In this document: positions 1 through 51,187 of the stretch, in pieces | Layout of the letters: each line of letters begins with the position of its first letter | Position numbering within the stretch: the first letter of the stretch is position 1 | Translations under genes and position numbers: made by a program | Notes under the pieces: generated by a model | What the model was told of the DNA's origin: nothing | The model's input: the letters and a program-made list of their open reading frames with translations, nothing else | Database searches by the model: none | Assembly (NCBI GenBank): GCA_015058275.1 | Contig: SVCQ01000013.1 | Location: forward strand, 1-51,187 | From: Clostridiales bacterium | GTDB taxonomy: Bacteria; Bacillota; Clostridia; Peptostreptococcales; Anaerovoracaceae | Direction: 5' to 3' | Length of the DNA: 51,187 nucleotides

Positions 1-358
1 AGAGCCTTGCTCTCCTCATCGGGAAGTATTCGCACTTTGGAAGTGAGTGTCACCTGCATATCTGCACCATACGCTTGGGGATATATATGAGAAATCCGAT
101 ACAGAACTTATGTTCGCATTATATACACAAAGCCTTGCAAATACAATCGTTTCAGACTTAAAGAAACAAAAAAGAACAAGTCTGTCAATGCTGCAAAGCA
201 TGCGAGCCGGGCGGGAGACCAACAGCCTGGGGCGGGCAAAAGCGAGCGTGCCGGGGCATAGATACTATACAACTACAAGTTATTTCTAAAAACTGATCAG
301 GAGAGGAGGGGGCAATTCCTCCCCGCCTTGCAGAAGACGGGGTATCCTTGCCGAATTT
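1..358 (+). mobile_element. Decayed 3' end of an IS200/IS605-type (TnpB) element
   Basis: The stretch before the first gene has no intact coding region. In frame 1, after a stop at 88-90, the translation contains 'SVNAAKHASR' (181-210), which resembles the 'DVNAA-NI' end of TnpB, and stops at 259-261. It is followed by a GC-rich structured segment: a G-rich run at 303-312 can pair with CCTCC at 318-322, and CCCCG (321-325) can pair with CGGGG (338-342), ending in 'GGTATCCTTGCCG' and a T-run. This layout matches the 3' terminus of TnpB elements, where the guide (omega/reRNA) scaffold lies. The assignment rests on remembered family features, not on an alignment. Confidence 0.5.
91..261 (+). pseudogene. 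tnpB 3'-terminal remnant
   Basis: About 56 codons read in frame after an in-frame stop at 88-90 and end in TAG at 259-261. The only TnpB-like feature is 'VNAAKH' near codon 32, where intact TnpB proteins have the last RuvC aspartate followed by VNAA. That aspartate is replaced by serine here, and upstream zinc-finger cysteines are not seen, so any product would be inactive. It could also be a chance reading of the structured 3' RNA region. Confidence 0.35.
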
Positions 359-361
359 TTG

Positions 362-1516
362 ATGAAAAGGATACTTATACTCGGGGCCGGCAACGCCCAG
401 ATCGACGCAATCGAATACTGCAAGAGTCATGGCTATGAGGTAGTCGGCTGCAGCTACACTACGGTGGACTGCGGCATCCCTCATCTGGACATCTTCGAAC
501 AGGTGGATATCAAGAACGTGGACGGGATAGTGGCTCTGGCTGAGAAGTACGGTGTCTCGGCTATCTACTCCGTCGGTTCGGACATAGCGATGCCGACTGT
601 CATGATGGCGAGCGAGAAGCTTGGCCTGCCGCATTTCATCACGGCTGAGGCCGCAGAGATATGCCACTCCAAGGGCCGCATGAGAGAGACTCTCGGAGAG
701 GGCTTTGAGGGCAACGCTTCCTTTATGGTCTGCTCCACGCTTGAGGAGGCTCTCGGCTACACGGATTTCCCGGCCATGATGAAGCCTGTGGACTCGCAGG
801 GCCAGAGGGGCTGCTACAGGGTCGAGTCGGCAGACGACATCCGCGAGCACTTCGCCGCCTCGATCGATTACTCATTCGAGGGCAGGGTCATAATAGAAGA
901 ATTCATCGACGGACCTGAAGTCTCGGTCAACGCATACATGCAGGACGGCAGGATGAAGTTTGCGATCGTATCCGACAGATACGCATTCGACGAGTACCCG
1001 GGAGGCATCATCAAGGAGCATAGAGTGCCTTCGTCCTTTGCGGACAAAGAGGCTCAGGCTAAGACAGTGGATCTCGCAGAGAGGATAGCTAAGAGGATCG
1101 GCATAGACAACGGCCCGTGCTACTTCCAGATCAAGCTCAGAGGAGGCAATGAGCCTGTCATCCTCGAGGTGACTCCGAGGCTCGACGGCTGCCATATGTG
1201 GAACCTCATCAAACATTACTGCGGGGCGGACCTGCTCGATGCATGCTTCAGACATCTTCTCGAGGGAGAGTCGGTGCTCGACGGCGACTACGTGATGCCG
1301 GATGAGGAGTGGGCGCTGCAGTTCATGAGCAAGGAGCCTAATACCAAATTCAGCAGGGCGGACTTCGACACAAGCGACTCGGACTATGCCTGCTACTACT
1401 ACGACGACGGGGACAGAGTCCTTAAGATAAACGGCTACATCGAAAAGTGCGGGTATATGATCCGTAGAATCGGATCCTGTCATTCTGACGAGCGAAGCGA
1501 GGAAGAATCCCGCTGA
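362..1516 (+). CDS. ATP-grasp enzyme
   Basis: A 384-residue protein of the ATP-grasp superfamily, which couples ATP hydrolysis to carboxylate-amine or carboxylate-thiol ligation. The N-terminus 'MKRILILGAGNAQ' forms the pre-ATP-grasp Rossmann-like domain. 'FPAMMKPVDSQGQRG' (about residues 138-152) is the ATP-binding loop, and 'PVILEVTPRLDGCH' is the metal-binding strand and loop. ATG at 362 is chosen because it starts the conserved N-terminus; no Shine-Dalgarno is visible because the IS-like remnant ends right in front of it. The last residues (CHSDERSEE and onward) are read from a dispersed repeat, so the native C-terminus has been replaced or extended. The CapK-like gene follows after 24 bp. 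The substrate is unknown; a sugar or peptide modification of a surface polymer is inferred from context. Confidence 0.85.
   Translation: MKRILILGAGNAQIDAIEYCKSHGYEVVGCSYTTVDCGIPHLDIFEQVDIKNVDGIVALAEKYGVSAIYSVGSDIAMPTVMMASEKLGLPHFITAEAAEICHSKGRMRETLGEGFEGNASFMVCSTLEEALGYTDFPAMMKPVDSQGQRGCYRVESADDIREHFAASIDYSFEGRVIIEEFIDGPEVSVNAYMQDGRMKFAIVSDRYAFDEYPGGIIKEHRVPSSFADKEAQAKTVDLAERIAKRIGIDNGPCYFQIKLRGGNEPVILEVTPRLDGCHMWNLIKHYCGADLLDACFRHLLEGESVLDGDYVMPDEEWALQFMSKEPNTKFSRADFDTSDSDYACYYYDDGDRVLKINGYIEKCGYMIRRIGSCHSDERSEEESR
1479..1510 (+). repeat. REP-like dispersed repeat, inside the 3' end of a gene
   Basis: The sequence starts GTCATTCTGA and ends GAAGAATCC, with a CGAGCGAAGCGAGG core. It is a diverged copy of the family at 14170-14204, 14570-14604 and 27140-27178. 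This copy supplies the last codons of the ATP-grasp gene. Confidence 0.75.
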
Positions 1517-1540
1517 TGCGTAATAGAAGAGGAAGAACAA

Positions 1541-2848
1541 ATGGGAATTCAGAAGAAACTCAAAAATGTGTATACGGTGTGGTACCTCCTGACGCTCAGG
1601 AGGTCGTTTGACGGTGATCCGAAGCGGATCAAGGCCGATCAGAACCGCAAGATCCACAGGCTCATGAAGAGGGCTTATAAGATCCCTGTGTACAGGGAGA
1701 AGTTCGAGCAGTCGGGCACGACGCCAGATGATTACCATTCGGCCGAGGATCTTGTAAAGTTCCCGACTCTCACAAAGCCGGAGCTCAGGCTCTGGATGCA
1801 AAAGGAGTGGGACGATCATCCTGAGCTGCACGACGACATCAACATCCTAAGCACGAGCGGCTCGTCCGGCACGCCTCTCAAGATGCTCTATACACAAAAA
1901 GAGCAGGCATGCAGTGATGCCAACTGGGCGAGGGCTCTTGCGGCGGCGGGCTACAAGCCGCTCAGGGGCAAGATGTACTCCTTCTCTACGAGCCACAAGG
2001 GACCGCGCAAAAAGGACAGGGACTCCATTGTACAGAAGTTCGGTCTGATGCGCCGCAAGGTTGTCGGAGAGGACCACATCGTCGGAGACGGCATCGCCGA
2101 TTTGATCAAGGATATCAACGAGTACAAGCCTGACCTCATCTGCCTGAGGCGCAATGTAATGGTCAGGATGGTGGCTTATGCCAAGGAGCACAACCTTAAG
2201 ATACACAAGCCAAAGCTCTATGCTCCGATCAGTGAGATGGTCGACGGCGTGACGCGCAAGGTCCTGGCTGAGGCTCTCGGCCCCGGTCTCATCGACGCAT
2301 ACGGCGTATCCGAGATGGGAAGCTTTATCTACCAGTTCCCGTTCAAGGACTACCGCTATGTAGCTAATGACATCGCAGTTGCCAATGTCTACAACGACAA
2401 GAACGAGCTTGCTGATGACGGACGCATAGTCGTCACATCCCTCTACAAGCATACATATCCGCTGATCAACTATGAGACGCTTGACCTCGGCAAGTCCTAT
2501 GTCAAGGACGGCATCCGCTACTTTACGGACATCGAGGGCCGCATGAATGACCTGGTCAAGCATGAGCATGGCGCGGACTCATCTGCTCTCCAGCTGATGA
2601 GAATAGCCAACCACACGGTAGGGCTCTCGCAGTTCAGGTTCATCGAGGAGACCTACCATGATCTCAAGATCCAGCTCGTTGCCGATCCGTTCAACAAATC
2701 GATGACCAAAGAGCAGATCGAGGAGAGGTTCATAACGGAAGTCGAGAAGCTCTATGGCGACGAATTCAAAATAACGATCGAGTGGATGGACGAGCTCCCT
2801 CCGGAAAAGACGGGCAAGCAGAGATGCTTCGTCTGCAATGTTGAGTAA
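1541..2848 (+). CDS. CapK/PaaK-like adenylate-forming enzyme
   Basis: A 435-residue member of the phenylacetate-CoA ligase-like branch of adenylate-forming enzymes (COG1541, CapK group), common in capsule and wall polysaccharide clusters. The phosphate-binding loop 'STSGSSGTP' is at residues 104-112 and 'DAYGVSEMG' is the adenylate-binding motif. The C-terminal small domain carries 'PPEKTGKQRCF', where the lysine is in the usual catalytic position. ATG 1541 follows a GAGGAAG site. It lies 24 bp after the ATP-grasp gene, and the two probably form one transcript that ends at the hairpin at 2854. The acid it activates is unknown; it may work with the ATP-grasp enzyme to make an amide or acyl decoration (inference). 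Confidence 0.85.
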   Translation: MGIQKKLKNVYTVWYLLTLRRSFDGDPKRIKADQNRKIHRLMKRAYKIPVYREKFEQSGTTPDDYHSAEDLVKFPTLTKPELRLWMQKEWDDHPELHDDINILSTSGSSGTPLKMLYTQKEQACSDANWARALAAAGYKPLRGKMYSFSTSHKGPRKKDRDSIVQKFGLMRRKVVGEDHIVGDGIADLIKDINEYKPDLICLRRNVMVRMVAYAKEHNLKIHKPKLYAPISEMVDGVTRKVLAEALGPGLIDAYGVSEMGSFIYQFPFKDYRYVANDIAVANVYNDKNELADDGRIVVTSLYKHTYPLINYETLDLGKSYVKDGIRYFTDIEGRMNDLVKHEHGADSSALQLMRIANHTVGLSQFRFIEETYHDLKIQLVADPFNKSMTKEQIEERFITEVEKLYGDEFKITIEWMDELPPEKTGKQRCFVCNVE

Positions 2849-2853
2849 AACAA

Positions 2854-2888
2854 AAATCCCGCGACTATTGTAAGTCGCGGGATTTCTT
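2854..2888. terminator. Bidirectional terminator between convergent genes
   Basis: A 12-bp perfect stem, AAATCCCGCGAC (2854-2865) with GTCGCGGGATTT (2874-2885), has an 8-nt loop and is A/T-rich on both sides. It separates the CapK-like gene from the convergent epimerase gene, whose stop codon lies inside it. Confidence 0.9.
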
Positions 2889-3746
2889 CATTTCTGTGAG
2901 TGCGGATTCCATATCCAGCGGAACATAACCAAGCTCCTCTTTGAGCCGGCTGATATCCATGTGAAACGGCCGGCCGGTCTCCGGATGTGAATCGTCATAA
3001 TCTATAGGGCTTGGGTTAGCAAAGACCTTGTTGACGATCTGAGCGACCTCGAGGTTACTGTATGCATCCTGCATGCCGGCATTGACGATGATATTGCGAT
3101 CGGACTCAGCGAGCATGGCCAGTATCTCCGCCAGGTCCTTCACGTATATGTACTGCTTCTTGGCGATGCTCCTGCCCATCACCTTGAGTGTGCCGTGATC
3201 TGCGGCAGTATCGATAAAGACATTCATCATGCCGCGCCGCTTCTCTCCCTCGCCCAGTACCTGAGCTATACGGGCTATGCCGTAGGTGATACCATTCTCT
3301 TTGGCAAAGTTTTGTATGAGGGCTTCGCAGCGGACCTTCGAGTCTCCGTATTCACTCCTGCCGCCGAGAGGGATATCCTCATCCCACGGCATAAGCGAGT
3401 CGTCGTTGTACACAGACATCGTGGATGCAAAGACAATGCGCTTGCATCCTGTCTCTTGCATCACATCCAGTATGGCTCCGGTCATCGCGTCGTTGACCGC
3501 GAACTTCTCAGGGTCGGCCTCAGTGCCTCGCACCCCGGCGAGATGTATCACGACGTCCGCTCCCTCTATAGCCTCTTTGAGGCTTGTGGCGGTATAGTCA
3601 GTGCTTCTCCACTCGCAAAACGGGGTGTCTTCGCATTTCGCCGCATCCCTCGTAAGACCGATAACGCTCACACCGTTTCTTTTACTAAGTGCTTCGAGGA
3701 GTTCCGTTCCGATGAACCCGCTCGCTCCAGTAACTGCAATTCTCAT
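2865..3746 (-). CDS. NAD-dependent epimerase/dehydratase (extended SDR)
   Basis: A 293-residue extended short-chain dehydrogenase/reductase acting on nucleotide sugars. 'TGASGFIG' at residues 6-13 is the NAD(P) glycine-rich loop, 'FASTMSVYND' holds the catalytic Ser/Thr region, and 'EYGDSK' is the Tyr-x3-Lys pair. Its length is slightly below UDP-glucose 4-epimerase (about 330), with a short C-terminal substrate domain, so it may be a 4-reductase or a divergent epimerase. The start is supported by AAGGAG 7-8 nt upstream. It lies 23 bp downstream of the GT2 gene on the same strand, so the two form a two-gene operon that probably makes and uses one sugar. Confidence 0.87.
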   Translation of the reverse strand: MRIAVTGASGFIGTELLEALSKRNGVSVIGLTRDAAKCEDTPFCEWRSTDYTATSLKEAIEGADVVIHLAGVRGTEADPEKFAVNDAMTGAILDVMQETGCKRIVFASTMSVYNDDSLMPWDEDIPLGGRSEYGDSKVRCEALIQNFAKENGITYGIARIAQVLGEGEKRRGMMNVFIDTAADHGTLKVMGRSIAKKQYIYVKDLAEILAMLAESDRNIIVNAGMQDAYSNLEVAQIVNKVFANPSPIDYDDSHPETGRPFHMDISRLKEELGYVPLDMESALTEMKKSRDLQ

Positions 3747-3769
3747 AGTTCTCCTTAAAGAAAGGAGGA

Positions 3770-4720
3770 TCAGTCCTGATCCTCTTTTTTGGTGGTATAG
3801 ATCTCGCGGACGACGTACTGCGGGTAATTGCCCATGGTGAGGAACATCCGCCCGACGTACTCACCGACCACTCCGAGGGTCAGGAGTATGATGCCGGAGA
3901 AGATGATAATGGTCATCATCGTGGATGTCCAGCCGAGGATCTTGGTCTTACTGATGATCTTGCGGACCAGCAGCCAGATCAGTCCTAAGATGCCGCAGGT
4001 CGTGGTGAATATACCGAACTTCTGGGCGAACTGAAGAGGCACGATCGAGAAGCCCGCTATATTGGACCAGAGGCTCAGGAGCTTGCTGAGCGTATAGCCC
4101 GACTCGCCGTAGGCGCGGTCGAAGTGCTGGATAGGCACGCTCGCGATGCGCTCAGGCGACACGGTCCTGAGGATGAGACCCTGCATCTGTGTGTAGTGGG
4201 CAGGGTACTGTATGATGCTGTCCCTGACGAACTTCTTCATGACCACAAAGCTCGAGGTCTTCATGTCCTTTGGCTTGCCGATGAGTATCCTGACACTGGT
4301 GTGAGTGAACCACGAGCCGAAGTTGCGGAATCCGGAGTGCTTTTTGTCCGGATAGTAGCCGTATACCACATCGTGGTCATCGTCCAGGCCGCCCAGCATG
4401 GTCTCAAGCTGGGACGGATGGGTCTGCATATCGTCATCCATAAAAATGATGATATCCCCCTCGGCGTAATTGAGTCCGCAGATGAGGGCGTTGTGCTGGC
4501 CGACGTTGTGGGCAAGCGCGACGGCTGTCACGCAATCGTGATCCTCTGCGAGGCTCTTGAGCTCGCGCACAGTCTCTCCGTCGTCAGGCGAGAAGTCGTC
4601 CACGAGGATGAATTCATGTTGTGTATGCCCCAGACGATCCATCTCGGCCGATGTCTCCTCGACCACCTGACGTATCGTATGGGCAGATTTATAGCATGGT
4701 ATGACTATCGAATACTTCAT
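3770..4720 (-). CDS. GT2 polyprenyl-phosphate glycosyltransferase (DPM1/GtrB-like)
   Basis: A 316-residue family 2 glycosyltransferase that should transfer a sugar from a nucleotide donor to undecaprenyl phosphate on the cytoplasmic face. It starts 'MKYSIVIPCYKSAHT', has 'FMDDDMQTHPSQ' with the metal-binding Asp cluster at 95-97, and ends with two membrane segments (about 240-260 and 275-297) followed by a short tail. ATG 4720 is preferred over an upstream in-frame ATG because AAAGGAGTT lies 8 nt upstream. The protein closely resembles the GT2 encoded at 26068. It is transcribed from a promoter at 4749-4777 together with the epimerase gene. Confidence 0.9.
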   Translation of the reverse strand: MKYSIVIPCYKSAHTIRQVVEETSAEMDRLGHTQHEFILVDDFSPDDGETVRELKSLAEDHDCVTAVALAHNVGQHNALICGLNYAEGDIIIFMDDDMQTHPSQLETMLGGLDDDHDVVYGYYPDKKHSGFRNFGSWFTHTSVRILIGKPKDMKTSSFVVMKKFVRDSIIQYPAHYTQMQGLILRTVSPERIASVPIQHFDRAYGESGYTLSKLLSLWSNIAGFSIVPLQFAQKFGIFTTTCGILGLIWLLVRKIISKTKILGWTSTMMTIIIFSGIILLTLGVVGEYVGRMFLTMGNYPQYVVREIYTTKKEDQD

Positions 4721-4748
4721 ATTGTAGTTAACTCCTTTGACTCCGATT

Positions 4749-4777
4749 ATTGTATATTCTTTGGGCTGAATTGGCAA
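4749..4777 (-). promoter_or_regulatory. Sigma-A promoter of the GT2-epimerase pair
   Basis: On the minus strand TTGCCA (4777-4772) and TACAAT (4754-4749) are separated by 17 bp, ending 28 bp before the ATG at 4720. It is back to back with the promoter at 4798-4826. Confidence 0.75.
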
Positions 4778-4797
4778 TGCCGGAGGGCACATATACC

Positions 4798-4826
4798 TTG
4801 AAGTTGCGGCGCTGTTTTGGTAAAAT
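4798..4826 (+). promoter_or_regulatory. Sigma-A promoter of the L,D-transpeptidase gene
   Basis: TTGAAG (4798-4803) and TAAAAT (4821-4826) have a 17-bp spacer. The predicted transcript has a leader of about 55 nt before ATG 4888. The two divergent -35 boxes are only 20 bp apart, so a single regulator could control both directions. Confidence 0.75.
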
Positions 4827-4887
4827 AACCATGTCTAACGACATCAGGACGACATTTCTAAATCGAATCTTGAGAAGGGAATTTATT

Positions 4888-6090
4888 ATGAAGAAAAGAA
4901 TCGTATCTATTTTACTGATCGCTACGATGGTTCTGGGTACATTCAGCATTTCGGTATTCGCTGCCGATGAACTGGCTGCTCAGGATAATGGGCAGACCGA
5001 GGCGGTAGTACCTGAGACTCCTGAGGGAGAGGGTGATACGACCACAGAGCCGACAGGCGAAGAGGGTAAGGGCGGAGAAGAGACTCCTGCAGTTGACGGA
5101 GAGACTCCTGCAGTCGACGGAGAGGCAGTTGCAACTGATGAGGACGCTGTCGTAGAGACACAGACCGAAGACGAAGAGGAACCTGCATCTACACCGCTTG
5201 CAACTCCTGTAGTTCAGACATACTCTGCATATCAGAGTGTTGCTCTTGAATGGGATCCTGTACCTAATGCAGGATACTACGAAGTTTATATGGACGGAGT
5301 TCTTGTAAACGGTAACGTTCCTGCTTCGTACCGTGCATATGATAATGCCAACAAGATGGCATTCATCGTAGGCGGTCTCGGAGATGAAGGCACACACTCC
5401 TTTACAGTTAAGGCTATGTCTTCTGATCCAAAGTACACTCCATCGGAGATGTCGGCTACAGTAGTTGACAGCCCTGTAAGACAGATGTACATCTGGTTCA
5501 AGTTCAAGAAGAAATCAAAACTCAAATCCCACGACGGCATGAAGGTAAAGCACACCTTCAAGAAGAACGAGATGGTCAGAGCTCACGGCTTCGGCGGCGG
5601 CAAGTACAAGTTCTACTACAACGGCAACCTCTTCTACTCCTCATATCTGAGGACCAAGAAGGCATGGTGTGACTATCAGCCTGGCACTGCTTATGACAGA
5701 AAGGAAGCTGAGTACTTCGTAAACACTTCCGGCACAGGCAGCAGAACTCCATGGTACCTCTGGGTCAACCAGAACACGCAGCACGTATACCTGCTCTACG
5801 GAACAGCCGGCAACTTCAGAGTATATGACGACTGGATCTGCTCGACAGGTGCTGCCAAGACACCGTCCCCTACAGGCTTCAACAAGAAGATCTACAAGAG
5901 GGTCAAGAAGAGAAACGGCCACGGCCCATGGACAGCATTCCAGTCCTGGACTTCGTTCCACGGCAGCCGTAAATCCTGGGCTAAGAAGTGGGGCAACCCT
6001 GCATCGCACGCATGCATCAGATGCCCTAACGAAAAGGCGCAATTCATCTACAAGAACATTCCTAACGGAACCTGCGTATCGGTATTCTAG
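4888..6090 (+). CDS. Secreted L,D-transpeptidase (YkuD domain)
   Basis: A 400-residue exported protein that should cross-link peptidoglycan stems or attach other molecules to them. It begins with a signal peptide 'MKKRIVSILLIATMVLG' cleaved near VFA-AD, followed by an acidic Glu/Thr/Pro-rich linker (about 27-100) with a short 'ETPAVDG' tandem duplication. An FN3-like segment (about 110-195) leads to a basic YkuD domain. Active-site candidates are His358 ('FHGSR'), His374 and Cys376 in 'SHACIRCP', close to the canonical SHGCIR with Gly replaced by Ala. ATG 4888 follows GAGAAGGGA. The gene stands alone between its own promoter and a terminator. Confidence 0.87.
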   Translation: MKKRIVSILLIATMVLGTFSISVFAADELAAQDNGQTEAVVPETPEGEGDTTTEPTGEEGKGGEETPAVDGETPAVDGEAVATDEDAVVETQTEDEEEPASTPLATPVVQTYSAYQSVALEWDPVPNAGYYEVYMDGVLVNGNVPASYRAYDNANKMAFIVGGLGDEGTHSFTVKAMSSDPKYTPSEMSATVVDSPVRQMYIWFKFKKKSKLKSHDGMKVKHTFKKNEMVRAHGFGGGKYKFYYNGNLFYSSYLRTKKAWCDYQPGTAYDRKEAEYFVNTSGTGSRTPWYLWVNQNTQHVYLLYGTAGNFRVYDDWICSTGAAKTPSPTGFNKKIYKRVKKRNGHGPWTAFQSWTSFHGSRKSWAKKWGNPASHACIRCPNEKAQFIYKNIPNGTCVSVF

Positions 6091-6110
6091 ACCGATAGCC
6101 TGACGAGATC

Positions 6111-6160
6111 GCACCATGTACGAAATGTAGAATTTGACATTTTGTGCATGGTGCTTTTAT
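6111..6160 (+). terminator. Terminator after the L,D-transpeptidase gene
   Basis: GCACCATG (6111-6118) pairs with CATGGTGC (6147-6154); the inner bases ACGAAATGT and ACATTTTGT also largely pair, and TTTTATT follows. The downstream arm contains the promoter of the next gene. Confidence 0.85.
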
Positions 6161-6163
6161 TAT
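6134..6163 (+). promoter_or_regulatory. Consensus promoter nested in a terminator, leaderless start predicted
   Basis: A perfect -35 TTGACA (6134-6139) and TATTAT (6158-6163) are spaced by 18 bp. Transcription starting 7-8 nt after the -10 box would begin at or next to the ATG at 6171, giving an mRNA without a leader or ribosome binding site. The whole promoter lies in the 3' half of the upstream terminator hairpin. Confidence 0.65.
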
Positions 6164-6170
6164 GTTCACG

Positions 6171-7469
6171 ATGCTTAAAGGCTTGAAGAATCTATTCCTC
6201 AATAGCGCCAATGCGGGCAGGGACAGCTATCTCTGGAACATGATCCAGAGCATACTCTTTGCGTTGCAGTCGGCCGTGCTCCTCATGGTCGTCAACAGGA
6301 CCAACGGTCTTGATGACGCGGGAGTCTTTTCTATTGCCTACGCGATAGCAAGCCTGATCTATTACATAGGCGAATTCGGAGTGAGGAAGTACCAGGTGAC
6401 GGACGTCGCCGAGACGAGCTCGTTTGCCGACTACCATACGCACAGGGTCGTAAGCTGCCTTGTGGCTCTGGCCGCGTCTGTCGGATACGCGATCTTTGGC
6501 CTCGCGGACGGCAAGTACACTCCGTTCAAGTTCGAGATAATACTGCTCGTGTGCGCGATCAAGGTGCTCGAGGCCTACTGCGATGTATACTTCTCGAGAT
6601 TTCAGCAAAAGGGCAGGCTCGACGCTGCGGCCAAGGCCAGCACCTACAGGATCGTCCTGCCGATGATATTCTGTATGCTCTCCTTGATACTGACACACAA
6701 CCTGCTCATTTCCATGATAATATGGCTGGCGGTAACGGTAATCGCGATACTCACATCATTTGTGCTGATCGCGCCGGAGTTCGGCAGGGTCGAGGTAAGC
6801 TTCAATAAGGAGAGCTTCCTTCGGATCACGAGGGAGTGCCTGCCGCTCTTTGCGGGGAGCTTCCTCCTGCTGTATGTGGGCAACGCGCCTAAGTACGCCA
6901 TAGACGCCTACCTTGACGACAAGGCCCAGGCATGCTTCAATTTCATATTCATGCCGGTGTTTGCCATCGGCCTGCTGGCCAACTTCATATTCAACCCGAT
7001 ACTCGTCAGGCTCGCCGAGGAGTGGAACAGAGGCAATATGAAGGAGTTCAGGCGGATAGTCGTAAGGCAGATGATGGTCATAGGAGGGATCACGCTCCTT
7101 GCCGTCATCGTGGCGCTCACTATAGGCTGCCCGGTGCTCGGTATCATCTTCGGAGCTGATCTAAGCGGAAGCCGCTTCAGCCTGACTATACTGATGCTGG
7201 GAGGCGGCATGCTGGCGCTGGCAAACTTCTTTGTCGTTGTGGTCACGGTCGTGAGGGGCCAGAAGTACCTGATCGCAGGCTATGTGCTGGGCGCTCTGGC
7301 GGCCGGACTTCTGTCGGGATACTTCGTCAGGAGCTACGGGGTGCCGGGAGCTTCTGTGTTCTACACCTTCCTGATGACCCTGATATCCATCTCCTTTGCG
7401 GTCGTGTTCGTGCTCTGCGTCAGGAGGAGGGGCAGGCCGGATCAGGCATATGATGAAGGCGGCAAGTGA
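6171..7469 (+). CDS. Wzx-type polysaccharide flippase
   Basis: A 432-residue integral membrane protein of the MOP superfamily (polysaccharide-specific, Wzx), which moves undecaprenyl-PP-linked repeat units across the membrane. About 12 hydrophobic segments run along the whole length, beginning with 'SILFALQSAVLLMVVNR', and the amphipathic N-terminus 'LKGLKNLFLNSANAG' is typical. GTG 6144 and ATG 6162 are also in frame, but the promoter -10 box overlaps 6162. ATG 6171 is therefore preferred, and no Shine-Dalgarno is seen. The end is 73 bp before the LTA-synthase-like gene. Its substrate is probably the polymer unit made by the sugar genes nearby (inference). Confidence 0.85.
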   Translation: MLKGLKNLFLNSANAGRDSYLWNMIQSILFALQSAVLLMVVNRTNGLDDAGVFSIAYAIASLIYYIGEFGVRKYQVTDVAETSSFADYHTHRVVSCLVALAASVGYAIFGLADGKYTPFKFEIILLVCAIKVLEAYCDVYFSRFQQKGRLDAAAKASTYRIVLPMIFCMLSLILTHNLLISMIIWLAVTVIAILTSFVLIAPEFGRVEVSFNKESFLRITRECLPLFAGSFLLLYVGNAPKYAIDAYLDDKAQACFNFIFMPVFAIGLLANFIFNPILVRLAEEWNRGNMKEFRRIVVRQMMVIGGITLLAVIVALTIGCPVLGIIFGADLSGSRFSLTILMLGGGMLALANFFVVVVTVVRGQKYLIAGYVLGALAAGLLSGYFVRSYGVPGASVFYTFLMTLISISFAVVFVLCVRRRGRPDQAYDEGGK

Positions 7470-7490
7470 TAAGCGACAAGTGATAGGCGA
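7463..7490. repeat. 14-bp tandem duplication
   Basis: CAAGTGATAAGCGA (7463-7476) and CAAGTGATAGGCGA (7477-7490) differ at one base and overlap the stop codon of the flippase gene. No function is suggested. Confidence 0.7.
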
Positions 7491-7542
7491 TATACGACAA
7501 CAAGATTAGAAATATATTTGTAAATAGTGTGCGGTAAGCGGG

Positions 7543-10335
7543 ATGAGAGAAGACAGGGTGACAAAGATCAATAGCGATAACAATAGCGAAAAGATTAAAG
7601 ATAACAGGGATAAGAAGAACCTGATCATAAAGAAGCTGATAATTCTGGCGCTGCTCTTTGCGGTGCTGGGATTTTTGTATGTGCAAAGGGATGCTCTGCG
7701 GGAGAGCGTCAGGCTGTATGTGGATCCGGATTATGAGACGGCAGAGGTGAGCTCTGTCTCGATGCTCGGAAGCCGTACCGTTGAGCAGGACGTCACGATG
7801 CAGTCGGAGATCATCAGGACTGTAGGCATAATGTTCAGTAATCCCAGCTCCGGCAGTGCAACAGGCAGGGTCACGGTCGCTCTGATCGACAAAGACGGCA
7901 ATAAGGTCGCTGAGACGGGACTTGACGCGGCCAATGTCATCGCAGGAGACATCACCAAGTTCCTCCTGAGCGGAGATTCGGAGGGCCTCAATACCAACAG
8001 GATAGTCACGACCAATGACACCAATGTCATGGCCGGCTACACAGAGGTGGTCAAGGGAGCGACCTACACGGTCAGGATCACGACTGAAGATGTAAAGAGC
8101 GAGGGCGCCTTCGATCTCATGCTCAATGAGTGCGGAGACAACGAGGACATCCCTGTGGTCAGGATAGACGGCGAGGATGCAGAAGGCGAGTGCGCTTACC
8201 TTTATGTCGCAAACAGGATGTACAACGAGAAGACAAACAAGCTCTTCCTTGTACTCATCCTCATGACCTTCATCTTCATCCTCATACCGTTCGAAGTAAT
8301 CGATGAGTGGATCGAGAAGAAGACCGGCAAGAGCTATCTTAGACTCAGCCCTTGGGTGCTGAGGATGATGTTCCTCCTGACGCCTTTCGTCACATACTTC
8401 ATAATCCAGAAGTATGTGAGCTTCGGTCTTGGTAATTACGTGAACCAGCTCTTTTCCGAGAGGAACACGGGTATACTCAATCTGATCATAATCGGCCTCA
8501 TATGGTGGGCTATATATACTATAAGTACTAGCACGAGGATCTCTTCCATACTTACCGCGCTCATAGGCTCGGCCTTCGGATTTGCGAACTACGCGCTGCT
8601 GCTTTTCAGGGATTCCCCGCTGGTAGCGACAGACTTCTCGCAGTTCGGCACAGCCATGCAGGTAGTGAAGTCGTACGTACTTACGCTCGACATGAACTTC
8701 ATGTGGTCCTTCCTTCTGACGACGCTTTGGTGCATCGCGTGCCTGGTGCCTGCCGGGGTTTCACGGGAGAAGGAGAAGGGACTCATGCCTGCGCTCAAGA
8801 GGCGCATCGTCCCGGTCATCGTACTTGCGATCTGGGGAGGCGTGTTCTACTACACGTTCTTTGCCAGCACATATATTGAGGATCATGAATTCCGCGTCTC
8901 GAGCTTCAAGCCTAGGGGCTCATACACAAGGAACGGCTGCGCGCTGTCATTTGTGATCTCGTGGAGGAATGCTGTCATCAAAAAGCCTGACGGCTATGAC
9001 ATCGCTGAGATCGAGGCCATCGCCGACAAGTATCCGTCGGACAAGCTCGATCAGGCAAAGGGTGTTAACACAAAGACTCCTAATGTGATAGTCGTGATGA
9101 ACGAGTCGTTCACAGACTTCGATAAGCTCGGCGAGTTCGAGACAAATCAGGACTACATGCCGTTCTACAGGAGCCTTGAGGGCAACAATGTGATCAAGGG
9201 GACCATGCACTCCTCGGTATTCGGCGGCTCGACCGCGAACTCCGAGTTCGAGGGCCTCACGGGCTTCAGCATGGACTTCCTGCCGTATATGTCGGTGCCG
9301 TACCGCAGCGTGATCAAGGAGGAGACTCCGTCGCTGGCATCGTACATGAAGAGCCGCGGCTACGGGGGCAATATTACCTTCCATCCGGGCATGGCGAATT
9401 CATACAACAGAGATGTCGTATATCCGCTGCTCGGATTCGATACGCATGTTTCGTTCGATGATCTTGAGGATCCGGAGCTCCTGCGAGACTACGTGTCCGA
9501 TGAATACGATTACAGGTATGTAGAGGAAGAGTACGAGAAGTTCCGCGCAGAGGATCCGAAGGATCCGTTCTGGATGTTCAACGTGACCATACAGAACCAC
9601 GCGGGATACATGTACAGCGCGGGCATAGTCGATGCGGGAATCGAGATCGAGTCTCAGGAAGCTGCCGAGGAACAGGCGATACAGTTCCTCAATCTGATGA
9701 AGAAGAGCGATGAGGCTCTCGAGCAGCTCATCACATACTTCAGCAATGTGGATGAGGATACGGTCATCGTGCTCTACGGAGATCACCAGCCGAGGGTAGG
9801 CAGTCAGTTCTACGAGGCTCTGCTGTCACCGCATGAGGGCCTGAGCGAGCTCGAGTGGTCTGAGATGAAGCATGAAGTTCCTATCCTGATCTGGGCGAAC
9901 TTCGATCTCAAAGGTAATGATTCGGATGGCGCTGATACTGCCGATGATGCGGAGGGTCAGAAGACTGGTACAGAAGCAGAAGACGCAGAAAAAGCTGAGG
10001 CGCAGGCAGGAGAGACTGGATCAGGAGAGAATGCGGCTTCGGAGGATCTGCATCACGAGGAGGATGATTTCGTGCTCAGCGCCAACTACATCGCGCCGTA
10101 TCTGAAGCAGACGATCGGCATGCCGCTGACAGGCTGGGACAAATACCTGCTCGATCTGTACAAGGAGCTGCCGGTTGTCAATGCGATCTGCTGCATCGAT
10201 GCCAAGGGCAATATATATGACGCATCTGAGCCGACTCCTTACGATGACAAATTAAACGAGTACAGGAGGCTCCAGTACAACGGCCTCATAGACTATAAGA
10301 ACAGAGTCAATAAGCTGTTCGAACTTCAGAAGTAG
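7543..10335 (+). CDS. LTA-synthase-like membrane phosphotransferase (sulfatase fold)
   Basis: A 930-residue protein with a cytoplasmic start, one membrane segment (about 26-46), an extracellular beta domain (about 60-225), several membrane segments (about 230-470) and an extracellular alkaline-phosphatase/sulfatase domain from about 510. 'NVIVVMNESFTDF' carries the first metal site. 'GGSTANSEFEG' has the Thr equivalent to the LtaS nucleophile, and 'LYGDHQPRVG' has the Asp-His metal pair. Such enzymes transfer glycerol phosphate or similar groups from lipid donors to a wall polymer. It is longer than LtaS (about 650) because of the N-terminal beta domain and an acidic Ala/Glu/Asp-rich insert at residues 790-843. 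ATG 7543 has only a weak ribosome binding site. Confidence 0.85.
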   Translation: MREDRVTKINSDNNSEKIKDNRDKKNLIIKKLIILALLFAVLGFLYVQRDALRESVRLYVDPDYETAEVSSVSMLGSRTVEQDVTMQSEIIRTVGIMFSNPSSGSATGRVTVALIDKDGNKVAETGLDAANVIAGDITKFLLSGDSEGLNTNRIVTTNDTNVMAGYTEVVKGATYTVRITTEDVKSEGAFDLMLNECGDNEDIPVVRIDGEDAEGECAYLYVANRMYNEKTNKLFLVLILMTFIFILIPFEVIDEWIEKKTGKSYLRLSPWVLRMMFLLTPFVTYFIIQKYVSFGLGNYVNQLFSERNTGILNLIIIGLIWWAIYTISTSTRISSILTALIGSAFGFANYALLLFRDSPLVATDFSQFGTAMQVVKSYVLTLDMNFMWSFLLTTLWCIACLVPAGVSREKEKGLMPALKRRIVPVIVLAIWGGVFYYTFFASTYIEDHEFRVSSFKPRGSYTRNGCALSFVISWRNAVIKKPDGYDIAEIEAIADKYPSDKLDQAKGVNTKTPNVIVVMNESFTDFDKLGEFETNQDYMPFYRSLEGNNVIKGTMHSSVFGGSTANSEFEGLTGFSMDFLPYMSVPYRSVIKEETPSLASYMKSRGYGGNITFHPGMANSYNRDVVYPLLGFDTHVSFDDLEDPELLRDYVSDEYDYRYVEEEYEKFRAEDPKDPFWMFNVTIQNHAGYMYSAGIVDAGIEIESQEAAEEQAIQFLNLMKKSDEALEQLITYFSNVDEDTVIVLYGDHQPRVGSQFYEALLSPHEGLSELEWSEMKHEVPILIWANFDLKGNDSDGADTADDAEGQKTGTEAEDAEKAEAQAGETGSGENAASEDLHHEEDDFVLSANYIAPYLKQTIGMPLTGWDKYLLDLYKELPVVNAICCIDAKGNIYDASEPTPYDDKLNEYRRLQYNGLIDYKNRVNKLFELQK

Positions 10336-10354
10336 AGGCGAGAATACAGGATGT

Positions 10355-10390
10355 AAAAAAGGACGCTTCCAATCAGGAGGCGTCCTTTAC
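10355..10390. terminator. Bidirectional terminator between convergent genes
   Basis: A 13-bp stem (10358-10370 with 10376-10388, one G-T pair) has an AATCA loop. A T-run follows on the minus strand (A-run 10355-10360) and CTTTAC on the plus strand. The stop codon of the minus-strand gene is in the loop. Confidence 0.85.
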
Positions 10391-12523
10391 TTCGTAGATC
10401 TCTATGTCGCTGTTCTTGTAACACAGGTCGTAGCCGCTGCCCTGGAGGCTTGGCACATCTGTGAAGCGTTTTGAGAGTACCACATAATCTATTCCGAGCT
10501 CGCGGGCTGTGTCGCCGCGGGCGTCATTGCCGGGATCGTAGAGCTCCCGGTTCTTTTTTATCATCTCCAGTCGTATAGGCCACTCGCTCGTGCCGAGGTT
10601 GTAGCCGGAGCCTGCGATGTAGCAGAAGCGGTTTGAGTAGGCCGCGTAGAGGAAGAACCTGTTGGCCCAGCGGTTGTCTACAGCCCACTTCTCCGGAGCC
10701 ACGCTGTAGTATCTGTCGGTAGCCAGAAGAGCATCGTCAGGAGTGTTGTCCTCGATCCACTCCATGGCCTGCCACTCGGCGTTGCTCATGCTGGTGTAGA
10801 GGTTGTACTCCTTGGTGCGGTCTGTATGCGAGATGGCGCCCGGCACCATCTTGTCAAAGCTGACCGCGAGCATGATCGAGGTGTATACGAGCATCAGAGC
10901 GGATATACCGAGCATCGCCTTGAAGAGGCCCGCGCGTGCGCCCGTCATCTGCCCGGAGCTAAGTCTCGGGAGTGCATCCTCGAGGTACCAGTAGGCGATG
11001 AGAGGTGCGAAGAACAGCGAGAGCAGTCCGAAATATATCTGGCTGTGTCCGCTATAGCGCAGGAAGAACATCGCCGTGAATCCAACGAGGAACGAAGCGT
11101 ATACGATGACCTCGTAGAATACATACGCCTTCTTCTTTGTGAGCACCACGTAGAGCTCTCTGAGGTAGCCGACTGCGAAAGGCAGCAGGTAAGCCGTCAG
11201 ATAGAAGATCATGAATACCGCGAGGAGTATGAGAAGCCTCGCAGGGTATGGGACTGAAGCGGCCTTGAGCCACTCCGTCATCGGCTCCTTCCAGAAGCTG
11301 ACGTTTGTGATGTCTCCGAAGCTGATCAGAGAATTGCCGCCTGTGGCTGTGCCTCTGCCTTTGGCCCCGAGCACCGTCACGTAGACGATCACAAAGCCTG
11401 CGCTCATGCTGAGAGCCGGGACGATGAGGTTGAATTTGCAGCTTCTGAGTATCCATCCGAGGAAGAGAGTGCCCCAGAAGGCTGAGATGAGGACTATGCC
11501 CATCGGGCCCTTGATGCCGGAGACCAGCATGAGGAAGGCTGTGAGCAGTACCGTCATCGCAGGCGGGATGCGTCCGCCGCGCTTGTCGTAAGCCTTGAAC
11601 CAGTACTTCAGCAGTACGACAAAGGCCATCGCGGACATGACTCCATAGCCCGAGGTGTTGTCATTTGTGATGATGAACTTGAAGGCTATGGATTTATATA
11701 TGTTCCTTGCTATATACGGATTGGCGAGCATCACCAGCAGGCAGTAGATGCCGGCGCGCTCGGGCTTTCTTGTGAGCTCCGCAAAGAAGCTGTACATCGA
11801 AGTGCAGATCGCGAAGGTCGTCAGGTAAGGTCCGCAAGAGAGGAGGAGGAAGTCTGCCTCCATATTGAAGAACCTGACAGGGATCGAGTAGAGCACCTCG
11901 GTGAATATGTGGTAGCTGATGTACCTGCCCTGGATCCATGGGCTCTGCAGCGGGTAGTCGTGCGAGAGCGAGTCGACCAGGCCCATGTGGTAGGCCTTGT
12001 CAGGATTCAGTATGATCGATGCGCTGAGGTCAGGAGCCATGTACTGGTACTGGGTGCTGAGAAGTGCATATGCCAGCACGATCACGAAGAATATGCAGAA
12101 CGACAGCGGAAGCTCTGCGAGGCTCCTGCCTGCGGAGAAACTTGCCGGCTTCAGGCTGCCGCTTCGCTTAGCTGTATATGCATAGACCAGCCAGCAGATC
12201 GCGATGAGCGGCCCTGCGGCTGCGAGCAGGAAGCTTGCGTGCAGCAGGTCTGCGATGAAGTACATGAGGACATTCAGCCCCCATCCGCTGTACAGGCTGA
12301 GAGCCAGCACCGTCGAGAGGTGAGGCGTGTCTATGCCGAGCAGCCTGATGATCGCGTAGCCCGGCACCATGACGTATACCAGCATGAACAGCACAAAAAG
12401 ACATAGAGCGGAAACATCCGCTCCATATACAGATATACCGATCGCGGCCATCAGCACTGCCGCTAGCGCGGCAGCGATGTGGGCGATGAGCTTTGTCTTT
12501 GAGACATTGTTGAGATAAGTCAT
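10373..12523 (-). CDS. Polytopic membrane protein, probable GT-C glycosyltransferase
   Basis: A 716-residue protein with about 12-14 membrane segments over the first 570 residues and an extracellular C-terminal domain of about 140 residues. The soluble end has 'WIEDNTPDDALLATDR' and 'ELGIDYVVLSKR', a pattern common in bacterial GT-C proteins that use lipid-linked sugars. No catalytic motif can be assigned with certainty; an acidic motif in the first loop is not obvious. ATG 12523 lies one base after the stop of the upstream gene (TAA-T-ATG), so translation is probably coupled. Expression is expected from the minus-strand promoter at 13088-13116. Confidence 0.65.
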   Translation of the reverse strand: MTYLNNVSKTKLIAHIAAALAAVLMAAIGISVYGADVSALCLFVLFMLVYVMVPGYAIIRLLGIDTPHLSTVLALSLYSGWGLNVLMYFIADLLHASFLLAAAGPLIAICWLVYAYTAKRSGSLKPASFSAGRSLAELPLSFCIFFVIVLAYALLSTQYQYMAPDLSASIILNPDKAYHMGLVDSLSHDYPLQSPWIQGRYISYHIFTEVLYSIPVRFFNMEADFLLLSCGPYLTTFAICTSMYSFFAELTRKPERAGIYCLLVMLANPYIARNIYKSIAFKFIITNDNTSGYGVMSAMAFVVLLKYWFKAYDKRGGRIPPAMTVLLTAFLMLVSGIKGPMGIVLISAFWGTLFLGWILRSCKFNLIVPALSMSAGFVIVYVTVLGAKGRGTATGGNSLISFGDITNVSFWKEPMTEWLKAASVPYPARLLILLAVFMIFYLTAYLLPFAVGYLRELYVVLTKKKAYVFYEVIVYASFLVGFTAMFFLRYSGHSQIYFGLLSLFFAPLIAYWYLEDALPRLSSGQMTGARAGLFKAMLGISALMLVYTSIMLAVSFDKMVPGAISHTDRTKEYNLYTSMSNAEWQAMEWIEDNTPDDALLATDRYYSVAPEKWAVDNRWANRFFLYAAYSNRFCYIAGSGYNLGTSEWPIRLEMIKKNRELYDPGNDARGDTARELGIDYVVLSKRFTDVPSLQGSGYDLCYKNSDIEIYEVKDAS

Positions 12524-12524
12524 A

Positions 12525-13046
12525 TTACTTCTTTGTCATTACGGTGTTGAGGAGGATGCCGTCCTCGGCTCTGTCCTCCTGGAGTATGAGCTTGCCGTCC
12601 TCTGTGAACGAAAGCGTTGCGTTGAAGAGCTCGCTTGTGAGAGACATCGTCGTACCGTCGAACTCCCATTTACCTTCGAGGTCCTCTTCGGCTACATTGC
12701 CGCTCCATTTACCGCCATCCCGGATATCAAGGTCGATATTGCCGTACATGTAGAGGGCCTGCCCGGAAGTGGCTTCCCACTTGCCGATGAAGTCAGCCTC
12801 CTCAGCCTTTTTGAATGAGAGCTCTGCGCCCTCTGCCTCCTCGTCAAATACGATGCCGTTGTCGTAATCCTCCTGCTCGGAAGCCGGATCGTAGTCCTCA
12901 GGGATGGCGTTGGCCTCGGTCTCTGTCGGCTGCTCGTTAGTCTCCTCGGCGGCCTTGCTGTTATGTATTATGAATGCTGCGCCGGCTGCGATGACGACCA
13001 CGACGATCAGCACTATCCACCAGTATTTCTTGAGTGTCTCAAGCAT
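12525..13046 (-). CDS. Small membrane-anchored extracytoplasmic protein
   Basis: A 173-residue protein with one N-terminal membrane anchor (about 9-28, 'WWIVLIVVVVIAAGAAF') and an acidic linker. A C-terminal beta-rich domain of about 90 residues has a 'FIGKWEATSGQ' and 'LEGKWEFDGTTMSL' duplication that looks lipocalin-like, as in many small Clostridia lipoproteins. A GGAGGTAA site supports the start. It is the first gene of a two-gene operon with the GT-C-like protein, so it may assist that enzyme. No function is known to me. Confidence 0.75.
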   Translation of the reverse strand: MLETLKKYWWIVLIVVVVIAAGAAFIIHNSKAAEETNEQPTETEANAIPEDYDPASEQEDYDNGIVFDEEAEGAELSFKKAEEADFIGKWEATSGQALYMYGNIDLDIRDGGKWSGNVAEEDLEGKWEFDGTTMSLTSELFNATLSFTEDGKLILQEDRAEDGILLNTVMTKK

Positions 13047-13066
13047 TGATTACCTCCGTGTAATAA

Positions 13067-13095
13067 TTGAATGATTTGTTGAGTTACAGTATAAT
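13067..13095 (+). promoter_or_regulatory. Sigma-A promoter of rfbB
   Basis: TTGAAT (13067-13072), a 17-bp spacer and a perfect TATAAT (13090-13095). The leader before ATG 13138 would be about 36 nt. Its -10 box overlaps the -10 box of the divergent promoter. Confidence 0.8.
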
Positions 13096-13116
13096 ATATT
13101 GAATGTTTTTTGTAAA
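13088..13116 (-). promoter_or_regulatory. Sigma-A promoter of the small anchored protein/GT-C pair
   Basis: On the minus strand TTTACA (13116-13111) and TATACT (13093-13088) are spaced by 17 bp. The two -10 boxes share bases 13090-13093, so polymerase cannot occupy both promoters at once. Confidence 0.75.
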
Positions 13117-13137
13117 TTCAAAGGAGACTTAACAAAT

Positions 13138-14157
13138 ATGAAAATCCTCATCACCGGCGCAGCCGGATTCATCGGAAGCAATTTCGTATTCCACATGCTC
13201 AAAGCGCATCCGGACTATGATCTGGTAGGCCTTGATGCACTCACATACGCAGGCAATCTCGAGACGCTTGCGCCTGTCATGGATGAGCCGCACTTCAAGT
13301 TCGTAAAGATGGATATCACTGATGCGGCCGCTATCGACAAGCTCTTCGCAGAGGAGAAGTTCGACGTTGTAGTCAACTTCGCTGCTGAGTCCCACGTAGA
13401 CAGATCCATCGAGGATCCGGGACTCTTCCTCAGGACCAACATCCTCGGCACACAGGTGCTGATGGACGCATCCCTTAAGTACGGAGTCAAGAGATTCCAC
13501 CAGGTAGGCACAGACGAAGTATACGGAGATCTGCCGCTCGACAGACCTGACCTCTTCTTCGTCGAGACGATGCCGCTTACGGCATCGAGCCCTTACTCCG
13601 CGAGCAAGGCCTCGGCAGACCTCCTCGTGATGGCATATCACAGGACGTTCGGGCTGCCTGTCACCATCAGCCGCTGCTCCAACAACTACGGACCTTACCA
13701 GTTCCCTGAGAAGCTCATCCCGCTGATGATCGCAAACGCTCAGGCTGACAAGCCGCTGCCTGTATACGGCGAGGGTCTCAATGTCAGGGACTGGCTCTAC
13801 GTCGAGGATCACTGCAGGGCAATCGACCTCATCCTCGAGGGCGGCAGAGTAGGCGAGGTCTACAACATCGGTGGCCACAACGAGAAGGCCAACATCGAGG
13901 TCGTAAAGATCATCCTCAAACAGCTCGGCAAGCCTGAGAGCCTGATCACTTACGTGACAGACCGCAAGGGCCACGACCAGAGATACGCTATCGATCCGAC
14001 CAAGATCCACGATGAGCTCGGCTGGCTGCCGGAGACCAAGTTCGAAGACGGCATCCGCAAGACCATCCAGTGGTACCTCGACAATGAGGCATGGTGGAAG
14101 AACATAGTGAGCGGCGAGTACCAGCAGTACTACGAAAAGATGTACGGCAACCGCTAG
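13138..14157 (+). CDS. rfbB: dTDP-glucose 4,6-dehydratase
   Basis: A 339-residue cytoplasmic enzyme that converts dTDP-glucose to dTDP-4-keto-6-deoxyglucose, the branch point to rhamnose, fucosamine and related sugars. '[12 protein letters not shown]' is the NAD loop, '[12 protein letters not shown]' and 'GTDEVYGDL' are signature segments, and '[12 protein letters not shown]' carries the Tyr-x3-Lys pair. Its length is usual for RfbB/RmlB. ATG 13138 is preceded by AAAGGAG; an upstream in-frame start is too long for the family. No rmlA, rmlC or rmlD is in the window. The product is probably used by the WecE-type aminotransferase at 14662. Confidence 0.95.
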
Positions 14158-14169
14158 TCACCCGTCCAT

Positions 14170-14204
14170 GTCATTCTGAGGGAGCAAAGCGACCGAAGAA
14201 TCTC
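14170..14204 (+). repeat. REP-like repeat, left copy flanking the GIY-YIG gene
   Basis: This 35-bp unit starts GTCATTCTGAGGGAGC and ends ACCGAAGAATCTC. It is identical to 14570-14604, exactly 400 bp away and in the same orientation. ATTCT and AGAAT near the ends are the arms of an imperfect palindrome. Confidence 0.9.
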
Positions 14205-14224
14205 ACCGAAATAAAACAAGAATC

Positions 14225-14509
14225 ATGAAAGAGTATTACGTATACATTCTGACAAATAAATTTAATAACGTGATGTATATCGGAGTGACTAATGATCTTG
14301 TGAGACGGGTGTATGAACATAAAAATAAACTGGTCGAAGGATTCACAAGCAAATACAACGTGGATAAGCTCGTATATTACGAACAGACATCGAGTGTCGA
14401 AGCTGCGATAGAAAGAGAAAAGCAACTTAAAGGCTGGAAGCGTGATAAAAAGAACGCTTTGGTTGAATCATTCAATCCGGAATGGAAGGATTTGAGTGCT
14501 GATCTGTGA
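14225..14509 (+). CDS. Small GIY-YIG domain nuclease, repeat-flanked
   Basis: A 94-residue single-domain GIY-YIG protein. 'YYVYILTNK' and 'NVMYIGVTND' give the paired GIY-YIG strands, Arg28 or Arg29 ('LVRRVYEHK') is the expected catalytic arginine, and Glu63 or Glu65 ('AIEREKQLKGW') is the metal-binding glutamate. The family (UPF0213/YhbQ-like) cuts DNA or is proposed to act in repair. AT content is higher than in its neighbours and no good ribosome binding site is seen. The gene sits between rfbB and wecE, which otherwise belong together, and is enclosed by REP-like repeats. It is therefore best read as an insertion carried with those repeats. Confidence 0.88.
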   Translation: MKEYYVYILTNKFNNVMYIGVTNDLVRRVYEHKNKLVEGFTSKYNVDKLVYYEQTSSVEAAIEREKQLKGWKRDKKNALVESFNPEWKDLSADL

Positions 14510-14640
14510 GATCCTTCGCCGCTACGCGGCTCAGGATGACAGTTACGGTTCAGGATGACAGTACTGTATGTCATTCTGAGGGAGCAAAGCGACCGAAGAA
14601 TCTCGATGAGATCCTTCGCTACGCTCAGGATGACAGTTAC
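14508..14640. repeat. Cluster of REP-like repeats right of the GIY-YIG gene
   Basis: The cluster has an inverted unit at 14508-14541, a half unit (TTCAGGATGACAGT) at 14549-14562, a direct unit at 14570-14604 identical to 14170-14204, and an inverted unit at 14608-14638. In the first, ATCCT and AGGAT enclose GCCGC-TAC-GCGGC, a compact hairpin. The inverted unit overlaps the stop codon of the GIY-YIG gene. Confidence 0.9.
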
Positions 14641-14661
14641 AGAAATTTAGGAGTAAAGAAT

Positions 14662-15798
14662 ATGGGTATCAGTTTCAATGTGCCTCCGTATATCGGGAGG
14701 GAACAGGACTACATCATGGAAGTCATCAAAGCACACAAGATCTGCGGCGACGGCGAGTTCACAAAGAAGTGCAATAAGTGGATCGAAGACAAGACGGGCG
14801 TCACCAAGGCCCTTCTGACTACGGCATGCTCGACCGCCCTTGACATGGCGGCGATACTGACCGAGGTCGGTCCGGGAGACGAGGTCATACTTCCTTCGTT
14901 CACATTCGTATCCACAGCCAACGCCTTCGTGCTGAGAGGCGCGACTCTGGTGTTCGTGGATATACGCCCTGATACCCAAAACATAGACGAGAAGCTGATA
15001 GAAGACGCGATCACGGACAGGACAAAGGTGATCGTGCCTGTGCACTACGCCGGCGTGGCCTGCGAGATGGACACCATCATGGAGATCGCAAAGCGCCACA
15101 ATCTGCTCGTTGTAGAGGATGCGGCTCAGGGAGTCATGTCCGAGTACAAGGGCAGGGGCCTCGGCAGCATAGGCGACTACGGATGCTACAGCTTCCACGA
15201 GACCAAGAACTACAGCATGGGCGAGGGCGGAGCTCTCCTGATCAAGGACGAGGCCAAGGTGGACAGGGCCGAGATCATCAGGGAGAAGGGCACCGACCGC
15301 AGCAAGTTCCTCAAGGGAGTGATCGACAAGTACACCTGGGTGGACATGGGATCGTCATACCTCCCGAGCGAGATGAACGCGGCTTACCTCTGGGCGCAGC
15401 TCGAGGCAGCCGATGAGATCAACAACAACAGGCTCGCAAGCTGGAACGCGTATTACGAGCAGTTAAAGCCGCTGGCGGATGCAGGACGCATCGAGCTTCC
15501 TGTCATTCCGGCAGAGTGCAAGCACAACGCCCACATGTTCTACATCAAGACTAAGGACATCGACGAGAGGACAGCTCTCGCTTCCTATCTCAAGGAGAAC
15601 GGCATACTCGCGGTGTTCCACTACGTACCGCTCCACAGCGCACCGGCCGGATCGAAGTTCGGCAGGTTCCACGGAGAGGACAAATACACTACTAACACAT
15701 TTGAGCGCCTGCTGAGGCTCCCGATGTACTATGAGCTCGGACTGGATAACGTCGGGATGATCTGCGATAAGATAAAGGAATTCTATGCCGCAAGATAA
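14662..15798 (+). CDS. wecE: dTDP-4-amino-4,6-dideoxygalactose transaminase (WecE/RffA type)
   Basis: A 378-residue PLP-dependent sugar aminotransferase of the DegT/DnrJ/EryC1/StrS family, equal in length to E. coli WecE. It should aminate dTDP-4-keto-6-deoxy sugar made by RfbB, using glutamate as donor. 'HYAGVACEMD' and 'VVEDAAQGVMSEYKGR' are WecE signatures, and 'GCYSFHETKNYSMGEGG' carries the PLP lysine. ATG 14662 follows TTAGGAG; an upstream in-frame ORF start falls in the repeats and is rejected. The 3' end overlaps the next gene by 14 bp, indicating cotranscription. Confidence 0.92.
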   Translation: MGISFNVPPYIGREQDYIMEVIKAHKICGDGEFTKKCNKWIEDKTGVTKALLTTACSTALDMAAILTEVGPGDEVILPSFTFVSTANAFVLRGATLVFVDIRPDTQNIDEKLIEDAITDRTKVIVPVHYAGVACEMDTIMEIAKRHNLLVVEDAAQGVMSEYKGRGLGSIGDYGCYSFHETKNYSMGEGGALLIKDEAKVDRAEIIREKGTDRSKFLKGVIDKYTWVDMGSSYLPSEMNAAYLWAQLEAADEINNNRLASWNAYYEQLKPLADAGRIELPVIPAECKHNAHMFYIKTKDIDERTALASYLKENGILAVFHYVPLHSAPAGSKFGRFHGEDKYTTNTFERLLRLPMYYELGLDNVGMICDKIKEFYAAR

Positions 15799-17383
15799 GC
15801 TCACGCCGTCAATGGCCATAACATCACTTCGCACCTCCCTGAAGGGCAGCTGCCTGACAGCGGAGGGCACTTGTGTTACGAGGCTGAGAGGCGGCGGGCG
15901 CTTCGATACATCCAAGGTCAGGATAGACATCCCGGCCAAAGAGGATGCGGTCAGGATAAGCTTCGGCTCGAGGTACGGGCTGAGGTTGCCTAAGGGCTAC
16001 GCGATCAACAGCTTCAGGATGGAGATCGACGTCGACGAGGCTGAGGAATGGGACATCCAGAACAAGCTTCTGCTCAATTACGACGGACAGGGCGAGAACC
16101 GCATATCCTATTCACTCAAGGACAGGCGCACGGGTACAAACCACAACAGCGAGATTTATCTGCGCGGCGGCCGCGCGATGTACTTCAGGCAGAATATAAA
16201 TAACTCGATCATCTTCACGATCAGGGACGCCTGCGAGTACGACACGCCGGAGGGTCAGGCCCGCATCGAGAGGGCGTGGCGCGCCTCAAAGGATCTCAAG
16301 GGCAGCGACATCGTGATGATGTACGAAAAGAACTGCTCGAGATACGAGGAGAGCGCCTCGGTCCTGTATGAGAAGCTCATCGACGAGGGCTATGACAACG
16401 TCTACTTCGTCGTGGATACGAGCATCCCGGCTGTGCAGGCCCTGCCTGACAAGTACAAAAAGAACCTCATCGAGAGGGACAGCGACAAGCACCTTCAGTA
16501 CTACTTTGCAAGCGACAGGTTCATCTCCACGGAGACCATGGACCACGCGGTGCATCTCAGGATCGCCAACAAGAGAGTGCTCGACAAGGCGACGGGCGGC
16601 GGACTGATGTACGTATTCCTCCAGCACGGAGTCATGTACATGGTATCGCTCAATTCATCGCTGCGCTCGGGCTTCAGAGTCAAAAAGAACTACAAACTCC
16701 ACAGGACGGTCGTGTCGTCCGAGGCTGAGGCGAGGCACTTCATCGATCTTGCCGGCATGAAGCCGGAGGATCTGTACGTGACGGGCCTTGCGAAGTTCGA
16801 TCGCTGCTACATGAACGAGGGAGCGGATAAGATAGTCATAATGCCGACCTGGAGGCGCTGGGAGACCAACCAGGCCAAAAAGGACGTCGAGGGCACCGGT
16901 TACTTCCGCATGATAGAGACCATGTACAACGCGGTACCGGAAGAGCTGAGAGACAAGGTCGTGATACTTCCGCATCCGCTGATGGCGGAGAGGTTCAAAA
17001 GCGAGGAGGGCGGCCTCGGGGGCAGCATACTCCTGGCAGACAGCTACGATGAGGTCCTCAGAGACTGCAGCCTGCTGATCACGGACTACTCGTCCATCGC
17101 GTACGACGCATTCTACAGGGGAGCCAATGTGGTCTTCTGGTGGAAGGACAAGGACGAATGCATGGAGCACTACGGCGAGGGCTCGTATCTGATGCTGAAC
17201 GAGGGCAATGTATTCGGCCCCGTGTGCATGGAGCCCGATGAGATAACGAAGGCGGTCAGAGAGCTCTACCGCAAGCCGCAGACTCCTGAGAGCAAAGACA
17301 AATACAGCAAGATAGTCGAGTTCCACGACGGAAGGAACTCCGACAGGATCATAGATAAATTAAAAGAAGACGGCGTTATATAA
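15785..17383 (+). CDS. CDP-glycerol glycerophosphotransferase-like protein (TagB/TagF family)
   Basis: A 532-residue protein. The C-terminal 370 residues match the CDP-glycerol:poly(glycerophosphate) glycerophosphotransferase family, which builds teichoic-acid-type polyol phosphate chains at the inner face of the membrane. 'FLQHGVMYM' holds the catalytic-type His, 'IVIMPTWRRWE' and 'LLITDYSSIAYDAFY' are the family motifs, with the nucleotide-binding region near 'SIAYDAFYRGAN'. The N-terminal 170 residues are a beta-rich extra domain without recognised homologs. It overlaps wecE by 14 bp and lies 10 bp before pgi. The donor could also be CDP-ribitol. Confidence 0.88.
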   Translation: MPQDKLTPSMAITSLRTSLKGSCLTAEGTCVTRLRGGGRFDTSKVRIDIPAKEDAVRISFGSRYGLRLPKGYAINSFRMEIDVDEAEEWDIQNKLLLNYDGQGENRISYSLKDRRTGTNHNSEIYLRGGRAMYFRQNINNSIIFTIRDACEYDTPEGQARIERAWRASKDLKGSDIVMMYEKNCSRYEESASVLYEKLIDEGYDNVYFVVDTSIPAVQALPDKYKKNLIERDSDKHLQYYFASDRFISTETMDHAVHLRIANKRVLDKATGGGLMYVFLQHGVMYMVSLNSSLRSGFRVKKNYKLHRTVVSSEAEARHFIDLAGMKPEDLYVTGLAKFDRCYMNEGADKIVIMPTWRRWETNQAKKDVEGTGYFRMIETMYNAVPEELRDKVVILPHPLMAERFKSEEGGLGGSILLADSYDEVLRDCSLLITDYSSIAYDAFYRGANVVFWWKDKDECMEHYGEGSYLMLNEGNVFGPVCMEPDEITKAVRELYRKPQTPESKDKYSKIVEFHDGRNSDRIIDKLKEDGVI

Positions 17384-17393
17384 GGAGACGGAT

Positions 17394-18632
17394 ATGAGCA
17401 TGGTAAAACTTGATCTCGCGAAGGCGGATGCGAAGTACTACAGCGACGAGGCTAAGCGCGCCAAGGCGCTCGCCATAAGAGAGGAACTCAGACAGGACAA
17501 GGAGGACTTCACGGGCTGGGTCAACTGGCCGACGGAGCTTCCGGCTGAGTGGATGTCGGACATGAAGAGGGTCGCTGATGATGTAAGGAGCAAGTGCGAC
17601 AAGCTCATCGTCATCGGTATCGGCGGTTCCTACCTCGGAACCGCAGCCGTGATCGAGGCTCTTGGCGGATCGAAGCCGGGCTGCCCTGAGATACTCTATG
17701 CGGGCAACAACATGAGCGGACACTACCTCGCGGACTTCAAGGCGGTCGTTGAGGATAACGAAGTCTGCCTCTGCGTGGTATCCAAGTCCGGCGGCACCAT
17801 GGAGAGCCGCCTGGCATTCAGCGTTCTCAAGGACTGGATGTACGAGAAGTACGGAAGGGAAGAGACCGCAAAGAGGATAGTAGCGATCACAGATCCTAAG
17901 AAGGGCATCCTCAGAGAGGAGTCGGACAAGGAGGGCTATGTGACCTTCGAGATTCCGGGCAATATCGGAGGCAGATACTCCGCATTCACGCCGGGCATCA
18001 TGTTCCCTCTCGCAGTGGCCGGAGTGGACATCGATACATTCGTTAAGGGCGCAAAGGACATCTCACTCGACGAGGAATTCTGGCAGGAAGGCATCAAATA
18101 CGCTGTCACAAGACACAGCCTGCTCGAGGCCGGTAAGCAGATCGAAGTATTCGAGTACTACGACCCTTCACTCAGGCTCATCGGTGAGTGGTGCAAGCAG
18201 CTCTTCGGCGAGAGCGAGGGCAAGGAAGGCAAGGGCCTCTTCCCGGCTTCCCTGACATTCTCGACAGACCTGCACTCGATGGGACAGTTCCTCCAGGAGG
18301 GCAGCCAGGTGTTCTTCGAGACCATATTCAATGTACTGAAGAGAGATAAGGATGTGACGGTACCGGCTTCCGCGGGCGCGGACCTCGCCGGCAAGTCGCT
18401 CAACGAGATAAACGCGATGGCGGTCAGAGGAGTCATGGCGGCTCACGCCAAGGCCGACATCCAGATGATCAAGCTGGATATAGAGGAGATCAGCGAGTAC
18501 GGGCTCGGACAGCTTTTGTACTTCCTGATGATGACCTCGGCCGTCACCGGCAAGCTGATGGGCATCGACCCGTTCAACCAGCCGGGCGTCGAGGACTACA
18601 AGCAGGAGATAAGGAACCTGCTCGGCCAGTAG
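17394..18632 (+). CDS. pgi: Glucose-6-phosphate isomerase
   Basis: A 412-residue cytoplasmic enzyme interconverting glucose-6-phosphate and fructose-6-phosphate. 'GIGGSYLGTAAVIEALGG' and 'SKSGGTMESRLAF' are the two SIS sugar-phosphate loops, 'GGRYSAFTPGIMFPLAVAG' is the PGI signature, and 'QFLQEGSQ' carries the catalytic Glu region. It is somewhat shorter than the usual bacterial form (about 450). Start 17394 follows AAGGAG. It sits directly downstream of the glycerophosphotransferase gene, so glycolytic pgi is here cotranscribed with envelope genes and may supply hexose phosphate for sugar nucleotides. The segment 18633-18668 has a GGCTTTC/GAAAGCC inverted repeat but no T-run. Confidence 0.95.
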   Translation: MSMVKLDLAKADAKYYSDEAKRAKALAIREELRQDKEDFTGWVNWPTELPAEWMSDMKRVADDVRSKCDKLIVIGIGGSYLGTAAVIEALGGSKPGCPEILYAGNNMSGHYLADFKAVVEDNEVCLCVVSKSGGTMESRLAFSVLKDWMYEKYGREETAKRIVAITDPKKGILREESDKEGYVTFEIPGNIGGRYSAFTPGIMFPLAVAGVDIDTFVKGAKDISLDEEFWQEGIKYAVTRHSLLEAGKQIEVFEYYDPSLRLIGEWCKQLFGESEGKEGKGLFPASLTFSTDLHSMGQFLQEGSQVFFETIFNVLKRDKDVTVPASAGADLAGKSLNEINAMAVRGVMAAHAKADIQMIKLDIEEISEYGLGQLLYFLMMTSAVTGKLMGIDPFNQPGVEDYKQEIRNLLGQ

Positions 18633-18666
18633 GCTTTCTTAATCTTCATATAGCTTGAGCCGAAAG

Positions 18667-18721
18667 CCGTCCGATTTTCTGTAAAATGTATATGTATATC
18701 TATCTTTATGGAAACGGACGG
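18667..18721 (+). promoter_or_regulatory. Inverted repeat in the leader of the Lys-tail protein gene
   Basis: CCGTCCG (18667-18673) and CGGACGG (18715-18721) are perfect 7-bp arms; the right arm overlaps the putative ribosome binding site just before ATG 18730. Between them lie TAAAAT (18682-18687) and AT-rich sequence that may be the -10 region. A role in translation or binding of a regulator is possible but unproven. Confidence 0.4.
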
Positions 18722-18729
18722 AAATCAAT

Positions 18730-20547
18730 ATGAACAGATCCGATATCAAAAACAGAATAGTCGCGCTGATGCTCACCGGGGTGATGGCCCTGTCGATGAC
18801 GGGCTACGCCTTTGAGAGCGTCTATGCGGATAATGAAGAAGGCCAACAAACCAATGATGCGGCCGTAAGCACAGAGGAAGCCGTATCCGAAGACTCTGAT
18901 GGGCTTTCGGGTGCTGCGCCTTCTGAGGGTGAAGCTGCTGCGAACGCTGCGTCTCAGGAAGAAGCTGAAGCTCAGAAGGTAATTGCGGCACAGGGAGAAG
19001 CTGCAGTACAGACCCAGGAAGGTGAGGGCGGCGGAAATACGCCGACGCCGCAGCCGGATACTCCGACTGAACCTGAAAAGCTCGACCCTCTGGGCAAGAT
19101 CACTCTGAGTGCGGCCGGCGAGGACGGTACCATCAAGGTGAAGTGGAAAGCCTACGTACCGGAGCAGGCCATAGCAGATCAGTATAAGGACATCTACTAC
19201 AGGGTCTTCCTGGATGATGAGACCGGCACAGACAAACAGAGCGAATGCAGCTATACATTCACAAATGTCGCTGCGGGTGTTCACAAGGTGACCGTCAGGG
19301 CCTACAGCACCAGGACGGAACAACCTGAGACTCCTGATGCTCAGACATCTCAGGATGAGGGCGGCCAGGAAGGCGGCGATGGAGGCCAGACGCCTGAACC
19401 AGTCATCATTGAGGTCCAGCTCGCAGAGGGCGTGATCGAGAACATACCGGCTTCCTCCAGGAACAGGCTCTCGGGAGAGGGCGTGCGCGGAGCGAACAGT
19501 CTCAGACTCAATCTCAAGACTATGCTCGGCGAGCCTCACAACGGCTACAGCGTAGTCCAGGGCGGCTGCACCGACGGCACATACATTTACTACATGCTGG
19601 TGTCCTCGGCCAACCAGAACGGCAGGATACTCAAGCTCAGGAAGAGCGACTATGCCGTAGAGGACAGTTCCGGCGTGATCGATATCGAGCACGGCAACGG
19701 CATGGCATACGACCCGGCCCACAACAGGCTGGTCATAAGCAACAGAGAGGGCTTGCGCAACAGACTCATCTTTGTGGATGCCGGCAGCCTCGCGTATACA
19801 GGGTACAAGGATGTCAATTACGGCAGCGATACGAGCACCGCATATTACAGGACAAGGGACAGGGGGATCTCGTCGATCTCATACATCCCGAGGTACCACT
19901 GCTACCTTGCGCTTCAGAGAGAGAGTCACGACATACTGGCTCTCGATGAGGACTTCAACGTCATCGCATTTATAGGCACGACCATCACCAAAAAGTATCC
20001 GGGCACCTATCAGGCGATAGACGCCGACGACAGATACGTATACATACTGCTGAGCTACTACAACAGCAGCCAGCCTTACAACAAGGTGCTCGTGCTCGAC
20101 TGGAACGCCGAGAACCTCGGTGTCCTCAAGGAGTGGAAGTGCAACGGCAGCGGTGAGCCGGATGCGGTGATAAGGATCAACAGCCCGCACGAGGCTGAGA
20201 ACCTCGTTCACTTCACACGCGCCGACGGCACATCGGACTTCTACCTGGCAGAGTACTTCAACAATCACCAGACAAGGACTGTCAAGAAGCAGGTGGAGTA
20301 CAAGGTCAAGTGGAAGAAGGTCTGGAAGAAGGTCAAGGTAAAAAAGAAATACAAAAAGAGAGTCAAGTGGAAGAAGGTACAGAAGAAGAACGGTAAGTGG
20401 AAGTGGAAGTACAAGAAGGTCACTAAGTACAAATACGTCAAGAAGAGGAAAAAGGTCTGGAAGTACAAGACCAAGACCAAAACGGTCAAGGTCAAAGAGG
20501 GCTACTACAACCGCGACAACTACGTTTACTACATAGGCAACTTCTAG
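18730..20547 (+). CDS. Secreted FN3/beta-propeller protein with extreme Lys-rich tail
   Basis: A 605-residue exported protein. A signal peptide (about 1-34) ends near 'ESVYADN', then an acidic low-complexity linker of Glu/Ala (35-115), an FN3-like domain (about 120-195), a Gly/Glu linker, and a beta-propeller-like domain (about 255-510). The propeller shows repeats such as 'DGTYIYYMLVSSANQNG' and 'GNGMAYDPAHNRLVISNR'. Residues 519-590 contain about 36 lysines with Trp, Tyr and Val in alternation, and the protein ends 'YYIGNF'. The tail probably binds anionic wall polymer and replaces a sortase or LPXTG signal, which is absent. A related propeller occurs in the protein at 47637. TagO follows after 21 bp. 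Confidence 0.75.
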   Translation: MNRSDIKNRIVALMLTGVMALSMTGYAFESVYADNEEGQQTNDAAVSTEEAVSEDSDGLSGAAPSEGEAAANAASQEEAEAQKVIAAQGEAAVQTQEGEGGGNTPTPQPDTPTEPEKLDPLGKITLSAAGEDGTIKVKWKAYVPEQAIADQYKDIYYRVFLDDETGTDKQSECSYTFTNVAAGVHKVTVRAYSTRTEQPETPDAQTSQDEGGQEGGDGGQTPEPVIIEVQLAEGVIENIPASSRNRLSGEGVRGANSLRLNLKTMLGEPHNGYSVVQGGCTDGTYIYYMLVSSANQNGRILKLRKSDYAVEDSSGVIDIEHGNGMAYDPAHNRLVISNREGLRNRLIFVDAGSLAYTGYKDVNYGSDTSTAYYRTRDRGISSISYIPRYHCYLALQRESHDILALDEDFNVIAFIGTTITKKYPGTYQAIDADDRYVYILLSYYNSSQPYNKVLVLDWNAENLGVLKEWKCNGSGEPDAVIRINSPHEAENLVHFTRADGTSDFYLAEYFNNHQTRTVKKQVEYKVKWKKVWKKVKVKKKYKKRVKWKKVQKKNGKWKWKYKKVTKYKYVKKRKKVWKYKTKTKTVKVKEGYYNRDNYVYYIGNF

Positions 20548-20568
20548 GAGATAACGGATAACTGATAT

Positions 20569-21858
20569 ATGGCATTGGGAGTAAGCTATTACCTGAGCAG
20601 AATAATAGAATCGTTCGGACTGAGTTTCGTGATTGCGTTCGCGACTGCTCCGCTTAGCATACGCATTGCCAACAAGCTCGGGATCATCGACAGGCCTAAG
20701 GACGGGCGCAGGATGCACACAAAGCCGGTGCCGAGATTCGGCGGCATGGCCATATTCCTCGGCTCGATGGCCGCCATGATGATACCTGCGGGCATGAACG
20801 AAAAGATCCGCTACGCCATGATAGGCGGTGCCCTGATGTACGGGCTCGGAGTCATTGACGACATAAAGGATCTCAAGCCGGCGTACAAGTTCGCGGGACA
20901 GTTCCTGATCGCGAGCGCGATGTACGGGCTGGGTATCCGGATCACATTTATAAGCAACTACTTCGGGGCCGCTACGGCTGACGCTCACGCGAACGTGCTC
21001 CTGAGCGCCGGAGTCGCCTATCTGATCACGGTGTTCTGGATCATAGGCATCACCAACGCGGTAAATCTCATGGACGGCCTCGACGGCCTGGCGGCAGGGT
21101 CTGTCGCCATCATGGCCTGCTCGCTTGCGTATGTAGCCTACATACACGGCACGAGGCTCGGCTCCATGCCGGTCTGCATCGCGCTGATGGCGGTAGCGGG
21201 CGGATGCCTGGGCTTCCTGCCGTATAACTTCTCGCCGGCGAGGACATTTATGGGCGACGGAGGCGCGCTGTACCTCGGGTACATGATCGCGATACTCTCG
21301 GTCATCTCGCCGCTCAAGCAGGCGACGGTGGTCGGAGCTCTGATACCTATGCTGACGCTCGCCGTGCCTATCTTTGATACAGTGTTCGCCATGCTCAGGC
21401 GCACCCTGAGACATGAGAATATCATGAAGGCTGACAAGGGCCATCTGCACCATCATCTGATGGCCGCGGGCTTCGGTCAGAGAAGATCGGTCTTGATTAT
21501 GTACGGAATTGTTGGTATTATGGGCGTCGCCGCGGTACTTATAAGCCGCGAGCTGTACATGGATGCATTCGCGCTCTTCCTGATAGCATTCCTTTATCTG
21601 TCGATCATCATCGTACCGAAGAGGCCTAAGAAGAATCTCAGGACCATTCTCACCCAGGATGTGACCGACATACAAAAGGAAAACTTCGTGGACTATCTCA
21701 ATTACGAGCGTGAGCGCAGGAAGCAGCTCAGAGAGACCGGGCAGGCCGAAGATCCGACAAAGTTCATCGATGCGGATCCCGAGACCACGCCGGCCAGACA
21801 TGAGCACAAGAAGGACCACAGCAAGGGTCGCAGTAAAGATCACAAACCGGATAAATGA
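20569..21858 (+). CDS. tagO: Undecaprenyl-phosphate GlcNAc-1-phosphate transferase (TagO/WecA)
   Basis: A 429-residue polytopic enzyme of the MraY/WecA/TagO family that starts wall polymer synthesis by making undecaprenyl-PP-GlcNAc. 'GVIDDIKDL' holds the Asp-Asp magnesium site, 'MDGLDGLAAG' and 'TFMGDGGALYLG' are family motifs, and 'KGHLHHHL' is the C-terminal His motif. The C-terminal 90 residues are hydrophilic and charged. The nearest AGGAG is at the end of the preceding gene, about 19 nt upstream, so the ribosome binding site is uncertain. It overlaps the LCP gene by ATGA. Confidence 0.93.
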   Translation: MALGVSYYLSRIIESFGLSFVIAFATAPLSIRIANKLGIIDRPKDGRRMHTKPVPRFGGMAIFLGSMAAMMIPAGMNEKIRYAMIGGALMYGLGVIDDIKDLKPAYKFAGQFLIASAMYGLGIRITFISNYFGAATADAHANVLLSAGVAYLITVFWIIGITNAVNLMDGLDGLAAGSVAIMACSLAYVAYIHGTRLGSMPVCIALMAVAGGCLGFLPYNFSPARTFMGDGGALYLGYMIAILSVISPLKQATVVGALIPMLTLAVPIFDTVFAMLRRTLRHENIMKADKGHLHHHLMAAGFGQRRSVLIMYGIVGIMGVAAVLISRELYMDAFALFLIAFLYLSIIIVPKRPKKNLRTILTQDVTDIQKENFVDYLNYERERRKQLRETGQAEDPTKFIDADPETTPARHEHKKDHSKGRSKDHKPDK

Positions 21859-23222
21859 ACCTTCGCGAAGAAGTAAAGGACATAATAGATAATAAGCCGA
21901 CCAAAGAGGATCGTAAAAAGGCAGCGGCTGAGGCCAGAGCAAAACACATGAGGGAAAAGGAACGCGCGCTTTCGGGCAGAGGCGGCCTGCTCCCAAAGGA
22001 CAAGGGGTACATGATACTCCTCATCCTGATGGGCCTGGTGGCTGTCTCTTTGCTTGTTATGATAATCGTCGTCGACTCCTTCCCGACGGACCTCACGATG
22101 CTGATCGTCGCTCTTATGGTGGCGCTTCTGCTGGTGTCGACCTTCCTGATGGCCCGCAGGGTCAGGTGGAAGAGGATCGCCGGCGTTGTGATAGCGGTGC
22201 TGTTCCTCGTGATGTTCGGCGCTGCCTCCTATTACATGGGCAGCACCTACGCGATGATGAATAAGATAAGCGACAGCGACAGCTTCGCCAACGCCGAGAG
22301 GAAGAGCGCATCCATCGATCCGACGGAGGAGGCCTTCAACATCTACATAACCGGCATCGATCAGTACGAGGGCGAGAAGGGCCTCGACCTTGAACGAAGC
22401 GACGTCAACATGATCGTCACGGTCAATCCGCAGACCAAGGAGATACTTCTCACATCGATCCCGCGCGACACCTACGTCAAGCTTCACACAACACAGCAGA
22501 TGGACAAGCTGACGCACACGGGCATCTACGGAGTCGATGAGACTCTCAATACTGTCGAGGACTGGCTCGGGGTCGATCTGGATTACTACGTCAAGCTGAA
22601 TTTCTCGGGTGCCAGGGACGTGATCAACGCAATGGGCGGCATCGACGTGTACTCGCCTGTAGAGTTCAAGAGCAGCCTCAAGGGCTACAAATACGAGAAG
22701 GGCTGGAACCACCTGAACGGCAAGAGGGCGCTGTACTTCGCGAGGGAGAGGCACGCCTTTGAGGGTCAGGACTCCATACGTGTAGAGAACCAGCAGAGGG
22801 TGCTCAAGGCGATGATCAAAAAGATGACTTCGTCCACCACTCTGATGACGAGATACGGTGACATCATGGCGGCGGCGGGATCCAATCTCCACACCGACAT
22901 GAGCTATAACGAGATCAGGCAGCTGATCAGGATGCAGATGACGGACCTCGCTGACTGGGAGGTTTCCACTCAAAAGATAGAGGGCGAGTACGACATGGAC
23001 TATGTCGCTTCTCTGACTCAGTCGGCCAAGTTCAATATCTACAGGCCGGACTCCAAATCTGTCAAGAAGTGCCTCGACGCGATCGACGCGGTGCAGAATC
23101 CGCCTGCTGATGAAGTTAAGGCGAAGCTCGAGGAGAGGGAGAAGGGCTTCATAGTCAATGTGGTGAAGAGGCTGCTTCGCAAAGAAGAGGAGCCGGAAGA
23201 CACCGACCCGATTGAAACCTAA
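21855..23222 (+). CDS. LytR-CpsA-Psr (LCP) family ligase
   Basis: A 455-residue membrane protein whose extracytoplasmic LCP domain transfers undecaprenyl-linked glycopolymers to peptidoglycan. A charged cytoplasmic N-terminus (1-50) precedes about three membrane segments (50-130). The LCP domain follows, with 'GIDQYEGEKGLDLERSDVNMI' split at its usual Asp/Arg positions, 'SIPRDTYVKL' and 'FARERHAFEGQDSIR' carrying the phosphate-binding arginines, and 'DMSYNEIRQL' near the end. It overlaps tagO by 4 bp, so the pair starts and finishes the same polymer. A second LCP protein is encoded at 40433. Confidence 0.92.
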   Translation: MNLREEVKDIIDNKPTKEDRKKAAAEARAKHMREKERALSGRGGLLPKDKGYMILLILMGLVAVSLLVMIIVVDSFPTDLTMLIVALMVALLLVSTFLMARRVRWKRIAGVVIAVLFLVMFGAASYYMGSTYAMMNKISDSDSFANAERKSASIDPTEEAFNIYITGIDQYEGEKGLDLERSDVNMIVTVNPQTKEILLTSIPRDTYVKLHTTQQMDKLTHTGIYGVDETLNTVEDWLGVDLDYYVKLNFSGARDVINAMGGIDVYSPVEFKSSLKGYKYEKGWNHLNGKRALYFARERHAFEGQDSIRVENQQRVLKAMIKKMTSSTTLMTRYGDIMAAAGSNLHTDMSYNEIRQLIRMQMTDLADWEVSTQKIEGEYDMDYVASLTQSAKFNIYRPDSKSVKKCLDAIDAVQNPPADEVKAKLEEREKGFIVNVVKRLLRKEEEPEDTDPIET

Positions 23223-23226
23223 AACG

Positions 23227-23253
23227 GCGCTTACGGGTATATCCCTCCCGGAT
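23227..23253. repeat. 27-bp dispersed repeat, copy 1
   Basis: The segment starts GCGCTTACGGG and ends CCCTCCCGGAT. It matches 25848-25874 with two mismatches. It is centred on GTATATCCCTCCCGG and has short CGGG/CCCG arms. Confidence 0.75.
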
Positions 23254-23261
23254 CTCGGGAT

Positions 23262-23492
23262 GTATTGCCTTTTCGTAGTGATTGTGGAATTTAGCAATAC
23301 AAATTGACTTTTCGACAATGAAAATGTATTGCCAAATACATGTGGAAGTGGCTTTTGGCAATACAAATTGACCTTTCGACAATGAAAATGTATTGCCAAA
23401 TACATGTAGAAGTGGCTTTTGGCAATACACAATATCCATTCAGCAATGAGAATGTATTGCCAAATCTATAGACAAACATGTAAAAGCAATAC
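23262..23492. repeat. Array of 64-bp tandem units with hairpins
   Basis: GTATTGCC begins at 23262, 23326, 23390 and 23454, an exact 64-bp period, giving three full units and a partial fourth. In each unit an inverted copy, GCAATAC, starts 32 bp after the start of GTATTGCC. Units 2 and 3 carry 11-bp arms, GTATTGCCAAA and TTTGGCAATAC, with a 17-nt loop. Unit 1 differs in the first half and unit 3 in the second half, while the rest is nearly identical. The array lies between the LCP gene and an unknown membrane protein gene. No gene was found in 23223-23630. Confidence 0.85.
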
Positions 23493-23630
23493 AGGGGTAC
23501 AATTGGCGCTATTATTTGATATATCAAGTGGCAATTCAAAGGATGATTCAAATGATTTTCAGATGATAACCCAAATGATTATTCGAACGATATTACGAAT
23601 ACGGTTGATAAACACAGTTGATAAATACAG

Positions 23631-24836
23631 ATGAACAATTTATTAAATAGGAAAGGAATACGGATCACGGATGTGCTGTACGCGGCGGTAATAGCCGCGT
23701 TCTCTTCGGTATGTTTCAAATTGTTCTACAGATTTGCGATCAACTACCACGGCAGGTACAAATCGGACTTCCCGTGGTACATCAATCTGCCGACCCAGCA
23801 GTACAAAGAGAGGTACAGGCTGCTCGGCTTCATATTCGATATCATCTGGAGGCACAGCCACGAGATCACCGGCATGGTCGTCTATCTGGCCTGCGTGATC
23901 GGATGCATTATACTGATCAACTTCGTTTACCTTAAGATGTATACGAAGGGCTCGGAGATCAATCGCGCGGCGCTTCAGCTGGCGTCCATACTGATGCTCT
24001 TCATGGGCCCGATATATGTACCGGGCTTCCACGAGTACTATTACAGATGGTCGTTCCAGACCTTTGCATGGCACTCGCCGACCGAGCAGTCGATGATACT
24101 CTTCAGTCTGATCGCTTTCATGTGCTTTGTGCAGATGTATGAGGGAAGCGATGACGGGGTGGATCCGAAGAGATGGGTAGCTGCGATGCTGACCGGACTC
24201 ATGTCCGCATTCGCAAAGCCTGCATTCATCATCGATCTCATCATTGCGATGATCGTGGTGTTCCTGATCGATCTCTTTACTCAAAAGGAGAAGTCTTTCC
24301 TGAAGAGATTCAAGGAGCTCTTCATCATGGGCTGCGCGCTGATACCGTCCGGCGTATACATGCTGGTCATCATGAAGTACAGCTTTAACGGAGAGGGCGA
24401 CCTGCACGACGGTGAGGTCAGGGCTGACCTGACTCACGTGCTGGAGTATAACAATCTCTTTGCCGCCATCGTCTGCGGACTTGCGTTCGCGATCGTGGTA
24501 TGGGTGGTCAACTACAGGCTGATCAAAGAGAAGCGCTACATGAGCGTCATCGGGGTTTTCCTCGCGGGCGTGATGCAGTGGACTCTCTTTGTCGAGGAGG
24601 GGCAGAGGGCCACTCACGGCAATTTCACCTGGGGCAGACAGATCGGATGCTACATCCTGATGCTCACTGCGATCTCCATCGCTTTCAACAACTGGAAGGA
24701 CAAGGAATTCCTCGCAGATAAACCAAAAGCCAGAAAAGCTTATTTCGCTTTGCTGGCTGTACTGGCTGTATTACACATAGGCTCGCAGCTGCATTACTTC
24801 TGGCTCATATGCACGGGCCATGGCTACAGACTGTAG
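23631..24836 (+). CDS. Polytopic membrane protein of unknown function
   Basis: A 401-residue protein with about 9-10 membrane segments, for example 'VLYAAVIAAFSSVCFKLF' at the N-terminus and 'AYFALLAVLAVLHIGSQL' near the end. A charged loop of about 45 residues lies near position 210-250. Its size and topology would fit a polymerase (Wzy-like) or a GT-C-type enzyme, but I recognise no motif. There is no clear ribosome binding site before ATG 23631. The 3' end overlaps the convergent DegT-like gene by 13 bp. Confidence 0.7.
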   Translation: MNNLLNRKGIRITDVLYAAVIAAFSSVCFKLFYRFAINYHGRYKSDFPWYINLPTQQYKERYRLLGFIFDIIWRHSHEITGMVVYLACVIGCIILINFVYLKMYTKGSEINRAALQLASILMLFMGPIYVPGFHEYYYRWSFQTFAWHSPTEQSMILFSLIAFMCFVQMYEGSDDGVDPKRWVAAMLTGLMSAFAKPAFIIDLIIAMIVVFLIDLFTQKEKSFLKRFKELFIMGCALIPSGVYMLVIMKYSFNGEGDLHDGEVRADLTHVLEYNNLFAAIVCGLAFAIVVWVVNYRLIKEKRYMSVIGVFLAGVMQWTLFVEEGQRATHGNFTWGRQIGCYILMLTAISIAFNNWKDKEFLADKPKARKAYFALLAVLAVLHIGSQLHYFWLICTGHGYRL

Positions 24837-25819
24837 CCTTTGATCGCATCTGCGATGATCTCCATCTCCTCGCGGCTGTAGCGCTGATCCACCGGGAGAG
24901 GGAGGATATCCGCCGACCATTTGTATTCGAGACTGCCTTCGGGCAGTTTTTTGATTAGGTAAGACCAGTTCGTCGGAACGAAGATGCTCTGCTCTGCGAG
25001 GTACTTGCGCAGGCCCACGCCATCCTTGTGATAGTACGGATAGGCGAACGGGGCTGACGGCATGCGCTTTACGAACGGGTTCGGACCCTTATCCGGCAGA
25101 AGCTCCCGTAGGATCCTGTAGTTCTCGCAGCGCTTTTGCTGTACATAGTCATAGTCTATTCCTCTGAGGAAGTTCTCCGTCAGAAGCGACATCTTTGCGG
25201 GCTCTGCCGTCGCGAACTCATCGGAGGCGGCGAGCATCTCGCTGTAGTGATCGCGGGCATTCCCCTCGAGCCTGCCGGTGAGGTGGGATATCCTGCCGCC
25301 GGACCGGTCTCTTTTGAGGCTGCCGTAGTCCGCGGCGAGTGTTTCGTCCGCGTCTGAAGGCAGTGCCACATAGGCCCCGTCGCTGAGCCCGAAGTACTTG
25401 CGCGGCGTGTAGATCGTCCATACTCCCGGAAGATCAAGCGGCGCGTCGTAAAAGGCCTGGGCGTTGTCGACGATGAGCTTAGGATACTCTGCATGCCGCC
25501 TCTTTACGGTCTCCTCTGTGAGCTGGCCGTAGTAGCTGACCAGATAGAGGATATCCTCTTCGGTCGGAGCACCTTCAGGGCCCCAGACCGGCTCGAGATC
25601 CTCATCGAGGCCGTAGCTGACCACCTTAAAGCCTGCGGCCGCTGCCGATCCCGGCACCGAGCTGCAGATGTACTCAGGTATGAATACCCTGTTGTGCTTC
25701 ACATGCTGCAGGATCCACACGAAGGCTGTCCTGCCCAGATTGAATTTATAAAGGTCGCCGTACATCTCCGCGCCGCGGAAATGCTCGAGCTCCATATATC
25801 CGCCGATTTCCCTACTCAT
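24824..25819 (-). CDS. DegT/StrS-like PLP-dependent protein, divergent
   Basis: A 331-residue protein resembling the DegT/DnrJ/EryC1/StrS fold. 'LIVDNAQAFYDAP' matches the Asp-x-AQ pyridine-binding segment and 'TPRKYFGLSDGAY' the PLP-lysine segment. The sugar aminotransferase is shorter than usual (about 370), and an N-terminal region is missing, so it may be an inactive or altered member. Three in-frame starts are possible; ATG 25819 has AAAAGG six nt upstream and is preferred. It is alone on the minus strand among plus-strand sugar genes and overlaps the membrane protein gene at the 3' end. Confidence 0.65.
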   Translation of the reverse strand: MSREIGGYMELEHFRGAEMYGDLYKFNLGRTAFVWILQHVKHNRVFIPEYICSSVPGSAAAAGFKVVSYGLDEDLEPVWGPEGAPTEEDILYLVSYYGQLTEETVKRRHAEYPKLIVDNAQAFYDAPLDLPGVWTIYTPRKYFGLSDGAYVALPSDADETLAADYGSLKRDRSGGRISHLTGRLEGNARDHYSEMLAASDEFATAEPAKMSLLTENFLRGIDYDYVQQKRCENYRILRELLPDKGPNPFVKRMPSAPFAYPYYHKDGVGLRKYLAEQSIFVPTNWSYLIKKLPEGSLEYKWSADILPLPVDQRYSREEMEIIADAIKGYSL

Positions 25820-25847
25820 ACTCATCCTTTTCTATTGCTTTGGAATT

Positions 25848-25874
25848 GCGCTTCCGAGTATATCCCTCCCGGAT
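25848..25874. repeat. 27-bp dispersed repeat, copy 2, in a palindromic intergenic segment
   Basis: Two mismatches to 23227-23253. GGATTTTGCA (25871-25880) and TGCAAAATCC (25959-25968) form a perfect 10-bp inverted pair. GCGCTTC (25848-25854) has its inverse GAAGCGC at 26013-26019, so the 170-bp segment has nested inverted ends, like a small non-coding mobile element. Confidence 0.6.
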
Positions 25875-26005
25875 TTTGCATCGCCCCTCGTCAGGTGTGT
25901 TACGCTGAAGGGCAGTGACTATGTCGCTATGTGCGAGGTAATTAATGATCGTACTTAGTGCAAAATCCGAACCGGGACATAGCTCTCCGCGCTCTTCAAT
26001 AAGTA

Positions 26006-26034
26006 TAGCAAAGAAGCGCGTTATAAGATATAAT
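26006..26034 (+). promoter_or_regulatory. Probable promoter of the GT2-to-acyltransferase cluster
   Basis: A perfect TATAAT at 26029-26034 has a weak -35 TAGCAA at 26006-26011 with a 17-bp spacer. It lies 34 bp before ATG 26068 and no terminator is seen before 33115, so it may drive genes 26068-33085. Confidence 0.5.
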
Positions 26035-26067
26035 TTCCATGTATGTAAACAGGGAGGAACAGGCATT

Positions 26068-27000
26068 ATGCTGATATCCATAGTCATACCGTGCTACTAC
26101 TCGGAGAAGACTATCCACAAGGTAGTGGACATGGTAAGAGATGAATTCAATAAGAACGAAGGCTACGAGTGCGAGTTCGTGCTGGTCAATGACGGCTCGA
26201 CGGACGGCACTTTTGACGAGATCCGCAAGCTAAGTCAGGAGTATACCAATGTAAAGGGTATCAACCTGATGAAGAACTTCGGTCAGCACAATGCTCTCAT
26301 GGCGGCCCTTCAGTATACAGAAGGCGATTACGTGCTCGGCATGGACGACGACATGCAGACGCATCCGTCGCAGATCTTCAAGCTGGTGCACAGGATCGAA
26401 GAGGGCTTCGACCTGGTATACGGCATCTATCCGGAGGTCAAGAACGGGCCGATCAAGAATCTCACAAGCAAGATCAACCGTAAGACTTCGCGCGTCTTGC
26501 TGGGCAGACCCAAGGAGATCGAGTCCAGCAATTTCTGGATCATCACCAGGGCGATACGCGACGAGGTCGTCAAATTCGATACATTCAACCCGTACATCGA
26601 CGCTATATTCTACAGGGCGACGAGCAATATCGGGATGGTGCCTGTAGAGCACTTCAAGAGGGAGTACGGCCACTCGGGCTACACCTTCAGGAAGCTCCTC
26701 AAGCTGTGGATGGCGTACTGGAACTTCTCGGCGGTGCCGCTGAGGATGTCGTTTTACGTAGGCACATTCTCGCTGATCGCGGGCGTGCTCTTTGCGGTCT
26801 ACCTCATAATCAACAAGATACTCTCGCCTGACCTGCCGGTCGGCTGGTCATCGATGATGTGCATCATGGCGCTGCTCTTCGGAGTCGTGCTGATGGTGCT
26901 CGGCGTCGTGGGAGAGTACCTCGGCAAGATAATCCTGATTCTCAACAACACACCGCAATTTGTAGTAAGAGAGACAGTAGGGCTTGAAGACAAAAAATAG
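26068..27000 (+). CDS. GT2 polyprenyl-phosphate glycosyltransferase (GtrB/CsbB-like)
   Basis: A 310-residue DPM1-type GT2 enzyme with a cytoplasmic catalytic domain and two C-terminal membrane segments (about 230-252 and 267-290). 'VNDGSTDGT' and 'GMDDDMQTHPSQ' (Asp cluster 93-95) are the nucleotide-sugar and metal sites. It should make undecaprenyl-P-sugar. ATG 26068 follows AGGGAGG. It is a paralog of the protein at 3770-4720, keeping the same 'DDDMQTHPSQ' and 'VVGEY-G' motifs. It heads a cluster with an SMR-type pair and YfhO, so its lipid-linked sugar is probably flipped and transferred outside by those proteins. Confidence 0.92.
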   Translation: MLISIVIPCYYSEKTIHKVVDMVRDEFNKNEGYECEFVLVNDGSTDGTFDEIRKLSQEYTNVKGINLMKNFGQHNALMAALQYTEGDYVLGMDDDMQTHPSQIFKLVHRIEEGFDLVYGIYPEVKNGPIKNLTSKINRKTSRVLLGRPKEIESSNFWIITRAIRDEVVKFDTFNPYIDAIFYRATSNIGMVPVEHFKREYGHSGYTFRKLLKLWMAYWNFSAVPLRMSFYVGTFSLIAGVLFAVYLIINKILSPDLPVGWSSMMCIMALLFGVVLMVLGVVGEYLGKIILILNNTPQFVVRETVGLEDKK

Positions 27001-27008
27001 TAAAAGAC

Positions 27009-27178
27009 CTGTCATCCTGAGCCGTACTGTCATCCTGAGCCGTACTGTCATCCTGAGCCGTACTGTCATCCTGAGCTGTACTGTCATCCTGAGCCGCAAA
27101 GCGGCGAAGGATCTCATAGAATCGTATCGAAGGATCTCTACGAGATTCTTCGGTCGCTACGCTCCCTCAGAATGACAG
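27009..27178. repeat. REP-like repeat cluster with 18-bp tandem array
   Basis: Units at 27009-27026, 27027-27044 and 27045-27062 are identical (CTGTCATCCTGAGCCGTA). The fourth at 27063-27080 differs by one base, and the fifth (27081-27115) is a full-length repeat ending GGCGAAGGATCTC. A further fragment is at 27128-27139 and an inverted unit at 27140-27178, like that at 14170-14204. This is the same family as 1479, 14170-14640 and 28412-28461. Short open frames through it are repeat artefacts. Confidence 0.9.
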
Positions 27179-27194
27179 TAATAGAGGAACACTA

Positions 27195-28406
27195 ATGGAG
27201 AAATTAATGATACTCGGCGCGAGCATCTATCAGGTGCCGCTTATACGCACGGCAGGCAGGATGGGCCTGCAGACTATAGTGGCAAGCATCCCGGGCGATT
27301 ACCCGGGCTTTTCGGATGCGGACAAAGTCTACTTCATCAACACGACGGACAAGGCCGGCATACTCGAGGTCGCGAGGGCCGAGGGCATCAGCGGCATCTG
27401 CACCTCGGGCACTGACGTCGCGGTCGCTACCATCGGCTACGTCAACGAGCAGATGGGCCTGGCCGGCGTCTCTGAGGCGGCGGCTGTCAGGGCCTGCGAC
27501 AAGTACGAGATGAAGGAAGCCTTCAGGCAGGGCGGCGTCTCGGCGTCACGCTTCATCAAGGTGACTACACCGGAGGAGGCTTACAAGGCGGCCGATGAGA
27601 TCGGATATCCGGTGGTTGTAAAGTGCGTCGACAGCTCGGGAAGCCGCGGCATCAACGTGGTCGAGTCGAGAGAGCACTTAAGAGAAGCCTACAACGAGGC
27701 GGTCAAGTATTCGCGCCAGAAGTACGTGCTGGTCGAGGAGAAGCTCGGCGGGGTAGAGATCGGTGTCGACGGCATGGTGCAGGACGGCGAGATCAGGCTG
27801 ATCGCGCCTCATCAGAAATACACATACAAGTACAACGGGGCTACGATCCCTGCGGGCCATTCGTATCCGTACTACTGCTCGGACAGGGTACGCGCCGAGA
27901 TCGAGCATCAGGTGAGCCTGGCGGTCAGGGCGCTCGGCCTCGATAACTGCGCATTCAATTCGGATGTGTTCGTGGACGGAGAGGATGTCTACATCATCGA
28001 GATGGGCGGCAGGGCAGGAGCGACCTGCATACCTGAGCTGACTTCCATACACTACGGCTTCGACTTCTACGAAAAGATGATACAGAACGCACTCGGGCTC
28101 AAGGTCGACCTCGACGCGGGCGATGAGAGGGTGCCGTGCATGGCCAAGCTCCTGATGAGCCCGGTGGACGGGACCATCAGCGACATAGATGAGGCGAGGT
28201 TCGATGAGCTGAGAGCGGAGGGCAATGTGATCGCTCTCGACTACGGAGTCGGCCACGCCGTGGAGAAGATGTACAACGGCACCACGAGGATAGGCCACAT
28301 CATCGCGAGGACTGACGATGAGGCCGCCGTGGATGCGATAATGGATGAGATATACGGAGCGATCTGCGTAGACGGCAAAAACATGAAGGAGCTCTGGAAC
28401 CGGTAA
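27195..28406 (+). CDS. ATP-grasp enzyme
   Basis: A 403-residue ATP-grasp protein. The N-terminal domain 'MEKLMILGASIYQVPLI' is typical of the PylC/biotin-carboxylase-like branch. 'YPVVVKCVDSSGSRGI' (about 136-151) is the ATP loop, 'KYVLVEEKLGGVEIGVDG' is the hinge, and 'VYIIEMGGRAGATCIPE' the metal site. ATG follows GAGGAA. It is distantly similar in design to the enzyme at 362. It lies between GT2 and the SMR-like pair, with REP-like repeats on both sides. It may make an amide-linked (for example amino acid) substituent for the exported polymer; this is inference. Confidence 0.88.
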   Translation: MEKLMILGASIYQVPLIRTAGRMGLQTIVASIPGDYPGFSDADKVYFINTTDKAGILEVARAEGISGICTSGTDVAVATIGYVNEQMGLAGVSEAAAVRACDKYEMKEAFRQGGVSASRFIKVTTPEEAYKAADEIGYPVVVKCVDSSGSRGINVVESREHLREAYNEAVKYSRQKYVLVEEKLGGVEIGVDGMVQDGEIRLIAPHQKYTYKYNGATIPAGHSYPYYCSDRVRAEIEHQVSLAVRALGLDNCAFNSDVFVDGEDVYIIEMGGRAGATCIPELTSIHYGFDFYEKMIQNALGLKVDLDAGDERVPCMAKLLMSPVDGTISDIDEARFDELRAEGNVIALDYGVGHAVEKMYNGTTRIGHIIARTDDEAAVDAIMDEIYGAICVDGKNMKELWNR

Positions 28407-28411
28407 TACTA

Positions 28412-28461
28412 CTGTCATCCTGAGCTGTTATGTCATCCTGAGCGCAGCGAAGGATCTCAGA
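28412..28461 (+). repeat. REP-like repeats between ATP-grasp and SMR genes
   Basis: A half unit (TGTCATCCTGAGCTGT) starts at 28412, followed by a full unit from 28430 that reads GTCATCCTGAGCGCAG and GCGAAGGATCTC. ATCCT and AGGAT are the outer palindrome arms. Confidence 0.85.
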
Positions 28462-28470
28462 GAAAGGATT

Positions 28471-28851
28471 ATGGAAAGGATCAAGGACTATTTACTACTT
28501 CATCTGTGTGTGATGATATTCTCCTTTACGAGCGTGTTCGCGAAGTTCGCGGCCAACGCTTACAACGAGGGAGGATTCATTAATGTGAAGCTTTTTCTCT
28601 TCGTATTCCTGATGCTCTCGGTCTGCGTACTGTACGCGTTCTTTTGGCAGAAGGTCATCAAGAACCTTGATCTGCACGTGGCCTACGCCAACAGGAGCGT
28701 ATACCTCGTATGGGGCCAGATCTGGGCTGTAGCTATTTTTGGCGAGCACCTCAGCATGAAGAACATCGCCGGGCTGCTCGTAGTCATGGCGGGTGTGCTG
28801 ATCGTATCTCTCAATACCAATTATGATGACGGAGAGGAGGCCGGCGAATGA
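28471..28851 (+). CDS. 4-TM SMR/EamA-like subunit A
   Basis: A 126-residue protein with four predicted membrane segments, of the small multidrug resistance/EamA half-transporter type, like ArnE/ArnF. Segments are 'LLLHLCVMIFSFTSVFAKF', 'LFLFVFLMLSVCVLYAFFW', a third containing 'YLVWGQIWAVAIFGEH', and 'IAGLLVVMAGVLIVSL'. A 'YANRSVYLVWGQ' motif replaces the usual EamA sequence. It overlaps subunit B by ATGA at 28848-28851, implying an obligate pair. In ArnE/ArnF such pairs flip undecaprenyl-P-aminosugar, and this set likely flips the lipid sugar made by the GT2 at 26068. Confidence 0.8.
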   Translation: MERIKDYLLLHLCVMIFSFTSVFAKFAANAYNEGGFINVKLFLFVFLMLSVCVLYAFFWQKVIKNLDLHVAYANRSVYLVWGQIWAVAIFGEHLSMKNIAGLLVVMAGVLIVSLNTNYDDGEEAGE

Positions 28852-29183
28852 ACATCTACATGGCTGTCCTCTTCATAGCGACCATATTCTCGGCGGGCTC
28901 GCAGGTACTCTTAAAGCAGAGCGCGAGGCAGGAACACAAGAGCTGGATATATGAGTATCTCAACTGGAGGGTCATCACGGCCTACGCGATATCCTTTGGC
29001 GTGCTGTTCTCGACCACCTTCGCGTATACCAAAGTGGACATGAGGTTCGGCCCGGTCATCGACACCCTGACCTATGTGTTCGTCATGGTGTTCTCGTACT
29101 TCCTCCTCAGGGAGCAGTTCACCAAAGGCCAGCTGATCGGCAATCTGATCATAATCGCGGGCGTCCTTATATACACGCTCTGA
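28848..29183 (+). CDS. 4-TM SMR/EamA-like subunit B
   Basis: A 111-residue partner of the preceding protein with four membrane segments. 'AGSQVLLKQSARQ' is the conserved first-helix motif of SMR-like subunits, and 'RFGPVIDTLTYVFVMVFSY' and 'GNLIIIAGVLIYTL' are the last two helices. The fully translated size equals ArnF-type proteins. The 4-bp overlap with subunit A suggests translational coupling and a heterodimer. The YfhO-family gene starts 33 bp later. Confidence 0.8.
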   Translation: MNIYMAVLFIATIFSAGSQVLLKQSARQEHKSWIYEYLNWRVITAYAISFGVLFSTTFAYTKVDMRFGPVIDTLTYVFVMVFSYFLLREQFTKGQLIGNLIIIAGVLIYTL

Positions 29184-29216
29184 CATATCTGACCTACACT
29201 TTGTGACATTTTCAAA

Positions 29217-31937
29217 ATGACCAAAAGCGCGGATCACAAAACACTAAAAATCAGGGACTTAAGACACAATATATTCCTGCAGTATACGGCGGTGTTCGCC
29301 GTGTATGTGCTGGGAATTTTTGCTGTTCTGATACTCTCGCACTGCGCTTTCATGCAGTACCATGATGCATACAAGCAGGGAGCTTTCAGGCTCATCGAGC
29401 TGAGGAACCAGCTCCACTCGATCCTGACAGGCGAGGGCTTTTCGTTCTGGTCGTGGTATGAGGGCACGGGGCTCGATGAGCCGCTTGAGAACTTCGTCGA
29501 TCCGTGTTCGCTCATAGGCTCGCTCTTCCCGTACAGGTATCTCGAGCTGGGCTTCACGGTCGCGGCGCTTCTGAGGATGTACCTCGGCGGCCTTGCCTTC
29601 ATCGTGCTCGGAAGAGAGGTGGGGCTCAAGAAACATCAGAATCTCATCGGAGCGATACTCTATGTATTCTCCGCCTGCTTTATCGGGCTGGCGCTCCGCC
29701 AGAGCGAGGGCCTGGCCAACGCATGGCTCTTCCCTCTGCTGGTAACGGGAGCCGAGAGGATATACAAGGGGAAGAAGCCGTACCTGTTCATAATCACTGT
29801 GGCGTACTACATGCTCGCCACTTTGTACTACGCATACATGTCGGCGATAGGTGTACTCATGTACATCGTGATCCGCTGGTTCGCGTATAACGACAAATTC
29901 AAGATAAAGCAATTTGCCGCCTCGATGGGGCGCTTCATACTCTACGGACTGACGGGCATATTCATCACTGCCTTCAGCTCGCTCTTTGCGGCCTTCACGC
30001 TGATGAGATCGTCCACCGACAGCTCGCTTAGCTATGACGGGCTGTTCTTCGGGACAAAGTGGTATCTCGCCTTCGGCAAGATGCTGCTCGGCACGGGCAC
30101 AACGGTCGACTACATGGACATCGGCCTGCCGGTACTCATCATAATGCTATTGCCGATAGCGATCAGGCACATCAGCAGGAAGTCCACGGAGACCATCATG
30201 ACCTGCGTGCTCTTCGTCATGCTGATGATCCCGCTTTTCGGAAGCCTCTTCAACGGAGGCGGCTACTCGACCACGAGATGGTCGTACATCTTTGTGCTCT
30301 TTGCCACATGGAGCGCGGCCGGCCAGCTTGACGCCGACAGATTAAAGGAGAAGGGCAGCCTCGCCCTTGCGTGCGGAGGACTCGCTCTCATAGGCGTATG
30401 GACGATGGGCTTCTACCTTGCGGGCGTCATCAAGACCAACGAGACCGGCAAGGTGTTTATGTCCCTGCAGCTCGCGGCGGGCCTTGTGCTGATAGCCATA
30501 ATAGCGCTGATCAGGAGAAGGGACAGAGCGGGCACGCTCGCAGCTGCGGGAGTGCTGATCGTGAGCCTTGTATCTCTCTCGGCGGGCTGGGGCGCAGGCT
30601 TCACCAATACGATAGACAAGTTCGCGAGGAACGCCGCCGTCTACAAGCATCTGCAGGACTCGACGCTTCGCGTGAGCCCTGAGATAGACGACGAAGACTT
30701 CTACAGGATAGACTCCGTCGATGCCATCTCGAGGCATGTGGAGATCAAGTTCCCTTCAAACGAGAACATCTGGTGGAAGACCAACAACCTACCTATATAT
30801 AACAGCCGCATACCGGAGACGCTGACGGAGTACAACGTCGAGATGGGCAACAGCTACGGCTACGCAAGGCGCGTGTTCATGGTGTCGAACGGCAACCGTT
30901 CGGGGCTCGACTTCCTGCTCGGGGTGAGGTACTTCCTCGGCACGGACAGGGACAAGCCTGAGACGGCCGATTCGGACAATTACGCCGGATACGGCTTTGA
31001 GAGGGCCGGAGAGATCGACGGCATCACGGTCTTTAAGAACAAGTATGATGTGGGCCTCGGCTTCGTGCTGGACAAGGCCATGCTCGAGAGCGAGTTCGAC
31101 AGGCTCAGCCGCGTCGAAAAGGAACAGGCGCTCCTCCAGGCAGCGGTCGTGCCGGATGATGAGGCGGACAAGTGCGAAGGCGTGGAGTTCATAAAGGCCT
31201 CCGAGCTCGATCTGGACGTGCAGGATGTGCCGTACGAGGTCATAGCGGCTGACGGCGTGACCATGGAGGACGGCAGGCTCATAGCGGACAGAGACGGAGC
31301 ATCGTTTACGATAGCCGTAAAGGATGTGCCCGACTGCCAGCTCATGGTTTCACTGGATAACTTCCTGCGCGATTCCAAGGACGGCGAGACGAGCGCTTCG
31401 CATGAGATCAGGGTGAGTGACGGCAGGGTCATGAAGATGGCCGTCAACGAAAACAGCCGCCAGGGAGTCGCGGGGATAAAGAACCACGACTTCTGCATGG
31501 GCAGCGTCTCCGGCGATGACGAGATCACGGTCACACTGTCCAAGGCGGGGACCTACACATTCGACAGGATCTACGTGTCGGCGATGAGCACTGCCAATTA
31601 TGACGAGCACGCTTCGGAGTGCATGGACAGCAGATACGAGGTAAGCAGCTACGACGACAAAGAGGTCAGCGGCAGCGTGGACACGGAGGACGGCGGAGTG
31701 CTCTTCCTCTCGATCCCGGCTCACGACAACTGGGATATATATGTGGACGGAGAGCGGGCCGAGGAGATAGACGACCTGGATACTACATTCTTTGGCGCGG
31801 TCGTGCCGGCCGGGAGCCACGAGGTGACGCTCAGATACGATAACAGATACGTAAAGACGGGCGCGATATTCTCGGTCATCGGCATCATCATGCTGGCGGC
31901 CATAGCTTATACGCAGAGACGAAGGGGTACGAAATGA
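29217..31937 (+). CDS. YfhO-family GT-C glycosyltransferase
   Basis: A 906-residue protein of the bacterial YfhO family. The first 470 residues hold about 12-13 membrane segments, followed by a large extracellular beta domain and a last membrane segment (about 875-895, 'GAIFSVIGIIMLAAIAY'). In Bacillus subtilis, YfhO uses the undecaprenyl-P-GlcNAc made by the GT2 CsbB to glycosylate lipoteichoic acid. The same arrangement (GT2, flippase, YfhO) is seen here with an SMR pair. The final domain 'VPAGSHEVTLRYDN' is typical of the family. No ribosome binding site is seen before ATG 29217. It overlaps the acyltransferase gene by ATGA. Confidence 0.88.
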   Translation: MTKSADHKTLKIRDLRHNIFLQYTAVFAVYVLGIFAVLILSHCAFMQYHDAYKQGAFRLIELRNQLHSILTGEGFSFWSWYEGTGLDEPLENFVDPCSLIGSLFPYRYLELGFTVAALLRMYLGGLAFIVLGREVGLKKHQNLIGAILYVFSACFIGLALRQSEGLANAWLFPLLVTGAERIYKGKKPYLFIITVAYYMLATLYYAYMSAIGVLMYIVIRWFAYNDKFKIKQFAASMGRFILYGLTGIFITAFSSLFAAFTLMRSSTDSSLSYDGLFFGTKWYLAFGKMLLGTGTTVDYMDIGLPVLIIMLLPIAIRHISRKSTETIMTCVLFVMLMIPLFGSLFNGGGYSTTRWSYIFVLFATWSAAGQLDADRLKEKGSLALACGGLALIGVWTMGFYLAGVIKTNETGKVFMSLQLAAGLVLIAIIALIRRRDRAGTLAAAGVLIVSLVSLSAGWGAGFTNTIDKFARNAAVYKHLQDSTLRVSPEIDDEDFYRIDSVDAISRHVEIKFPSNENIWWKTNNLPIYNSRIPETLTEYNVEMGNSYGYARRVFMVSNGNRSGLDFLLGVRYFLGTDRDKPETADSDNYAGYGFERAGEIDGITVFKNKYDVGLGFVLDKAMLESEFDRLSRVEKEQALLQAAVVPDDEADKCEGVEFIKASELDLDVQDVPYEVIAADGVTMEDGRLIADRDGASFTIAVKDVPDCQLMVSLDNFLRDSKDGETSASHEIRVSDGRVMKMAVNENSRQGVAGIKNHDFCMGSVSGDDEITVTLSKAGTYTFDRIYVSAMSTANYDEHASECMDSRYEVSSYDDKEVSGSVDTEDGGVLFLSIPAHDNWDIYVDGERAEEIDDLDTTFFGAVVPAGSHEVTLRYDNRYVKTGAIFSVIGIIMLAAIAYTQRRRGTK

Positions 31938-33085
31938 AGCAGAGGATATACAAATACGACAACGTAAAGGCCCTCCTGATACTGCTCGTGGTCATCGGAC
32001 ACATGACTACGGACTACGTGTCGGATTCTCATCTGGTCAGATGGACGACGCTGTGGATATATACCTTCCACATGCCGGCCTTCATATTCATCTCGGGGCT
32101 TGTACATAAGCAGTACATCACCGAGGACAAGGCGGCTCTCGGCGTAAAAGGACAGACGAGGATGCGCTGGGACAAGGTGTGGGGATTCTTCCTTTGCGGC
32201 TACGGCCTCAAGATCTTCCTGCAGTTCACAAGGACACTGATGGGGCAGAACCCTCTCTGGCACTGGATCGCGGAGCCGGGCATCCCGTGGTATCTCTTCG
32301 TGATGGCCGAGTACGAGATGCTCTTTTACTTCATGAGGAAGATAGACGACAGGGTGAAGCCGGGTGTGATGATAGCGGGAGCCTTCGTGCTGAGCTCGGT
32401 CATCGGATACTTCCCGGCGGTCGGCGATACGCTCTGCCTTGCGAGGATGATCAACTTCCTTCCGATATATATGATCGGCTACTACCTGGATATGAAGACC
32501 TTCGCTGCAGCGGTGGACAAGCTGAGATACAGGGTGATCTCCGCGGTCATAGTGGTCACGACCCTGCTCGTATGCTATCTCGGGCCGTGGACCTGGTACT
32601 CGTGGCGCAAGTGGTTTACAGGCAGGCGCTCGTATGAATTCCTGACGGACTTCTTTGAGAGCGCGGTGAGCTGGGGCTGGGCCATCAGGCCGGCCGTGTG
32701 GGCATACGCGATCATACTGTCTCTTGCGATCATAGTGCTGATCCCGGACAGGCAGCTCGGCTACGTCACTACCGTAGGCGAGAGGACGCTCAATATATAC
32801 TTCTGGCACAGGCCGGTTTGCTATCTCTTTAGGAACTGGGCCGTGCTGCCAAAGCTCTGCGTGCTCTTCGGCGGGACGTACAACGCGTCGGCCGCCGGGC
32901 AGGCAAAGGGGCTTGCATTCGGCGGAAGCGAATGGTCGATGATCGCGGCGTTCATCGTCTACTGCGTCATAGGCGCGGCGATGACTGCATTCTTTGCACT
33001 CAAGATATTCGAGCATCCGTGCAAAGAGCTGATGAAGCTCGGAGCCTGGATCGACTATCTGGGGAAGAAGAAGGAAGAAGCATAA
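31934..33085 (+). CDS. Acyltransferase family 3 protein (COG3594-like)
   Basis: A 383-residue polytopic enzyme with about 10 membrane segments. 'DNVKALLILLVVIGHMTTD' carries the conserved His of acyltransferase-3 proteins and 'TFHMPAFIFISG' is the second motif. Such proteins O-acetylate sugars of surface polymers (fucose 4-O-acetylase-like). It overlaps the YfhO gene by 4 bp and ends the cluster before the terminator at 33115. The acceptor is inferred to be the polymer decorated by the preceding proteins. Confidence 0.87.
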   Translation: MKQRIYKYDNVKALLILLVVIGHMTTDYVSDSHLVRWTTLWIYTFHMPAFIFISGLVHKQYITEDKAALGVKGQTRMRWDKVWGFFLCGYGLKIFLQFTRTLMGQNPLWHWIAEPGIPWYLFVMAEYEMLFYFMRKIDDRVKPGVMIAGAFVLSSVIGYFPAVGDTLCLARMINFLPIYMIGYYLDMKTFAAAVDKLRYRVISAVIVVTTLLVCYLGPWTWYSWRKWFTGRRSYEFLTDFFESAVSWGWAIRPAVWAYAIILSLAIIVLIPDRQLGYVTTVGERTLNIYFWHRPVCYLFRNWAVLPKLCVLFGGTYNASAAGQAKGLAFGGSEWSMIAAFIVYCVIGAAMTAFFALKIFEHPCKELMKLGAWIDYLGKKKEEA

Positions 33086-33114
33086 TAACCTGTAACAGAA
33101 GACAGAGGCGATAT

Positions 33115-33146
33115 AAAAGGACTCCTCATTACCGGAGTCCTTTTAA
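33115..33146. terminator. Terminator between acyltransferase and HTH genes
   Basis: AAAAGGACTCC (33115-33125) pairs with GGAGTCCTTTT (33134-33144), an 11-bp perfect stem with an 8-nt loop and A/T runs on both sides. It serves both converging genes. Confidence 0.88.
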
Positions 33147-33337
33147 AGTCTTTTCATTATGTCCTGCAAATCACAATCGAGGATCTCGCAAAGCATGTCA
33201 AGAGTGTGAGTGTTGACGTTTTGATTTCTCTTGAGTCTTGTCAGCTGACCGGGGCTGAATCCGTACTTGTTGATGAGCTTATACTGCGTGACGCCTTTCT
33301 TTTTCATTGTCTCCCACAAGGGGTCAAACACGATCAA
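33143..33337 (-). CDS. Small XRE-type HTH regulator
   Basis: A 64-residue Cro/CI-type DNA-binding protein, nearly only the helix-turn-helix: 'TQYKLINKYGFSPGQLTRL' is the HTH and 'LDMLCEILDCDLQDIM' the last helix. TTG 33337 is chosen because it gives the usual 'MIVFDPLW' start of this family and follows AGAGGAGAG; a longer in-frame ATG start at 33418 would add an atypical 27-residue N-terminus. It is convergent with the acyltransferase gene and divergent from the large secreted protein gene, which it might regulate. The 300 bp between them contain no gene or clear promoter that I can support. Confidence 0.82.
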   Translation of the reverse strand: MIVFDPLWETMKKKGVTQYKLINKYGFSPGQLTRLKRNQNVNTHTLDMLCEILDCDLQDIMKRL

Positions 33338-33636
33338 ACGAACTCTCCTCTGATTCCGACTGAGCGGAAGAGTTTCGCTCTCTTCCAGACTCTTTTTTGT
33401 AATACCCTTCCCTTGCATAATAACCTTTTATGGTATACAATCGCATTGACCGTAAGTGGTTATGGTATTGGTTGACAATGAGAATATATGTTGGCTCCTG
33501 CATGCACAAGAGTGAAGTTGGAGCAGCTTGCCTTATCGACAGGCAGGCAATATGAGTCGCAAGGAGAATGCGTTCGAAATTCAACAGTACTAATACCTGC
33601 ATTTTGGCGACTCTATTTTTAGGTGGATCAATAATT

Positions 33637-36600
33637 ATGAAGAGAATAAGTAAAATGTTGTCCCTCCTGCTGGCGCTGACAATGATACTGACGTTCATGC
33701 CTGCGCTTGCTTTTGCTGAGGATGAGACAACGAGCACAAACACTATGACTGAGACAGAGGTCAGCCAGAATGAAGACACCGAATCTCAGGATTCTTTAGT
33801 TGGAGAGAAAAGCACTGTTAAAACCCTCGACATAGAGAATGGTGGTGAGGAATCCGGAGGTGAATCAACCGCAACATACACGGTTACATGGAAGAACGGA
33901 TCTACCACCCTGGAGACAGATACAGACGTAGCTTCGGGTGCAAAGCCGTCATACGATGGAGCGGAGCCAACAAAAGAAGCGACAGAGCAGTACACATATA
34001 CATTTGCTGGCTGGGCAACTGAGGATAATCAGGAGAGCGGAACAGCAGCATCAGATCTGCCGGAAGTTACCGATAACAAGATTTATTACGCAGCCTTTAA
34101 AGCAACGCAGAATGTTGCGAGTATTACAAATGACTCAGGAACACAGTATTATATTTCAATTCTAGACGCATGGTACGCTTTAAAAAATGGTGAAACTATT
34201 AAGATAGAAAAGGACACTTCATTTCCGGATAAAAATTGGCCTATTACAGATAATATGACATTAGATCTGAATGGCCATAACGTTCTTAGCGATAAAGTAA
34301 CTACTATTTCTGGGGATTTTACTATCGAAGATAGTAGCGATGAGAAAAAAGGGATACTTAACATATCTCAAGATTATGGTTTGCGTATTGGCGGAACCGG
34401 AAAGCTGACTGTAAAGAGCGGTACAATATCAATGAATGGCTCAAATTTTGGTTTAGCGTTGTTTGCCAATACTAGGCTATTAGTTAACGGGGGGACAATA
34501 AAAGGAAAAAATGTAGCTGTTTGGGCATATGAAGATAATGTCTCTATTGAATTAAAGAATGGTTCTATTATTTCAGATGGCGATGCTGCAATTTTCACAC
34601 AAAAAAACAAATCGGGAATAAGTATTATTGTTAATGGCGGACGGGTTGAAGCAAACACAAACACAATTGAGGTTGGTTCAGGCAATAAGAATTGCTCAGT
34701 TAATATTGCAGGTGGATCTCTAATAGCAAATAGTGGTGGGACAATAGCCAATAATGCCGCAGGCACTGAAATTAATATAAAGGGCGGATCCCTCTATGCT
34801 AACGGAAATGTGATAGCGGATATCGCAGGAGCGAATATCACTATTGATGGGTCTAATACAGAACTTGCCAGAAAGGATAAACATCTTGAGATGCTCTATA
34901 GTTGCGGGAATTTGTCGATTTCCGGCGGTAGCTTTACTGGTAGATTTAATTATTCAGGAGCAAAAAAGGCTGAGATAAGTGGAGGCTACTTCATCTTTGA
35001 TGTACCTCCGGGGAATCCTGAAAACGAGAGTATAAACAATAATGGTGCAGGTAAGCTTGCTATCAGTGGCGGTTACTTTGCCATGGTAGATGAGGATGAT
35101 CTTGCCGATCAAAATCATATTGCAATAAAGAGTGACATTGAAGGCTATAAGTATAAGGTTGTAGGCCAGTATGATATTGCCTTCAAAATTGGCAGCACAG
35201 ATCTTCAAAGCGGAAAAGTAATTGAAGGTGAAAAGCCTTCATATACAGGTGAGACCCCAACTAAGGATGCGGATGCTCAGTATACATATACATTTGCCGG
35301 ATGGGCAACAGAGGACGGGCAGGAGTCTGGTAAGAGCATTGAGGAGCTTCCTGAAGTTACAGGTGATGCAACTTACTATGCCGCATTCAGTAAAACAGTT
35401 AACAAATACAAGGTAACTTGGAAAAACGATGATGGAACTGTTCTTAAAACAGAGGATCTGGATTATGGTAGTGTCCCGTCTTATAGCGAAGATACACCGA
35501 CTAAGGCCTCTGATGGGGAGAATGACTACACGTTTAAAGGATGGAAATCCGGTAATACTGAGTATGCTATAGGCGTTGCGCTGCCGTCTGTTACAGAGGC
35601 TGTCACATACACAGCCGCTTACACAAGCACTCCGGCAACACACACCATAACCTTTGATACCGACGGGGGAAGCACAGTAGAAGCTATAACCCAAAGTTTT
35701 GGTTCACAGATTACAGCACCGGCTGATCCTACAAAAAAAGGTCACACGTTTAAGGGCTGGGATAAACAGATCCCTCAGACTATGCCGGCTGAGGATATGA
35801 CTATTAAGGCGCAGTGGTCGGTCAATAGCTATGATGTCAGCTATAGCTACAGCGGAAATGTTCCGGACGGCGCATCTACAGCACCTGCAACAATCCAGAA
35901 GGCCTATGGGTCGGAAGTAATAGTTGAGAAAGCCCCAACACTTGAAGGCTACACCTTCAGTGGCTGGAGTACCTCTGATGCAAGCGTATCAAGCGGCAAA
36001 TTCAATATGCCTGACAAAAATGTTGGTTTTACGGGCACTTGGACTGCAAATGGAGACACACCATATACTGTTAAACACTATCTGGAACAACTCGATGGGT
36101 CATACAGTTTAAAAAAGACGGACAGCCTCTCAGGCGAAACAGGTAAAGAAGCAACAGCCAATCAGGGTTCGTTTGATCATTACAAATTTGACAGTGACAA
36201 TACTGATAATGTCATAAGCGGCACGATAGCCGGTAATGGAAGTCTTGAGCTCAAGCTTTACTACAAGCTCGACAGACACAGCGTTAAATTTGAAAATTCA
36301 GATGGATCAACATTAAAGGAGGCTGTTGATTACCCGTATGGTACATCCGGTAGTTCCATAACAAAGCCGTCAAATGATCCGACAAAAGACGCTGATACTC
36401 AGTATACGTATACCTTTATCGGATGGAATGACGGACAGAAAGACTATGATAAGGACGCAACCCTTCCTTCGGTAACTGCGGATACAGTCTACAGGGCGAA
36501 ATACTCCTCTACACTAAACAAATATACGGTAGCATGGAAAAACGAGGATGGAAAACTCCTTGCAGAAGAGACTTCGGAATACGGCAAGATGCCATCGTAT

Positions 36601-37893
36601 AAGGGAGAAACACCGACAAAACAGGCAAATGCTCAGTATACATATTCCTTTGCCGGTTGGGATAAGGAAGTTACCTCTGTAACAGGCGATGCAGAATATG
36701 TCGCGACATACTCTGCAACTGTCAATAAGTACACTGTTATCTGGAAGGATGAGAACGGCAATGTGCTCGAAACAGATAACAACGTCGAATACGGAACTGT
36801 TCCTGAATATAACGGGCAAAACCCTGAGAAGGAAGCTGATGCTCAGTATTCATACAGCTTCGACGGGTGGGATAACGACATTGTAGCCGTGACAGGTGAT
36901 GCAACGTACACAGCTAAGTATACTGCAACAACCAACAAATACACCGTGACATGGAGAAACATGAATAATGCCATACTCGAGACAGATGAGGTGGAATACG
37001 GTGTTATTCCTGAGTATAAGGGGCAAACTCCGACGAACGCCCCTGATGCACAGTACTCATATGTGTTCGATAAGTGGGATAAGAGCATCACGGCAGTAAA
37101 TGGCGACGTAACATATACCGCAACTTACTCACTGGTGCCGGTTATGTATTCCCTCTCGTTCAAACCTAACGGAGGGACCGGAGAGATGGCGGATCAAACT
37201 TCTCCTTATGGAAGATATACACTGCCGGAATGCGCCTTTAGCGCACCTGGAGATAGAGTGTTCGCCGGATGGAAACTCGGTAATACCGTCTACGCAGCCG
37301 GTGAGCGCGTGACTGTACACTCTGATTTGATATTGACTGCGCAATGGACCGATAGTGATGAACTGGTTGCAGCGAAGAAGAAGGCTATTGCTGAACTTGA
37401 CAAGACTGATTTGAGTAAATACAGCGAGCCGGAAAGGACCGCAGTAAAGAAAGCTGTAGATAATGCCAGAGCAGAAATCAGCAAGGCCAATAAGATAACG
37501 GAAGTCTCGTCGATCTTCAGCAATTCAAGAGCTTTTATAGGAAATCAAAAGACTGATGCCGCAAAGATGAGCGGCGAGGTCCTTGATACCGGCCTCCCGA
37601 GACCATCCATAAAGAAGGCTAAGAGCAGCAAAAAAGCTCTTACAGCAAGATGGAAAAAGCTCAGCAAGAAAAAACAGAAGAAGATCACAGGCGTTGAGAT
37701 AAGGATCTCAAGCGACAGACAATTCCTGAGTGATGTCAAGGTAGTTTATGCGAAGAAAAGTGCGGCATCCAAGAAGATCAAAAAGCTTGCACGGAAGCAG
37801 ACATACTATGTACAAATCAGGACTTATAAGAATGAAAATGGGGTCAGGAAAGTCAGCCAGTGGTCGAAAATTAAAAAGGTGAAGACTCGCTGA
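33637..37893 (+). CDS. Large secreted protein with about ten Listeria-Bacteroides repeats
   Basis: A 1418-residue exported protein. The signal peptide ends near 'MPALAFAED' (about 28). A first repeat of the InlB B-repeat/Listeria-Bacteroides type lies at about 80-160, a right-handed beta-helix-like domain at 160-505, then about nine further repeats to 1238, most with 'YTYTFAGW' or 'YSYSFDGW' signatures. A MucBP-like segment starting 'TPYTVKHYLEQLDG' interrupts them. A helical bundle (about 1245-1310) and a basic C-terminal domain ('YYVQIRTYKNENGVRK') follow. No LPXTG motif is seen. ATG 33637 has AGGTGG upstream. Part of the coding region (34100-35200) is markedly AT-richer than its neighbours. 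It is probably an adhesin. Confidence 0.8.
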   Translation: MKRISKMLSLLLALTMILTFMPALAFAEDETTSTNTMTETEVSQNEDTESQDSLVGEKSTVKTLDIENGGEESGGESTATYTVTWKNGSTTLETDTDVASGAKPSYDGAEPTKEATEQYTYTFAGWATEDNQESGTAASDLPEVTDNKIYYAAFKATQNVASITNDSGTQYYISILDAWYALKNGETIKIEKDTSFPDKNWPITDNMTLDLNGHNVLSDKVTTISGDFTIEDSSDEKKGILNISQDYGLRIGGTGKLTVKSGTISMNGSNFGLALFANTRLLVNGGTIKGKNVAVWAYEDNVSIELKNGSIISDGDAAIFTQKNKSGISIIVNGGRVEANTNTIEVGSGNKNCSVNIAGGSLIANSGGTIANNAAGTEINIKGGSLYANGNVIADIAGANITIDGSNTELARKDKHLEMLYSCGNLSISGGSFTGRFNYSGAKKAEISGGYFIFDVPPGNPENESINNNGAGKLAISGGYFAMVDEDDLADQNHIAIKSDIEGYKYKVVGQYDIAFKIGSTDLQSGKVIEGEKPSYTGETPTKDADAQYTYTFAGWATEDGQESGKSIEELPEVTGDATYYAAFSKTVNKYKVTWKNDDGTVLKTEDLDYGSVPSYSEDTPTKASDGENDYTFKGWKSGNTEYAIGVALPSVTEAVTYTAAYTSTPATHTITFDTDGGSTVEAITQSFGSQITAPADPTKKGHTFKGWDKQIPQTMPAEDMTIKAQWSVNSYDVSYSYSGNVPDGASTAPATIQKAYGSEVIVEKAPTLEGYTFSGWSTSDASVSSGKFNMPDKNVGFTGTWTANGDTPYTVKHYLEQLDGSYSLKKTDSLSGETGKEATANQGSFDHYKFDSDNTDNVISGTIAGNGSLELKLYYKLDRHSVKFENSDGSTLKEAVDYPYGTSGSSITKPSNDPTKDADTQYTYTFIGWNDGQKDYDKDATLPSVTADTVYRAKYSSTLNKYTVAWKNEDGKLLAEETSEYGKMPSYKGETPTKQANAQYTYSFAGWDKEVTSVTGDAEYVATYSATVNKYTVIWKDENGNVLETDNNVEYGTVPEYNGQNPEKEADAQYSYSFDGWDNDIVAVTGDATYTAKYTATTNKYTVTWRNMNNAILETDEVEYGVIPEYKGQTPTNAPDAQYSYVFDKWDKSITAVNGDVTYTATYSLVPVMYSLSFKPNGGTGEMADQTSPYGRYTLPECAFSAPGDRVFAGWKLGNTVYAAGERVTVHSDLILTAQWTDSDELVAAKKKAIAELDKTDLSKYSEPERTAVKKAVDNARAEISKANKITEVSSIFSNSRAFIGNQKTDAAKMSGEVLDTGLPRPSIKKAKSSKKALTARWKKLSKKKQKKITGVEIRISSDRQFLSDVKVVYAKKSAASKKIKKLARKQTYYVQIRTYKNENGVRKVSQWSKIKKVKTR

Positions 37894-38003
37894 TCATAGA
37901 GGCTTTGGGACGAGGTGCTAAGTTATTACTGAATCGTTAGACATAGTAACGCTGTTCAAAGGCATACTGCGAGTGAAAGCAGACCATGAAGAATGGAGGT
38001 TAC

Positions 38004-38048
38004 ATGTTGATAAACAAGGGAGGAAAACACTATGAAGACAAAAGGTAA
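38004..38048 (+). other. Possible leader ORF overlapping the next gene start
   Basis: A GGAGGT site followed by ATG at 38004 opens a 14-codon frame (MLINKGGKHYEDKR) that stops 17 bp into the next gene. It has its own ribosome binding site and may affect translation of that gene, but short length makes chance possible. Confidence 0.3.
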
Positions 38049-39984
38049 GTTATTGTCATTATTGCTATCGCTGGCTGTGATTTTTACTTTCATGCCTGCG
38101 ATGGCCTTTGCAGAAAGTGATGAAGGCTCGGGCGATTTAACACCTAGCACAGTAGAGTATGTGGCACAAATAGGCGATGAGTCATATACGACGTTAAGAG
38201 CAGCATTTGATGCAGCTAAAAGTGGTGCAACAATAAAGGTTATTGCAAAAATCAATGCAGATAAATTTTCAGATGCTACAGATAAAAGAATATCGATAAG
38301 CGGAGGGGAATTTACTCTTGACCTAAACGGTTACGAAGTATCTGCTGGTGCTACTAAGGCAATCAGTCTCTACGGCACAAAACTTACAATAAAAGACAGC
38401 AGCACTGGTGGAAACGGTGTATTAAAAACAAATAAATCAGGAAATGAAGGAACAGGCACTGTAGTTCTATGGAACTCGACAGATTCTTCGTCTAAGGGGA
38501 GCGAAGTCATACTCGAAGGAGGAACAATCGAGAATGATGCATATGCTGTCTTTGTCGGTGGTTTCTCAACCTTTACACTAACAAATGGTACCGTTCTTTC
38601 TCATAACGCCACAGCTATCCAGGTAGATAGAAACGGAGATGGCGCAAAAGTCAACGTAAACGGCGGAACTGTAAAAACAGAGAATGGACAGAACGCGATC
38701 CAGAATTTTGGAAAGCACACCACGATTAATGTTACCGGCGGCAAACTCGAAGCTGTAAATTTCGGTATCTGCAGCCGCAATTTCACTGATCCTCAAACCG
38801 GCAAATCTTACAGCAGCGAAGGCGCTGAAATAACGGTCAGCGGTGGAACGATTACCGCAAATCAGGCAATAGAGATCCAGCCGGGCAAATTAACTGTTTC
38901 CGGCAATGATGCATCTCCTGTGCTCAACGGAGGAATCTCTGTCGGAGGCAAAAATGCTGTTTGCAGTGCTACCATTACAGGCGGCGATTTTAAGAAAGGC
39001 TTATTAGCCAGAAACAACGGCATATACGACATATCCGGCGGCAAATTTGAAGGCGGGTTCGCATCAATGGATGCAGATAACAAGGGCGTAAGCAATGCTG
39101 AAAGATTTGAAGTTACTGGCGGAACTTTTACCAGTGCGGTTGATATAGATGATTTTGCACAAAGTGGAAGTATTGTAACCGTAAATCCTGATGGAACAAA
39201 AACTTTAACTCTTTCAAACAAGGAAAAAGCGTTGAGAGCCGCTGCTGCAGAGAAAGAAGAAGCTGTGAAGGCTGCAGAAGAAGCGCTCGAGCAGGCTAAA
39301 GAGACAGGAAATGCAGATGAGATCTTAAAGGCTGCGGAGGCGCTTGAAGCTGCTGCAAATGAGTATCAGAAAGCTGCAGAAAAGACTGGTTCTGTCAGAC
39401 ATCAGACTAGAGCAGAGGCTGCTGTAGAGAACGCTGCTGCCGAGCTCAAGGAAGCTAAGAATGGAAAAGCAGGAGCAGATCTGGATTCGGCAAAGGCTGC
39501 TGCAGTTGCCGAGCTCGACAAGATCGACCTTGCAAAATACCAGGAGCCTGAACTGAGCAATGTTAAGGCTGCTATAGCTGCGGCTAAGGCGGCTATTGAA
39601 AAAGCCGGAACACCTGAGGCTGTGAAGGCTGCACTTGATGGCGCAAAATCGGCTATCTCCGCGGAGGCCGTATATGACGCCAACCTGCCTAAGGTGACTG
39701 CAAAGAAGCCTGCCAAGGCTAAAAAGGCTCTGACAGCTAAGTGGAAGAAGCTCAGCAAGAAGAACCGCAAGAAAGTTGACGGAATCGAGGTATGGGTCGC
39801 TCAGGACAACGGCTTCACCACAGCTTTAGTCATAAAGACTGCCGGCAAGTCTAAGGCCTCGAAGAAGTTCAAAGGCCTTGAAAAGAAGAAGACTTACTAT
39901 GTCAAGGCCCGCACTTACAAGACCGTTAACGGCGTGAAGTACGTCGGTAATTGGTCGAAGATCAAGAAGGTTAAGACTAAATAG
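38032..39984 (+). CDS. Secreted beta-helix/coiled-coil protein
   Basis: A 650-residue exported protein that looks like a shortened relative of the preceding one. A signal peptide ends near 'FMPAMAFAES'. A pectate-lyase-like beta-helix region spans about 60-395 with repeated 'VNGGTVKT' and 'VTGGKLE' turns, an Ala/Glu/Lys helix region about 400-545, and a basic domain 560-650 that shares 'ALTAKWKKLSKK' and 'YYVKARTYK' with the C-terminus of the protein ending at 37893. ATG 38032 follows GGGAGG. It is tandem with the 1418-residue gene, so the two probably arose by duplication of the anchor domain and act at the cell surface. Confidence 0.8.
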   Translation: MKTKGKLLSLLLSLAVIFTFMPAMAFAESDEGSGDLTPSTVEYVAQIGDESYTTLRAAFDAAKSGATIKVIAKINADKFSDATDKRISISGGEFTLDLNGYEVSAGATKAISLYGTKLTIKDSSTGGNGVLKTNKSGNEGTGTVVLWNSTDSSSKGSEVILEGGTIENDAYAVFVGGFSTFTLTNGTVLSHNATAIQVDRNGDGAKVNVNGGTVKTENGQNAIQNFGKHTTINVTGGKLEAVNFGICSRNFTDPQTGKSYSSEGAEITVSGGTITANQAIEIQPGKLTVSGNDASPVLNGGISVGGKNAVCSATITGGDFKKGLLARNNGIYDISGGKFEGGFASMDADNKGVSNAERFEVTGGTFTSAVDIDDFAQSGSIVTVNPDGTKTLTLSNKEKALRAAAAEKEEAVKAAEEALEQAKETGNADEILKAAEALEAAANEYQKAAEKTGSVRHQTRAEAAVENAAAELKEAKNGKAGADLDSAKAAAVAELDKIDLAKYQEPELSNVKAAIAAAKAAIEKAGTPEAVKAALDGAKSAISAEAVYDANLPKVTAKKPAKAKKALTAKWKKLSKKNRKKVDGIEVWVAQDNGFTTALVIKTAGKSKASKKFKGLEKKKTYYVKARTYKTVNGVKYVGNWSKIKKVKTK

Positions 39985-40007
39985 AGTAACACTGTAAAGG
40001 TGCTTTT

Positions 40008-40187
40008 ATGAGCAGAAGAAGCAAGTACACCAAAGAGGAAAGAATGGATATAGGGCGCAGGATAGCTGATCATGAATTCACTATCTACACGGCAGCCGTG
40101 GAGTTTGGCATAAGCACATACACGGCAAGGGATTACCTGCGCATCTATAAGGCCGAGAAACAGGCCGGGATCCTTAAAGGTGAATAG
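40008..40187 (+). CDS. Small HTH protein (transposase OrfA-like or regulator)
   Basis: A 59-residue protein with an AAAGGTG ribosome binding site 6 nt before ATG 40008. 'KYTKEERMDIGRRIADHE' and 'AAVEFGISTYTARDYLRIY' form the typical Hin/OrfA-like helix-turn-helix. It is too short for a transposase, which would need a downstream catalytic part; none is present. It could be a transposase OrfA remnant or a stand-alone small DNA-binding protein. The downstream hairpin at 40216 gives it its own end. Confidence 0.6.
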   Translation: MSRRSKYTKEERMDIGRRIADHEFTIYTAAVEFGISTYTARDYLRIYKAEKQAGILKGE

Positions 40188-40215
40188 CTTCTGATCTTAA
40201 CTAAAAATCTCATCG

Positions 40216-40250
40216 AAGAGGCAACCTCAAAAACGGGGCTGCCTCTTTAA
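40216..40250 (+). terminator. Terminator after the small HTH gene
   Basis: AAGAGGCA (40216-40223) pairs with TGCCTCTT (40240-40247), loop 16 nt, followed by TAATTT. Confidence 0.75.
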
Positions 40251-40342
40251 TTTCTGTAGGAATTTCCGAAGTGGCATCTTTAAGTTGCGTGCAAGGTATT
40301 GCCATTTGAGAGGGGGTAATATATAATTCGCATATCTGTGTA

Positions 40343-40368
40343 TGGGTAACAATTAATATGATTACCCA
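40343..40368. promoter_or_regulatory. Inverted repeat upstream of the LCP-CpsCDB module
   Basis: TGGGTAA (40343-40349) and TTACCCA (40362-40368) are perfect 7-bp arms separated by 12 bp. It could be an operator of the downstream module. No promoter is clear. Confidence 0.4.
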
Positions 40369-40397
40369 AAGGATGGATGTAAAGGGGTTTAAAGATT

Positions 40398-40423
40398 AGC
40401 GGGCTAGACTAACCCGCTTTTGT
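40398..40423 (+). terminator. Terminator-like hairpin just before the LCP gene
   Basis: AGCGGG (40398-40403) pairs with CCCGCT (40413-40418), then TTTTGTTG. It lies only 10 bp before the ATG at 40433, so it may act as an attenuator of that module or end upstream transcription. Confidence 0.55.
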
Positions 40424-40432
40424 TGTCTATTT

Positions 40433-41437
40433 ATGTCTGATAAGAGAAGAGTAATCATTGGTATCATAGCCGCAGTGCTGGCGATAGGCCTGTCCGGTGT
40501 CTGTGTGCATTTCATAGAGAGCCGCAGCATGAAGGAAGAGCAGCTGGGAGACAGCGGCGACTGGGGTGAGGGCGACGAAGAGACCATACTGTCATTCGGA
40601 GATAATGACTATGTGACCAATGACAATATAGACACTTATCTGCTCATCGGCACCGACAACGGCGGCGACGACAAGGGCGAGGGCTTCAACGGAGAGCTCG
40701 CGGACTTCATAACCGCCATCGTGATCGACAATACGACACAGAGCTACGCGTTCTACCAGATCGACCGCAACACCATGGTCGAGGTCCCGATACCGGAGGC
40801 TAACGGCGGCGGTCACTACACCGAGCAGATCTGTACGGCCCACTGGTACGGCAAGACGCCGGAGGAGCGTAACAACAACCTCGTGAATGCAGTCTCCGAG
40901 CTTCTCGGAGGACTCGAGATCAAGAGCTACTACACGCTCAACATGAACAACATCGGCAAGGTCAACGACGCCATAGGCGGAGTCGTGGTGACGATCGACA
41001 GCGACATGACGGCGGTCGATCCCGAGTTTAAGGAGGGAGCCAATATCCTCCTGACCGACGGCCAGGCTGAGAAGTACCTCAGGGCGCGCTTCGCACTCGA
41101 GGATGACTCCAACGCGTCCAGGATGAAGCGCCAGGAGGCGTACATGCAGAGCGCATACAACACCGTAATCGGCCAGCTGAGAGAGAACCCGGAGTATATA
41201 AGCGAGCTGTATGAGAACCTCGATGGAGTGTTCGAGACAGACGGAAGTGCACGAGACGCATCGGTCATAGCCGACAAATTTGAGAAATACAAGAACATGG
41301 GAATGATCTCGTTCAAGGGTAAGGTCGAGACGAACGACACCCTCGGCGATGGCGTGGAGCACGAGGAGTTCTACGTCGATACGGATTCGATAGTAAGCGG
41401 CCTTAAAAAGGTCATCAAATTGCAGGTCAGCGAATGA
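40433..41437 (+). CDS. LytR-CpsA-Psr (LCP) family protein
   Basis: A 334-residue membrane protein with one N-terminal segment (about 7-27) and an extracellular LCP domain. 'YLLIGTDNGGDDKGEGFNGE' and 'QIDRNTMVEVPIPE' match the first LCP motifs, and 'RARFALEDDSNASRMKR' the second arginine motif, although its sequence is more divergent than the other LCP protein at 21855. It overlaps the CpsC-like gene by ATGA, so it probably attaches the polymer controlled by that module. No ribosome binding site is seen before ATG 40433. Confidence 0.85.
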   Translation: MSDKRRVIIGIIAAVLAIGLSGVCVHFIESRSMKEEQLGDSGDWGEGDEETILSFGDNDYVTNDNIDTYLLIGTDNGGDDKGEGFNGELADFITAIVIDNTTQSYAFYQIDRNTMVEVPIPEANGGGHYTEQICTAHWYGKTPEERNNNLVNAVSELLGGLEIKSYYTLNMNNIGKVNDAIGGVVVTIDSDMTAVDPEFKEGANILLTDGQAEKYLRARFALEDDSNASRMKRQEAYMQSAYNTVIGQLRENPEYISELYENLDGVFETDGSARDASVIADKFEKYKNMGMISFKGKVETNDTLGDGVEHEEFYVDTDSIVSGLKKVIKLQVSE

Positions 41438-42240
41438 ATCAGGATATAGAGATACGCAACAATAACGAAGAGGAAATCGAGATCGATCTTATCGAGCTGA
41501 TGCTGCACTTCAGGAGCAGGCTCCTGTGGATCGTCACGGGCTTCCTGGTATGCGCGATAGCAGCCGGTCTGTGTACGCGCTTCCTGATCACGCCAAAGTA
41601 CACGGCGACAGCCAAGATGTACATGGTGAGCGCCGGATCCCAGTCTGTGGTCAATCTGGCGGACCTCGATATTGGACGTTCGCTCTCGAGCGACTACGTC
41701 GAGCTGATGAAGACCCGGCCGATCGTCGAAGGGGTCATACAGGAGCAGCACCTCACATACAGCTACAGCGAGCTGGTGAGCATGCTGGACATCTCGGTCA
41801 TCAACGACACGAGGATAATCCAGCTCAACGCGACCAGCACCGACAAGAGGGAGGCGATGAATATCGCCAACGCGCTTGCGGAGAAGGCGGTCAGCGAGCT
41901 TCCAAAGCTCATGGAGACGCCGGAGCCTCACATTGCCGAGTACGCTATAGTGCCGGTCAACAGGAGCTCCCCGAATTTCACCAAAAATGTCATGATAGGC
42001 GGACTCATCGGACTCCTGATAATGCTGGCTCTCTTCACGATAGAATTCCTCCTCGACGACACATATAAGACCGCCGAGGATATCCAGAAAGACTTTGGAG
42101 TCATGCCTCTCACGGTCATACCTGAGGGCAAGATAGAGGGCATCAGCCAAAAGGACGATCAGGTCAAAAGAGGCCTGTTCAGCAGGAAGATAAGGCGCAG
42201 GCAGAACAGAGAGTACAAAGGGAAGAAGAGAAAGAAATGA
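41434..42240 (+). CDS. CpsC/Wzz-like chain-length protein and kinase adaptor
   Basis: A 268-residue protein of the Wzz/CpsC (YwqC) family. Two membrane segments (about 29-49 'LLWIVTGFLVCAIAAG' and 187-209) flank the extracellular loop, and a basic cytoplasmic tail of about 50 residues follows. 'DIDLIELMLHFRSR' style N-terminus is usual. It should activate the CpsD kinase and set polymer chain length. It overlaps the LCP gene and the CpsD gene by ATGA on both sides. Confidence 0.9.
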   Translation: MNQDIEIRNNNEEEIEIDLIELMLHFRSRLLWIVTGFLVCAIAAGLCTRFLITPKYTATAKMYMVSAGSQSVVNLADLDIGRSLSSDYVELMKTRPIVEGVIQEQHLTYSYSELVSMLDISVINDTRIIQLNATSTDKREAMNIANALAEKAVSELPKLMETPEPHIAEYAIVPVNRSSPNFTKNVMIGGLIGLLIMLALFTIEFLLDDTYKTAEDIQKDFGVMPLTVIPEGKIEGISQKDDQVKRGLFSRKIRRRQNREYKGKKRKK

Positions 42241-42980
42241 CAGAGCAGGGTAAACAAGCCTGGAATACGATCGAATTCGGCAAGACTCCTACGCTCCCGT
42301 ACTCTGTGGAGGAAGCGGTCAACAGACTGAGGATCAATGTTTCGTTCCTTGGCAGCGATGTCCGCAAGATAATGGTGATCAGCTCCGAGCCTAATGAAGG
42401 CAAGTCCTTTGTCGCCATCAACCTCTGGAACCAGATGGCTGAGGCGGGCGAGAAGGTCATACTGATCGATGCCGACATGCGTAATTCCACGATGTACGAC
42501 AAATACCAGCTGAAGCACAGCGACGGCTCGGAGATCAAGGGGCTTTCCCACTACCTCTCGGGCAATGCGGAGCTTGAGGAAGTCCTGGGACATACGATAT
42601 ACGGACAGGGCGACCTGCTCCCTAATACAGAGAATATAGTCAATCCGTCCATGATGCTGGAGTCGGCGAAGTTCAGCGAACTCATGGATGAGATCACAAA
42701 GAACTACAGATACGTGTTTATCGACTCGCCGCCTCTCGGAATCGTATCGGACGGAGAGAGACTCGGCAGCTTCTGCGACGGAGCCATTCTCTGCGTAAGA
42801 AGCGCGATGACACCTAAGGCGGTGGTCAAGAATTCCGTAAGGCAGCTGGAGAGATCGGGATGTCCGCTTCTCGGAATAGTGCTCAACAGAGTGAGCGAGA
42901 GCAAGGGCAAATACGGCAAATACGGCAAATACGGTTACGGCGGCTATTACGGCGGCTACTACGGAACGGGCGACAAGTAG
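42237..42980 (+). CDS. CpsD-type tyrosine autokinase
   Basis: A 247-residue bacterial tyrosine kinase. 'SSEPNEGKS' (49-57) is Walker A, 'VILIDADMRN' Walker A-prime and 'VFIDSPPLG' Walker B. The C-terminus is a tyrosine cluster, 'KYGKYGKYGYGGYYGGYYG', that is autophosphorylated. Start 42237 overlaps the preceding gene by 4 bp. In such systems autophosphorylation is reversed by CpsB, encoded at 43701, and controls capsule output. The cluster here has more glycines than usual. Confidence 0.92.
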   Translation: MTEQGKQAWNTIEFGKTPTLPYSVEEAVNRLRINVSFLGSDVRKIMVISSEPNEGKSFVAINLWNQMAEAGEKVILIDADMRNSTMYDKYQLKHSDGSEIKGLSHYLSGNAELEEVLGHTIYGQGDLLPNTENIVNPSMMLESAKFSELMDEITKNYRYVFIDSPPLGIVSDGERLGSFCDGAILCVRSAMTPKAVVKNSVRQLERSGCPLLGIVLNRVSESKGKYGKYGKYGYGGYYGGYYGTGDK

Positions 42981-43057
42981 CTTCGCGCCGGCAATACAAT
43001 GATGGTGTTCGCTTCAGAGCGATAACTATAAATATTAAAGAAAGGAGGAGAGTTATC

Positions 43058-43606
43058 ATGGGGGTCAAGAAGACACACAGAATCCTGGCGGTACTGATCG
43101 CAGTAGTGATGGTTATGACATCCGGAATCGCTGTATTCGCAGCAGGATCCAACACGGGAGGAAGCACTGCGCCTGAGACTTATGTCGAGGTACAGGGCAA
43201 GACTGTCGTAGTCAATAATCCTACTGATGTGATCAAGTACAAGATGTACGGCAAGAAGAAATACAAAACAGCTTCTTCAAACGTACTTACAGGACTGAAG
43301 AAGGGTAAGAGATATGTCATTCTTACTGGAGGCAAGGTATACAAGGTTCTGATCGCCGGCGGTAAGGTCAAGAAGGCCACTGTCAAGAAGAACAAAGTTA
43401 CTGTCAAGATTTCCAGGAAGAAAGGCGCCAAGAAGTATGTCATCAGAGCTGTGAGAGTATCTGACGGCAAGGTGGTAAAGAAGACAGTCAGAAGCCTGAC
43501 CAAAAAGCTCAAACTTGAAGCCGGTACATGGCAGATCACAGTAACACCTAAGAATGGCAAGTATGTAGGACAGACATCCGCAGTTAAGACGGTTGTAGTC
43601 TACTAA
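43058..43606 (+). CDS. Small secreted Lys/Val-rich protein
   Basis: A 182-residue exported protein with a signal peptide 'MGVKKTHRILAVLIAVVMV' ending near VFAAG. The mature part has Lys/Val/Thr-rich strands such as 'KMYGKKKYKTASSN', 'KVYKVLIAGGKVKKATVKKN' and 'KYVIRAVRVSDGK', probably two beta-sandwich-like repeats. AAAGGAGG precedes the start. It lies between cpsD and cpsB. Its strong positive charge could help it bind anionic wall polymers, as with the tails of the other secreted proteins. Function unknown. Confidence 0.75.
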   Translation: MGVKKTHRILAVLIAVVMVMTSGIAVFAAGSNTGGSTAPETYVEVQGKTVVVNNPTDVIKYKMYGKKKYKTASSNVLTGLKKGKRYVILTGGKVYKVLIAGGKVKKATVKKNKVTVKISRKKGAKKYVIRAVRVSDGKVVKKTVRSLTKKLKLEAGTWQITVTPKNGKYVGQTSAVKTVVVY

Positions 43607-43612
43607 ACAGAT

Positions 43613-43644
43613 GCAGATATCTGCGATAACAGTTGATCAACTGT
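43613..43644. promoter_or_regulatory. Two adjacent perfect palindromes
   Basis: GCAGATATCTGC (43613-43624, 12 bp) and ACAGTTGATCAACTGT (43629-43644, 16 bp) are perfect palindromes directly after the stop codon at 43606. They precede the terminator hairpin and could be protein binding sites or part of a transcript end structure. Confidence 0.55.
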
Positions 43645-43645
43645 G

Positions 43646-43678
43646 CCGCCGGGGGCGGGATTCCTCCGGCGGTTTTTC
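43646..43678 (+). terminator. Terminator after the small secreted protein gene
   Basis: CCGCCGG (43646-43652) pairs with CCGGCGG (43666-43672), followed by TTTTTC. It lies just before the cpsB ribosome binding site, so readthrough or an internal promoter would be needed for cpsB. Confidence 0.8.
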
Positions 43679-43700
43679 TGATTATAAGGGGAGGCCTAAG

Positions 43701-44414
43701 ATGACAGACTTCCATACACATATACTGCCGGGCATAGACGACGGCAGCCGTGACATAGCCATGACAGCCGGGATGCTCGAGGCGGAGAGGGATCAGGGTG
43801 TGACGCGCATCTACGCGACACCTCACTTCTATGCGCACAGGGTATCCGTAAGCGGCTTTCTGGAAGGCAGGGCGGGTGCGCTGGCCGAGACCAGGGAGCT
43901 TCTCGCCTCAAGACCGGATCTGCCTGAGGTGATCGCGGGCGCTGAGGTGCTGTACTTTTCGGGCATCGGCAAGGCGGAGCAGCTGCCTTTGCTGTGTGCC
44001 GAGAACAGCGATATCCTGCTGATCGAGATGCCGTTCAGCCAGTGGAGAAGCGAGATGGCGAGCGAGATAAGCTACCTGATCAACAAAAGAAAGCTGAGGG
44101 TCTTGCTTGCCCACGTGGAGCGCTATGAGCAGTTCCAGAAGGACAAATCGGTATACAGGGAGATACTGGATATGCCGCTCACCGTGCAGATAAACGCCGG
44201 CAGCTTTATCGCGCCGGGGTTCCGCGGCAGGTCGAGACAAAAGCTCGCGTTCAGACTGCTGTCAGAGCATCCGGACTGCATCCTTGGCAGCGACTGCCAC
44301 AACCTGGACGACAGGCGGCCCAACCTCGCCGCTGCCAGAGTAGCCATTGAGAGGAAGGCCGGTGCCGCGCGCCTTGCAGCACTCGACGCCTTCACGGAAT
44401 CATTCCTGGGATAA
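43701..44414 (+). CDS. CpsB/CapC-type PHP tyrosine phosphatase
   Basis: A 237-residue metal-dependent protein-tyrosine phosphatase of the PHP family. 'DFHTHILPGIDDGS' binds metal, 'ATPHFYAH', 'LAHVERYEQF' and 'GSDCHNLDDRRPN' are further PHP motifs. It should dephosphorylate the CpsD tyrosine cluster. ATG 43701 follows AAGGGGAGG; a longer upstream frame (from 43611) crosses a terminator and is rejected. It completes the CpsC-CpsD-CpsB set with a small secreted protein gene inserted between. Confidence 0.93.
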   Translation: MTDFHTHILPGIDDGSRDIAMTAGMLEAERDQGVTRIYATPHFYAHRVSVSGFLEGRAGALAETRELLASRPDLPEVIAGAEVLYFSGIGKAEQLPLLCAENSDILLIEMPFSQWRSEMASEISYLINKRKLRVLLAHVERYEQFQKDKSVYREILDMPLTVQINAGSFIAPGFRGRSRQKLAFRLLSEHPDCILGSDCHNLDDRRPNLAAARVAIERKAGAARLAALDAFTESFLG

Positions 44415-44442
44415 GATAATTGATTTTTCTGAAAATTACATG

Positions 44443-44467
44443 AGCCGGTATAAGAGCCGGCTTTTTG
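44443..44467 (+). terminator. Terminator after cpsB
   Basis: AGCCGG (44443-44448) pairs with CCGGCT (44457-44462), then TTTTTGCG. Confidence 0.8.
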
Positions 44468-44488
44468 CGTGAAATGGTGAAACAGCGC

Positions 44489-44517
44489 TTTACTTTTACA
44501 CAACAATTATTTACAAT
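44489..44517 (+). promoter_or_regulatory. Promoter of the AbiEi-like gene
   Basis: TTTACT (44489-44494), 17 bp, TACAAT (44512-44517), ending 25 bp before ATG 44543. AbiEi-type antitoxins usually repress their own promoter, but no clear operator is seen. Confidence 0.65.
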
Positions 44518-44542
44518 ATGAGTGCAGAAATAAGGAGGTGCG

Positions 44543-45136
44543 ATGAGCGACACTACGATTATCGATAGAATGCTTAGTGAGAATAATGGAATCGTAACTA
44601 CAGCAGAAGTCGTGACGAAAAATATTTCAAAGCCAGTATTTATGTACTATGTGCGTAAGAACGGACTTAAAAAACTCGCTCACGGCATATATGCATCGGA
44701 GGAGGCTTGGCCGGATGAGTTCCAACTGCTCCAGCTGCAGTATCCCAAAATTGTTTTCTCTCATGAAAGTGCACTTTTCCTCAATGGAATGTCAGAAGGG
44801 GAGCCGGATCCTGTTTCTGTTACAGTTCCAAGAGGGTATCACTCGAAGAATATGGAAGAAAGCGATCTTAGGGTGTATCGGGTTTCACCGGAAAAGGTCG
44901 ATCTTGGTCTGGTTGAGCTGGAATCACCTACCGGAGCTGTTGTTCGAAGCTATAATCTTGAAAGAACTCTTTGCGATTTGTTACGCAGTCAAAGCAAAGT
45001 GGATTATCAGGAGATGATTGCAGCGTTTAAGAGCTATGTTCAGCGAAAAGATAAAAACATTCCACAGCTTATGAGGTACGGCAGCATTTTCCGGGTATCT
45101 AATAAAATGAAACCATATCTGGAGGTGCTTTTGTGA
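44543..45136 (+). CDS. Type IV toxin-antitoxin system AbiEi-like antitoxin
   Basis: A 197-residue protein of the AbiEi family. The N-terminal winged-helix ('AEVVTKNISKPVFMYYVRK') binds DNA and the C-terminal domain counteracts the toxin. 'HGIYASEEAWPDEF' and 'SHESALFLNGMS' are family motifs. A strong AAGGAGGTG site precedes ATG 44543. AT content is high compared with neighbours, suggesting acquisition. The normal partner is the nucleotidyltransferase AbiEii, but only its first codons follow here. Confidence 0.9.
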   Translation: MSDTTIIDRMLSENNGIVTTAEVVTKNISKPVFMYYVRKNGLKKLAHGIYASEEAWPDEFQLLQLQYPKIVFSHESALFLNGMSEGEPDPVSVTVPRGYHSKNMEESDLRVYRVSPEKVDLGLVELESPTGAVVRSYNLERTLCDLLRSQSKVDYQEMIAAFKSYVQRKDKNIPQLMRYGSIFRVSNKMKPYLEVLL

Positions 45137-45171
45137 TTCGTGCATCCAGACAGCTCAAAGACCTACTATAA
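45133..45171 (+). pseudogene. AbiEii toxin stub, 12 codons
   Basis: GTG 45133 overlaps the TGA of the antitoxin gene and has a perfect GGAGGTG site 5 nt upstream. It encodes MIRASRQLKDLL and then TAA. AbiEii toxins of this type begin with a very similar 'MI-A-QLKDLIRNLS' start. No further toxin sequence is found in the following 120 bp. The gene has therefore been truncated, leaving the antitoxin and its start signals. Confidence 0.7.
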
Positions 45172-45192
45172 TCATACATAATTTATTCTAGG

Positions 45193-45198
45193 TATAAT
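45193..45198 (+). promoter_or_regulatory. Possible -10 box of the TPR-like gene
   Basis: A perfect TATAAT lies 93 bp before ATG 45292, without a good -35 box at 16-18 bp. Confidence 0.35.
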
Positions 45199-45291
45199 GT
45201 ACACATCAATAAAACCGAGGTTGGCAGAAATATGCGATAAGTTAGAGATAGACTAAAATTTTGAGATCAAGACACGGTCTAAGGAGGGGTT

Positions 45292-46320
45292 ATGAGCAGA
45301 GAAACTGAGATGATCTTCAGGGAATTTGAGAAATATATGGATGAACACGGGAGGCCTGAGACTGAGCAAGATGTTAATGATATGATGCAGGCCTTTATGC
45401 TGGAGTATAACCAGAGCGTCGCCTCTCGTGAACCTTTGACTCCCGCAACTGCGAGTTCTGCCGATGATTACATCGATCTTGCAGCACAGGCGGCATCCCT
45501 GGACGAAGCTATTGGCTATGCCAAAAGAGCTGTCAAACTTGAGCCGGATAATCTTGATGCGGAACTGTATTATGTTGCGCTCAGCGCGAAGGACCACTTT
45601 GACAGGCTGAATAAGATCAAGAGGCTGGTACAGAAGGGAAACCGAATGATGAAAGAGCAGGGCTACTTCGATGAGGAGTATATTGGTGCTTTCTGGGGCT
45701 TCCACCAGACGAGGCCTTACATGAGAGCGCGCCAGGCTTATGTAGATGCGCTGCTCGATGTGTGCATGTTTGAGGCTGCAGTGGTCGAGTGCGAGGATAT
45801 GATAAGGCTGAGTGAAAACGACAATATCGGCGCGAGATATACGCTCATGCATCTGTATGCTCTGGAGGGTAATGAGGAAAAAGCGCTTGAGCTATTTGAT
45901 CGATATACGGAAGACGGAGCGATGATGCTGCTGCCACTCGCGGTGCTGTATTATAAAAAGAATGATCTTAAGACTTCGCTCAAATATCTCAAACAGATCA
46001 TGAAGCACAACCCGGATCTGAAGAAGTTCCTCAGATCGGCAGCGGAGCTTGGCGATCCGTTGCCGGACGACTTTGATCCGTCGATGTACAGACCGTATAC
46101 GGTCGATGAGATCAATGTAGCTGTATTCGAAAACGATTGGCTGTATATGGTCAACGGCATGTTCTTCATCTGGGCCAATAATGAGCTGAACGAAAAGGGT
46201 CGCAAGAACGGAAGCAAGAAGAAAACGAAAAAGACCGGGATAGCAAACGGCAAGTTTAAAGTCCCGCCTGATGAGATGTTCTATGATGACGAGATCACGG
46301 AAATGTTTGAGGACGTATAG
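45292..46320 (+). CDS. TPR-like protein of unknown function
   Basis: A 342-residue soluble protein with helical tetratricopeptide-like repeats, for example 'DEAIGYAKRAVKLEPDNLDA' (about 70-89) and 'ALEGNEEKALELFDRYTED' (about 188-206). A C-terminal segment with an aromatic 'NDWLYMVNGMFFIWAN' motif and a basic tail ('KGRKNGSKKKTKK') follow. Proteins of this design occur as stand-alone genes in Clostridia; I do not know their role. AAGGAGGGG precedes ATG 45292. It lies upstream of the ribosomal operon with its own start. Confidence 0.7.
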   Translation: MSRETEMIFREFEKYMDEHGRPETEQDVNDMMQAFMLEYNQSVASREPLTPATASSADDYIDLAAQAASLDEAIGYAKRAVKLEPDNLDAELYYVALSAKDHFDRLNKIKRLVQKGNRMMKEQGYFDEEYIGAFWGFHQTRPYMRARQAYVDALLDVCMFEAAVVECEDMIRLSENDNIGARYTLMHLYALEGNEEKALELFDRYTEDGAMMLLPLAVLYYKKNDLKTSLKYLKQIMKHNPDLKKFLRSAAELGDPLPDDFDPSMYRPYTVDEINVAVFENDWLYMVNGMFFIWANNELNEKGRKNGSKKKTKKTGIANGKFKVPPDEMFYDDEITEMFEDV

Positions 46321-46366
46321 GTAGATGCAATGACATCTAAAGGGCAAGATTTTTTGGTGAGATTTA

Positions 46367-46394
46367 TTGCTTTTTGGGATGATTTGTATATAAT
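46367..46394 (+). promoter_or_regulatory. Promoter of the rpsF operon
   Basis: TTGCTT (46367-46372) and TATAAT (46389-46394) with a 16-bp spacer. The transcript starts about 75 bp before rpsF. Confidence 0.7.
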
Positions 46395-46399
46395 AGTCA

Positions 46400-46474
46400 A
46401 GTGCGTCAATGGGGGCGCGCGTACCAACTGCGCAGGGCAAACCTGCGCCGCTTAAGACCACAGGAGGTGTCAAC
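46400..46474 (+). ncRNA. rpsF leader, candidate S6:S18 autoregulatory motif
   Basis: The GC-rich leader has a GCGCAGG-GCAAA-CCTGCGC hairpin (46429-46447 region) followed by CCG and CTTAAG. In many bacteria the rpsF leader binds the S6:S18 complex through a CCG near a paired region, giving feedback control of the operon. The hairpin and CCG are visible here; a match to the family structure was not tested. Confidence 0.45.
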
Positions 46475-46762
46475 ATGAGAGATTATGAACTTCTATTCGT
46501 GCTTGATCCAAGCCTGGACGAAGAGACTAAGGCAAACCTCATTGAGACAGTTAAGTCTGTTATCAATGCTGGTGGCGAGGCCGGAGAGGCTGATGTATGG
46601 GGCGACCGCAAGCTCGCTTACAACATCAACAAGCAGAGCACAGGCTACTATGTAGTCCTGCCGTTCAAGGCTGACGCCGAGCTGCCTAAGGAGCTCGACA
46701 GAAGGCTCAGGATCAATGAGAACGTAATGAGGCATATCATCGTCTGCCAGGACGAAGAGTAG
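46475..46762 (+). CDS. rpsF: 30S ribosomal protein S6
   Basis: A 95-residue protein, the usual length of bacterial S6. It starts 'MRDYELLFVLDPSLDE' and ends 'NVMRHIIVCQDEE'. It pairs with S18 on the 30S platform. AGGAGGTGT precedes ATG 46475; a longer in-frame start at 46409 runs through the leader hairpin and is rejected. It is the first gene of the classic rpsF-ssb-rpsR operon. Confidence 0.97.
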   Translation: MRDYELLFVLDPSLDEETKANLIETVKSVINAGGEAGEADVWGDRKLAYNINKQSTGYYVVLPFKADAELPKELDRRLRINENVMRHIIVCQDEE

Positions 46763-46782
46763 CATCCGGAGGGAGGTAAGTT

Positions 46783-47280
46783 ATGAACAGTGTAGTTCTT
46801 ATCGGAAGACTTGCCAGAGACCCTGAACTGAGCTATACGCCTAACACACAGACTGCTGTCTGCAAATTCACTCTCGCGGTCGACAGACCGAGGAGACAGG
46901 GAGAGGACCAGGGCGCGGATTTCCTGCGCATCACAGTCTTCGGAAGACAGGCTGAGACCTGCGACAGATATCTGTCCAAGGGCAGACAGGCGGCCGTTCA
47001 CGGAAGGATCGAGACCGGAAGCTACAAGAACAGAGAAGGTGCCACAGTCTACACAACCGATATCATCGCTGACAGAGTCGAGTTCCTCGGAGGAGGAGAC
47101 CGCGGACAGAGTTCGCAGGGCGGCTCGTATCAGGGTGGCGGTCAGAGCTCGTTCGGAGGCGGAGACTCCGGCTTCAACGACGGACCGGCTTCGGGCTTCA
47201 GCGCACCGGCAGAACCACTCGGCGGATTTGACGACATGCCGGATACATTCCAGGCAGCCGAGGATGATATTCCATTCTAA
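46783..47280 (+). CDS. ssb: Single-stranded DNA-binding protein
   Basis: A 165-residue SSB. The OB-fold (1-105) starts '[16 protein letters not shown]' and carries '[11 protein letters not shown]', a Gly/Ser/Gln-rich linker follows, and the acidic tip 'EDDIPF' recruits partner proteins. GGAGGGAGG precedes the ATG. It lies 20 bp after rpsF and 20 bp before rpsR. It protects ssDNA in replication and repair. Confidence 0.97.
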
Positions 47281-47300
47281 GAAAGGGGAAAGCACGAATC

Positions 47301-47552
47301 ATGGAAAGAAACAGCAGACCTAAGCGCATGAACAATGGCATGAGAAGACGTAAAGTTTGCCAGTTCTGTGCAGATCAGGACAAGAAGATCGACTACAAGG
47401 ATGCTGAGACTCTTAAGAAGTACATTACCGAGAGAGGTAAGATCCTTCCGAGAAGAGTTACAGGCACTTGCGCAATGCACCAGAGAGCAGTTGCTAAGGC
47501 TATCAAGAGAGCCAGAGTAGTCGCAATACTGCCGTTTGACGCAGATCAGTAG
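47301..47552 (+). CDS. rpsR: 30S ribosomal protein S18, zinc-binding type
   Basis: An 83-residue S18. '[20 protein letters not shown]' and '[19 protein letters not shown]' are signatures; the CxxC and CxxH pairs indicate the zinc-ribbon (C+) form. It is the last gene of the operon, ends before the hairpin at 47591, and is placed beside S6 in the ribosome. Confidence 0.97.
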
Positions 47553-47590
47553 AATATCTGACGAAGACGGATCAGAGGATTATAACAGGG

Positions 47591-47617
47591 AGCCGGTCCG
47601 TATGGATCGGCTTCTTT
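47591..47617 (+). terminator. Terminator of the rpsF-ssb-rpsR operon
   Basis: AGCCGGTCC (47591-47599) pairs with GGATCGGCT (47604-47612) with one G-T pair and a 4-nt loop, followed by TCTTTAG. Confidence 0.85.
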
Positions 47618-47636
47618 AGTTCAGGGACGGGAGAGC

Positions 47637-49160
47637 ATGTCACCGATAAAGCGAGGCAGGAAGCCAAAGAACGAGACGGTAAAGGTCCGTAAGGTGCGGA
47701 CCAACTTCCGCATGATAAAGAACGTAGAGATGAACCTGCATCAGTGGATCAGGTTCTTTTCTGCTGTTTCGGTTCTGCTGATGCTGGTCATAACCCTGAC
47801 AGGTGTAGTTATCAGCAGGCACTACCGGGAGTACCCGGGCAAGGTCGAGCGTGACACGATCCTATGTGCCGACAGGGGCTCGAACTATCTCACCATAGCG
47901 TGGGAGGAGCCTCACAACGTGGATGTATACCACGTCTATTACAAGGTGAGTGACAAGAAGACCGCAGAGGGAGATGAAGCCGTTGCCAAGGGCGAGAAGG
48001 AGCCTGACGAAAGCTGGTCTGTCGTGGACAGCGAGGGAGGCGAAGCCAGGATCGAAGGTCTGCAGGAGAGCACCAAGTACTCCTTTATAGTCAGGGGCGA
48101 CAACGAGAACCACAAAGGTCACCCGACCGGCATCAGGAATTTCATGACCAAAAAGGCGCAGACCCTCGATGTCACCAAGGTGATCACCAAGCTCACATGC
48201 AGCGAGCCGTTCAGGCTGGACAGGGGGGCCAAGACAGATGTCGTGCTCGAATCGAGCGATCCTGAGGTAGCTTCGATCAACGAGGCCGGCGAGGTCGTGC
48301 CTGTAGGAGCGGGCGTAACGGACATCACTATCCACGCAAAGGAGACGTCTGAATACGAGGGCGCCGAGGAGATAGTGGAGCTTCGCGTCATCGAGACAGA
48401 GCCTGTATCCTCGGGCGGCGCTAGCGCCCATGTTATATACCATCTTGATGCTGACAACTGCGAAGTGGTCAAGCAGATCACGGGCTCGGGCGGCGCAGTC
48501 GTGCCTCAGGGCCTCGGATACTCGGGAGACAAATACATAGTCTCCTACGGCATGGGCAACCCTAACCGCATCATCAGCTTTGATGTTGAGGGTGACGGCA
48601 AGGAAGTCTCCGTGCCTTCCATCAGCCTGGGCCATCCGAACGGATTCACCTACGCTGATGAGAACGGGCGCTGCTACTGCGTCAAGGGCTGGTCGTCAAC
48701 GGCTGTTACATATGAGCCTTCATCGGGCAAATACGATACGGTCAGTCTTCCGTACGGATGCTCGGGCATCGGTTATGACCGCAAGGAGAAGCTCCTGTAT
48801 ACCTGCTCGAGGACAGCGATGGTGGCATACAACATATCCGCCGGTTATGAGATCGTCCACAGGACCGGCGTCGTAAGGCACAGCGGATATGTATATACTC
48901 AGGACTGCGGCGGCTACGGCGGCATCATGATGAGATGCCTGTCCGGCAGCAACAAGCACGGCACCAACTACATCGACCTCTACGATATGCGCAAGGGCAC
49001 GTATCTCGGCTCGTTCTCCTGCGACCTGAGTGAGGTCGAGAGCGCCATAGTCGACAAGGACGGCTTCCTCGAGATCCTTGCCAACAACACATCCGGCACG
49101 GACTACATCTGGAAGACTCAGATCAATATGGATACCCTGTCCGAAGGGATCAGAGAATAA
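47637..49160 (+). CDS. Membrane-anchored FN3/Ig-like/beta-propeller protein
   Basis: A 507-residue protein. A basic cytoplasmic N-terminus ('MSPIKRGRKPKNE') precedes one membrane segment (about 43-63, 'AVSVLLMLVITLTGVVIS'). The outside part has an FN3-like domain (about 72-175), a BIG2-like domain (about 180-255) and a beta-propeller-like domain (about 265-500) with 'GLGYSGDKYIVSYGMGNP' and 'GIGYDRKEKLLYTCSR' blades. The propeller resembles that of the protein at 18730, but no Lys tail is present. It starts after GGGAG and ATG 47637. It is a surface binding or sensor protein of unknown ligand. Confidence 0.7.
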   Translation: MSPIKRGRKPKNETVKVRKVRTNFRMIKNVEMNLHQWIRFFSAVSVLLMLVITLTGVVISRHYREYPGKVERDTILCADRGSNYLTIAWEEPHNVDVYHVYYKVSDKKTAEGDEAVAKGEKEPDESWSVVDSEGGEARIEGLQESTKYSFIVRGDNENHKGHPTGIRNFMTKKAQTLDVTKVITKLTCSEPFRLDRGAKTDVVLESSDPEVASINEAGEVVPVGAGVTDITIHAKETSEYEGAEEIVELRVIETEPVSSGGASAHVIYHLDADNCEVVKQITGSGGAVVPQGLGYSGDKYIVSYGMGNPNRIISFDVEGDGKEVSVPSISLGHPNGFTYADENGRCYCVKGWSSTAVTYEPSSGKYDTVSLPYGCSGIGYDRKEKLLYTCSRTAMVAYNISAGYEIVHRTGVVRHSGYVYTQDCGGYGGIMMRCLSGSNKHGTNYIDLYDMRKGTYLGSFSCDLSEVESAIVDKDGFLEILANNTSGTDYIWKTQINMDTLSEGIRE

Positions 49161-49198
49161 AGAAAAAAGAAAAAAGAAAAAAGAAAAAGAAAAAGAAA
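49160..49198 (+). repeat. A/G low-complexity run after a stop codon
   Basis: After the stop TAA (49158-49160) comes AAGA4-6 repeats (AAAAAAG and AAAAAG) over about 38 bp, just before the terminator. It is a slippage-prone tract without coding meaning. Confidence 0.75.
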
Positions 49199-49199
49199 T

Positions 49200-49257
49200 A
49201 AGCGGCTGCTTACCGATAACTCATCAAAGGACAGTTATTGTCAAGCAGCCGCTTTGT
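49200..49257. terminator. Terminator between FN3 protein gene and panE
   Basis: AAGCGGCTGCTT (49200-49211) pairs with AAGCAGCCGCTT (49243-49254), a perfect 12-bp stem with an internal short hairpin, followed by TGTATATG; A-rich sequence precedes it on the other strand. Confidence 0.85.
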
Positions 49258-49327
49258 ATATGTTTTAGTTTGACTGTAAATGCTACATATTGACGCTTTC
49301 GGGCCGGATATATAAGGACTGCATCCG

Positions 49328-50254
49328 CTAGCCTTTACGGAGGGCGGCGATCTTCTCTCTTGCGGTGATCGCGAGGTAGAGGATCTCGTTGGCAGGAGTC
49401 GGGATGCCGTGCTTGCGGCCGAGCTTGACTACCGTGCCGGAGTACTCGTCTATCTCTATAGGTCTGCCGGCCTCGTAGTCCTGGAGCATGGACATCTTTT
49501 TGTCCGGCGGGAAGTTGACCAGCATCTCGATTATCTCGTTCCGGTCGGTCTCGTCTATGTCCACGCCCTCAGCCTTGCCGATGGCAACGATCTCGTCCAT
49601 GAGCATCTTCATCAGCTCGCGGACTTCCTCGACCTGTCCGAAGAAACCGCACTCGGCCTGGACTTCGACAGCTGTCTGACTGGCTCCTGTATTGAGCATC
49701 CACTTGCGCCACTTGGCCTTGCGCATGTCTGCGTATATCTTGACGTTGACTCCGAGCTCCTTGAGCCTGTCGCAGACCTCCTGTACCTCAGGCTTGATCA
49801 CGCGGTTGTCGGCGTAGCCGATCTGCATCTCTCCGAGGGTGTTGAAATATACCCTGCGGCTCATGCGGTGGGCGTCTGTCCTGAGGACTATGCCGTGGAA
49901 CACGCGGTTGTCTGGGAACTCGCCCTCGAGGAGAGTGGTCGTCGTGATGCCGTTCTCGATAGGAAGGATGATGGTATCCTTGTCGATGAGAGGGCGGATG
50001 TCCGTGATTACAGAATCAAGACTGTAGGTCTTGGCAGCGAGTATGATCAGATCGAGATGGACTCCCTGCGAAGGGTCCGAATAGACATTTGGATAGAAGA
50101 CCTCGTTGTTGACCGAGATGCCTTTGGTGACGAGGCGTTCAGCACGCTCTCCCGTCGCGACCAGGTAGACATTGTCAGGGTCCTTTTTATACATTTCGTA
50201 CATGAGCGAGCTGCCGACGGCACCCGCACCTACGATACCTACTGTTTTGATCAT
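49328..50254 (-). CDS. panE: 2-dehydropantoate 2-reductase (ketopantoate reductase)
   Basis: A 308-residue NADPH-dependent enzyme of the ApbA/PanE family that reduces ketopantoate to pantoate in CoA synthesis. 'VGIVGAGAVGSSLMYEM' is the NADPH loop, 'AKTYSLDSV' lies in the cofactor domain, and 'KAKWRKWMLNTGASQT' holds the catalytic Lys and Asn. The start ATG 50254 has GAGGATAA upstream; a far longer frame continuing to 50938 is rejected because the conserved N-terminus begins here. No panB or panC is in the window. A weak extended -10 (TGTTATGCT, plus coordinates about 50302-50310) is on the minus strand. Confidence 0.92.
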   Translation of the reverse strand: MIKTVGIVGAGAVGSSLMYEMYKKDPDNVYLVATGERAERLVTKGISVNNEVFYPNVYSDPSQGVHLDLIILAAKTYSLDSVITDIRPLIDKDTIILPIENGITTTTLLEGEFPDNRVFHGIVLRTDAHRMSRRVYFNTLGEMQIGYADNRVIKPEVQEVCDRLKELGVNVKIYADMRKAKWRKWMLNTGASQTAVEVQAECGFFGQVEEVRELMKMLMDEIVAIGKAEGVDIDETDRNEIIEMLVNFPPDKKMSMLQDYEAGRPIEIDEYSGTVVKLGRKHGIPTPANEILYLAITAREKIAALRKG

Positions 50255-50379
50255 TGAAATTATCCTCGCGTTGTGCTTTAAATTAATTGCTTTCAGCTTA
50301 TGTAAGCATAACAGATAAACGGCACAAATTGAATACGGGATTTCCGCTGAATCGACACATTCAGAGGGCCCGGATGAAG

Positions 50380-50385
50380 TAAAAT
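50380..50385 (+). promoter_or_regulatory. Possible -10 box of the VanZ-like gene
   Basis: TAAAAT at 50380-50385 ends 7 bp before ATG 50393, so the transcript could start at the ATG. A -35-like TCGACA is 22 bp upstream, which is too far to be convincing. Confidence 0.35.
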
Positions 50386-50392
50386 CTTTGAC

Positions 50393-50827
50393 ATGAGAGA
50401 ACTGATATATAACTTTATTACATGGGTAGCGAGGGTGCACGACAGCATCCTCAGCATCAACGATACGGGCGGCTATTACTTTGACGACAAGCAGCTCCAT
50501 TTCCTCGTGATCGGAGCCTTTGGCATGGCCCTTATCTTTGTGATCTACCCGATCTTCAAGTGGCTTGCAAATCACGGTCATACTATGGTGGTGACGTGGA
50601 TATATGTATTTACGGTAATACTCGTACTGAGCTTTGCGATCGAGATAGGCCAGTGGTATTCGGGCACCGGCACGATGGACAGCGAGGATATAGCCTACGG
50701 CCTGTCCGGCTTCCTGGTGATGTTCCTCATATTTGCCATAGTGCGCGGGATATATCACGGGATCAGGAGCCTGCTCAAAAAGGATACGGAGGACGAGGAT
50801 TTCCGCCATAGCTACAAGGGATACTAG
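50393..50827 (+). CDS. VanZ-like small membrane protein
   Basis: A 144-residue protein with four hydrophobic segments. 'DDKQLHFLVIGAFGM' and 'AIEIGQWYSGTGTMDSEDI' match the conserved Asp-Lys-x2-His and Glu-x2-Gln patterns of VanZ-like proteins, often linked to envelope or antibiotic stress. No Shine-Dalgarno is seen before ATG 50393, in line with a possible leaderless start. Its last codons (SYKGY) and stop are repeated 24 bp downstream. Confidence 0.65.
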   Translation: MRELIYNFITWVARVHDSILSINDTGGYYFDDKQLHFLVIGAFGMALIFVIYPIFKWLANHGHTMVVTWIYVFTVILVLSFAIEIGQWYSGTGTMDSEDIAYGLSGFLVMFLIFAIVRGIYHGIRSLLKKDTEDEDFRHSYKGY

Positions 50828-50851
50828 AGCAAAAGCTACAAGGGCTACTAG
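50810..50851 (+). repeat. 18-bp duplication of a gene end
   Basis: AGCTACAAGGGATACTAG (50810-50827) and AGCTACAAGGGCTACTAG (50834-50851) are separated by 6 bp and differ by one base. It includes the stop codon of the VanZ-like gene. Confidence 0.85.
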
Positions 50852-51187
50852 GGCGCGCGGGCGGAATTGTACCGGATATATAGTAGGATCACGGCGGTGC
50901 ATCGCAGAATCGTACAGCTTTAGAGGCGAATCAAACACGACGTATTACAGATAATGGACGGAATATATCGAACGTTATCTCGCACTTATATAAAAACAAT
51001 ACGAAAACAAGCCAATCCCGTTTGAATTAACACTCTTTTAGTGCGAAAATTACGATGCATTTTTCTTTTTGAGGGTTGCGTTTTGAGGCGCAGCCGAGCG
51101 GAGGGAATTTGTCAACTACCCACCGCTTGTAGAAGCGGGGGCTTGTGACTGCCCTGCAGTACGCGGCTTTTGCCTCCTGCATTTGTA
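50852..51187. mobile_element. No gene seen; probable IS200/IS605-like terminal region at the right edge
   Basis: No gene was supported in 50828-51187. From 51110 the sequence has GTCAACTACCCACCGC-TTGTA-GAAGCGGGGGC, a hairpin of the type found at the ends of IS200/IS605/TnpB elements. The complementary strand reads 'AVTSPRFYKRWVV', a recurrent translation artefact of such ends. The element would continue beyond the window on the minus strand. This is from recall of the type, not a search. Confidence 0.4.

Follow-up and report, generated by a model that had tools for sequence, protein, structure and literature searches.

Known repeat systems and the present locus

The REP/RAYT systems (REPtrons and REPINs) are constructed from short palindromes with a four-base tag, GTAG in the RAYT-linked repeats, which are dispersed and often arranged as inverted dimers, and from a single small nuclease gene that these repeats flank; its product, RAYT, is an HUH tyrosine transposase (Y1_Tnp), and the enzyme lineage tracks the repeat sequence. 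A further group of palindromes, the CGTC REPs, was surveyed by Di Nocera et al. in 2013 (PMC3733652). In the portions of this survey on which we draw, CGTC-type REPs are recorded from five phyla, including dRS3 of Neisseria and RPE-4 and RPE-6 of Rickettsia, with Azospirillum lipoferum, Sinorhizobium meliloti, Novosphingobium aromaticivorans and Neisseria among the hosts; they "apparently lack a dedicated transposase", and CGTC REPs do not flank any RAYT or IS200 transposase gene of the bacteria that harbour them. Among the matches listed in a search of open-licence articles in PubMed Central, with preprints outside its scope, none connected a GIY-YIG protein with REPs, and a table of clade-specific genes in the portion of PMC9465073 consulted includes a RayT entry and a GIY-YIG entry without any link between them.

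The window analysed here is a stretch of 51,187 nucleotides, the whole of one contig of a 36-contig, 1.82-Mb assembly that is 82.8% complete, and it contains a small GIY-YIG nuclease gene bracketed by palindromic repeats. Free-standing GIY-YIG homing endonucleases exist, for instance Seg of phage T4, and the present element resembles them in that a small GIY-YIG nuclease gene appears to form the mobile unit; it differs from them in having no fixed allelic site, in carrying palindromic repeats at both ends, and in that the repeats appear to spread alone. With REP/RAYT it shares the short, dispersed palindromes with a four-base tag and frequent inverted dimers, the single small nuclease gene between copies of the repeat, the enzyme lineage that tracks the repeat sequence, and the want of a visible target-site duplication. 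Unlike REP/RAYT, it has the tag YGTC (TGTC in the window) instead of GTAG, it brackets a GIY-YIG gene instead of an HUH tyrosine transposase, and many genomes hold several diverged units, some copies of which are broken by stops. The system is not a REPtron, as its enzyme and its tag are both different, although it would work like one.

The repeats themselves agree with the CGTC REP superfamily, as far as it is described in the portions of PMC3733652 used here, in the TGTC/CGTC/CCTC tag, the AT at the first stem positions, which outside the window was required by our strict search and hence is not independent, and the tag-outward or inverted dimers. Whereas the usual CGTC REP has a stem of 8-9 bp, a loop of 4-5 and a CCA tail, the copies in the window have longer, imperfect stems and CTC as the tail; perfect-stem CCA copies exist in other units, for example in Azospirillum. 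Relatives of the window gene occur in A. lipoferum, S. meliloti, N. aromaticivorans and Neisseria, with CGTC-type palindromes beside each, strict in A. lipoferum and Neisseria and as tag variants in S. meliloti and N. aromaticivorans. The difference from the CGTC REPs as published is that a GIY-YIG clade stands inside the brackets here, while the portions of PMC3733652 on which we draw name no dedicated enzyme.

The nuclease gene and its repeats in the window

The gene at 14225..14509 on the plus strand encodes 94 amino acids and was characterized from its open reading frame, a Pfam match, an alignment and an AlphaFold model. It matches the Pfam GIY-YIG profile (PF01541) over positions 2-77 of 78 with an E value of 5.8e-18, which confirms the assignment made in the first-pass annotation, and it is the single PF01541 match in the 82.8% complete assembly. 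Thirteen columns are invariant in a 58-sequence alignment of members, among them Y7, G20, R28, H32, E65 and N84, which we take to be the catalytic residues of the GIY-YIG domain, and the window protein possesses this catalytic domain with its conserved residues. The AlphaFold model has a mean pLDDT of 96.4 and a pTM of 0.87. Only one solved structure was matched at E<=0.001, namely UPF0213 BH0048 (1zg2; E 2.7e-4, 30% identity), followed by Slx1 structures at E 0.011 and weaker, which are branched-DNA or structure-specific nucleases going by their entry titles. The protein is thus like the stand-alone UPF0213 and prokaryotic Slx1-like GIY-YIG proteins in fold and length. The flanking genes carry epimerase/dehydratase (PF16363, PF01370) and DegT aminotransferase (PF01041) domains, which are consistent with rfbB and wecE and with the earlier statement that the nuclease gene splits the two. 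For Y1_Tnp, the assembly gave a single match (C24:79911-80273), and both the strict REP and the repeat core were absent from its 3363-bp locus.

To the left of the gene lies a REP at 14169..14204 (plus strand, TGTCATTC...GAATCTC), which forms an inverted repeat with a REP to the right at 14508..14541 (minus strand, recognized by the core pattern); the TGTC tag of the left copy and the tag of the right copy both point outward from the gene, and the final 2 bases of the stop codon also belong to the right copy. Beyond it follow a head-only partial copy (14544..14564, minus strand, …TTCAGGATGACAGTAC) and a gene-less, tag-outward dimer at 14569-14635, of which the left half (14569..14604, plus strand) and the right half (14608..14635, minus strand) match the core pattern. 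The first-pass annotation had the gene enclosed by identical 35-bp direct repeats 400 bp apart. This direct repeat is real, 100% identical and spaced by 400 bp (14168-14204 and 14568-14604), but its length is 37 bp, and its two copies correspond to the left bracket REP and to the dimer's left half; repeats do enclose the gene, yet the informative pair is the inverted one, 14169-14204/14508-14541. The description of the family as REP-like likewise stands, with the amendment that it falls into the CGTC/TGTC superfamily rather than among the RAYT-linked GTAG repeats and that the bracket is inverted.

The copies announced without a nuclease gene at 1479, 27009-27178 and 28412-28461 are all present. 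The first is a diverged single REP (1478..1509, plus strand). The second region begins with 4 tandem 18-bp head-only copies (TGTCATCCTGAG plus 6 nt; 27009..27081, plus strand) and continues with a gene-less dimer, whose halves lie at 27082..27115 (plus strand) and 27142..27177 (minus strand), and the third consists of a head-only partial copy (28413..28430, plus strand) and a single REP between two genes (28431..28458, plus strand). Head-only copies (TGTCATYCTGAG plus a few bases) adjoin full REPs at 27009-27081, 14544-14564 and 28413-28430, and they also occur at about 1862-1909 of a Planktothrix locus (L151), with a spacing of 18 bp in both the window and Planktothrix; such copies may record how the repeat is copied.

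The window copies read GTC-AT...AT-C, so that the stem starts with complementary AT positions behind the TGTC tag, with an outer stem of 5 bp, mismatches further inside and CTC as the tail. Folded as single-stranded DNA and compared with shuffles, the right REP at 14508-14541 (z -3.15), the dimer at 14569-14635 (z -3.23) and the segment 27082-27177 (z -3.98) stand out, while the left REP alone folds no better than shuffled DNA (z 0.11). Stem positions 6-7 of the window REPs show tandem G-A mismatches, GA facing GA, which are common in such REPs; tandem G-A mismatch pairs are stable.

Across the window's genome, the pattern GAGATYCTTCG-N0-30-YTCAGRATGACA has 47 matches on many contigs, 4 of them nested (43 not), and the reversed control pattern has 0 in the same genome, which places the repeat family far beyond chance. 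A manual count among the pattern matches gave 8 tag-outward dimers, and dispersed repeats with inverted dimers, a trait of REP/RAYT, are thus found in this genome. The window also contains other repeats, namely 3 tandem 64-bp units at 23260-23451, which are 64-78% identical to the first copy, and six 71-nt coding repeats at 33937-36871 with spacings of 210-1290 bp, which are probably surface protein repeats.

Bracketing of the nuclease clade

For the search beyond the window, a strict CGTC-type REP was defined as GTCAT, 3 bases, a gap, the complement of those 3 bases and ATC. Gene copies were pooled from all sources, with 192 of 199 kept and 7 duplicates taken out. A strict REP lies within 300 bp of 143/192 distinct copies, and 89/192 are enclosed by a tag-outward bracket. 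The corresponding numbers for REP and bracket are 67 and 45 of 78 in the one-genome-per-species scan, which covered the best 80 of at least 563 relatives; 22 and 12 of 29 in the Flavobacteriaceae-type family, 29 being those of the copies found whose flanks were examined; 7 and 6 of 12 for plasmids, from 12 of 32 plasmid records; 19 and 12 of 42 in the viral collection, the IMG/VR contigs having a strict REP at only 19/46 loci; 18 and 9 of 20 for paralogues; 5 and 3 of 5 in the window's own family; and 4 and 1 of 5 in its phylum, with the window itself counted as 1/1. Each of the 19 phyla named in the scan subset is represented by one or more members that have a strict REP, and T or C precedes GTC in 82/88 units. 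Several of the plasmid-filed records (NZ_CP119142, NZ_CP119140, CP090106, NZ_AP026896 and others) are 2-5 Mb long and resemble chromosomes, and the unit on the Planktothrix agardhii plasmid (L151) has an MmeI-type restriction gene on one side and the DISARM gene drmA on the other.

The association is confined to the immediate flanks of this clade. Among the first 86 loci, 76 have a strict REP within 300 bp and 52 a tag-outward bracket, and the density of strict REPs is 5.49/kb in the flanks versus 0.154/kb beyond 1 kb. In the 80 scan loci, the tag-outward bracket encloses 43/70 clade genes with full flanks versus 0/340 non-adjacent genes of the same loci, with 0/137 for the small ORFs among them; once adjacent genes, each having a flank in common with the nuclease gene, are included, the count is 4/508 genes. 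Some REP is found near 42/340 of the non-adjacent genes, and REPs occupy 93/119 intergenic gaps next to the nuclease gene versus 23/211 others. Distant GIY-YIG genes of the same family have a REP in 0/24 cases, by which these homologues of the UPF0213/Slx1-like kind differ from the present clade, as they do by forming a separate tree group.

A definition-free score of flanking inverted repeats led to the same picture, with values >=16 at 38/78 loci (2 of 80 had too little flank and were left out), compared with 13/2266 shifted controls and 113/2000 permuted pairs. Direct flank matches reach a score >=16 in 44 of the 78 loci versus 38 for inverted ones, because many flanks hold REP dimers; a reading of the flanks as a direct repeat only was dropped, since the inverted bracket fits far more loci. 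The 49 copies negative in the strict search, 46 of them evaluable and 3 with too little flank, yielded a flanking inverted repeat with a score >=16 in 30/46, versus 4.6% of permuted pairs, and many of these are tag variants such as GTCACCCC..GGGGTCC. No convincing flank was seen in the other 16/46, for instance in Rhizobium K1/93 (L154). In the window's family, an inverted palindrome pair surrounds the gene in all five close relatives, and the stem sequence is a different one in each. Stem pairing beyond the 3 required pairs was considered as additional support and set aside, as the results were mixed (56/182, 63/181, 140/180 and 62/164); we make no claim for pairs further in than the outer stem, because many stems have internal mismatches.

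These comparisons bear on what the first-pass annotation had proposed, namely that other GIY-YIG genes might carry the same flanks and that members without flanking repeats, or repeats just as frequent around unrelated genes, would speak against a link. The flanks do recur, at 143/192 copies in the strict search and, by the relaxed score, at a further 30/46 evaluable negatives; members without them exist in part (16/46 evaluable strict-negatives), most being flanked; and the repeats are not equally frequent around unrelated genes, where the bracket is found at 0/340 non-adjacent ones.

Distribution and empty sites

The gene has a scattered distribution. At E<=1e-15 it occurs in 6/398 genomes of the phylum and in 1/40 genomes of the genus, that of the window, and the repeat pattern, with its 47 matches, is likewise seen only there, in a genus survey that includes several incomplete assemblies and whose pattern search would overlook REPs of other types. 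The window's family, comprising 197 genomes, has 101 with some GIY-YIG match, and 5 of the matches besides the window's are close (54-61% identity). Phage records contained no relative at E<=1e-8.

Junctions lacking the insertion, a comparison suggested by the first-pass annotation, were found. In 26 congeners with rfbB upstream of wecE, the gap contains a REP in 0/26, and all 26 readable junctions are empty; the gap measures 6-122 bp in 22 of them and 1240 bp, with other sequence, in one, versus 507 bp with the unit in the window. Three congeners (L164, L166, L167) contain GC-rich, palindrome-like inserts of 201-257 bp between rfbB and wecE without a CGTC-type REP, which are a different repeat family of the genus. 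The nuclease-less REP sites at 27009-27178 and 28412-28461 are also empty in 7/7 congeners read, the equivalents of the former being gaps of 2-74 bp and those of the latter genes that abut or overlap. A similar situation was encountered in A. lipoferum 4B, where sufB and sufC lie 617 bp apart with the unit between them; the corresponding gaps are 87 bp in A. oryzae, 91 bp in A. ramasamyi and 129 bp in strain B510, and strict REPs, in the four-base stem setting, are absent from 40.75 kb in each of the three. For the unit of Rhizobium CIAT894, a near search for empty sites gave no usable site.

The insertion sites are unrelated, comprising rfbB-wecE, sufB-sufC and others among annotated plasmid loci, with no conserved allelic site or intron. 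Direct repeats of >=4 nt, as a sign of target-site duplication, occur at 4/88 units versus 3.2% in shuffled pairs, in which the element is unlike a classical DDE insertion sequence. Near-identical gene copies within one genome were not found, the best paralogous pair among those compared having 74% DNA identity, and hence the full unit was not seen in recently duplicated form. In the Flavobacteriaceae-type family, stop codons interrupt 15 of the listed gene copies, and a single genome, G698, carries 7 copies, a turnover like that of mobile genes.

Co-occurrence of gene and repeat was examined in the family of Arenibacter G645, where 71 of 149 genomes have the gene. The REP type GTCATTCCYGCNNNNGCRGGAATC is present in at least 2 copies in 24/71 carriers versus 4/78 others (Fisher 6.0e-6), and in at least 1 copy in 32/71 versus 14/78 (Fisher 3.9e-4). 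Two genomes without the nuclease gene, G750 and G785, hold 23 and 13 copies of the GTCATTCCYGCNNNNGCRGGAATC-type repeat, which implies that the repeat can persist after, or exist without, the gene.

Correspondence between nuclease lineage and REP sequence

Within the sequences compared, the REP sequence varies with the nuclease lineage. Between the left and right REPs of a single locus, the median number of differing arm positions is 2/18 (n=89), versus 8 between loci. Protein and REP divergence are correlated over 140 units (Mantel r 0.375, 0/2000 permutations), and the correlation persists among pairs below 65% identity (r 0.273) and below 60% (r 0.220; 0/2000 permutations). Two or more members were found in 11/26 genomes tested, and the REPs of paralogues within one genome often differ. 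By manual count of 24 paralogous copies, each compared with its sibling and with its best foreign match, the closer protein has the closer REP in 21, with the reverse in 2 and a tie in 1, and two Arenibacter species retain the same two nuclease-REP pairings. On a tree of 203 rows, which has few columns and many unresolved forks and from which copies with stops or fewer than 80 residues were left out, the REP label changes 23 times versus a shuffled mean of 55 (0/500 shuffles as low), and all 18/18 distant homologue rows used form one separate group with a support of 100.

In the window protein, residues 70-72 and 10-17 are those most strongly associated with the stem bases. At residue 71, W goes with C at the fourth stem base in 93 cases and with G in 13, while G goes with G in 17, with C in 1 and with A in 1 (Fisher 5.5e-12 on the C/G cells). 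As residue 71 changes only 4 times on the tree, and independent pairs on supported branches number only 1 for residue 71 and likewise 1 for residue 11, these residues were not adopted as evidence of recognition and serve as a lead only.

Proposed mechanism and alternatives

The bracketing, its specificity to the clade, the lineage-specific REP, the joint presence of gene and repeat in one genome of the genus and the empty sites can all be read directly from the sequences. The first-pass annotation had suggested that a GIY-YIG nuclease might play the part of RAYT in a non-classical mobile unit, and at this level the suggestion has gained support from the empty rfbB-wecE sites, the flanks of the clade and the near absence of the bracket from other genes, whereas we infer the cutting and moving step. 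We judge it probable that this small, stand-alone nuclease and the CGTC-type REP paired with it constitute a two-part mobile system, in which the nuclease mobilises the REPs.

The autonomous unit would be REP, gene and REP with the YGTC tags outward, about 370 bp in the window, and it would enter genomes horizontally. The nuclease may recognise the hairpin or cruciform formed by its own REP, an action suggested by the Slx1 structural matches together with the palindromes, and may nick it near the tag; by thus binding and cutting the REP it would mobilise the flanking REPs and the whole unit, and solo REPs and dimers elsewhere would be mobilised in trans and spread as non-autonomous copies. Repeated initiation at the tag may have left the tandem head-only copies seen at 27009-27081 and in Planktothrix L151. 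To our knowledge, a hydrolytic GIY-YIG nuclease has no strand-joining chemistry, so host repair must be invoked, and repair or replication would complete the move, presumably by a single-stranded or break-repair route rather than by classical cut-and-paste.

Three other explanations share part of this evidence. A homing-type element, which cuts REP-free or REP-bearing sites and is copied as a unit by break repair, leaving the REPs as repair footprints, would accord with the existence of free-standing GIY-YIG homing endonucleases, with the want of a target-site duplication in the 88 units, and with the tandem head-only copies of the window and Planktothrix, which resemble aborted or slipped copying. 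We hold it to be unlikely, as the insertions lie at unrelated genes (rfbB-wecE, sufB-sufC) and not at one conserved allele, and as gene-less REP copies at sites empty in relatives are unexplained by homing of the gene alone. The many copies in some genomes devoid of the gene, such as G750 and G785, would suit a passenger gene that lands in or near REPs as preferred targets while another enzyme moves them, and REPs are known targets of some insertion sequences according to the portion of PMC1525189 consulted; such a mobiliser could be missing from the 82.8% complete assembly. A passenger would not, however, match the REP type lineage by lineage, as the Mantel correlations and the 21 of 24 paralogous copies do, 39 congeners have no such REPs to land in, the bracket is found at no other gene of the same loci (0/340), and the one Y1 transposase of the genome has no REP nearby, which together make this explanation distinctly improbable.

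The standing of Slx1, whose structure-specific nucleases by entry title are the nearest solved relatives after UPF0213, could also indicate a hairpin processor on the host or element side, which trims or resolves REP cruciforms and keeps the repeats harmless without any movement. The distribution is that of an invader (6/398 genomes of the phylum and 1/40 of the genus at E<=1e-15), up to 7 copies, several with stops, occur in the Flavobacteriaceae-type family, and gene and repeat arrive together, and accordingly a mere processor seems very improbable indeed. Mobilisation of the REPs by the nuclease is the reading that we prefer. For its broadest form, a prokaryotic transposable element of a new class, found across 19 or more bacterial phyla without dependence on RAYT, in which a single-domain GIY-YIG nuclease alone moves the CGTC REPs including dRS3 and in which protein loops (residues 70-72 and 10-17) form a recognition code with the stem, we would put the chances at only slightly better than even.

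Significance

We rate the system as new in kind, because its enzyme comes from another superfamily and is without known strand-joining chemistry, and on a stricter view it could be regarded as a variant of REP systems. With this nuclease, a candidate enzyme is named for the CGTC-type REPs, whose mobiliser was an open question in the portions of the 2013 survey used here (PMC3733652). If the proposal is true, REP-type repeats would have arisen at least 2 times with unrelated enzymes, and a nuclease without known strand-joining chemistry would be able to support a mobile element. It would, moreover, provide a role for many of the small genes that are now annotated as 'GIY-YIG nuclease family protein' without one.
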